Shown: positions 1 through 37,840 of the stretch, one piece after another | Numbering within the stretch: the stretch's first letter is position 1 | How the letters are laid out: each line of letters opens with the position of its first letter | Assembly: GCA_017619755.1 (NCBI GenBank) | Contig: JAFZRU010000020.1 | Span: forward strand, 1-37,840 | DNA from: Prevotella sp. | Lineage (GTDB): Bacteria; Bacteroidota; Bacteroidia; Bacteroidales; Bacteroidaceae | Length of the DNA: 37,840 nucleotides | Direction: 5' to 3' | The notes under the pieces: model-generated | Told to the model about the DNA's origin: nothing | Seen by the model: only the letters and a program-made list of their open reading frames with translations | Databases searched by the model: none | Translations under genes and position numbers: made by a program

Positions 1-720
1 AAGGGATGTTGCCGTGAAATATATGTTGTCGTTCCTCTCCCAAGAAGTGGTATGCGACGAGAGCCAATAATAAATTCCATCGTTCTTGAACATTGCCGGT
101 GACTCGCCCACTCCCTTGCAGCCGCTCACCATACAGGAGTCCAGGCTGTGGAAGTCGGGCGACAGACGATAGATGGAACCATGATGAACCAACAGGTAGC
201 CATGGCCGTCATCATCAACGAAAGAACCTATGTCCCATCGGCGAATTGGCTCGCCTTTATATAACAGGGGACCTTTGAAGATGAATTCACCATCCACAGT
301 TTTGGAGGTAGCGTAGCATACGCATGGGTCCTTATATCGAAGGTCGTCCGTGTGCATCAGCATGACGAATTCACCGGTTTGAGGACATTTCAACACTTTC
401 GGGCGTTCTCCGACTCTGCCAGGCCCCAACCGTCCTTCTTGCTGCTGGGAAAGGGCGATACGTTCGAAACGCCAATTGCACAGGTCATCAGATGAGTAAC
501 AACTGAAGCCCGTGAATACATTGGCAGAATCCGTCTTGTACTCACCAAACAGCCAATACTTGTTGTTCTCACAGATGATGTCCGCTCCATGGGCACTCAC
601 GGTTTTCCCGTCCTGGTCATACCAAGGCACACCATTCATGATGCAACTTCCGTTATTGGGGAACGCTTCTCCGCTGGCTATCGCCACAGAAAGGAAAAGA
701 ATTAAAAGCAGATATTTCAT
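1..720 (-). CDS. Glycoside hydrolase family 43-like protein, partial (C-terminus beyond left edge)
   Basis: The minus strand is open for 240 codons from an ATG at 720 to the edge of the window, so the C-terminal part is missing. The N-terminus is a type I signal peptide (KYLLLILFLSVAIASGEA), predicting export to the periplasm or beyond. Residues about 30-60 read VPWYDQDGKTVSAHGADI followed by KYWLFGEYK. This resembles the first blade of GH43 five-bladed propellers, especially the exo-beta-1,3-galactanase-like group ('AHGG...YYWYGE'). Later RRWDIGSFVDDDGHGYL and GVGESPAMFKNDGIYYWLSS also fit GH43/GH117 repeats. A role in trimming galactan or arabinan side chains of pectin is inferred from the adjoining pectin locus. 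Family call fairly sure; exact substrate not. A -7 box lies 20 bp upstream, after the terminator of the SusCD block, so it is probably a separate transcript. Confidence 0.75.
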   Translation of the reverse strand, partial: MKYLLLILFLSVAIASGEAFPNNGSCIMNGVPWYDQDGKTVSAHGADIICENNKYWLFGEYKTDSANVFTGFSCYSSDDLCNWRFERIALSQQQEGRLGPGRVGERPKVLKCPQTGEFVMLMHTDDLRYKDPCVCYATSKTVDGEFIFKGPLLYKGEPIRRWDIGSFVDDDGHGYLLVHHGSIYRLSPDFHSLDSCMVSGCKGVGESPAMFKNDGIYYWLSSHTTSWERNDNIYFTATSL

Positions 721-740
721 AATTTGTCTTAAGTACCATG

Positions 741-748
741 CAAAGATA
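741..748 (-). promoter_or_regulatory. Bacteroidetes-type -7 element upstream of the GH43 gene
   Basis: The minus strand reads TATCTTTG, an exact match to TAnnTTTG, about 20 bp before the GH43 start. I see no TTTG at the usual -33 distance, so the site may need an activator. Confidence 0.5.
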
Positions 749-840
749 ACTATTTTCTGGGAATTATTGCTATTTCATCAGCGATTATTGTCCAAGAAGG
801 AAATCCGACAACTTAACTATGGAGTTATCGTTTATGCACA

Positions 841-872
841 AAAAAGGCCACCCGTCATCACGACGAGCGGCC
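841..872 (-). terminator. Rho-independent terminator of the lipoprotein-SusC-SusD transcript
   Basis: On the minus strand a GC-rich hairpin (GGCC arms enclosing CGTC/GACG, with two mismatches) is followed directly by a run of Ts. It lies 34 bp after the susD stop codon and ends the transcript before the GH43 promoter. Confidence 0.7.
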
Positions 873-905
873 CTCTAAGTGTTATTTATGTATAACTAAT
901 AACGG

Positions 906-3209
906 TTATCTGTTAATTGTAGTTATTGGATTTTCGCTGAGAGGATCAAATATACCCATTCCTCCGAAAGTACTATTCCATCCGATTGTTTGCACTACGT
1001 TGGGGTTGTTTTCTTCGTCAGAGCTGGACAGTCCCATCAAATAGCATTTCTTGTCCCAAATAGGCAACTGTTCCACCTCTGCGCCGTCATCGCCCTTCAC
1101 TTTTTGTGTCACGATGTCCTTTCGCAGCAGGTTGAGCTCGTAGAATTCTGCCAAGGCCTGCACGTTGGCATCCGCATAGATGGCCGTGCCGTCATCCTCT
1201 TTGATAGTGGTGGTGAAGTTTTCCGTCAGTTTCAGTGCTTTAGGTTTGCTGAGTACGCCCATGGTGAATGGGTCTGCCTCTGGCGCTTTCGACCCCATAT
1301 ACACGGAAGGGTCGATGTATAATTCGAGGCGGTGGATGGTCATATTGTTGAGAGGTTCCACACCTAAGTAGTGACAGGTGTTTCCGCCAAAACCAGTCAG
1401 CGTCCACGACGAGGGGGCTCCTTCAATTTCCTCTTGCCCTACACCGCCGTCAAAGAGCATCCAGCGATGGCAGTCGTCGAAACGCTTGCCCTCGTAGGCT
1501 AGTTCGATGCGGCGTTCATAAAGGATGGCCTCAAACATTTTGGCACGGTCGCCACGGATGGCTGGGTCGAGGCCACAGTCGCCTTCATAGCCCACACGTT
1601 GACGGATCTTGACGAGTGCGTTCCAAGCCTCGTCGAGGTGGTTGGCGCCACAGGCGGCTTCCGCAAAATTCAACAGCACCTCTGCGTAGCGCATGCCCAT
1701 CATGGGTTGCCCGTTGCGAGCAAAACCTTGTTCAGAGTCAAATACATAGAGAGGTGATACACCCAGGCCATAGTCTTGTGACTTTTTCCGCACATAGACA
1801 CTCTTGCCGCTACCTGCCAACAAGTCGGTGAAATAGCCACTTCGATTCACATCCATCGCTTCATCCGAGGAAGTGTACCATGCGTAGTTTTGCAGTTGGT
1901 ATTCCACACCGGAGTTATAGGGGCATTTCTCAACCAAATCGCCGGTGATACCACCGAGGAAGAGCCATTCGGTTCCTGGGAATGCGAAGGTGCGGTAGAA
2001 ACGTGGGTCGCGGTTGAGGAAGAATAGTTTTTTGTTGTAGGAGTATTGGCCCACTTCATTGGGGCGTTTGCCGTCGGCCATAGGGAAGGCGTCTATCATT
2101 TCTGCGGAGGGTGTAATACCACCACCGCCCCCGCAGTTGCCTGGTCGCAGTTTCTGTTCGGTACAGTTGTAGAGTTGGTCGCTGGCATCACCGCCAGAAT
2201 TATTGCAGACTGCGATATAGACAGCCTCTGCATTCTGGTTCTCTCCACCATAGAGGTTGCACCATATCTTCGCCCAATTGGAGGCATTCACGCCTGGGTC
2301 GCCCTCATAGCTGAGGCCGAAATGTCCTTCGGCCAGTAGCTCCAAAGCCTGTTTGTTGAGTTCGTAGGCCACCTCCCAGCGCGACTGGTCATCATTGCGG
2401 TTGAAGACAGGAGAAGCGTAGTAGTTGGCCACATAACCCGCCAAAGCCAATGCCGCGCCTGATGTGATGCGTCCCCAGTCGTTGACTTCCTCTTCCCAGC
2501 GTGCCGGTAATAGTTGTGCAGCGGTTTTGAGATCGTCAATGATGAAGTCGTAGGTCTCGCGTGTGGAGTGGCGAGGAATGCGCAGGTCGGTTGTGTCGCT
2601 GAGAGTAGTCGATTGCAGGTCGGGAATAATGGGCGTACCACCAAACCGTTTGAACAGACGGAAGTAACGGGTGGCGCGCAAGAAACGGGCCTGGCCTTCT
2701 GCCCAGTTTTGCTGTAAGGGGGTGAGGTCGTCGTATTGGCGCACCTTAATGGTGACATCCGTACATTCGCGCATCTTCTTCCATGGACTTTCGTTTACAC
2801 CAGTCCAAAAGAACTTGTGTATGTTGGTGTTGAGCCATTTTCCTTGTATGGGTTCGGCGTAGTAGCCATATCCGTTGCTGCCATATCCTGCAAACTCGTC
2901 GGCGTTGGTCGACAGGAAATCGGGCAGACCCACAGGCCACTGGTCTGACGGGCCGTTGGTCGAGGTGGAGTTGCCACCCATATTGCCGCCATTGCTGTTG
3001 TAGTCTCGGAAGTAGGGTAGCGATCCTTGGTAGAGGTAATTGAGACGCAGTTTCACCGATTCCCAGTCAGTATAAACGTCATTTTCTCCGAACTGACCAT
3101 AGGGGCGTTTTTCAGCCAGGAAATCGTCAGAACAGGAAACGAAGACTGCGGCTATACCACAGTAGAAGAGACCTGTGGCAAGGAGTTTCTTTATATTATT
3201 GGTCATCAT
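906..3209 (-). CDS. SusD-like surface glycan-binding lipoprotein
   Basis: Outer-membrane lipoprotein that captures oligosaccharides (here probably pectin-derived) and hands them to the SusC partner encoded just upstream. The ATG at 3209 gives a 767-residue protein with a lipoprotein signal ending FVSC (lipid Cys 26) followed by SDD; acidic residues there fit the Bacteroidetes surface-export signal. Typical SusD features follow: FLAEKRP near the N-terminus, the TPR-like helical region (YDFIIDDLKTAAQLLP, GAALALAGYVANYY), and the late segment MRYAEVLLNFAEAA...LVKIRQRVGY...ILYERRIELAYEGKRFDDCHRW. At 767 residues it is longer than most SusDs (about 500-650). The in-frame TTG at 3233 was not used: it adds residues before the signal peptide and lies next to the susC stop. 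The gene is 32 bp downstream of susC and cotranscribed with it. Confidence 0.93.
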   Translation of the reverse strand: MMTNNIKKLLATGLFYCGIAAVFVSCSDDFLAEKRPYGQFGENDVYTDWESVKLRLNYLYQGSLPYFRDYNSNGGNMGGNSTSTNGPSDQWPVGLPDFLSTNADEFAGYGSNGYGYYAEPIQGKWLNTNIHKFFWTGVNESPWKKMRECTDVTIKVRQYDDLTPLQQNWAEGQARFLRATRYFRLFKRFGGTPIIPDLQSTTLSDTTDLRIPRHSTRETYDFIIDDLKTAAQLLPARWEEEVNDWGRITSGAALALAGYVANYYASPVFNRNDDQSRWEVAYELNKQALELLAEGHFGLSYEGDPGVNASNWAKIWCNLYGGENQNAEAVYIAVCNNSGGDASDQLYNCTEQKLRPGNCGGGGGITPSAEMIDAFPMADGKRPNEVGQYSYNKKLFFLNRDPRFYRTFAFPGTEWLFLGGITGDLVEKCPYNSGVEYQLQNYAWYTSSDEAMDVNRSGYFTDLLAGSGKSVYVRKKSQDYGLGVSPLYVFDSEQGFARNGQPMMGMRYAEVLLNFAEAACGANHLDEAWNALVKIRQRVGYEGDCGLDPAIRGDRAKMFEAILYERRIELAYEGKRFDDCHRWMLFDGGVGQEEIEGAPSSWTLTGFGGNTCHYLGVEPLNNMTIHRLELYIDPSVYMGSKAPEADPFTMGVLSKPKALKLTENFTTTIKEDDGTAIYADANVQALAEFYELNLLRKDIVTQKVKGDDGAEVEQLPIWDKKCYLMGLSSSDEENNPNVVQTIGWNSTFGGMGIFDPLSENPITTINR

Positions 3210-3241
3210 AGTCGTTTTTTTTCTATATATCAATTATTCTT

Positions 3242-6200
3242 TTAGAAAGTCACATTCATTCCCATGGTGATTTTGCGTGTCACGGGATAGCTGCCATAAT
3301 TGCCCGCGAAGTTGTTCCAATAGCCGCCAGGGCAAGCATTGTACAGGCTGAGGGCGTTTTGTATGGTGACATTGAATCGGATGGCATTCAATCCGATGTT
3401 CCTCACGAAGTTTTTAGGTACGGTATAGGCGATGGAAATGTTACGGAGTAGTATTTCTGTGGCCGACATACGCCAGAATGTGGAGCGCTGTGAATTGACG
3501 CTGCCTTTCGTGAAACCAAAGTTGGGCCATTTGCCATTTGGATTGGCCGCTGCGATAACACGACCATTGGCATCAAGCACGTTTTCATAGATAAACATGT
3601 CGTTCCACATCTTTGATACGTTGGTGGTCTCCATCGAGCTGAACGACTCTTGATACATGCTGGGCATCATGGTGTAGGCACCCCATTCTGCTTGGAACGT
3701 CGCACTCATGGAGAAGGATTTCCATACAAAGTTGATGTTCAAGTTGGAATTATAGGGGTTGCTCTGACGCTTTGAGATCTGCACGATGTCGTTCTCTGTG
3801 TCGATGACGCCATCGGGGCTCGTCCAGTCGCCATTATCGTCTTTCGGACCGCGCACATCCTCATAAATCAACATACCTGGATGCACCTGACTCTGTGACA
3901 GACCGAGGTAGTTGGTGATTTTGTATTTCTGGAAATACTCTTCAATTTGTTGGTAACTGCGGAACATACCCATGCAGGAAAGTCCCCACAAACCGCGGTC
4001 GGAGCGCTCACCATAAACGATGGAATTTAGTTTGGTATTGGTGTCCCAGTAATATTTTTTTACCTTGTTGTCATCGACACTGAAACCGATACGTGCCGAG
4101 AGATAGGTGTCCTTGTTGAAACGCTGGCGCCAGCCCACGATGGCTTCAAATCCCCACATGTCCATTTCAGAATAGTTCTCTGGTGCAGGGTAGGTGCCGG
4201 CGGTGCCGGGCATATAATTGGCGTTGGGTACTGCGAACATTTCGCGGTTGCGGTCGTAGTAGCCATCGAGAGAGACGCTCAGTCTACCGTCGAGTGCACG
4301 GATATCGACACCCAAGTTGCTCTTGATGTTCTTGTCCCAGTGCAGGTCGCGGTTGGTGCCGCTTTTCTCGGGCAACTGGAAAGCGCGTGCCGACTCTTTG
4401 GTGATGTCAGTACCGAAGATGGCACTGCGAGTGGAGTTGTAGGAATAAAGTTGCAGCCAGCGCCAAGCCTCCACATTGTCACGCCCCATGATGCCGTATG
4501 AGGCGCGGATTTTCAGGAATTCGATTTTCCATTTCTCCTGTGGGAACCATTTCTCTTCGCTGACGACCCATCCTGCAGAGAACGACGGGAAGGCTCCCCA
4601 GTAATTCTCTGGTGCGAATTTGGCTGCTGAAGCCTGTGAGCGGATGAGGAACTCGAAAAGGTAGCGGTCGGCGAAGGCATAATTGAAACGGCCAATATAA
4701 GCCAGGTTGCCACCGTCGGTCTTTCCCCAAGTGGGGGTCATCTGCGAGTCATCGGCCATGGAGTTGGAGGTTCCGTCTGTGAAAGGCAGTGGATGGGTGG
4801 CTTCCGTGTTCATGTATGAACTTTCGTTCTCGCCACGCTCGATGGAGAACGTGCCGCTGACATCGTGCAGTCCGAATTTACGTCCATAGAGCAGCATGAA
4901 GTTCATCTGATAACTGCTGTTACGGCTCATGTTGTTGATGATTCTGGATGACTGTCCGCTGTTCAGAATGCGCTGTTCCAAGTTGTCGAATGAGGTGTAG
5001 CGGAATCCTTCCAGTGATGTCTCATCATAGTCTATCAACGGGTCGTTGTCGATAATGGCTTCAGGATCGGTCACGTAGAGGTGGCGCCCCGAACCACCGC
5101 GGTTTTTCACACGATAGACAATGTTCTCCATCTGTATGCGGTTGTCGTGTGAGTTGCCCACATTTCTTGAATAAGTTAGACGGGCGCGCAGGCCTTGCAG
5201 TGGCTTGATGAATCCGAAATCGGCTTCCAGTGATCCTTGTATGGACATGGAGTTGGTACGCACCTCGCGATTGTTCTGTGAGTCATAGAGCGATTTATAG
5301 TTGTAGTAGTTTTTGAACGACGGGTCGTTCTCCATACCTGAGTGGTAGATGGGGTAGCCGTTGATTTCATCGGGCACAAACGAGGGGTTCTTCATCATGT
5401 ATAGATAGTCCTCTTGGTTGCCGCCGCCGGAGTTGGAGGTCTGGTGCATGTTTTTGCGCGAGTCGTCGCCGCTGACGCTGAGAGTTGCTTTCACATATTT
5501 GTTGATGTTGGCGGTGATACCGGCGCGGTAATTCCAACGGTTGTAGTCGAGCTTGCCGATGTTGCCGTCTTGTGTCTGGTAGGTGACACCAGCGAAATAG
5601 GTGGCTTTCTCGTTACCGCCGTTCACATTGATAGAGTGGCGCTGTGACAGGCTCGAGCTCCAGTATTTGTCCAGCAGGTCGTAGTTGGTCTGTTTCATCT
5701 GTTCCAACTCGTCTGCTTGGAAAAAGTCAATCAATTGGTCTGGAGTCTTATTGTTTTGTAATACCTGAGCGGCTTTGGCAGCGTTGTAGATACGTCCATA
5801 GTTGTAGCCATCCAACATGTCGGCATGCATCACGGCATCTACGTAACCCATCTGAGTCTGGTATGAGATACGGGGCTTGCCCGCCTTGCCGCGTTTGGTC
5901 TTCACGAGGATGACACCATAAGCGCCATAGGCACCATAGATGGCGGCAGCGGCGTCTTTGAGGATAGTGATACTTTCCACCTCGTCGACATCGAGGTTGT
6001 TGAACTCTTCCTCGCCTTTGTCGCCGTCTTGGTAGACGAAGTCGTCGATGACGTAGAGGGGTCGCGGGTCGATATTGGCGCCGGCGGCGGCACCGTTCAT
6101 GTCGGTCTTCGGCAGCAGAGCGACGGCATCGCTGGCAGCACGGATGGTGATGGTGGCATTCTCACCTGGGCGTCCTGTGGATGGCATGGTGACATGCAAT

Positions 6201-6652
6201 GAGGGCGACAGACCGATGAGAGCCTCTGATAGGTTGCTCACCGAGAGGTCTTTCAACTCTTCGGGGTTGATCACCTCCACGGCGCCGGTCACATTTTTTT
6301 GTTTCAAGGAGCCGTAGCCCACCACGACCACCTCGTCGATGCTGTTGGCATCTTCTTTCATCGTGATGTGCATGTCGTTCTCAAATTTGCTGATGGTCAT
6401 CGTCTCGTAACCGAGATAAGAGATGACGATTTTTTTGCCTTCAGGTATCTGGATGGAAAATTTCCCATCTATGTCGCTGATGGTAGCATTCTTGGCATTT
6501 CCTGCTTCTATGATGGTGGCGCCGATGATGGTCTCACCATTTTTGTCAACGATAGTGCCTTTGATGGTGCGTGTGTTCTGTGCCGAAGCAGCGAGGCTCA
6601 CCATGAAGCCCAGACAGAAAACAATCAAAAAACGGTATATCTTGGTATTCAT
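3242..6652 (-). CDS. SusC-family TonB-dependent outer-membrane transporter
   Basis: TonB-dependent importer that forms the barrel of a SusCD complex, moving oligosaccharides into the periplasm. The 1136-residue product has a signal peptide ending AASAQ, then a carboxypeptidase-regulatory-like domain (residues about 28-100, TIKGTIVDKNGETIIGATI...DGKFSIQIPEG). A TonB box region (IDEVVVVGYG) follows, then the plug domain (NVTGAVEVINPEEL...SITILKDAAAAIYGAYGAYGVILVKTKRGK), and a long beta-barrel ending in aromatic-terminated RKITMGMNVTF. Length and order are normal for SusC. It lies 19 bp after the beta-helix lipoprotein gene and 32 bp before susD, so the three are one transcript. The pectin substrate is inferred from neighbours, not from this protein. 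Confidence 0.96.
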   Translation of the reverse strand: MNTKIYRFLIVFCLGFMVSLAASAQNTRTIKGTIVDKNGETIIGATIIEAGNAKNATISDIDGKFSIQIPEGKKIVISYLGYETMTISKFENDMHITMKEDANSIDEVVVVGYGSLKQKNVTGAVEVINPEELKDLSVSNLSEALIGLSPSLHVTMPSTGRPGENATITIRAASDAVALLPKTDMNGAAAGANIDPRPLYVIDDFVYQDGDKGEEEFNNLDVDEVESITILKDAAAAIYGAYGAYGVILVKTKRGKAGKPRISYQTQMGYVDAVMHADMLDGYNYGRIYNAAKAAQVLQNNKTPDQLIDFFQADELEQMKQTNYDLLDKYWSSSLSQRHSINVNGGNEKATYFAGVTYQTQDGNIGKLDYNRWNYRAGITANINKYVKATLSVSGDDSRKNMHQTSNSGGGNQEDYLYMMKNPSFVPDEINGYPIYHSGMENDPSFKNYYNYKSLYDSQNNREVRTNSMSIQGSLEADFGFIKPLQGLRARLTYSRNVGNSHDNRIQMENIVYRVKNRGGSGRHLYVTDPEAIIDNDPLIDYDETSLEGFRYTSFDNLEQRILNSGQSSRIINNMSRNSSYQMNFMLLYGRKFGLHDVSGTFSIERGENESSYMNTEATHPLPFTDGTSNSMADDSQMTPTWGKTDGGNLAYIGRFNYAFADRYLFEFLIRSQASAAKFAPENYWGAFPSFSAGWVVSEEKWFPQEKWKIEFLKIRASYGIMGRDNVEAWRWLQLYSYNSTRSAIFGTDITKESARAFQLPEKSGTNRDLHWDKNIKSNLGVDIRALDGRLSVSLDGYYDRNREMFAVPNANYMPGTAGTYPAPENYSEMDMWGFEAIVGWRQRFNKDTYLSARIGFSVDDNKVKKYYWDTNTKLNSIVYGERSDRGLWGLSCMGMFRSYQQIEEYFQKYKITNYLGLSQSQVHPGMLIYEDVRGPKDDNGDWTSPDGVIDTENDIVQISKRQSNPYNSNLNINFVWKSFSMSATFQAEWGAYTMMPSMYQESFSSMETTNVSKMWNDMFIYENVLDANGRVIAAANPNGKWPNFGFTKGSVNSQRSTFWRMSATEILLRNISIAYTVPKNFVRNIGLNAIRFNVTIQNALSLYNACPGGYWNNFAGNYGSYPVTRKITMGMNVTF

Positions 6653-6671
6653 AATTTCATTTTTTTACGGT

Positions 6672-8201
6672 TCATTCTTCTTCTGCCCCTGAGCTTGCAG
6701 GTAGCCAACGTGGATCACCGCCTCGGTTGACGACGATTTCATATTCCTGTGGGGTGAAGTCCACACCGCCATTGGGTAGAGTGAAGTCCAGTTCCTGGGT
6801 GACATCGCCTTTGAACTGTGGGTCGTAAACGGATGCGAAGGGGGCCTTGCCTGAGTCTTTCATATTGTTGTTGCGGTTGATGTCGTCTTCGCGTGGACTC
6901 CAGAGGAAGTTGAAACGGTAAGTCTTTGAACCCATGTCCATACGGTAAAGTTGTGCCACATCGTTGAAGATACAGTGATCGACATTTAGCGTGAAGTCGT
7001 TGCCGCTGGTGTTGTTCACGAAGCGCCATCCGGTGTAAGTCTTGCTGAAGGTCGTTCGGCTGAATGTCCATGACTGGCTTTGGTATTCCGCGCTGTAGCT
7101 GCCGAATGTTTTGGAGGGTTGTGCGTTCGACTGGTTCTGATAACGGATGAAGCACGCCGAAGCGTTGTCCACGGTATTGTAGATGGTGCTTTTCTCGATG
7201 ACGATGTTCTTGATGGCCTTGCCGGCAGTGTAGAGGTTGATGAAACCGATGTTCGACTTCGTGTCGTTTCTCATCTGTACGATGCAGTTGCTGACGGTGA
7301 AATACCAGAATGCGCAGTTGAGCCCATTGTCGTAGAGGATGGCATGGGGCAGGTTCTTGAACCAGCAGTTGGCAATATAGATGGGGTTCTCCACCATATA
7401 GTGACCTTTAGACAGTTTTGGATTCTTGTCACTGATGTTATAGGGCCAGAGGTTTTCCACCTTGATGTTGTCGGGGGCTGTCTTCGACATGGCGATGAAT
7501 CCCCCTGCCGTCGACTCGCTCATGTCGAAGTTGATATACTTCACTTTCAGTGTCGTATAGGTCTCAAAGTGCCCATCATCAGTTATATTGACGATAGGGC
7601 GATGTACCTTGTCACCACGGAATGTCAGTTTGTGATAGCCGAAGTCTATGGCTCCGCTCATCGTGTACACGCCATTGGGCTCCAAGTCGATGGCTACCTC
7701 TTCGGCCACGGAGTCGAGAGGATGGACGGCGATATAGGAGCTGATTTCCTCTCCACTGGGAATGGTCATCACAGATGGGACAAGTGTGGAGAAATGGAAG
7801 GTCATGGCCGTGTCGGCGTCAATATTGCCCAAAGTCTTGTTCCCCAGAGTGCGCATCAGCATTTTGTACTTGGAGTCTTCTGTCACAGGGATGGTGAACT
7901 TCGAGCCATCGACGATTTTCTTGTCGTAGCCGTCGATGATGATGGGATTGTCGGGGTCGTCCACGTTCATAAATGTCACTTCATGGCCGTCAGCTCCCGC
8001 TACAGTGGGCCATGACACGGTGGCTGTCTTGCCATCGGTGCTTACCTTGAACGAGATGCTGTCTTGAATAGGAGTCTCCATCTTGGAGTTTTTCACTCCC
8101 AAGTCGAAACCATCGGGCGATTCATAGCCGTCTGCGCAACTTCCCAGCAGCACGCCCAACACACCGAGTGTGGTGCAAATGTTATTAGTTAGTTTCTTCA
8201 T
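6672..8201 (-). CDS. Beta-helix surface lipoprotein (DUF4957/DUF5123-like), probable pectin-binding protein
   Basis: The 509-residue product starts with a lipoprotein signal (VLLGSC, lipid Cys 22, then ADGYE). Residues about 45-140 look like a fibronectin-III-like domain (ATVSWPTVAGADGHEVTF). Residues about 170-500 form a parallel beta-helix-like region of short repeated strands (IYIANCWFKNLPHAILYDN, VIEKSTIYNTVDNA, LNVDHCIFNDV) and end in GDPRWL, a closing motif I associate with DUF5123-type proteins. I see no pectate lyase catalytic set, so a binding role at the cell surface, feeding the SusCD pair, is the best inference. It is first in a three-gene block, ahead of susC rather than after susD where such proteins often sit. 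Its own promoter lies about 65 bp upstream. Confidence 0.75.
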   Translation of the reverse strand: MKKLTNNICTTLGVLGVLLGSCADGYESPDGFDLGVKNSKMETPIQDSISFKVSTDGKTATVSWPTVAGADGHEVTFMNVDDPDNPIIIDGYDKKIVDGSKFTIPVTEDSKYKMLMRTLGNKTLGNIDADTAMTFHFSTLVPSVMTIPSGEEISSYIAVHPLDSVAEEVAIDLEPNGVYTMSGAIDFGYHKLTFRGDKVHRPIVNITDDGHFETYTTLKVKYINFDMSESTAGGFIAMSKTAPDNIKVENLWPYNISDKNPKLSKGHYMVENPIYIANCWFKNLPHAILYDNGLNCAFWYFTVSNCIVQMRNDTKSNIGFINLYTAGKAIKNIVIEKSTIYNTVDNASACFIRYQNQSNAQPSKTFGSYSAEYQSQSWTFSRTTFSKTYTGWRFVNNTSGNDFTLNVDHCIFNDVAQLYRMDMGSKTYRFNFLWSPREDDINRNNNMKDSGKAPFASVYDPQFKGDVTQELDFTLPNGGVDFTPQEYEIVVNRGGDPRWLPASSGAEEE

Positions 8202-8267
8202 TGTGGGTTATTATTGGTTATTGTAGTTTGTTGTTGTTTCGTTTTGGAAGGTTTGTCTTTGATTTTA

Positions 8268-8275
8268 CAAAAGTA
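8268..8275 (-). promoter_or_regulatory. -7 element of the lipoprotein-SusC-SusD block
   Basis: The minus strand reads TACTTTTG (TAnnTTTG consensus), giving a leader of about 60 nt before the start at 8201. There is no TTTG at -33; instead a candidate operator lies upstream, as expected for a regulator-dependent promoter. Confidence 0.6.
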
Positions 8276-8299
8276 TGGGGAAAATCAATGGAAGAGGTG

Positions 8300-8314
8300 G
8301 AAAATTCTTCCAAA
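8300..8314. promoter_or_regulatory. Candidate regulator site, related to the 19625-19660 direct repeats
   Basis: The plus strand reads GAAAATTCTTCCAAA, matching 11 of 15 positions of the repeat unit GAAATAACTGCCAAA near 19650. It is separated from the -7 box by 24 bp, the same gap as at the lyase promoter. A second GGAAAAT lies 20 bp away (8279-8285), between this site and the -7 box. The GGAA/TTCC ends make the site partly palindromic, so the resemblance could be partly chance. Confidence 0.4.
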
Positions 8315-8338
8315 GAGGCGTATTTTTGTGTCAGATGA

Positions 8339-10078
8339 TCAAAATAGTTTCCCTTGTGCCGCCAGCGTGTCGTAATTGTTGTTGAGATTACGCCAATCTA
8401 CACGTGAAAGTGTGGGAATGGCGTTGATGTATTTCTCGATGTTAGTATAGCCGTCACCATTGAGGTCATCGTTGGCGTCCGTGGGGTCGTTGGGATTCAG
8501 TCCGTGGCTTTTCTCCCATTCGTCGGGCATGCCGTCACCGTCGGTATCGGTCCATGGTTTCCAAGGTTGGTATTCTGGATAACCGCCCATTTGCCGAGGA
8601 TCGGTGATGATTCCTAACTTGTAACTGTCGTTGGGGAGATGGCGGTATCTGAACAGTCCTTCCTCGTTTTGTGAGTCTGGATGGAGACCCCACATGTCAC
8701 CATATGGCTTGTCCTTCACTTTTTGCTCGTATTTCTCTATGAAATAGGGTTGGCCTGTGCGTACTTCATTGATGATGCGCTCGTCCACTTGGTCACGGCA
8801 GGGAATGTTGGCTCCGACATTTTCCAACACCCACTCGAAAACCTGGTCTGAAGCCATGATACGGATGGGGGCCATCTCGAAAGGTTCGTAAGAGCGCATC
8901 ATGTTCAATTCCTCGATGGATCCTTGATGGCCGTCTTTGTCGATGAGCTGTATTCCGCCGTCCCAGTTGTCGTGGGTCACTTTGGGGTTGCCTTCCACAA
9001 TATTTCCTATGGCATAGACCCTGCCGAACTGTCGCCAGGGAAATAGGTTGGCGCTTCGTCCTTCCGGACACAGAATGCGATGACCGACAGGTTGGTCTTT
9101 AGGAGTGACAGGCCCAGGTTTATAATAATTGTTGATAAAGTTGCACATCATGGAGAAGTCACCTCCGTCGGCAGTCCGGTCAAGCCAGTTAAATACCACG
9201 TTGTTGACAAAGTTAAACACTCCTCCCCAACCGATTGATGGATTGCGTCCTGTATTTGACGCCCAAAGGTTGCGTATGAATGTAGTGTTCTCGCCGCCGA
9301 TGGTCGATCCGAAGGAGTGGTTCCAGTTGTCGAGTGCTTTGGCGGAGATGGTGTTTTGGATAGTGACGTTGACAGTAGGCATCTTTATCTGCTCTTTGCC
9401 GTCTCTCAAGTTCAACATGTGGCGATAGAAGGAGATGTTTTCGTCAAGTCCCCACTCACAAGAGCAGTGGTCGATCATGATATTGCCTACTGGGTTGCCG
9501 CCGAAAGAGTCGTCTCTGCTCCATACCGAAGTCTTGCCACGTCGAAAGCGCATGTGACGCACAACGACATCGTGGGTGTCGATGCAAAAAGTCTCACCAG
9601 CGATGGTGATACCTTCGCCAGGTGCCGTCTGACCAGCGATAGTAATGTAGGGAGCGCGTACATTGATGGGGGATTTCAGCCAGATAATGCCCGACACATT
9701 AAACACCACGATACGGGCACCGCCTTGTTCGCAAGCCCATCTGAACGACCCATATCCGGAGTCGTTGAGGTTGCTGACTGTCAAGATTTTGCCGCCACGG
9801 CCGCCAAAGGAGAACATTCCTCCTCCTTCTGCGCCAGGGAATGCAGGAATCTTGGCTTGGCGCAAATCATAGGGGCGTGATGCCCAGGGCACGTATGGGC
9901 GACCCTGTCGCGCTTCCTCGATTACAATACGAAATGCCTCTGTCCACGCCGAGTCGCGTTGCGCTCTGTTAATCGATTTAATCGAATCAGCATATTTCAG
10001 GGCTTCTTTCGTCACTTGTGGATATTGCGCGTGTGCGCACAATGCGATAAATGCCGAAAGTATCAGTGTTTTTCTCAT
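8339..10078 (-). CDS. PL1-like pectate lyase, periplasmic type
   Basis: Cleaves alpha-1,4-polygalacturonate by beta-elimination. The 579-residue product has a plain signal peptide (TLILSAFIALCAHAQ). The beta-helix domain begins near residue 76 (FPGAEGGGMFSFGGRGG) and contains IAGQTAPGEGI, the acidic site region IDHCSCEWGLDENIS, and SNTGRNPSIGWG near residue 280, whose Arg aligns with the catalytic Arg of its paralogues. A calcium-type repeat (DTDGDGMPDEWEKSHGLNP) lies near residue 515. There is no C-terminal sorting domain, so it may act in the periplasm, unlike the other three lyases. The start at 10078 is chosen over an in-frame codon at 10144 because GGAGAG lies 6 nt upstream and the signal peptide begins here. 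It is last of four lyase genes and follows a 13-bp-stem hairpin. Confidence 0.88.
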   Translation of the reverse strand: MRKTLILSAFIALCAHAQYPQVTKEALKYADSIKSINRAQRDSAWTEAFRIVIEEARQGRPYVPWASRPYDLRQAKIPAFPGAEGGGMFSFGGRGGKILTVSNLNDSGYGSFRWACEQGGARIVVFNVSGIIWLKSPINVRAPYITIAGQTAPGEGITIAGETFCIDTHDVVVRHMRFRRGKTSVWSRDDSFGGNPVGNIMIDHCSCEWGLDENISFYRHMLNLRDGKEQIKMPTVNVTIQNTISAKALDNWNHSFGSTIGGENTTFIRNLWASNTGRNPSIGWGGVFNFVNNVVFNWLDRTADGGDFSMMCNFINNYYKPGPVTPKDQPVGHRILCPEGRSANLFPWRQFGRVYAIGNIVEGNPKVTHDNWDGGIQLIDKDGHQGSIEELNMMRSYEPFEMAPIRIMASDQVFEWVLENVGANIPCRDQVDERIINEVRTGQPYFIEKYEQKVKDKPYGDMWGLHPDSQNEEGLFRYRHLPNDSYKLGIITDPRQMGGYPEYQPWKPWTDTDGDGMPDEWEKSHGLNPNDPTDANDDLNGDGYTNIEKYINAIPTLSRVDWRNLNNNYDTLAAQGKLF

Positions 10079-10133
10079 ACTTTTCTCTCCGTTTTTAACC
10101 TGTTGAGGTTGCAAAAACAGGACGAATACTATA

Positions 10134-10168
10134 TTTATCCGCATAGTTCAATGAGCTATGCGGATAAA
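10134..10168 (-). terminator. Perfect 13-bp hairpin inside the lyase operon (terminator, attenuator or processing site)
   Basis: TTTATCCGCATAG at 10134-10146 and its exact complement at 10156-10168 enclose a 9-nt loop, just after the stop of the upstream lyase gene. No T-run follows on the minus strand, so full termination is doubtful. It could stabilise the upstream message or lower expression of the last lyase. I see no convincing separate promoter between it and the gene start at 10078. Confidence 0.55.
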
Positions 10169-10179
10169 CGTGACCGATA

Positions 10180-12927
10180 TTATCTCTTCAATACAGAATA
10201 GCTGCGGGTGCGGCCATCCTGGTCGACGATTTTCATCAAGTAGACACCCGAGGGCATATCCTGCAAGTTCAACTGGCTTGGTGTTACACCATAGCCATTA
10301 CCCTGATTGATGAGGATGCCGGCGGTGTTGTAGAGTTGGTAGCTTTGTACGCGAGCCTCTTTCAGTTGTATAGGCTGTATGCCGTCTTTCGTTCCGTTGA
10401 TGTAAGCCACGAAGTCACGACTGATGCTCACTTCACCAGCGGTGGCGGTCACTGTGGCACGGAGGAACCCTTGTGATGTAACCGTTGAGGTGATTTTCAG
10501 CGTGGTGCCGTTGATTGCTCCTTGGCCACTGGCGGTGTACACAGGATTGCGAAGACCTGAGAAATACTCCGTCAGGTCGAAGGAGGCTGTCTCACCGGCA
10601 TTGATGGCGGTGTTAGGCGTTGCCATGTAGTTCAGATAGTCCTCCAGACAGGTGTAACCATCGCCGTCTGGATCGGCCTGTGCGTCAGTGATGTCCAAGG
10701 CTTTCTCATACCAGTCGGCGATGCCGTTTTGGTTGGCGTCGAAACTGGCGTCACGAGTCACATTCTCGTACACGTCGTAGTCGCTGTCTTCGATAAACGA
10801 GATAATGCCATTATCACCCTCGGTGGCGGTGCCATTGAAGACACCTGAAATGATGCGCTTGTCTGTGGCGTCACGCTTGAGCGAGGCACCGGCCTCGGAG
10901 AGCACACGGGCATAGGCTACAGCAGCAGGTTCGTAGATAGCACCGTTGTCGATGACAGGTGTCTCAGAGATGTTGGGCTCATAGCCTCCCTCTACGGGGT
11001 TATCCTCGTCGTCTTTCACCAGACTGATGGAGTAGGGATTGTCGGTCAGAGCGCCGTATTTGTCGAGCACATTGCCGCTGACGTAGTAGTCCAGGGTGCC
11101 ATTGCCGTTCTTCGGCACGTTGATAGACATCAGGCTTGTAGTCTCGGCATTGGTAGCAGGACCGATTTTGTAGTAGTTGCCGACGAAGTTGACTTTGGCA
11201 GCGGAGCCGTTGGCGGCACTGCCTTGCCAGTTGTAGGCCACGTTGTTATAGTATTCCTCCTCGCCCAACCATTTCAAAGTGGCGTCTTGGCCTCCGGCAA
11301 TGCGTGGATTGTTCATGTAGTTGTTGGCCATGAGGTTGTGGTGGAATGTGCCATATTCTCCACCTGCTTCAAAACCGTATCCGAAACCATCTTGACCAGC
11401 GGAGCCATTGGTGAGGGCTTCGGCGATGATGCTGTTCTGGACGGTGAGGTTGCTGGTGTAGTTGCCGGCGGCCTTGAAAGTTTCGGCAGTACCCCATTCC
11501 ACGGTGGTATGATCGACGATGCTGTGCTGTTTGCCCTGCAGGTCAACACAGGAGTATCCAGTTCCTTTATCTTCGTTGATGATGGAACCCAGGCGCAAGC
11601 GGATGAAACGGGTGATGCCCTCGCTGTGCAGCGAGATTTGATGTCCGCGCACCATGATGCCATCTCCAGGGGCTGTCTGACCGGCAATGGTGACATAGGG
11701 TTCGTTGACAGTGATTCTCTTGTTGAGCATGATGATGCCCGACACATCGAACACTACAGTGCGGGGACCAGTGACGGTCTCCAATGCCCAACGCAGTGTG
11801 CCTTCAGTGCCGTCGTCCTCTAAACTCGTGATATGCACCACCTGTCCACCGCGGCCACCATTGGCCCAGCGACCGAAACCCTCGGCGCCAGGAAAGGCCA
11901 GTTGATTGATGCGAAACGAATAGACATCGCCTAATACGGGGTCGCCCGATGCTGGCACCTCATCGATGCGCCAATAGTAGATGTTCATATTGGAGAGTCC
12001 AGTGGCCACATAACTCTCAGCGGGGGAGTTTTGTACCTCCTGCAAGTTGTCCTCACTGGTGCCCAACATGACACGGTGTGAGGCAGCAGAAGCGGCGCCC
12101 GTCCATGTCAAGGTGACACTTCTACCAGGAGCATCCACGTGCATGTTGGTGTTGTTGGGCCATAGGTTGGTGGCCTTCATATTGGGGTCTGCGGCGTCGA
12201 ATATCATACCGTTGACGTAAGGACGGTGGTTAGTGTATTCCACACCATCGGCAGGTATGGCGACATAGTCGATGACCACATCCTGACCCGCTACGGCATT
12301 AAAACTGATAAACGATGTGGCGACATCGTCTATTGACTGGATGGTACCATCAAAGATGGTCTGTTGTACGGGTGCGCTCGCTTGCTCGCCGTTTACCAAT
12401 ACCTTCACCATGGGTGGCTGGCCGTGGCCCTTGTCAGCACAGTTGTGATAGGTGAGCAACGTGTGGCGACCTGGTGCCAGGCCTTTGATGATAAAGCGCA
12501 GTGTGGAGAAGTCAGCGGGGTCGTAACGGTCGTGGCTCTCGTCGAAAAGAGTGGCGCAGACAGCGTCGCCCACTAATTTCGTCAAAGTGTTGCTCTCTAC
12601 ATTGTTCTTGGCCCATACACTGACGACGCCAGCGTACATGCCATCTTCGGGAGTCTCCACATAGGCGGGGTTGCAGCAGATGATCTGCATGCCGTCGGGT
12701 AGCAGTTGTCCTCCTACACTGTTGTTGGCGGGATAAACGGCGCTACCATCTTCGTTGAAGCGGGGGATGGTGTCGGCCACGACCCCTTTGCTGCCAATGG
12801 GCCAGTTAAGGAATCCAGCCTCGGTGTGGCGCTCTCCACCAGACTTGCCTTGGAAGTCGAAATCAATCTTTTGTGCTAAAGCGCTCAGTGCTGCCAAGCA
12901 CAACAGGCTTAATAAAATTCTTTTCAT
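10180..12927 (-). CDS. PL1-like pectate lyase with T9SS sorting domain; altered catalytic Arg position
   Basis: Secreted multidomain lyase of 915 residues. After the signal peptide (ILLSLLCLAALSALAQ) come an N-terminal beta-sandwich-like region shared with the 19529 gene (about 20-245, LAPGRHTLLTYHN, YVNGMIFD) and a fibronectin-III-like domain (about 255-335, ending YYWRIDEV). The PL1 beta-helix follows from about 341 (FPGAEGFGRWANGGRGG, IAGQTAPGDGI, IVDHTTVEWGTAETF). A calcium-type repeat (DANQNGIADWYEKA) and an Ig-like region come next. Residues about 845-915 are a type IX secretion type A sorting domain (YQLYNTAGILINQG...LQDMPSGVYLMKIVDQDG). In NNYMNNPRIAGG near residue 536, Asn replaces the Arg that the three paralogues carry, so activity may differ. 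It lies 24 bp after the lyase-esterase gene. Confidence 0.88.
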   Translation of the reverse strand: MKRILLSLLCLAALSALAQKIDFDFQGKSGGERHTEAGFLNWPIGSKGVVADTIPRFNEDGSAVYPANNSVGGQLLPDGMQIICCNPAYVETPEDGMYAGVVSVWAKNNVESNTLTKLVGDAVCATLFDESHDRYDPADFSTLRFIIKGLAPGRHTLLTYHNCADKGHGQPPMVKVLVNGEQASAPVQQTIFDGTIQSIDDVATSFISFNAVAGQDVVIDYVAIPADGVEYTNHRPYVNGMIFDAADPNMKATNLWPNNTNMHVDAPGRSVTLTWTGAASAASHRVMLGTSEDNLQEVQNSPAESYVATGLSNMNIYYWRIDEVPASGDPVLGDVYSFRINQLAFPGAEGFGRWANGGRGGQVVHITSLEDDGTEGTLRWALETVTGPRTVVFDVSGIIMLNKRITVNEPYVTIAGQTAPGDGIMVRGHQISLHSEGITRFIRLRLGSIINEDKGTGYSCVDLQGKQHSIVDHTTVEWGTAETFKAAGNYTSNLTVQNSIIAEALTNGSAGQDGFGYGFEAGGEYGTFHHNLMANNYMNNPRIAGGQDATLKWLGEEEYYNNVAYNWQGSAANGSAAKVNFVGNYYKIGPATNAETTSLMSINVPKNGNGTLDYYVSGNVLDKYGALTDNPYSISLVKDDEDNPVEGGYEPNISETPVIDNGAIYEPAAVAYARVLSEAGASLKRDATDKRIISGVFNGTATEGDNGIISFIEDSDYDVYENVTRDASFDANQNGIADWYEKALDITDAQADPDGDGYTCLEDYLNYMATPNTAINAGETASFDLTEYFSGLRNPVYTASGQGAINGTTLKITSTVTSQGFLRATVTATAGEVSISRDFVAYINGTKDGIQPIQLKEARVQSYQLYNTAGILINQGNGYGVTPSQLNLQDMPSGVYLMKIVDQDGRTRSYSVLKR

Positions 12928-12951
12928 TTGGTTAATGGTTTGTTTGAAGGG

Positions 12952-15900
12952 TTATTTTACATATTTATGTCCATTGATGATGTTGATGCCCTTTTGCGGC
13001 CGGCTTAGACGTTGGCCTGAGAGGTTGTAGACGGGTGACGGGCGGTGAGTGTTGGGGGATATGTGTTGGGGGATGCCCGTGTTGGTCTCTCCGTAGAGGA
13101 AGTCGTAGCCTCCGAAGCCAAGCTGTGAGTTCTGCATAAAGGCCCAGTAACTCTTACCGGCCTCCACTTCGAAGATGAGCCATCCCCAAAAGTGACCGTT
13201 GCCGTGACCGATGACCCAAGGCTCGGTGCCCTCACCTAATGAACCGTCGTGCAGGCTGTTGATTTCCTCATCAGAGAGATAACGCTTCTTGCCCGATGCA
13301 TCGTTCTGTCCGTTGATGTAACCCTCTTTCTTGTATGCTATGGGAAGTTGGGTGGCCTCGTCAACGACGAACGTGCGTCGACGGTCTTTCTTCACCCACA
13401 CTTTTACACGCAGCGTTCCGCTCTTCTTCGGCTGGAACTTGTAGTAGAGTCCTGTGATGGGCATGCCGTTGCTGCCATCAGGTTCATAGTAGGTGTAGGC
13501 AGCCCGCCATGCATCAGGATAGTCAGACGAGAAGTGCTGGGGGTAGATTGTGACGTAGGGATTGCCCGTTCCCTCGATGTAGTACCAATCTATGTCACTC
13601 TGTTTGCCAGTTTTCCACTGCACAGGCTTCCACTCCTTCACATTGCCGTCGTCGTCTATCTGCTCACCCTTTCCGTCGAAGATATCGGCAGGGTTGGCGG
13701 CAGGTGTGGTACCACCTACAGCCGTCACGGTCATGTTTGGCTGCTGGATAATAATGACCGACTGACCATTCTCGGCATTGGTGGCATTCTGCGTTTCGCT
13801 GTCGGTGACAGCAGCGAACTCAGCAGCACGTACCACGTTGCTGCCGTCCCAGGTAGCCGACTCGTAACTCTCATCGGCCTCACCCGTTATCTCGCTCATG
13901 GAGAAGTTGGCTGTCAGCACCATATCGTCAGTAGCCATGAAGGTGTACTGGGTGCTGACCGACAGCACCTTACCATCAGCAGCTGTCCAGTTGTCGAAGA
14001 TAAAACCTTCGTTGACCGTAGCAGTTACAGTGACCATGTCGCCCTCCTTACATTCGATGAGTGCTGGGCTGACACCGCCGGCCTCCGCAGGGTTGGCCTT
14101 GGCAGCGATGATTACATCCTTCTTGACGATAGGTACATCGGGTGTGGGATTCAGCAGTTGGCTGATAGCCTGGATATTAAGATCGTAAGCCTCGCCGTTG
14201 AGAGGACTCAGCGCGCCGTTTGCTGCAATAGCCCTGACCTGGAAGATGCCTGTGCGGTCTTGGGTGTCATAGTAGGTGTTACCCTCGGTATAGTCGATAA
14301 TCTCACCGTTCAAGTAGACGATGAAGCCACGGGCACCAGGCACCATCTCCCAGTTCAGGCTGTTGTCTGTCTTGGTGATGGTCTTGGTGGCCGACGGTGC
14401 CACACCGACAATGGCGGGAATGGGGTCGAAGGCCACCTTGTCGTTGACGGCCTCGAAGATGGTGTTCAGTCCTACGAGGTAATAGTCATCATCAGTCATG
14501 CGGATTCCCCATGCAGCCCGATTTGACATGTCATAGGCTGTTCCGTCGGCATTCATGCTGCCGTACTCAGCAAACGACATGTTGATATTGTTTCCGTTGC
14601 CGTCCCATCCAGCCTTATTCACCTGACTGCACATACGGGTGTTGAGGAACACGGTGCCACAGTCTTTGTCGGCCCACGGACGGGCGAGGTAGAAGTCGCT
14701 GTTGCCTTCGGACGTAATTTCGCAGTCGTTGAAGAAGAACTCGTAGTACAAAGGCTTGCCGTTGTTGAACGTTCCCTTGTGGATTATGTCCTCCGGAGCG
14801 GTGATGTAGCCACCGCTCTTGCCACCACTTCTTGCCCTGCCTACAAGATTGCAGTGGTAGAAAAAGCAGGTACCGCCGCCATAGATGAAGTCGACATTAC
14901 CTTTTACTTCGCAGCCGTAGTAGAAGTAGCGGTTGGTCTTTTTCGTGCGGTGGGTGTCCTGATAGCCGTCTAGGCAGACGTTCTTCAATATCTGGCGATC
15001 GCCCGCTTGATAGAGTGCCTCGGCCTGTGCTGTGGCATCGGTGGTGGTGTTGCGTACGGTGACGTTCTCCATGTAGAAGTCAGGGGCGGTGACGGTCATC
15101 GTCGGTGCTGTCGTACCATCAGCCTGCACGCTGCCCTTGTCTGGGTAGCTGATAGTCTTGCCGTGATAGTCGTCCCAAGTGATGATAACACCGTCTCGGC
15201 TCTCGCCAATAATACTGATGACCTTGTTGGAAGTCTGGTAGCGGTTTCCAACGAAGACCTTCTCCTCATACACGCCATTGCGGACGAAGATAATGGTGCG
15301 CTCATCATTGTCCTTGGCGGCATCGATGGCCTCATTGATGGTGGTATAGTCACCGCTGCCGTCCTTGTCGACGATGATATCAAAAGGACGCTTCTGCATC
15401 AAGGGGATGTCTTCGCCCACCAAACTGCACAAGTATGCCTCTAATGCCGTATAACCGCCACCTACGACAGTGTTGCGGTCGGCGGCATTTGTGGGGTTGA
15501 AGCCGTGGGTCGTCTCCCAAGTATCATCCATGCCGTCGTGGTCATTGTCTGTAATCTCGTTGTAGGTCTTCAATTCAGGATAGCCGCCAACATCGCTAGG
15601 TTTGTCGATGATGCCGCAGACACGATGGTTGTTAAAACTTCCGTAACCTGTGGCCGTACCCGTCCTGACTTCGTTCATTACACGGGTGTCAGCAGCATCA
15701 CGGGGGAAGGCTCCAGCCCGTTCAAGCACGCTAACGTAAGCATCCTTGGCCGATTCCGTTATAACGGGATAGTCCACAGTGATATGGTCGGACTTCATCA
15801 TGTCGAGTATCAGGCCCGGTACATTCTCCTGGTAGGCACTGATGTCAAAGGCTTTATAGTTGTCATCGTTGTAGCCGTGACTCTCAGCATAGCTGCCCTC

Positions 15901-16893
15901 TATGTAATTGCCCGCCAGATGCCACTTCCCGTAGCTGCTGCCCTGACTGCCCTGTGCTGGATTGCAGAAAGAGGCGCCGATGAACACAGATTGCTTCTCG
16001 CCGGTATAGGCTGGCCCGGGTTTGTAGTAGTTGTTCACAAAGTTCAGTTGGAACAGGCCTTCGTCGCCCTGACGGTTATCGCCGCCGTAGCAGGCATTCT
16101 TCTTGCCGTAGTTGTAGTTGACGTTGTTCACGAAGTCGAGTAGCATCACCTTGTCGTTTTTCGTCGTGGCACCGAAGCGCGGCGAACGGTTATAGTTATG
16201 CGCCAACAGGTTGTGGTGGTAGGTGGCTGTCTTGCCACCCAGTACGGCACCATAGCTGCGGTTGCCCTTGCCGTGACCGGCATTGTAAAGTCCTTCGCTG
16301 AATATGCACCACTGAACGGTGGTGTGGTCGTTGTCGTACCAGCCGACATTCTCCTCTGCCGACCATCCAAACGAGCAGTGGTCAACAATCCAGTTGCCAC
16401 CATTCTCTATGTTTAGGGCGGCACCAGCAATGAAGTTGCTCTCATCCACCTCTCCTGGACAGTAGGTGGTGTCGTTCAGGACACCGACACGAGAGCGGAT
16501 ATGCCGGATTATCAAGTTACGGCTGCCACCTAGGTTGACGCATCCGCCCTTGATGCAAATGCCGTCGCCAGGAGCCGTCTGTCCGGCAATGGTGATGTTG
16601 TCGCGCTTGCTGCGCAGGTCATGACCATTCAAGTCGATGGTTCCCGACACACGGAATACCACCGTCAGTGGCTGACCCTTATACTGCTGCAAGGCCCAGC
16701 GCAGACTGCCTTGCGGCGGACTGTTGGGGTCGTCAAGCAGATTTGTTACTTCCACCACGGCACCACCACGGCCACCACTGGCATACTTACCGTAGCCTTC
16801 TGCCGTTGGAAAGGCAAGTGTTTGTGCATGCATTGTTGCTACCCCAAATATGGCCAGCAACAATGAAGCAAAGTTTTTTCTCATACTTTTCAT
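12952..16893 (-). CDS. Bifunctional PL1 pectate lyase - CE8 pectin methylesterase fusion
   Basis: One 1313-residue secreted protein couples removal of methyl esters with chain cleavage. Residues about 25-450 are a PL1 lyase (FPTAEGYGKYASGGRGG, IAGQTAPGDGI, IVDHCSFGWSAEENVG, HNYNRSPRFG with the catalytic-type Arg near 236), ending in a calcium-type repeat (DNDHDGMDDTWETTHG). Residues about 500-785 are a CE8 esterase with its hallmarks GYQDT, GNVDFIYGGG and YLARPWAD, so the catalytic Gln, Asp and Arg are present. Then come a fibronectin-III-like domain (about 830-900), an InlB/Listeria-type repeat (about 925-1000, FIFDNWTAADGKVL), an unrecognised domain (about 1010-1280) and a short tail YNLSGQRLSRPQKGINIING. 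An alternative start at 16884 has similar spacing to the 10078 gene. It lies 11 bp after the first lyase gene. Confidence 0.92.
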   Translation of the reverse strand: MKSMRKNFASLLLAIFGVATMHAQTLAFPTAEGYGKYASGGRGGAVVEVTNLLDDPNSPPQGSLRWALQQYKGQPLTVVFRVSGTIDLNGHDLRSKRDNITIAGQTAPGDGICIKGGCVNLGGSRNLIIRHIRSRVGVLNDTTYCPGEVDESNFIAGAALNIENGGNWIVDHCSFGWSAEENVGWYDNDHTTVQWCIFSEGLYNAGHGKGNRSYGAVLGGKTATYHHNLLAHNYNRSPRFGATTKNDKVMLLDFVNNVNYNYGKKNACYGGDNRQGDEGLFQLNFVNNYYKPGPAYTGEKQSVFIGASFCNPAQGSQGSSYGKWHLAGNYIEGSYAESHGYNDDNYKAFDISAYQENVPGLILDMMKSDHITVDYPVITESAKDAYVSVLERAGAFPRDAADTRVMNEVRTGTATGYGSFNNHRVCGIIDKPSDVGGYPELKTYNEITDNDHDGMDDTWETTHGFNPTNAADRNTVVGGGYTALEAYLCSLVGEDIPLMQKRPFDIIVDKDGSGDYTTINEAIDAAKDNDERTIIFVRNGVYEEKVFVGNRYQTSNKVISIIGESRDGVIITWDDYHGKTISYPDKGSVQADGTTAPTMTVTAPDFYMENVTVRNTTTDATAQAEALYQAGDRQILKNVCLDGYQDTHRTKKTNRYFYYGCEVKGNVDFIYGGGTCFFYHCNLVGRARSGGKSGGYITAPEDIIHKGTFNNGKPLYYEFFFNDCEITSEGNSDFYLARPWADKDCGTVFLNTRMCSQVNKAGWDGNGNNINMSFAEYGSMNADGTAYDMSNRAAWGIRMTDDDYYLVGLNTIFEAVNDKVAFDPIPAIVGVAPSATKTITKTDNSLNWEMVPGARGFIVYLNGEIIDYTEGNTYYDTQDRTGIFQVRAIAANGALSPLNGEAYDLNIQAISQLLNPTPDVPIVKKDVIIAAKANPAEAGGVSPALIECKEGDMVTVTATVNEGFIFDNWTAADGKVLSVSTQYTFMATDDMVLTANFSMSEITGEADESYESATWDGSNVVRAAEFAAVTDSETQNATNAENGQSVIIIQQPNMTVTAVGGTTPAANPADIFDGKGEQIDDDGNVKEWKPVQWKTGKQSDIDWYYIEGTGNPYVTIYPQHFSSDYPDAWRAAYTYYEPDGSNGMPITGLYYKFQPKKSGTLRVKVWVKKDRRRTFVVDEATQLPIAYKKEGYINGQNDASGKKRYLSDEEINSLHDGSLGEGTEPWVIGHGNGHFWGWLIFEVEAGKSYWAFMQNSQLGFGGYDFLYGETNTGIPQHISPNTHRPSPVYNLSGQRLSRPQKGINIINGHKYVK

Positions 16894-16904
16894 ATCTCGT
16901 TAGA

Positions 16905-19529
16905 TTACCTTACAACTATCTTCTTACCGTTTTGTATGTTGATACCATTTTGCGGCTGACTAAGCCTTTGGCCGGCGAGGTTGTAGATGACTTGGTTGCC
17001 ATTCGGAATAGGGATTGGGGTATTGATGGAAGTCTCTACATCGGTAGTGGTGGCAATGTTCAAGCGGCGGGTCATGGTTGTGCCGTCGGCGTCGCTGACG
17101 GCCACGTCAATCGTGGTCAGCCCCACGTCTGCCGTCCTGAGAATCAGGTTGTCACCATCAAGCTCAGCCGTAGCAGTGCCACTGACAACCTCGAGCGTAT
17201 AGACGGGATTGTTGGTGAAACCAGCGAAGAGCGACTTCAGGCTGACGCTTGTCTGTGCGTTCAGGCTCATGATGCGGTGCTCCTCAGCCAACCAGTTCAA
17301 GTAGTCTTCCAAGAGGGTGTAGCCGTCGCGGTCGGGGTCGGCATTGTGGTCGTCGGCTGTCTTGTCGCTGCCTGTCAATTCTTCCCACCAGTTAGGCATA
17401 CCGTCCTGGTCTGTGTCCCAATCGGCAGGGCGTTGTTCTTCGGGATAATCTTCCCATCCGCCGGCATCGTCTTCGTGGTCAATCTCTCCTTTGATGCCAG
17501 AGCGGCTTCCCACGTAGGTGTAGGTGCCGGTGATGGTCTCCCGCAAAACCCTTGTGTCGATGTCGTCTTGCATAGGTTGGGTTGCGCCAGTGTTGCTGGT
17601 GACAATTTTGAACGCATCTTCTGCGGTATGGAGCGTGGCATAGGAGGGGAAGAACGGTTCGTCGACCCATGTCTCCTCTGGATAGTCACCTTGTGCGTTG
17701 TATGTGACGCCTTTTTTGTCATAAGTCAGAGTGTGGTTTTTGTTCTCACGGATGTTGCCGCTGACATATGCCCATTGTGCGCGATGTCCACCGAGTTCGT
17801 TCTGAGCCGTAAACAGGACGGAGTTTTGGGTGTCGGGACCCATTTTATAATAGTTGTTGACAAACTGCATCCATTTGGCGCCACCGTCGGTGGTGCGGCT
17901 ATGCCAGTTGTAGCACACATTGTTCATCATGTCCAGTTCTCCGGCAGCCACCCCATTGCCGTCTAGTCCACCACCCATCGACCAGTTGCGTCCCGAGCAA
18001 TGGGCCAGCAAATTGTGGGAGAATGTGCCGAAACTGCCTCCTATGGTGGCAGCAAAGCCATGGTTTTTGCCACTTTCATAGTTCTTGTGGTCGGCGATGC
18101 CCAGAGCCTCGCTGATGATGGAATATTGTAGGGTGACGTTTTTGGCGCCGCGGCTGGAGAACGTCTCGTCAGTGCCCCAACTCATGGTGGTATGGTCTAC
18201 GATGGTGTGGTCGGCTCCTGTCACCCCCAAGGCATTGCCGGTGTCGCCATATCCGCGGCGTGCCCGTAAGAAGCGGCAGATGCTCTCCGAACCCACATTC
18301 AAGTTTGAGTGTTTCAGACAGATTCCTTTCCCGGGTGCAGTCTGTGCGGCTATGGTGACATTGGAAGTGAAACGGGAGGAGAAACCCATGTCTATGATGC
18401 CGCTAACATCGAAAACGATGGTGCGCGGTTCTGTCAGACTCACCAGCCCATAGAGCAGCGACCCTGGGATGTTGTCACTCGACAGGGTTGTGACATGATA
18501 GACGATGCCACCACGGCCACCACGGGCAAAGCGTCCGTAGCCCTCGGCACCAGGAAAGGCCAAATGGCGGGGTTGGAAGCTCCATGTCTCTCCTTGATAG
18601 ACGTTGCCTTCTGCGTCCTCCTCATCGACCCGCCAATAGTAGGTGTCCAGACTATAAAGGTCGCTCAATACGTAGGTGGTGTCTGTCAGCACGGCCACCT
18701 CCTGCATCGCGTCCTTGGCGGTACCCACCAGCAGATGGTGCTTGACAGCCACATCGGCGGCCTTCCAGGAGAGGGCGGCTGTGCCGTCATCAGCGTCGAC
18801 ATGAATGTCGAGATTGGCTGGCGACGGATCCGAAGCAGTTGTGACAGGGTTGCCCTCATCGAAGACAAAGGCATTGACCGCCACGCCGCAATAACTGTAT
18901 TCGACACCTTCTTGGGGTCTGCTGACGTATTGGATGGTGACAGGGGTCTCGTCTTTGGCGGTGAAGTGGATATAGGTGTAGCCCGCCTCGCTGACTTTGG
19001 TGGCTCGCGAGGTTTGGCGGTTGGCCGTGGATACGGTAGTGCCGTCTACCACCACGTCGATGGGAGCTAGTTCGCCGTTGTATGAGTCAGTGGCGTTATG
19101 CCAGGCCAGCAGGGTGTGCTCGCCTGCAGGTAGACCCTCTACCACAATCTGGATACCTCCTCCTTGGGAGAATCCTTTGGCGGGCGTCAGTTCGTCGAAG
19201 TCGTTGCCGTTGCCATTCATGTAACCCACGGTTGAACAATCGGCCAGCAGTTTGTAACCTAAGTTGACCACGCCCTGTTTCCAGTAGTTGGTGCGCACGG
19301 CGTTGCCCTCCATACCCTCGACAGGGGAGATGGTGATGGTCACTTCGTTGCCATTGGCGTCGGTAAACGTATCTGTGGCCGATGGCACACGTCCAAAGGT
19401 CCAGGGTTGATAGGTCGGTTCGGTGCCCTCAGCGGGATTACGTCCTGAGTTGTTGATGTCTATGCGTAGTTGGCCCATGGTGTGCATGGCCAATGCAAAA
19501 AGAATTGTTAGCAATAGATTTCTTTTCAT
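16905..19529 (-). CDS. PL1-like pectate lyase, first gene of the lyase operon
   Basis: Secreted lyase of 874 residues. A signal peptide (LLLTILFALAMHTMGQ) is followed by an N-terminal beta-sandwich-like region (about 20-235; LPAGEHTLLAWHN, EYSYCGVAVNAFVFDEG) homologous to that of the 12927 gene. Next come a fibronectin-III-like domain (to about 315, YYWRVDEE) and the PL1 helix from about 325 (FPGAEGYGRFARGGRGG, IAAQTAPGKGI, IVDHTTMSWGTDETFS). HCSGRNWSMGGG near 513 keeps the catalytic-type Arg but lacks the following Pro-Arg. A calcium-type repeat (DTDQDGMPNWWEELTG), an Ig-like domain and the tail YNLAGQRLSQPQNGINIQNG close it. The gene is divergent from the membrane regulator, and the shared intergenic region holds its promoter and probable operator. 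Confidence 0.9.
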   Translation of the reverse strand: MKRNLLLTILFALAMHTMGQLRIDINNSGRNPAEGTEPTYQPWTFGRVPSATDTFTDANGNEVTITISPVEGMEGNAVRTNYWKQGVVNLGYKLLADCSTVGYMNGNGNDFDELTPAKGFSQGGGIQIVVEGLPAGEHTLLAWHNATDSYNGELAPIDVVVDGTTVSTANRQTSRATKVSEAGYTYIHFTAKDETPVTIQYVSRPQEGVEYSYCGVAVNAFVFDEGNPVTTASDPSPANLDIHVDADDGTAALSWKAADVAVKHHLLVGTAKDAMQEVAVLTDTTYVLSDLYSLDTYYWRVDEEDAEGNVYQGETWSFQPRHLAFPGAEGYGRFARGGRGGIVYHVTTLSSDNIPGSLLYGLVSLTEPRTIVFDVSGIIDMGFSSRFTSNVTIAAQTAPGKGICLKHSNLNVGSESICRFLRARRGYGDTGNALGVTGADHTIVDHTTMSWGTDETFSSRGAKNVTLQYSIISEALGIADHKNYESGKNHGFAATIGGSFGTFSHNLLAHCSGRNWSMGGGLDGNGVAAGELDMMNNVCYNWHSRTTDGGAKWMQFVNNYYKMGPDTQNSVLFTAQNELGGHRAQWAYVSGNIRENKNHTLTYDKKGVTYNAQGDYPEETWVDEPFFPSYATLHTAEDAFKIVTSNTGATQPMQDDIDTRVLRETITGTYTYVGSRSGIKGEIDHEDDAGGWEDYPEEQRPADWDTDQDGMPNWWEELTGSDKTADDHNADPDRDGYTLLEDYLNWLAEEHRIMSLNAQTSVSLKSLFAGFTNNPVYTLEVVSGTATAELDGDNLILRTADVGLTTIDVAVSDADGTTMTRRLNIATTTDVETSINTPIPIPNGNQVIYNLAGQRLSQPQNGINIQNGKKIVVR

Positions 19530-19592
19530 GGAATATGCCGTTTTGATGTAAATGCCTTTCGAGGTTGTTAGTAGTTGTCATCAATTTGGTGG

Positions 19593-19600
19593 CAAAATTA
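19593..19600 (-). promoter_or_regulatory. -7 element of the pectate lyase operon
   Basis: The minus strand reads TAATTTTG, matching TAnnTTTG, with a leader of about 55-60 nt to the start at 19529. No TTTG lies at the -33 distance; the upstream direct repeats probably recruit an activator instead. Confidence 0.6.
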
Positions 19601-19624
19601 TGCAATTTTTGCGCTCTATGAGTA

Positions 19625-19660
19625 GAAATAACTCCCAAAAGGGTGGAAATAACTGCCAAA
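19625..19660. promoter_or_regulatory. Direct-repeat operator candidate (two 15-bp units, 21-bp period)
   Basis: GAAATAACTCCCAAA (19625-19639) and GAAATAACTGCCAAA (19646-19660) differ at one position and repeat at 21 bp, two helical turns. Tandem sites of this spacing suit a dimeric AraC-type activator. The proximal unit ends 24 bp before the -7 box of the lyase operon. The probable binder is the regulator encoded divergently at 19762. Confidence 0.65.
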
Positions 19661-19701
19661 GCGAACAAGAATGGTCGCTCAAGACAGTTGTGTGTGAAAA
19701 A

Positions 19702-19733
19702 TTTGGCCATTCTTTTTATTTTTCGTACATTTG
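19702..19733 (+). promoter_or_regulatory. Promoter of the membrane regulator gene
   Basis: TTTG at 19702-19705 and TACATTTG at 19726-19733 are separated by 20 bp, a full match to the Bacteroidetes -33/-7 consensus. Transcription should start near 19740, which rules out the longer reading frame that begins at 19552. Confidence 0.75.
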
Positions 19734-19761
19734 TAGCCTACTTGCCAAAACTACTTTTTCA

Positions 19762-22700
19762 ATGATAGATCAAAGAGGTTCCAAGAATAGGGGAATGGTT
19801 ACATATCTCAGACAACGGTTTTTTTTCACAGTTGTCATGCTGATGCTTGCTGTTGCTGGCACAATGGCACAGCCGCACTATAAAATCATAGACTATAAGA
19901 AATTGAACGATGCCGTGACGACTGTGAAACGGATTGTCAGGGATAATCAGGGCATGATGTGGTTTGCTACGGACGACGGCCTTTACCGATATGATGGTTA
20001 TGACTTCGTCAATTTTAAGTCGCGCAGCGGCGATGGTGTCAATATGCCTTCCAACCGTATCAGCAGCATGTATGCCAGCAGTGGGGGGGGGATATGGTGT
20101 GTGGCGTCAGAAAGAGTATTTCTCTTCGACACTAACAAGTCACGTTTCATCGATGTGCTGAGCGACTACGAACAGAAGCATGGCGAGAGTTTCCGCATCC
20201 GCAAGGTTAGGGCTTTACCCTGTGGCACCACATGGATCTTCACCGAAGATGGCAAGGTGCTTGCGCTTGATGACGACCGTCCCTCTCAGTCGGTTCGGTT
20301 GTTGATGCAACATGAAAATCCCGACAAAATCACGGTGGTATGTGACAGTCTGCAGCGCTCATGGGTGCTGACATCCCTTTATACCTATTTATACCATCAA
20401 GGAAATATGAAACGGTTTAATCAGCCGTTCCGTCGTATCGTAGTAGCGGGTCATAATGTATGGCTGCTGACCGAGGATGGTCAACCTTTTCTCTATGATG
20501 AAAAACGTCAAAAGATGGTTCCTTGGCACCATCATGCATTGAAGTCAGCGGTGGTAAGCCTTTCGGTGTTGTCGGACAACACGTTGGCGGTGTCGGGTGA
20601 CACCGAAATGCTGTTGGTCTCGGCTGATGGCAAAAAGGTGACCCCAACCCAGGTGACATGGCCTATTCAGAAAGTGATGGAGGATGCTGACAGTCGTTTG
20701 TGGATTCTGGCTAAGGACGGCACATTGACTCTGACTGACAAAAATTGTCAGCAGGTGACGAATGTGTCTGGTATCCCCGCTATGGAAAAATGCGACATCA
20801 TGCGTGACCAGCATGGTGTAGTCTGGATTTTCACCGGACAGGGTGACACTTATTACTCTATGCCCACTAACTTGTCACATCCTGTGCAATATACGGACGA
20901 CCAACTACAGGTCAGTATCAGCAACACTATTGAGGATGGACAGGGTGGTTACTGGTTTATCCATAAGAATCACGCCTACCGGCTGACTTTTGAGTCGCCT
21001 CATTTCCAACATCTTCCATTGCATCAATCCGATCAGGTGCGGTGTGTGGCCAGCGATAGCCGACAGCATGTGTTGGTGGGGAGTCGTTACGACCTGTCGG
21101 TGGCTGTCTTTTCTGATACTGGACAACCTATAGGATGGTTGGGGCGCGACGGGCAAATCCATTCCTCGTGGGTCCGTTTTGGGGCTGCCATCTATAGCAG
21201 TTGTCTGACGGATGATGGAACACTTTGGTTGGGAACGAAGGAAGATGGCCTGTTCCGGCTTGTCCCTCGTCAGTCTGGTGGCTTTCATATCAGCCAGTAT
21301 AAGATGGAGGACGGTAGCGAGTCAACGCTTCCCGACAACGAGATTTATGATTTGACAGCCGACCGCCATAACCGTCTATGGATAGCCACGCACAAAGGGG
21401 GCTTGTGCTGCATCACTGACTATAGGGATGAGAATCCCCGTTTTTTGACCAATGCCGATGGTCTTCCAGGATGGAAGTATCCTAATAGTGTCAGCCTGCG
21501 CGCATTGTTGGTCACTCCCACTGACCAACTTTTGGTAGGTGCTTACAGTGGGCTGTATGTGGCGGATGTCAGCGGACGTGAATTGTCGAAGATTTCTTTT
21601 AAGGAACATCGGCGTGAGCCTCATCGTCAGGAAAGCCTCAGCAGCAGTAGCATCACCGATATCATCAGAATCAATGATGGGCGTATCTTCCTCTCTACAT
21701 GTGATGGTGGTATTAACGAATTGTTGACAAAGAATGTATTGGCCGACAGGCTTGACTTCCGCCATTATAATCGGTCGACAGGTTTTCCCGTTGACATCAT
21801 CCCCGCAGTGATAGAATACCATCACTCATTGTGGGCGGTGGCACCCAACCAGTTGGTCGAATTGCGCCTCAAACCCTCGCAGAAACCCGATGTCAATTCT
21901 TTCCTTATGCGTGAAAATCCTCGATTTTCATCGTGTCGGCCTGTACGAACAGTAGATGGCAAATGTTTTTTTGGTTCAGAGAACGGCGTAGTGTTAATAG
22001 ATTTGGACGAACTGAGTAAAAGCAGTTTTGTTCCGCCATTGGTGGTGACAGGCATAGCAAAAGAAAACAACTTGATAGATTATACTGCCTGTTGGAATGA
22101 CTCCATCGTGCTTGACTCACATGAGCGTAACCTGACCATCTGGTTTTCTGCCTTGGATTATGAGAACACTGAATTGGTGGCTTATGCCTATCGGATAGGC
22201 AATAGTGAGAGATGGACGTACCTCGGACAAAATCACAGTGTCACTTTGGCTCAGATGCGTCCTGGAACTTATCGCATGCACATTCGTTCAACAAATAGTA
22301 ATGGTGTGTGGTGTGACAATGAGCGCGTTGTGACCATCATCGTGAAACCCAAATTTTTGGAGACACCATGGGGGGTTCTGCTCATCCTTTTGATGATTTG
22401 TGGGATAGTGGGAGCCATCGTCTATACCTGGCTGTATATCAAACGTATCAAACGGCAGCAGCATGAGACGATGGAGGCGTATCTGTTGTTGTTGGAAAGG
22501 AACGAGAGGGGTACAACAAGTGGGGAGAAGTTCGACCAGCAAGTGGAGATACCCCCATTGCCCATGGGCTCCTCAGAGGAGGATGAATTGATGAAGCGGG
22601 TGATGGCTTTCATTGAAGACCAACTGGACAATTCGGATGTCACCATCGATGATATGGCGTTAGCGGTGGGCGTGAGCCGCTCAGGGCTGCACCGCAAGGT

Positions 22701-22917
22701 GAAAAGCATGCTTGGTACCTCACCGATGGAGTTCTTGCGCGAAGCACGTATCCGCAAGGCTGCGCAATTGCTTAGCCAGACATCAAAGACTGTTTCTGAG
22801 GTGGCTTATGCCTGCGGTTTTTCTGACCCCAAATATTTCAGCAAGTGTTTCAAGGCTGCTATTGGTCAGACGCCGACGGAGTATAAAAAAGAAGTAATCC
22901 AAACATCCTCACAATAG
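19762..22917 (+). CDS. SusR-like transmembrane regulator: propeller sensor, Y_Y_Y domain, AraC HTH, no kinase
   Basis: Likely activator of the pectin genes. From the ATG at 19762 it has 1051 residues (a second ATG at 19795 fits the signal peptide equally well). An N-terminal signal/anchor (FFFTVVMLMLAVAGTMAQ) leads to a periplasmic sensor made of two-component-regulator propeller repeats (VKRIVRDNQGMMWFATDDGLYRYDG, IYDLTADRHNRLWIATHKGG). A Y_Y_Y domain (about 775-865, YAYRIGNSERWTYLG) and one membrane helix (about 870-893, WGVLLILLMICGIVGAIVY) follow. After only about 45 residues comes an AraC-type HTH (about 940-1045, VTIDDMALAVGVSRSGLHRKV...VSEVAYACGFSDPKYFSKCFK). Hybrid two-component regulators have a histidine kinase and receiver (about 400 residues or more) between these parts; here both are absent with the frame intact. 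It would transmit the signal directly through the membrane, as proposed for SusR. Confidence 0.92.
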   Translation: MIDQRGSKNRGMVTYLRQRFFFTVVMLMLAVAGTMAQPHYKIIDYKKLNDAVTTVKRIVRDNQGMMWFATDDGLYRYDGYDFVNFKSRSGDGVNMPSNRISSMYASSGGGIWCVASERVFLFDTNKSRFIDVLSDYEQKHGESFRIRKVRALPCGTTWIFTEDGKVLALDDDRPSQSVRLLMQHENPDKITVVCDSLQRSWVLTSLYTYLYHQGNMKRFNQPFRRIVVAGHNVWLLTEDGQPFLYDEKRQKMVPWHHHALKSAVVSLSVLSDNTLAVSGDTEMLLVSADGKKVTPTQVTWPIQKVMEDADSRLWILAKDGTLTLTDKNCQQVTNVSGIPAMEKCDIMRDQHGVVWIFTGQGDTYYSMPTNLSHPVQYTDDQLQVSISNTIEDGQGGYWFIHKNHAYRLTFESPHFQHLPLHQSDQVRCVASDSRQHVLVGSRYDLSVAVFSDTGQPIGWLGRDGQIHSSWVRFGAAIYSSCLTDDGTLWLGTKEDGLFRLVPRQSGGFHISQYKMEDGSESTLPDNEIYDLTADRHNRLWIATHKGGLCCITDYRDENPRFLTNADGLPGWKYPNSVSLRALLVTPTDQLLVGAYSGLYVADVSGRELSKISFKEHRREPHRQESLSSSSITDIIRINDGRIFLSTCDGGINELLTKNVLADRLDFRHYNRSTGFPVDIIPAVIEYHHSLWAVAPNQLVELRLKPSQKPDVNSFLMRENPRFSSCRPVRTVDGKCFFGSENGVVLIDLDELSKSSFVPPLVVTGIAKENNLIDYTACWNDSIVLDSHERNLTIWFSALDYENTELVAYAYRIGNSERWTYLGQNHSVTLAQMRPGTYRMHIRSTNSNGVWCDNERVVTIIVKPKFLETPWGVLLILLMICGIVGAIVYTWLYIKRIKRQQHETMEAYLLLLERNERGTTSGEKFDQQVEIPPLPMGSSEEDELMKRVMAFIEDQLDNSDVTIDDMALAVGVSRSGLHRKVKSMLGTSPMEFLREARIRKAAQLLSQTSKTVSEVAYACGFSDPKYFSKCFKAAIGQTPTEYKKEVIQTSSQ

Positions 22918-22985
22918 CACTAACCACAAAAAATCTTCAATCTGAAGATGTGACTTTCTGACAGACTCTTTCCCTCTAACACGAT

Positions 22986-23023
22986 GGGTGGCCACCTCTA
23001 TAAATATATAGGGATGGCCACCC
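22986..23023. terminator. Strong hairpin between convergent regulator and hsdR genes
   Basis: GGGTGGCCA (22986-22994) and TGGCCACCC (23015-23023) form a perfect 9-bp stem, extended by inner CC/GG and TATA pairing. It lies 69 bp after the regulator stop and 50 bp beyond the hsdR stop on the other strand. T-runs are poor on both sides, so bidirectional termination is likely but unproven. Confidence 0.6.
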
Positions 23024-23072
23024 GTTGTCTTTGGTGATTGTCTGGTGTCAGAGATGGTATGTCGATGTGCTG

Positions 23073-26000
23073 TTACTCATCATGCAACGACTCTGCTGCC
23101 ATGCCCAATCGCTCATCTCCGATATCACCTGTGACTCCACCGTCCATTTGCTCCAAGTCACGTTTCCTAATTCCAAAGGCGACGACGAAGAGATACATCG
23201 TGGTCAAGACGTTGATGGCGAGGTCGCATTCCTCCTCCGTGGCGGTCGGGGCCTTGTGGGCCTGGTCGTTGCGCCAGTCTCGCACCATGTTCAGGTAGTC
23301 GCTGAACTTCTTGTCGGCCTCGCTGTCTGAGTATTTCAGGCGCTTCAGACAGGGCGTCTGGAAGATGCAGTCGGCCAGCGTGGCTTTCATCCCCTCCTGC
23401 CCGGGTTTGGTGCTGACAATCTCGGAGTGGTTCTTGATGTAATACACTTTCTTCAGGAACACCTCGAAACGGCTGACAAGGGTGTTGAAATGCTGTTTCT
23501 TATCCACCAAAGGCACTTTGGCGGGACTGCAATACAGTCGGTTGAACGCATTCTGGATCACGTCGTTGGCACCGTCGATGTCGTCTATGGTCTTCGCGGC
23601 GATGATGGTCACCAGGTCCTCGGCGATTTGCTCCTTGCCCTTCGGCATCATCCTGAAGACGGAAAACTCCCGTTCGATGGTGGGGATGATCTTTTGCTTG
23701 AACCGCTCGGGGTTGAAGATGAGCGTATCGCCCTCTGCGCGGTAGTTCTGATACATCAGGTCGGCCATCTGCGTCATGATGCTGTTGTAGAGTTCACGGT
23801 TCTGGAACAGGCGGTCGAAGGCTCCCACGCTGTCGTCGTAGCATTGTTGGGCGGCCCGCTCGAAGATTTCCGGGAAAATGCTCTCGGCAAACTGCTTCGG
23901 GTCGTTGTTCTTCGCCTGCTTGGTGAGTTTCTTCTTGGCCGATGCCGTACTCAACTTGTCGTAAATGGCTTCCACAATCACACGGTCGGCAGGGGAGAAG
24001 TTGCCCTTGAACATCAGGTTCACCTTGTCGATGATGTTCGACAGCAGGTCCTTGTTCTCGTCGGGCTTGCCGCCGCCCTTCACATTCTCGCCCTTGATGC
24101 CTCCCTTGCCCTTGTCGAGCACGATGGCTTGCGTCCTGCCTTCCTCGATGCGTGAGTTGATGAGTTGGATTTGCTTGTTCAAATCCACTTTTTCGTGCGG
24201 GGTCTTGGGCAGGAGACGATAGAGCAGGTCGCAGAAGACGTAGGTCTTGTACAACGAGCGGTCGTAGGTACGCTCCACTTGTGCTATGTAGGCATAGAAG
24301 CGGACGAAGTTCTTAATGAGCGAGCGCACCTTGAAACGTGTCTCCTCGTCTAACTGCTCAAAACGGGCGACGATGGGCTTAAACGCATTGCTCAGTTTGG
24401 CCAGTCTGTTCTTGTCAGTTCGTGAGGATTTGCAATCCGAACACCTATCTATAGCCAGTTGGTAGATGGCCTCCTCTTCCGTTGGGTTCCACAGGTGGTG
24501 CTGCGCGATGTCGTTGCGGAAGTTATACACTCCGTTCACATCCACCGGACGAATCAGTTCCGTGGCGGTATAAAAGGGTTCGAAAGCGTGTTTGATGTCC
24601 TCGGGGGCATTGACGAAATCCAACACATAGGTGTCTTCCTTGTCCTTGTGTGCACGGTTCAGGCGGCTCAGCGTCTGCACGGCCTTCACATTCTTGAGTT
24701 TCTTATCTACAAACATGGTGTGCAGCAGCGGCTCGTCGAAGCCCGTCAGGTATTTGTCGGCCACCACCAACATGTTGTACATGTCGCTGGAGAAGTATAG
24801 CGGCAGCCGCTCCTCGCTGATGTGCAGGTCGGCGGTGGAGTTCAACTTTGTCTCGGTGTATTCCGTGTCTTCATATTGCACCTTGCCGGAGAAGGCCACC
24901 ATGGGATGCACATCGACATAGCCCTTCTCCTCGCAGTATTTTTTGATTTGCATGAAGTAGCGCAGCGCGTGGGCGCGACTCGACGTGACCACCATCGCCT
25001 TGGCCTGACCCTTCATGGCATGCAGGGTGATTTGCCTAAACTTCTCCACGATGATTTCCGTTTTCTGGTTGATGACGTGCTGGTGGTTGTCGTGATAGGC
25101 TTTCACCGCCTTCGTGGCGGGTGTTTCCTCGTAGGTGGGGTCTTGGGCGATGCGCTTTTCTATCTCGTAGGTCACGGAATAGGGCGTGTATTGCAGCAGC
25201 ACATCCTTGATGAACCCCTCTTCGATGGCCTGCAGCATGGAATAGATGTGGAAGGGGCGGTATTGGGTGTTATCGGATTGCAAATCCGAAGAATCGAAAC
25301 CGCCGGATTGCAAATCCGTCGGAGCGGTAATGGGCACACCGAAGGTCTGGAGAGTCTTGGGTTTGGGGGTAGCAGTAAAAGCATAGAACGACAGGTTGGC
25401 GTGCTTGCCTTGCGCCAACAAATCCTCCATCATGCTGTCGCGCTCCTTCTCCAGTTCTTCCTCGGTCTTCTCTTCCAGTTCGGCCATCTCGCGCAGTGCT
25501 TCGTCGGTGTCGGCCAGGGCAGTCTTCACCTTCTCCGCGCTCTTGCCGCTCTGGCTGCTGTGTGCCTCATCGACAATGATGGCGTAGTGCTTGCCGCTGC
25601 GCGATGTCACCTCTTGATAGATGACGGGGAAGCGGTGGAGCGTGCAGATGACGATGCGGGCGGCACCCTCGTTGATGACATCACGCAGTTTGGTCGAGGG
25701 GTCCTTGTCGGTGATGGTCTCAATCTGTCCCTCGATATGGTCGAAGCCGAGGATGGTGCTCTGCAACTGGGCGTTGAGTACGCGGCGGTCGGTGATGACG
25801 AACACGGCATCGAAGAGAGGATAAGCGGATTGCAAATCCTTATACTCGGTGCGGCCGGATTGCAAATCCGTCCGAGCATGGGCATCGTGGAGGGAGGCGA
25901 GGCGGTAGGTGAGCCAGGCGATGGAGTTCGACTTGCCGCTGCCTGCGGAGTGCTGGATGAGGTAGTTCTGTCCGCTGCCTTTCGCCTCGGTGTCGGCGAT

Positions 26001-26903
26001 GAGTTTCTCCACCACGTCCAACTGATGGTAGCGAGGGAAGATAATCTTTGTCGAGGTGTCCTTCTTCTCCTTGATTTTGCCGTGCTTGTCACGAATCAGG
26101 CGTATCTTCTCTTCCTCCTGACGTGAGATGTAACGTTGCAGGATGCTCAGCAGCATGTCACGGCGCAGCACTCGTTTCCAGAGATACGACGTGGCGTAGT
26201 CGCCGTCCTCGCTTTCGGGGTTTCCCGCTCCGCCCACGTTGCCGGCTCCACCGCTGCCTTGGTTGAACGGCATGAAGAATGTCTTCTCCTTTTTCAGTTC
26301 GGTGGCCATGATGGCTTCGTAGAGGTCCACACCGAAATAAGCCAGAATGCGTGTGTTGGGATGGAACAGCAGTTCGGCGGGGTCGCGGTCGTTCTTCCAT
26401 TGGTGGCGCGAGTTCTCCACGTTCTGGCCGGTGAACTGGTTCTTCAGTTCCAGTGCCACCACGGGGATGCCGTTGAGCGAGAGCACCATGTCGATGGTGT
26501 TGCGGTTCTGCGTGCTGTAGGCAAACTGCCGTGTCACCTGAAGGATGTTCTGCTGGTATTTCAGCATCAGTTCGTCGTTCAGTTCCGATGCTGGGCGGAA
26601 ATAGCACATGCGGAGTTTGATGCCTAAGTCGTCGATGCCGTTGCGCAGCACCCAGATGAGGCCATAGCGCACCACGTTCTCTTGGAACACCTGGTACAAG
26701 CGATTTTCAGCCTTGTCGCCATATTTGCGCATATAACGCTCCCATTGTTTCGGCTGGGTCAAAGCGAGAAACTGCGTGAGCGTGGCCATGTCGATGGCCC
26801 GCTCCTTGTCGTAGGTGCGCTGGTCGCCCTTGGTATAGCCGCCTTCGTTCAAGAGCCATTGCTCGATGTCGGCTTCAAAGTTTTTCTCCTTCAGGTCTTC
26901 CAT
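23073..26903 (-). CDS. hsdR: Type I restriction enzyme, HsdR (R) subunit
   Basis: ATP-driven translocase and nuclease of the type I system, working with HsdM and HsdS. The 1276-residue product has the N-terminal nuclease site (NTIDMVLSLNGIPVVALELKNQ, about 135-156). The helicase core follows: Walker A (HSAGSGKSNSIAW), VFVITDRRVLN, the DEAH box (IIVDEAHSSQSG), FTATPK, VADKYLTGFDEP and QTLSRLNRAHKDK. A long helical C-terminal region then extends to the end. Length is at the upper side of normal. Three sites carry in-frame insertions coded by GGATTTGCAATCC-type palindromes: DLQSGRTEYKDLQS (about 345-359), DLQSGGFDSSDLQS (about 528-543) and SDCKSS (about 821-826). They fall between conserved motifs, so the enzyme may still work. 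The start is 2 bp after the fic stop, suggesting coupled translation. Confidence 0.95.
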   Translation of the reverse strand: MEDLKEKNFEADIEQWLLNEGGYTKGDQRTYDKERAIDMATLTQFLALTQPKQWERYMRKYGDKAENRLYQVFQENVVRYGLIWVLRNGIDDLGIKLRMCYFRPASELNDELMLKYQQNILQVTRQFAYSTQNRNTIDMVLSLNGIPVVALELKNQFTGQNVENSRHQWKNDRDPAELLFHPNTRILAYFGVDLYEAIMATELKKEKTFFMPFNQGSGGAGNVGGAGNPESEDGDYATSYLWKRVLRRDMLLSILQRYISRQEEEKIRLIRDKHGKIKEKKDTSTKIIFPRYHQLDVVEKLIADTEAKGSGQNYLIQHSAGSGKSNSIAWLTYRLASLHDAHARTDLQSGRTEYKDLQSAYPLFDAVFVITDRRVLNAQLQSTILGFDHIEGQIETITDKDPSTKLRDVINEGAARIVICTLHRFPVIYQEVTSRSGKHYAIIVDEAHSSQSGKSAEKVKTALADTDEALREMAELEEKTEEELEKERDSMMEDLLAQGKHANLSFYAFTATPKPKTLQTFGVPITAPTDLQSGGFDSSDLQSDNTQYRPFHIYSMLQAIEEGFIKDVLLQYTPYSVTYEIEKRIAQDPTYEETPATKAVKAYHDNHQHVINQKTEIIVEKFRQITLHAMKGQAKAMVVTSSRAHALRYFMQIKKYCEEKGYVDVHPMVAFSGKVQYEDTEYTETKLNSTADLHISEERLPLYFSSDMYNMLVVADKYLTGFDEPLLHTMFVDKKLKNVKAVQTLSRLNRAHKDKEDTYVLDFVNAPEDIKHAFEPFYTATELIRPVDVNGVYNFRNDIAQHHLWNPTEEEAIYQLAIDRCSDCKSSRTDKNRLAKLSNAFKPIVARFEQLDEETRFKVRSLIKNFVRFYAYIAQVERTYDRSLYKTYVFCDLLYRLLPKTPHEKVDLNKQIQLINSRIEEGRTQAIVLDKGKGGIKGENVKGGGKPDENKDLLSNIIDKVNLMFKGNFSPADRVIVEAIYDKLSTASAKKKLTKQAKNNDPKQFAESIFPEIFERAAQQCYDDSVGAFDRLFQNRELYNSIMTQMADLMYQNYRAEGDTLIFNPERFKQKIIPTIEREFSVFRMMPKGKEQIAEDLVTIIAAKTIDDIDGANDVIQNAFNRLYCSPAKVPLVDKKQHFNTLVSRFEVFLKKVYYIKNHSEIVSTKPGQEGMKATLADCIFQTPCLKRLKYSDSEADKKFSDYLNMVRDWRNDQAHKAPTATEEECDLAINVLTTMYLFVVAFGIRKRDLEQMDGGVTGDIGDERLGMAAESLHDE
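24426..24440 (-). repeat. Palindromic repeat inside hsdR, single copy in reverse orientation
   Basis: The plus strand reads GGATTTGCAATCC, the reverse of the four other copies in hsdR. Here it is read in frame as SDCKS rather than DLQS. The flanks GTTC and GAAC lengthen the hairpin. Confidence 0.6.
25274..25318 (-). repeat. Pair of palindromic repeats inside hsdR, 30-bp period
   Basis: Two identical 15-mers (CGGATTGCAAATCCG on the plus strand, at 25274 and 25304) are separated by 15 bp. The second extends to a larger hairpin with CCGC/GCGG arms. The frame is kept and encodes DLQSGGFDSSDLQS, just after the helicase FTATPK motif. Confidence 0.8.
25826..25870 (-). repeat. Second pair of palindromic repeats inside hsdR, 30-bp period
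   Basis: The core CGGATTGCAAATCC is found at 25826 and 25856, again 30 bp apart, and both pairs are followed by TC(G/C)GAGC. The second copy is framed by CTCGG/CCGAG. It encodes DLQSGRTEYKDLQS between Walker A and the next helicase motif. Confidence 0.8.
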
Positions 26904-26905
26904 AT

Positions 26906-28075
26906 CTAAATCTTTGTCAGTTCGTTAAACAATAGTGTGCCTTTCACCGTCAATAGGTATTTCTGCCGTGGGTGGCGAGGCTTGTCGGGATGGAGCAAAC
27001 AGACGAATCCCTCCTTGATGGCTGGATTGACATAAAGGTTCACAAAACTCTCCCTGTCTTTCAGATTCGCTCTATGCAACAATTCCTTGATGGATAGTTT
27101 CTCCTTTCCAAGAAGGCCGACTATTCTCAAAACATATTCATTGTCCGTGCCGAACTTGTCGGGTAACTTGTCGGGCAACTTGTCGGGTAACTTGTCGGGT
27201 GCTTGTTCGGTACTTGTAGGGGTGTCTTTCCATTCTTCAGGAGAACTGATTAGCATATATCTGTTGCGTAATTCGTTGTTCTCACCCATCAGCAAGTTGC
27301 GGAAGAATTTCTCCAAGAAACTGGTGTCGCGGACTATCTTCTGTTGGTAGTTGCTGTAATTGGCCCTGACCAAGGCGTTGCGGAAATACCAGGAATGTCT
27401 TGCAAAAAGGTCGTTGTCGACACTGAAACCCAACGAGCGAAGATACTGTATCGTGAACACCGCCGTAGCACGTGTGTTGCCCTCCCTGAAAGCATGGATT
27501 TGCCATAGGTTGGAAACGAATTGGCAGATATGGCGAACGAAATCCTCTATGGACAGTTGGGTGTGGTCGAACGCCATTTCCTGACTGATGTCATACTCCA
27601 AAGCACGGCGCAAGTCCTCCCAGTTCAGATAATTGACGGTGTTGCCTCTCAGCACCCATTCCTTCTTGGTGATGTCATACGTGCGCAGTTGTCCGGCATG
27701 TTTGAACACTCCTTCGAATATTCGGCGGTGCACCGAAATGTATCCGTTGGCGTTGAAAGCAAAAGTGGGTTGCGACAGCACCTTGACGATGTTGGCGGAA
27801 ACGCGGTCTGCTTCCTCCATCTCGTCATCTTCCGCCTCCCTCTTGCTCTTCGACAGGTAATAACTCTTGATAAGTTCCCTTGCCTCGTCGATGGTGATTT
27901 CACCCTCGATGTTCTTTCGGGCGGTCTCCTGCAGATATTCCGAGGTCTTCAACCCATCGACAGCCTGCAGGCCTATGCCCACACGCCATGCTTCGGCACG
28001 CTCCCGTTGGGTGGGCTCGCCATAACGGATATACTCGTCAAAGTTGATATACACATTACCGTCGTTATCTTCCAT
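26906..28075 (-). CDS. Fic-domain protein with C-terminal winged helix, embedded in the type I RM operon
   Basis: Fic proteins transfer AMP or other nucleotide parts to target proteins; the target here is unknown. The 389-residue product has a helical N-terminus (EYLQETARKNIEGEITIDEARELIKSYY) that may act like an inhibitory antitoxin helix, though the exact S/TxxxE(G/N) motif is not clear. The Fic motif reads HAFREGNTRATA (about 194-205); His is kept, but Thr replaces the usual Gly after GN and the final Arg is missing. A linker with four PDKL repeats (about 292-308) leads to a winged-helix-like domain (LSIKELLHRANLKDRESFVNLYVNPAIKEGFV). The ATG at 28075 has AGGA 6 nt upstream; an upstream TTG at 28094 is less likely. 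It lies 13 bp after hsdS and 2 bp before hsdR. Confidence 0.87.
   Translation of the reverse strand: MEDNDGNVYINFDEYIRYGEPTQRERAEAWRVGIGLQAVDGLKTSEYLQETARKNIEGEITIDEARELIKSYYLSKSKREAEDDEMEEADRVSANIVKVLSQPTFAFNANGYISVHRRIFEGVFKHAGQLRTYDITKKEWVLRGNTVNYLNWEDLRRALEYDISQEMAFDHTQLSIEDFVRHICQFVSNLWQIHAFREGNTRATAVFTIQYLRSLGFSVDNDLFARHSWYFRNALVRANYSNYQQKIVRDTSFLEKFFRNLLMGENNELRNRYMLISSPEEWKDTPTSTEQAPDKLPDKLPDKLPDKFGTDNEYVLRIVGLLGKEKLSIKELLHRANLKDRESFVNLYVNPAIKEGFVCLLHPDKPRHPRQKYLLTVKGTLLFNELTKI
27152..27199 (-). repeat. Four 12-bp tandem repeats in the fic gene (PDKL linker)
   Basis: The unit (A/T/G/C)AACTTGTCGGG on the plus strand occurs four times with a degenerate fifth after it. Being a multiple of three, copy changes would lengthen or shorten the linker without breaking the frame. 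Confidence 0.85.
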
Positions 28076-28088
28076 TTTTTCCTGGGTT

Positions 28089-29324
28089 TTAGTCAATCAT
28101 GGTTTTACCAGTCACTGCTTCGTAAATGACGCTCTTCTTGTAGTCCTTCAACGTCTCGATTTTCTGTTGCTTCAGGGATATCAAGGAGTCTATTTCGGAA
28201 CATTTGGTGTCGAGGAAAGCGGCGATGAATTGTTGTTCTTCCATTGGGGGGAGCAATACTGGAAGTGATTTTAATAACTCTTGGCTTAAAGAAGCACGTG
28301 TAACAAGGTTCATTTCTTTTACGAAATAAGCTCTATGAATATTGCTTCTGAAATAATACTTTGAGAAGTTCTTGTCAATCTTTCCTTTATATGGCCTAAA
28401 CCTTATAAGGAAGCCTGCAAAAACTGCGTTTTCTACCGTTTGCAGACATACGCTACTAAATCCTATCTCGTCTATCGTTTCTGATGTGCGTGTAAAAAAC
28501 ACATCTCCTTCTTTGACTGAAAATAACTTTTGATCCTGTTTGGAAGATTTAGCCAATCCCTTGAATACTGTAGGTAAACTATAGTTTTTGTAAACGTCAG
28601 TATAGCTGACAAAAGGAAATCCTTCGCCAAAATAATCCCCGCTCTGACTGATTCCATTTTGAGTCCTACCTAAATATCGTAATGGAACTATCTTCCACCC
28701 TTCTGGCACGTCCCCTATCCAGTCGATACCAGATGGAACAAGTTGTGCATTGGGATTGAGTCCTTTGGTGACAGCCTCGGTGATGACCGACTGTTTGTAG
28801 TCTGTCAACTGTGCTATCATCTGCTCCTGCAATGCTATCAGTTCGTCTATCTCGCTACACTTCTTGTCCAAATAATCCGCTATTCGCTGTTGCTCGGGAA
28901 GAGGGGGATGAACTACATTCATATCACCCAATATGGTTTGTGTCATACTGGGCAATGCTGTTGATGTTTGATATTTGTTAAATGGTAAAAGAGTTCCAAG
29001 ATAGTATAGGAATTTTCCACAGCCATCTGAATTTGGTATTGCATAGTACATCGTGTCAACTGTCCAAAACTTCTCATTTACATAAAGAGGTTTGTCTATT
29101 GTTCCTTTTCTACCAAACAAGACGGCCTCTCCATCATACAAATATTGTTTTGCATGCATAAAAATACCACCAGATCCATAGACTGGATAACCCGTGTCAC
29201 TTTCCACGTGTTTGTAGTCTTGCCCATTTTTAAATGAAAGCAATCGTTTTAATTTACAAGTCTTCCACTCCCTCGGAATCTTGCCAATCCACTCGATGCC
29301 ACTATCCTTGAATTCTCTTTCCAT
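28089..29324 (-). CDS. hsdS: Type I restriction enzyme, HsdS specificity subunit
   Basis: Sets the DNA target of the type I complex. The 411-residue product has two target-recognition domains, each starting with the usual phrase (EWIGKIPREWKTCKLKRLLS near residue 10; DWIGDVPEGWKIVPLRYLG near 205). Each is followed by a conserved coiled-coil spacer (PPLPEQQRIADYLDKKCSEIDELIALQEQMI; PPMEEQQFIAAFLDTKCSEIDSLISLKQQKI). The two halves are related, as in full-length HsdS. The recognition domains are visibly more AT-rich than the flanking genes, as expected for exchangeable modules. The gene is 11 bp downstream of hsdM. No second partial hsdS or recombinase gene is in the window. Confidence 0.94.
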   Translation of the reverse strand: MEREFKDSGIEWIGKIPREWKTCKLKRLLSFKNGQDYKHVESDTGYPVYGSGGIFMHAKQYLYDGEAVLFGRKGTIDKPLYVNEKFWTVDTMYYAIPNSDGCGKFLYYLGTLLPFNKYQTSTALPSMTQTILGDMNVVHPPLPEQQRIADYLDKKCSEIDELIALQEQMIAQLTDYKQSVITEAVTKGLNPNAQLVPSGIDWIGDVPEGWKIVPLRYLGRTQNGISQSGDYFGEGFPFVSYTDVYKNYSLPTVFKGLAKSSKQDQKLFSVKEGDVFFTRTSETIDEIGFSSVCLQTVENAVFAGFLIRFRPYKGKIDKNFSKYYFRSNIHRAYFVKEMNLVTRASLSQELLKSLPVLLPPMEEQQFIAAFLDTKCSEIDSLISLKQQKIETLKDYKKSVIYEAVTGKTMID

Positions 29325-29335
29325 ACTGTTTCAGT

Positions 29336-31417
29336 TTAGTGCAGTAGACTCTCCATCAACTCACTTTCCTTTTGCTCCAGTTCCTTCAGCGTCTGAAATA
29401 TCTCGCTGCTGGGCTTCAAGGGTGTGTAGCGGTAGAACTCACGGGTGAAGGGTATCTCATAGCCGATGCGGGTCTTGCTCTCGTCAACATGGTAGTCGGG
29501 AGCGTAGGGAGCGACATTGTTGGCAAGGTAGATGCCTTGGTCTTCTTTCCAGGGGATAATTTCGGTATCGGCAAGGTCGGTGTCCCAGACATAGGTGCGC
29601 TCACGCAGGTTGAACGGGTCTTCATACACTGGCTCCACGGTCTCGTCTTTCGTGCCTAAATACTGGCGGATTTTCTTCACTTGTGCCTTGGTTACTTTCA
29701 ATCCTGCCTTAAGCTTGATTTTTTGGAAGAAGTCGCGGTCGAGCATCCGCTGACCGTTATAATACACACGGTAGCCATCGATGAATAGTTGCATGGCCTG
29801 TCTATCCGATTCTGACAATTTGACCTTCGGTCGAGCTTGCTCACGCTCGGCCGTCGAAACAAGCTCCGACGGCTCTCGCTCAATCGCAACCTTTACGCTC
29901 TCGTCAGGCATCTGCGGATTCTCAAACACCAATCGCAAGGGGCGGTCGATGAAGATTTTTCGGTATTTGAAATCGTCGTTGTCCTTCACGCGGCTCTCCA
30001 CCTGCACCTCCACGCCATCGGGAGTGGTGGCCTTGTAAACGAAGTTGTTGAAGCCGTGGTAGGCCTGAATGATGAGGTCGCGGCAGAAGTCGGAAATCTC
30101 CACACGTTTGTTGCCCAATGGCTTGCGGCGCTTTTCAAAGCACTGGCTGGCATCGATGAGTTGCACCTTGCCCTGTCGCTCCGCACTTTTGTTCTTGGTG
30201 ACCAGCCAGACGTAGGTAGCGATGCCCGTGTTGTAGAACAGGTCGGTGGGGAGTTGCACGATGGCCTCCAACCAGTCATGGTCGAGCAGGTAGCCGCGGA
30301 TGTTGCTCTCGCCACTGCCGGCATCGCCCTTGAAGAGTGAGGAACCGTTCTGGATGATGGCCATACGTCCCTCATCCTTCAGTTTGGCGACGCCATTCAA
30401 CAAGAACAGCATCTGTCCGTCACCGATGGAGGGCAGGCCTGGTTCGAAGCGACCGGCACCGCCCAACTTATACTCTTCCTCCACCTTTTGGCGAGAGGGC
30501 TTCCATTCGATGCCGAACGGGGGATTGGAGATGATGTAGTCGAACTTATACCCAGCAAACTTGTCGTCGCCCAAGGTGTCACCCTGCCGCATGTTGTCGG
30601 CGTTGCCACCACGGATGAGCGTGTCGGCCTTGGCAATGGCAAATGTCTGGTTGTTGAGTTCCTGGCCATAACTGGTGATTTCCGCATCGGGGTCGATTTG
30701 CTTGAAACGGTCGTGGAGACAGGAGAGCATCTGACTCGTGCCCATCGTCATGTCATAGTCCGTGGCGATGATGCCCTCCTCTTCCAACCGCTCCTCGTCC
30801 TCGCCAATCAGCAACTCCGCCATCAGGTTGATGATGTCGCGGGCGGTGAAGTGCGCTCCGGCCTGCTCGTCGTAACTCTCAGAGAATTTCCTCACTAGTT
30901 CCTCGAAGATGTAACCCATATCGACGCTGGAAATCTTGTCGGCACCGAGATAAGCTTTCGTGGTGCAGAACTCCTTGATGACGAGGTAGAGCAGTCCGTT
31001 GTCGTTCATCTTGTCTATCTCCTTCTGGAACTCCATGCGGTGGATGATGTCGATGACATTCTCCGAGAAATGGTTGAGATACGACTCGAAATTGTCCTTG
31101 ATGTTGTCGGCGTCGGCCAGCAGCGTCTCGAAGTTGAAGCGGCTCAGGTTGTAGAACTTCTGTCCGGCAGCCCTTTCGAGGAAGCCACGCTTCATCTCGA
31201 TTTTCTTCTCCTCCAACTCCTTGTTGGTCTCCAGTACCTTTTCGCGTGTGGGAGCCAGCGTGTCCTCAAACCGCTTGATGACACACATCGGCAGGATGAC
31301 ATTGCCGTACTCATGGGGTTTATAGACTCCCACCAACTTGTCGGCTATCGCCCATATCAGATTGGCTTTCTCCTGCACGTTGATGGCAGTCTGCTGTTGT
31401 CTCTCGTCTATGCTCAT
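29336..31417 (-). CDS. hsdM: Type I restriction enzyme, HsdM (N6-adenine methyltransferase) subunit
   Basis: Methylates adenine in the target site and forms the M2S core. The 693-residue product has an N-terminal helical HsdM domain (about 18-150) and the lead-in to the methyltransferase fold (YIFEELVRKFSESYDEQAGAHFTARDIINLMAELL). The AdoMet loop reads DYDMTMGTSQML, where many HsdM have DPxCGTGGxL, and the catalytic motif is ISNPPFGIEWK. The C-terminal part has an in-frame hairpin-rich stretch coding for EREPSELVSTAEREQARPK (about 513-531). First gene of the hsdM-hsdS-fic-hsdR operon. A -7 box lies about 30 bp upstream on the minus strand. Confidence 0.94.
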   Translation of the reverse strand: MSIDERQQQTAINVQEKANLIWAIADKLVGVYKPHEYGNVILPMCVIKRFEDTLAPTREKVLETNKELEEKKIEMKRGFLERAAGQKFYNLSRFNFETLLADADNIKDNFESYLNHFSENVIDIIHRMEFQKEIDKMNDNGLLYLVIKEFCTTKAYLGADKISSVDMGYIFEELVRKFSESYDEQAGAHFTARDIINLMAELLIGEDEERLEEEGIIATDYDMTMGTSQMLSCLHDRFKQIDPDAEITSYGQELNNQTFAIAKADTLIRGGNADNMRQGDTLGDDKFAGYKFDYIISNPPFGIEWKPSRQKVEEEYKLGGAGRFEPGLPSIGDGQMLFLLNGVAKLKDEGRMAIIQNGSSLFKGDAGSGESNIRGYLLDHDWLEAIVQLPTDLFYNTGIATYVWLVTKNKSAERQGKVQLIDASQCFEKRRKPLGNKRVEISDFCRDLIIQAYHGFNNFVYKATTPDGVEVQVESRVKDNDDFKYRKIFIDRPLRLVFENPQMPDESVKVAIEREPSELVSTAEREQARPKVKLSESDRQAMQLFIDGYRVYYNGQRMLDRDFFQKIKLKAGLKVTKAQVKKIRQYLGTKDETVEPVYEDPFNLRERTYVWDTDLADTEIIPWKEDQGIYLANNVAPYAPDYHVDESKTRIGYEIPFTREFYRYTPLKPSSEIFQTLKELEQKESELMESLLH
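29828..29881 (-). repeat. Hairpin-rich in-frame stretch inside hsdM, possible inserted palindromic unit
   Basis: Two adjacent hairpins occur on the minus strand: CCGTCG/CGACGG with a 10-nt loop and CGAGC/GCTCG next to it. The encoded segment is charged and lies between conserved parts of HsdM. The sequence differs from the hsdR repeats. There is only one copy in the window, so mobility is a guess. Confidence 0.4.
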
Positions 31418-31445
31418 AACAGTAGTAGATTATAGATTGCTTCTG

Positions 31446-31453
31446 CAAAATTA
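31446..31453 (-). promoter_or_regulatory. -7 element of the type I RM operon
   Basis: The minus strand reads TAATTTTG (TAnnTTTG), about 30 bp before the hsdM start. The upstream CTTG near 31475 is a weak -33 candidate. Confidence 0.55.
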
Positions 31454-31600
31454 ATCATAAAAAGTGAGAATCAAGCCTCATAATAGGAATAAATGCCGCT
31501 ATTTTTGGAATAATATTGGTGTTTTAGGCAATATTCAATTATTTCTCAGGTTATTCGTCTGCTTTTTCACAAAATTGCCCCATTTTAGTCATTTATATGC

Positions 31601-31608
31601 TAACTTTG
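31601..31608 (+). promoter_or_regulatory. -7 element of the thioesterase cluster
   Basis: TAACTTTG matches TAnnTTTG and would place the transcript start near 31615, about 35 nt before the ATG at 31650. This rejects the longer frame beginning at 31464. The -33 region is weak. Confidence 0.6.
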
Positions 31609-31649
31609 TACCATCTTTACCAAACATAAAATGTCTTATCTTGAACACT

Positions 31650-32033
31650 ATGACAGAGAAAATTAAAATAGGACAAAAACATACGAGCGAGTTGACGGTC
31701 ACAGATTCCGTCTCTGCAATTGCAATGGGTTCTGGCGACATACCTGTCCTTGCGACACCTGCCATGATGGCGTTGATGGAGAATGCAGCCATGCTTGCCA
31801 TTGCTGAAGCATTGCCTAAGGGTTGCACTTCGGTAGGTGGCCATATAGAATCGTCGCACCTCAGACCCTCAAAGATTGGTGACAAAATTTCAGCCTTTGC
31901 CGAGGTGACGAAGATTGATGGAAAGAAAGTTGAGTTTAAGGTTGCTGCCTATTCTGGCGATACTTTGCTAGGCGAAGGCACGCACCTTAGATTCATTGTG
32001 GATAAAGAGCGTTTCATATCAAAACTTGGATAA
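31650..32033 (+). CDS. Hotdog-fold thioesterase, FlK (fluoroacetyl-CoA thioesterase)-like
   Basis: A 127-residue hotdog protein that probably hydrolyses an acyl-CoA; the natural substrate is unknown. LATPAMMALMENAAMLA (about 34-50) contains the Thr and Glu, and GGHIESSHLRPSKIGDKI (about 66-84) the His-containing strand, arranged as in the FlK-type catalytic set. Members of this family are common housekeeping thioesterases, so a role in fluoroacetate resistance should not be assumed. The ATG at 31650 is preferred because the promoter lies downstream of the ORF's first in-frame start. The next gene, an SDR, begins 12 bp later, so the two are probably cotranscribed and may act on the same metabolite. 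Confidence 0.8.
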   Translation: MTEKIKIGQKHTSELTVTDSVSAIAMGSGDIPVLATPAMMALMENAAMLAIAEALPKGCTSVGGHIESSHLRPSKIGDKISAFAEVTKIDGKKVEFKVAAYSGDTLLGEGTHLRFIVDKERFISKLG

Positions 32034-32045
32034 ATAGATTGCATT

Positions 32046-32756
32046 ATGGAGAACTTCAAAGACAAAGTGGCAGTCGTTACAGGTGGTGCTCAGGGCATAG
32101 GCCGTTGTATTGCTGAAGAGTTCAGAAAAGCAGGCGCTCATGTTTGTGTGATTGACAAGCAAGATGGGCCTCACTACGTTGGTGATATTTCCAACAAACA
32201 GGTGCTTGAGGAGTTTGCCAAGGAGGTCTTCGCAAAATATGGTCATGTGGATTTTCTCATCAACAATGCATTGCCATTGATGAAGGGTATTGATGAATGT
32301 ACCTACGAAGAGTTCCAATACGCATTGAACGTTGGTGTCACCGCACCCTTTTATCTTTCCAAACTCTTCGCTACGCACTTTGCCGCAGGTGCTGCCATCA
32401 TCAACATATCCTCTTCGAGAGACCGGATGAGCCAACCGCAGACGGAGAGCTATACGGCGGCAAAAGGCGGAATTGCTGCACTGACCCATGCGATGGCTGT
32501 CAGTCTTGCAGGACGTGTGCGTGTCAACTCCATTTCACCAGGATGGATTGACACCAACTATACCGTCTATGGAGGACCTGATGCCATTCAGCAACCGGCA
32601 GGACGTGTCGGCAATCCAATGGACATCGCCAATATGGTACTATTCCTTTGTTCCGACAAGGCTGGTTTCATCACTGGCGAGAATATCTGCATAGACGGTG
32701 GTATGACTCACCAAATGATTTACCATGCTGACCATGGATGGAAACTGGACATTTAA
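32046..32756 (+). CDS. Short-chain dehydrogenase/reductase (SDR) family oxidoreductase
   Basis: A cytoplasmic NAD(P)-dependent oxidoreductase of 236 residues with a Rossmann fold. The cofactor loop is VVTGGAQGIGR (about 10-20). The structural NNAG motif appears as NNAL. The catalytic Ser lies in INISSSRD, and Tyr and Lys in YTAAKGG (about 138-144), so all catalytic residues are present. The C-terminal SPGWIDT...DIANMVLFLCSDKAGFITGENICIDGG is typical of classical SDRs. The Asp at the end of strand 2 (CVIDKQDG) favours NAD(H). The substrate cannot be read from the sequence. Second gene of the plus-strand cluster. Confidence 0.9.
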   Translation: MENFKDKVAVVTGGAQGIGRCIAEEFRKAGAHVCVIDKQDGPHYVGDISNKQVLEEFAKEVFAKYGHVDFLINNALPLMKGIDECTYEEFQYALNVGVTAPFYLSKLFATHFAAGAAIINISSSRDRMSQPQTESYTAAKGGIAALTHAMAVSLAGRVRVNSISPGWIDTNYTVYGGPDAIQQPAGRVGNPMDIANMVLFLCSDKAGFITGENICIDGGMTHQMIYHADHGWKLDI

Positions 32757-32781
32757 TCAACAAAACAAACACAAATCAGTT

Positions 32782-32964
32782 ATGGCTGAGAATTGTAAGA
32801 ACTGCAAGCTTAGGGCAAAGTATGACAGAAAACCAGATTCCCTCTTAGGGAGATTCTGGCGTTGGCACATCAACTTCTGTCCAGGATGGAAAGCCTATTT
32901 CACCAACCTGAGTGACGAAGAGAAGAAAAAGTTGAGAGAGAAGTATCATTTCACAAAGTACTGA
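32782..32964 (+). CDS. Small cysteine-rich conserved protein, 60 residues
   Basis: An ATG at 32782, 25 bp after the SDR stop, opens a 60-residue frame beginning MAENCKNCKLRAKYDRKP. It has a CxxC pair near the N-terminus and a third Cys in FCPGWKAYF, so metal binding is possible but the ligand set is incomplete. The middle is Trp-rich (LLGRFWRWHINFCPGW) and the C-terminus strongly charged (SDEEKKKLREKYHF). A longer frame from 32725 overlaps the SDR end and is unlikely. Size, spacing and composition support a real gene. I do not recognise a function. Confidence 0.7.
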   Translation: MAENCKNCKLRAKYDRKPDSLLGRFWRWHINFCPGWKAYFTNLSDEEKKKLREKYHFTKY

Positions 32965-32987
32965 TGGAGGGATTCAATACTCGTTAA

Positions 32988-33515
32988 ATGAAGACCTACC
33001 TTGAAATAAAAGTACCCATCAAGTATGATGACCCTTGGTTTGAAGAGCTGAGGAGTCATTTTGCTGGCATACCTGTCAGGTGGCAGAAGGACTTTTATCA
33101 TATCACGATGGTGTTCATCAATGACGCACCAAAAGGTATCGACATGCGTTCGCTATTGGAGAGGCACCTTGCCACAGCACAAGCCCCAGTAATCACTTTT
33201 GATCAATTGGATGCTTTTTCCACGAGGCCAGGAATGCATATCATCCATCTGTCAGCAAGTGAGGTGCCGAAGACTTTTCATACTTTGACGGAGGCTATCC
33301 GTACAGATATGAAAGCCGTCGGTTGTGTCATTCATTCCGACTTCATGCTGCACGTCACGCTGGGCAGGGTAAAGTCATTTGACGTTAAACTATCAGACTT
33401 GAAAAAAGTGATGGAAACGGTTTCGCCACCATCCTTCACCTTGACATTAACGGATGGGGACTACAGGGAGTTCAGAGGCAGGACACTTTATGAAACCAGC
33501 CTAAAAAGACCATAG
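32988..33515 (+). CDS. 2H phosphoesterase superfamily protein (2'-5' RNA ligase-like)
   Basis: A 175-residue cytoplasmic protein with the two HxT/S signatures of 2H phosphoesterases: HITMVF (about 38-43) and HVTLGRV (about 120-126), spaced as in the LigT/CPDase fold. Such enzymes open 2',3'-cyclic phosphates or 2'-5' linkages in RNA or nucleotides; the actual substrate is unknown. The gene starts 23 bp after the small Cys-rich gene and ends 10 bp before a metallophosphoesterase gene, so the two phosphoesterases are probably made together and could act in sequence. Confidence 0.82.
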   Translation: MKTYLEIKVPIKYDDPWFEELRSHFAGIPVRWQKDFYHITMVFINDAPKGIDMRSLLERHLATAQAPVITFDQLDAFSTRPGMHIIHLSASEVPKTFHTLTEAIRTDMKAVGCVIHSDFMLHVTLGRVKSFDVKLSDLKKVMETVSPPSFTLTLTDGDYREFRGRTLYETSLKRP

Positions 33516-33525
33516 AAAACAAACA

Positions 33526-34293
33526 ATGAGAATACAATACATGAGTGACCTGCACTTGGAGTTTGCAGAGAACAGTCGATTCTTCAAGCACAATTTGATT
33601 CCCATCACGGGAGAGGTGCTTGTGCTGGCAGGAGACACGTTCTATCTGAAGAACAAGGTTCCACCACTGGGAGAATTCTGGAATTGGGCATCGGAAAGCT
33701 ACAGACAGGTGCTGATTGTTCCGGGCAACCATGATTACTACGGACATTACGACGTGATGGAGCGTGGGATACAATGGACCTGGATGATCAAGGAGAATGT
33801 GGGCTATTACCAGAACCAGGTCGTGAGAATCGATGATGTGGATTTCATTCTCAGCACGCTATGGTCACATATCCCACCGCAGGATGCCTATGCCGTCTCG
33901 CACGGGCTGAATGATTTTTATCAGACGTTGTATGATGGACATCCGTTGACGGTGGAGGACTATAATAATATGCACCGCTTCTGTCTGGACTTCATCAAGA
34001 AAAGCGTCTCGGAAAGCACGGCGAAGAAGATAGTCGTTGTGACCCATCATCTGCCGACTCGGCAGGTGGTGGCACCGCAGCACAAAGGTTCGCCTATCAA
34101 CAGCGCCTTTGCGACAGAGTTGGGCGACTTCATTGCTGACAGCCGCATCGACTGCTGGATATACGGACACTCACACACGAATATCGACACTCAAATAGGC
34201 AGCACGAAAATCGTGTGCAACCAACTGGGCTATGTCTTCCAACAGGAACATTTGCACAATGGGTTCAGCCATGTCAAGATGATTGAAGTCTGA
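33526..34293 (+). CDS. Metallophosphoesterase (calcineurin-like)
   Basis: A 255-residue protein carrying the full dinuclear-metal motif set: SDLHLEF (about 6-12), LAGDTF (about 35-40), PGNHDYYGHY (about 65-74), a later VTHHLPT (about 172-178) and GHSHTNID (about 209-216). There is no signal peptide, so it acts in the cytoplasm. Candidates for the substrate are phosphomonoesters, cyclic nucleotides or RNA ends; sequence alone does not decide. The 10-bp gap to the 2H phosphoesterase gene argues for one transcript and perhaps one pathway. Confidence 0.88.
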   Translation: MRIQYMSDLHLEFAENSRFFKHNLIPITGEVLVLAGDTFYLKNKVPPLGEFWNWASESYRQVLIVPGNHDYYGHYDVMERGIQWTWMIKENVGYYQNQVVRIDDVDFILSTLWSHIPPQDAYAVSHGLNDFYQTLYDGHPLTVEDYNNMHRFCLDFIKKSVSESTAKKIVVVTHHLPTRQVVAPQHKGSPINSAFATELGDFIADSRIDCWIYGHSHTNIDTQIGSTKIVCNQLGYVFQQEHLHNGFSHVKMIEV

Positions 34294-34369
34294 GGACAAG
34301 TGAGCCATGTTGACAGCAGTTTGAGTAAAAATCCATTGGATAAATACTGTTTTTCCTTGATTCTCTTGG

Positions 34370-34813
34370 TTGATTCAGGGAAAAACAGTGCTCTCCTTTG
34401 CTGCAGAATGCGGAATCCGCATGCCGGACAACATCATCCGAAAAGTCGCTTCAGCCGTGCAAAAATTCCGAGAATTAGCCAAGAAGAACGGAGTGAGAGC
34501 CGAATGGATTGGCCGGGTTGAAACGACGATTATCGACCATCTGAAATCATGGGGTCTATGGGAAGGAGAAAGCCAAGCGGCGAGCATGACAGTTGAAGGT
34601 CATCATGTGACCGATTTCCATCTGGAACAACAGTTCAAGGGCAACTATCTCCTGCTGGCGTCCATAGACGGAAAAGGCTTGAAGTACATCATCCGCAAGA
34701 GAACGCCTGAGCATGATTTGCTGACGAAGACAGGATTGGCGAATATCTCAGACGAGATGAAGACAGAACTGGTTGTCCGCTTCCTACTGTCTAAAATGAG
34801 AAACAATTTGTAG
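34370..34813 (+). CDS. Hypothetical protein, start uncertain, possibly 5'-truncated
   Basis: An open frame of up to 147 codons with coding-like composition (IIRKVASAVQKFRELAKKNG, LKYIIRKRTPEHDLLTKTG). The first possible start is a TTG at 34370; the first in-frame ATG is at 34421, and a stop lies just upstream at 34358. No ribosome-binding site or promoter is obvious at either. The content (mixed helices, then an FHLEQQFKGNYLLLASIDG strand-rich part) does not match a family I recognise. It may be the remains of a longer gene whose 5' end was lost, or a real gene with a weak start. It converges on the GH115 gene, 41 bp away. Confidence 0.5.
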   Translation: MIQGKTVLSFAAECGIRMPDNIIRKVASAVQKFRELAKKNGVRAEWIGRVETTIIDHLKSWGLWEGESQAASMTVEGHHVTDFHLEQQFKGNYLLLASIDGKGLKYIIRKRTPEHDLLTKTGLANISDEMKTELVVRFLLSKMRNNL

Positions 34814-34854
34814 CAAGGTTCAAACTTCACATATTTCTCCATATCTGTGGTTTT

Positions 34855-37374
34855 TTATTTCCACTGAAAGCCGTTACCGAAATAGCTGTAATGGTCGTTA
34901 TCCGGATTGACAACAATTTGCTCAACGACAATCTCAGGGTCTATCATAATGATTTTGAGTGTGTGCTTGCCTGGAGTGATACCCTCGAAGGTGGTATCGA
35001 GCCAACGGAGGTTGTCGAACACCTCATCGCGGCGAGGCAACTGTCGTCCTTGCCAGAAGCCACTCAAGGCCAAGCGGCTGCGCTGTGGCAACGGCTTCAG
35101 GACTTTGGAACGGGCGAGGTTCTGCGGGTTGTACTCCGAGAAGGTATCTACGATGCCACGGCGGGCATCGATGGTCTGCATCGGCAGGTCGTCTATCTGG
35201 ACACCGATGCGTAGTCCACGGGCAGGATAGATGTCCTGAGTGGGCAGGATGCCAATGGCAATGGTTAATTGAGAATTGACAATTGATAATTGAGATTCAT
35301 CGAGGTCATATTCGAGCACGGCACCGCTGTTTGCGGCCGTCACATTGCTGCTACCCATACAGCCCTCGCCACGGCCGAGGTCGGGCAGGAACGTCCACGA
35401 TGCTCCGTTGCCGTCGCTCTTGCGCACAAAGGCATTGGCCGCCATGCTGTACTCGCGGGTGGGCGCGGCATCGTCATTGGCCATGACATGACTTACTTTG
35501 AAACCAAGCTTCATGGGGTTGATGTTCTCTTTGGGCATCGACCATTGGGTGTAGCCGATGTGCTTGTCCTGCATCATCTTGCTCCACTTGCCGCCCGCAA
35601 TCATGTGATAGGTGTTGCTGAGTTGCTGGTCGCGTGCCATCAGCTGGTCGATGAGGTTGGAGTTGCCACGGGTAGCGGCATTGTAGATCATGTGGACACC
35701 TGCGCTGGCAACCACGGGATAATAAACCAACTGATAGTAGGCATCCTGCGCTGCGGCCGGTATCTTGGTGCGCAATGCCTCGGCACGGGCTGAGAGCGAG
35801 AGCCACAGACTGTCCGTATAGGCCATCTCCTCCTGGTTGAAGATGCCTGGCACTTGAGCTTCTGCTTTGCGCCAGAGGTTATATTTCGAGTATTTGGCAA
35901 TGAGGTCGGCTGTCTCTTGTGCATATTCATTACCAAAGACAGATGCCGTATAGCCTTCCAGCCACTTCTGTTCGTCGCCCGCTTTTACACTTTCTGGGTT
36001 CCAGGCATAGTGCATGATGAAGTCGATAGGGACCTCTTTCGGTTTCAGGTCGCCAACGTTGATAATCCAGATGCGGTCGATGCCCGTCTGGTAGGCAAGG
36101 TTCAATTGTTCGCGCAGCTTGGGGAGGGTCGTCGTGTTCACCCAACGGTCGTTCCATGGGCCACCGTTCATATCGATGTGGTAGTAGAGTCCGAGACCGC
36201 CTTTGCGTTTCCGTTCGAAGTCGCGGCCGATGCGGCGGATGTAGCCCCAGTTGTTGTCGCATAGCAGCAGCGTCACGTCATCGGGCACGGTGAAGCCGGC
36301 ATCGTAGTAGCGCTGTACCTCTGTAAAGATGGCCCATAGTTGCGGCACAGCATCTTCGCGACCATATACTTTCTTAATGATGGAACGTTGGCCTTTGATG
36401 ACCTCGCGCAACGTCTTCATGTTGTCTTCGTCATCCCCTTTGCCCATCGCCACGTCGCCGTCGCCACGCATACCGATGGTCACGAGGTTGTCGTATGCCT
36501 TGTTGCGTTGCATGCCTTCGAGGAAGAACTGGTCAAGACGCTTCTTGTTCACGCTGTAGTCCCAAGGTCCCACCTGTTCCTTGCGGTGCAGGTATTCCTG
36601 GTGTGCCCGCATCATCGGTTCGTGGTGCGAGGTGCCCATCACGATGCCATATTCGTCGGCCACTTGTGGCGTAAGCTGGTCGTCCTCGTTGAAGGCTGTT
36701 GCCCACATGGCTGGCCATAGATAATTGGCCTTCAGTCGCAACAGCAGTTCGAACATGTGGGCATACATCTTCGAGTTGACACCACCGAAGTGCTCTGTGG
36801 CCCATCCGCCGAACGAAGGCCACTCGTCGTTGATGAAGATGCCGCGATATTTCACTTTGGGCGATGGCTGCACGAAGTGTCCGTCTGCCCAATATAATTC
36901 GTCCTGATGCTTCACAGGCACATCGGCCCACCAGTACCACGGGGAGACACTGATGCGCTGCGAAATCTCGTAGATGCCATAAATGGTGCCACGCTTGTCG
37001 CTGCCTGCCACAACGAGATTGCCGTCCACCACATCGATGACGTACGACTCCCACTGTCCTTTCACTTGACGCACGTCGAGTTTCTTCTGCTTCACCAGTT
37101 GGTCAATGCGGGCACTCTTGCCTATCGTTCCCACAACAATACTACCTTGAGGGAAGTCCGGAGTCTGTATCACGTTGCTCGCTACGCCCGTCACCTTCCG
37201 CACATCATCGCCGAGGTCGTTAGCCGCGCGTATCACGCCCTTCCAATCCTGTTCGTCCACCACGATGGCAGCTGCCTTGCCGTTGTCGGCGATGCAGAAC
37301 CGTTGTTCCTTACTTTGCGCTATGGCACATACGGCCGACAGCAGTAACATCCATATACTCAGTAACTTTTTCAT
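34855..37374 (-). CDS. GH115 family alpha-glucuronidase
   Basis: Removes (4-O-methyl)glucuronic acid side chains from xylan. The 839-residue product has a signal peptide (SIWMLLLSAVCAIAQ) and GH115-like stretches. These include GTIYGIYEISQRISVSPWYWWADVPV (about 125-150), YRGIFINDEWPSFGGWATEHFGG (about 175-197), NYLWPAMWATAFNEDD, YGIVMGTSHHEPMMR, TIGMRGDGDVAM, LCDNNWGYIRR and YHIDMNGGPWNDRW. Length is within the family range. Near residues 693-704 an in-frame QLSIVNSQLTI is coded by a heptanucleotide tandem repeat. The -7 box is about 130 bp upstream, giving a long leader. It is a xylan enzyme beside a pectin locus, and is preceded by a partial regulator that may control it. Confidence 0.93.
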   Translation of the reverse strand: MKKLLSIWMLLLSAVCAIAQSKEQRFCIADNGKAAAIVVDEQDWKGVIRAANDLGDDVRKVTGVASNVIQTPDFPQGSIVVGTIGKSARIDQLVKQKKLDVRQVKGQWESYVIDVVDGNLVVAGSDKRGTIYGIYEISQRISVSPWYWWADVPVKHQDELYWADGHFVQPSPKVKYRGIFINDEWPSFGGWATEHFGGVNSKMYAHMFELLLRLKANYLWPAMWATAFNEDDQLTPQVADEYGIVMGTSHHEPMMRAHQEYLHRKEQVGPWDYSVNKKRLDQFFLEGMQRNKAYDNLVTIGMRGDGDVAMGKGDDEDNMKTLREVIKGQRSIIKKVYGREDAVPQLWAIFTEVQRYYDAGFTVPDDVTLLLCDNNWGYIRRIGRDFERKRKGGLGLYYHIDMNGGPWNDRWVNTTTLPKLREQLNLAYQTGIDRIWIINVGDLKPKEVPIDFIMHYAWNPESVKAGDEQKWLEGYTASVFGNEYAQETADLIAKYSKYNLWRKAEAQVPGIFNQEEMAYTDSLWLSLSARAEALRTKIPAAAQDAYYQLVYYPVVASAGVHMIYNAATRGNSNLIDQLMARDQQLSNTYHMIAGGKWSKMMQDKHIGYTQWSMPKENINPMKLGFKVSHVMANDDAAPTREYSMAANAFVRKSDGNGASWTFLPDLGRGEGCMGSSNVTAANSGAVLEYDLDESQLSIVNSQLTIAIGILPTQDIYPARGLRIGVQIDDLPMQTIDARRGIVDTFSEYNPQNLARSKVLKPLPQRSRLALSGFWQGRQLPRRDEVFDNLRWLDTTFEGITPGKHTLKIIMIDPEIVVEQIVVNPDNDHYSYFGNGFQWK
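35267..35294 (-). repeat. Heptanucleotide tandem repeat (4 units) inside the GH115 gene
   Basis: AATTGAN occurs four times in a row on the plus strand, coding for QLSIVNSQL on the minus. Gain or loss of one unit would shift the frame and truncate the C-terminal domain. Confidence 0.8.
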
Positions 37375-37505
37375 AGGGGGTATTTTGGTTATGTTGTTGT
37401 TCGAAGAGATTTAGGTATCGAATTTAACTATTTGTACTTCTTTATTTTTCATCAATTGGCCAAGTAACAATACTTGCTAAACTTGAGTCGATTGATTTCG
37501 CACGG

Positions 37506-37538
37506 CAAAGGTACAACAAAAATCGTGCAACATCCAAA
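37506..37538 (-). promoter_or_regulatory. Promoter of the GH115 gene
   Basis: On the minus strand TTTG (37538-37535) and TACCTTTG (37513-37506) are separated by 21 bp, a good Bacteroidetes -33/-7 pair. The leader to the start at 37374 is about 125 nt. The -33 box lies within the loop of the terminator hairpin of the upstream gene. Confidence 0.7.
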
Positions 37539-37554
37539 GAAAAATGTTGCACGA
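37523..37554 (-). terminator. Rho-independent terminator of the upstream regulator gene
   Basis: TCGTGCAACAT and its exact complement form an 11-bp stem with a 10-nt loop; on the minus strand it is followed by TTTTTG. It lies 27 bp after the regulator stop at 37582. Confidence 0.8.
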
Positions 37555-37581
37555 CTACTGAAAAACGTTTCACGTATAGTT

Positions 37582-37840
37582 TTAGCTCTTCTTTTGAGAC
37601 TCCATGTATTCGGATGGAGACATGCCGAAGTGCGTTTTGAAGGCGGAGAAGAAATGGGCTTGGTCGATGTAGCCCACTTTGTCCGCTACTTGCGAGATGT
37701 TGACTTTGCCCTCTCGGAGCAGGCGGGCGGCCTGTTCCATGCGGAGGTTGCGTAGGAAACGGCCCGTGGCAAGTCCGGTCATCTCCTTCATCTTGCGGTG
37801 CAGTTGAGCACGACTGAGGCCCACATCGGACGCCAGTATA
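37582..37840 (-). CDS. AraC-type HTH C-terminus of a regulator, partial (N-terminus beyond right edge)
   Basis: The frame is open to the right edge; 85 codons are visible, covering the two helix-turn-helix units of an AraC/HTH_18 domain (LSRAQLHRKMKEMTGLATGRFLRNLRMEQAARLL and NISQVADKVGYIDQAHFFSAFKTHFGMSPSEYM). The wording closely resembles the C-termini of hybrid two-component regulators of polysaccharide loci, so this is likely the end of one, but the sensor part is not in the window. It sits upstream of the GH115 gene on the same strand and is separated from it by a terminator and a promoter. It is a likely regulator of the xylan gene. Confidence 0.85.
   Translation of the reverse strand, partial: ILASDVGLSRAQLHRKMKEMTGLATGRFLRNLRMEQAARLLREGKVNISQVADKVGYIDQAHFFSAFKTHFGMSPSEYMESQKKS

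Follow-up and report, generated by a model that had tools for sequence, protein, structure and literature searches.

The gene for the R subunit of a type I restriction system in a Prevotella genome raises the question of what the repeated palindromes within its reading frame are, and how they came to lie there. The gene, hsdR, belongs to a locus which also includes hsdM, hsdS and, between hsdS and hsdR, a gene for a Fic-domain protein (Table 1); we refer to the whole analysed stretch of 37,840 nucleotides as the window. The family model TIGR00348 (hsdR) scores 151.9 bits against the HsdR of the window, below its cut-off of 284.55. The Fic gene contains a short tandem repeat of its own at 27150-27215, of the GACAAGTT(A/G)CCC type on the minus strand, apparently read as DKLP several times.

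The initial annotation had described five palindromes of the GGATTTGCAATCC type in hsdR, two pairs with an identical 30-bp period and TC(G/C)GAGC after each, plus one reversed copy, all of them in frame and translated as DLQS- or SDCKS-type peptides. Each element of this description is borne out by the sequence and its translation. All five are exact copies of the 13-mer, a 5-bp inverted repeat around TGC; the rest of the window has none, and neither did any of 100 dinucleotide shuffles of the window. Allowing up to two mismatches returned the same five matches only, a count of five being reached in 2 of the 100 shuffles. In both pairs the period is exactly 30 bp, and the plus strand then reads TCGGAGC and TCCGAGC. 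The reading phase is the same for all copies: GAT TTG CAA TCC gives DLQS in four and GAT TGC AAA TCC gives DCKS in one, and the hsdR open reading frame is intact.

Table 1 Coordinates of the restriction locus, the palindromes and the three hsdR sites in the window.
Feature	Position	Strand	Evidence or reading
hsdR, type I restriction R subunit, 1276 aa	23073..26903	-	ORF; Pfam HSDR_N, SWI2_SNF2, ResIII, T1R_D3-like; PADLOC REase_I
Fic-domain protein	26906..28096	-	Pfam Fic, Fic-like_C
hsdS, specificity subunit	28089..29324	-	Pfam Methylase_S; PADLOC Specificity_I
hsdM, methyltransferase subunit	29336..31417	-	Pfam N6_Mtase, HsdM_N; PADLOC MTase_I
Site 1, complete REP unit: tag GCT, 10-bp hairpin, GAGTAT linker, second palindrome	25827..25877	-	translated ARTDLQSGRTEYKDLQS; 9/10 stem pairs
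Site 2, REP unit with diverged linker, tag GCT	25275..25325	-	translated APTDLQSGGFDSSDLQS; 9/10 stem pairs
Site 3, single decayed REP hairpin in opposite orientation, tag GTT	24418..24443	+	gene strand reads SDCKS; 7/10 stem pairs
Exact 13-mer copy	24426-24438	+	
Exact 13-mer copies	25275-25287, 25305-25317, 25827-25839, 25857-25869	-	

We think it highly probable (roughly 85%) that the hsdR palindromes are copies of a REP-type repeat which were mobilised in trans by a Y1/HUH transposase of the RAYT kind and inserted into hsdR. The first line of evidence is dispersal. The initial annotation would have fallen had the genome held no further copies, and such copies exist: the genome assembly (3.7 Mb, 67 contigs, 86% complete) contains 13 exact copies of the 13-mer and 23 palindromes of the GGATTnnnAATCC type, with none for the reversed-pattern controls, as befits a short, dispersed hairpin repeat. 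Seventeen of the 23 palindromes fall in six composite elements of ~110 bp, each consisting of a unit and an inverted unit with outer hairpins tagged GCTC; none of the six lies in a gene, taken as an open frame of at least 200 codons. The 30-bp dimer, with up to three mismatches, occurs 13 times in the genome (control, zero), two of these being the hsdR pairs. Across a genus sample, 100 of 299 genomes carry the 13-mer, with up to 194 copies (genome G217; the reversed control matched twice overall), and an order sample yielded the dimer in 21 of 393 genomes and 16 of 206 genera (control, zero). The 30-bp pairing is a regular internal spacing of the repeat unit. Spread in viruses was considered and set aside: the dimer had no match in viral contigs, and the matches of a single 15-mer to at least 120 viral stretches were taken as chance given the size of the collection. 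Nor is an RNA family indicated: scanning locus L002 against Rfam with E up to 1 gave three matches to microRNA models, far below the gathering score.

As expected of REPs, the repeat is mostly extragenic: 229 of 249 copies in the genus sample and 79 of 79 in the order-level loci lie outside open frames of at least 200 codons, leaving 20 and none inside. This count used the open-frame length and no gene caller, and two of the five window copies as well as the loci L034 to L048 were left out of it. Several of the in-frame matches among the 20 are probably due to chance; one of them, ICNPNTPSG, is presumably a native aminotransferase motif. A ResIII-domain protein of another genome (L089) carries the palindrome in a different frame, read as GIANP. 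Two further proteins, one LRR/Big_2/dockerin-like (L096) and one of outer-membrane type (L027), have tandem linker repeats of the GGDLQSV and EGDLQSPTNTS types, which give the impression of tandem amplification of REP hairpins.

The second line of evidence is the architecture of the unit, which consists of a G[CT]T tag, a 10-bp hairpin with a 3-nt TGC loop, a GARTAT linker and a smaller second hairpin 30 bp downstream. We collected 118 distinct units by anchoring on the loop (TTnnnAA) and the linker, with the stem left out of the search. Stem pairs 6-10 are standard in 88-99% of these units, with up to four pair types, and pair 11 in 12%: the stem of the unit covaries. G at -8 is found in 113 and T at -6 in 116 of the 118. 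Among 81 distinct 28-mers, standard pairing at the five outer positions reaches 94.3%, compared to 56.3% (largest value 62%) in 1000 shuffles that ignore relatedness. Of these 81 distinct units, 53 have GTT as their tag and 22 have GCT, so that 75 carry a conserved G[CT]T immediately 5' of the hairpin foot, as REPs do; neither the GTAG nor the CGTC tag of the super-families in PMC3733652 is present, and GTT or GCT precedes the stem instead. In hsdR, the 13-mer in the leading copy of each pair forms the top of the 10-bp stem. The leading hairpins of sites 1, 2 and 3, of an insert in a second HsdR of the same genome and of a site found only in the relative L034 all have the tag, with 9, 9, 7, 9 and 9 of 10 pairs, and the second palindromes of the hsdR pairs are without it, as expected for the second hairpin of a unit. 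The site 2 linker has diverged in the window and is the standard GAATAT in the L034 counterpart. Dimers outside hsdR are close in sequence: the nearest to site 1 differ at 4 of 43 positions, and the nearest to site 2 at 7 of 43. One of the former (L141) adjoins a RAYT gene, as do L146 and L135; these three loci hold dimers that are close in sequence to those in the HsdR genes of the window, L034 and L043.

The third line is the enzyme. Among the Y1_Tnp genes of 14 copy-rich or copy-bearing genomes, three are flanked by these palindromes, and all three products match both PF01797 and NF047646, the REP-associated tyrosine transposase family (best E 5.1e-31); they also match the solved E. coli-type TnpArep, 4er8 (E 3.1e-8). 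Searched with a profile built from these three proteins, 17 of the 299 genomes gave strong matches (E <1e-30), of which three are fragments only and another has a stop. The core palindrome lies on both sides of 6 of the 13 complete RAYT genes, and variant-stem hairpins lie on at least one side of 4 more; the flank scan found no such hairpin for the remaining complete genes, L134, L136 and L137. The motifs NH[LIV]H, WQ and YIH[QN]NP are all present in 9 of the 13, and the other 4 deviate at one or two places. Genomes which bear this RAYT are richer in the repeat: at least five copies are found in 8 of 17, against 21 of 282 others (Fisher 4e-5).

The search for a RAYT-type transposase proposed in the initial annotation thus succeeded in relatives, where the gene is flanked by the same units, and not in the genome of the window, where, at 86% completeness, no RAYT of this kind was found. 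Three copy-rich genomes, G217 (194 copies), G073 (82) and G126 (59), likewise gave no strong match. Contigs of metagenome-assembled genomes often end in these repeats, and a missing RAYT is therefore weak evidence. The window's genome has two other RAYT-like genes (E 1.8e-5 and 2.6e-4; L031 and L032), which we rejected as movers of the repeat, since such palindromes are absent within 1.2-1.6 kb on either side of them. At L032 (contig C63, 1095-2850), repeats of the GTAGGGGCGGACTTTATGTCC and GTAGGGGCGGAC types surround this RAYT-like gene of a different type and form a second REP family.

Alignment with 23 HsdR relatives places filled sites beside empty ones. Fifteen of the relatives come from named species genomes, mostly Prevotellaceae or Bacteroidales metagenome assemblies, and eight are loci from a 100-relative search in which 49 matched. 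The site 1 insert occurs in 2 of 22 aligned relatives (L034 and L043) and is absent from the other 20; the site 2 insert occurs in 1 of 23 and the site 3 insert in 1 of 22, in both cases L034. The closest insert-free relatives (L035, L036 and L041) have short loops at the sites, reading DAAQKSIFD, EKGRTTEEDKYR and of LA(T/S) type. At the DNA level, a few codons of the relatives are replaced as well as lengthened at all three sites, and because these codons are replaced and not just interrupted, the inserts fall short of perfectly clean insertions. In the HsdR of L034 a fourth hairpin is present, read as GLDYKST, and the other aligned relatives lack a hairpin there; at this place, in the loop after GGAGNP, the HsdR of L041 has an unrelated, non-palindromic insert of 14 residues (the PSPQADGQLPSGRG region). 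L042, whose HsdR is 83% identical to that of the window, comes from a bin titled Akkermansia and its gene groups with Bacteroidales, through either transfer or a contaminated bin. The second HsdR of the window's genome (L001; ResIII, EcoEI_R_C; PADLOC REase_I) carries an exact copy of the 13-mer as well, which adds six residues, SDCKSG, missing in 11 of 11 aligned relatives (29 fetched).

The placement of the inserts between helicase motifs, together with length variation at site 1 in L053 and L055 as well, suggests that they occupy surface loops of HsdR. The peptides are most likely carried along as tolerated passengers and not as functional parts. The initial annotation had gone further and seen a small mobile unit seemingly shaped to be translated harmlessly. 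For the unit itself this does not hold: only 24% of 107 units have no stop in the hsdR (DLQS) frame, the share for other frames ranging up to 96%, and on average a unit has 3.31 of 6 frames open, only slightly more than the 2.92 of a dinucleotide model (largest of 200 sets, 3.21). The idea of a unit designed to lack stops in every frame was rejected on this count. For the surviving copies the idea does stand in part: in this genome the TGC loop is present in 6 of 6 coding copies and 7 of 17 non-coding ones (p 0.019), and a TGT loop (GTA centre) would place TAA in the DLQS frame. This fits hsdR copies being the stop-free ones, filtered by selection on the host gene.

In the mechanism we propose, the G[CT]T tag and the hairpin would direct a RAYT like those of subclass 2.6 / group 5 in Bacteroidetes to cut single-stranded DNA, and the enzyme would paste single hairpins or whole units elsewhere. 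Within genes, the copies that survive would be those that are in frame, stop-free and in a tolerant loop. Whole units would have entered at sites 1 and 2, and single hairpins at site 3 and in the second HsdR. The RAYT may then have been lost from this genome or left unassembled, or the hsdR alleles may have come from a RAYT-bearing genome. Several points speak against the REP/RAYT reading: the absence of the RAYT from the genome itself, the copy-rich genomes with no strong match, the complete RAYTs with no such hairpin in the flank scan, sites that are not cleanly interrupted, and a sharing of sites that departs from the gene tree.

The last of these points bears on an alternative that we regard as possible, if doubtful, namely that the inserts were spread by recombination (gene conversion, template switching or short-tract exchange of hsdR alleles) and not by a transposase acting at the sites. 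The window and L034 have all three hsdR sites in common although their hsdR genes are not sisters: in a tree with the inserts masked, the window falls outside a clade of L041, L034, L035, L036 and L043 (support 100/99), and a grouping of the window with L034, tested after the first tree had been seen, is rejected (p-AU 2.5e-43). The odd hairpin of site 3, which has decayed alike in both, is shared as well, with 1 difference in the 26 nt of hairpin and tag, and this favours a common origin for that site. The flanks show no sign of exchange: over the 200 nt around each site, L034 shares 92-96% identity with L035, L036, L041 and L043 and 84-89% with the window, which leads us to reject a recent transfer of whole hsdR tracts between the two. 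The inserts themselves differ at 3 of 51, 9 of 51 and (with flank) 6 of 45 positions at sites 1-3, and are therefore not recent copies of one another. Moreover, the fourth hairpin of L034 and the hairpin in the unrelated HsdR would need new insertions even under recombination. The shared sites may be due to insertion in parallel, to exchange over very short stretches, or to an ancestral presence of the inserts followed by their replacement with empty alleles.

Parallel insertion could be taken further. Exact matching locates four in-gene insertion places in the window's genome, and two type I R genes account for all of them, a pattern that is striking but was noticed post hoc. It seems to us unlikely that these REPs land repeatedly and by preference in type I R genes, the window's lineage and that of L034 each having been struck at the same three HsdR loops in separate events, and the window's genome in a second R gene too; if true, it would point to how RAYTs choose single-stranded targets, or to decorated R subunits being favoured.

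The concentration of the four places in two R genes could also mean that the hairpins or peptides are kept for a function, for instance to slow or stabilise hsdR mRNA or to tune restriction activity. A comparison of the five 13-mers between the window and L034 points the same way: they differ at 1 of 65 positions, the genes at ~14% (binomial 7e-4, for a comparison chosen after the fact). Close relatives do without the inserts, however, the site 2 linker has drifted and the site 3 hairpin has decayed, and we consider retention for function quite improbable.

Finally, that DLQS and DCKS are ancestral or convergent native residues, with the palindrome as their by-product, would suit copies that are in frame in an intact ORF, and is ruled out for practical purposes by the empty relatives: the initial annotation would have been undone by relatives all sharing these residues, which are instead missing from at least 20 of the 22-23 at each site, and intergenic regions hold scattered copies of this 13-mer complete with tag and stem.

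Palindromic elements that are translated in frame inside proteins are known from Rickettsia (RPE). The hsdR inserts resemble RPEs in being translated in-frame palindromes. As REPINs and BIMEs are generally described, the intergenic copies in this genome are likewise two inverted units of ~110 bp, whereas each hsdR site holds one unit or one hairpin, and copy number here is low. The reading in the initial annotation, which likened the copies to palindromic elements within Rickettsia genes and to paired REP units, is on the whole correct.

In the portions of PMC6006769 available to us, TnpAREP subclass 2.6 (group 5 of Bertels) is described as found mostly in Bacteroidetes and as having ‘atypical secondary structures’ on its flanks that recur elsewhere, and REPs are reported in frame inside RAYT genes of subclass 2.4. 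The RAYTs found here agree with subclass 2.6 in their Bacteroidetes hosts and in hairpin flanks that are dispersed elsewhere, and 9 of the 13 complete ones carry all three motifs given for it, NH[LIV]H, WQ and YIH[QN]NP; the tag, the covarying 10-bp stem, the GARTAT linker and the second hairpin at 30 bp are described here, as are in-gene copies, of which those portions make no mention for this subclass. The available text of PMC3733652 reports intragenic GTAG and CGTC REPs, as monomers or dimers in frame and often twice per gene, in hosts that often handle DNA (uvrA, recB, dnaE and others), with REPs otherwise mostly intergenic; the intragenic repeats of R. conorii, RPE-4 and RPE-6, are filed there under CGTC. 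Our copies are alike in being in-frame monomers and dimers, repeated in one gene, with DNA-handling hosts, and differ in the G[CT]T tag and in having type I R subunits as hosts, which are absent from the lists in that text. In excerpts from the literature, the 13-mer string turned up only in work on fish primers, and a search for hsdR and REP had nothing on such inserts among the matches listed. In-frame REPs inside genes are thus already known from the text at hand, and the present analysis adds the G[CT]T-tagged unit that goes with a RAYT family of Bacteroidetes, along with its occurrence in the genes of type I R subunits.

The finding supplies a defined repeat unit for a Bacteroidetes RAYT group whose repeats had been called atypical. 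It also provides a natural series of sites within a single gene, some filled and others empty, so that the family, its likely enzyme and several empty sites can be compared, and the sequence such RAYTs recognise, the places of insertion and the neutrality of translated REPs can now be put to the test. A further consequence is caution in interpreting DLQS- and DCKS-type stretches in the proteins of these bacteria, which may be derived from repeats.
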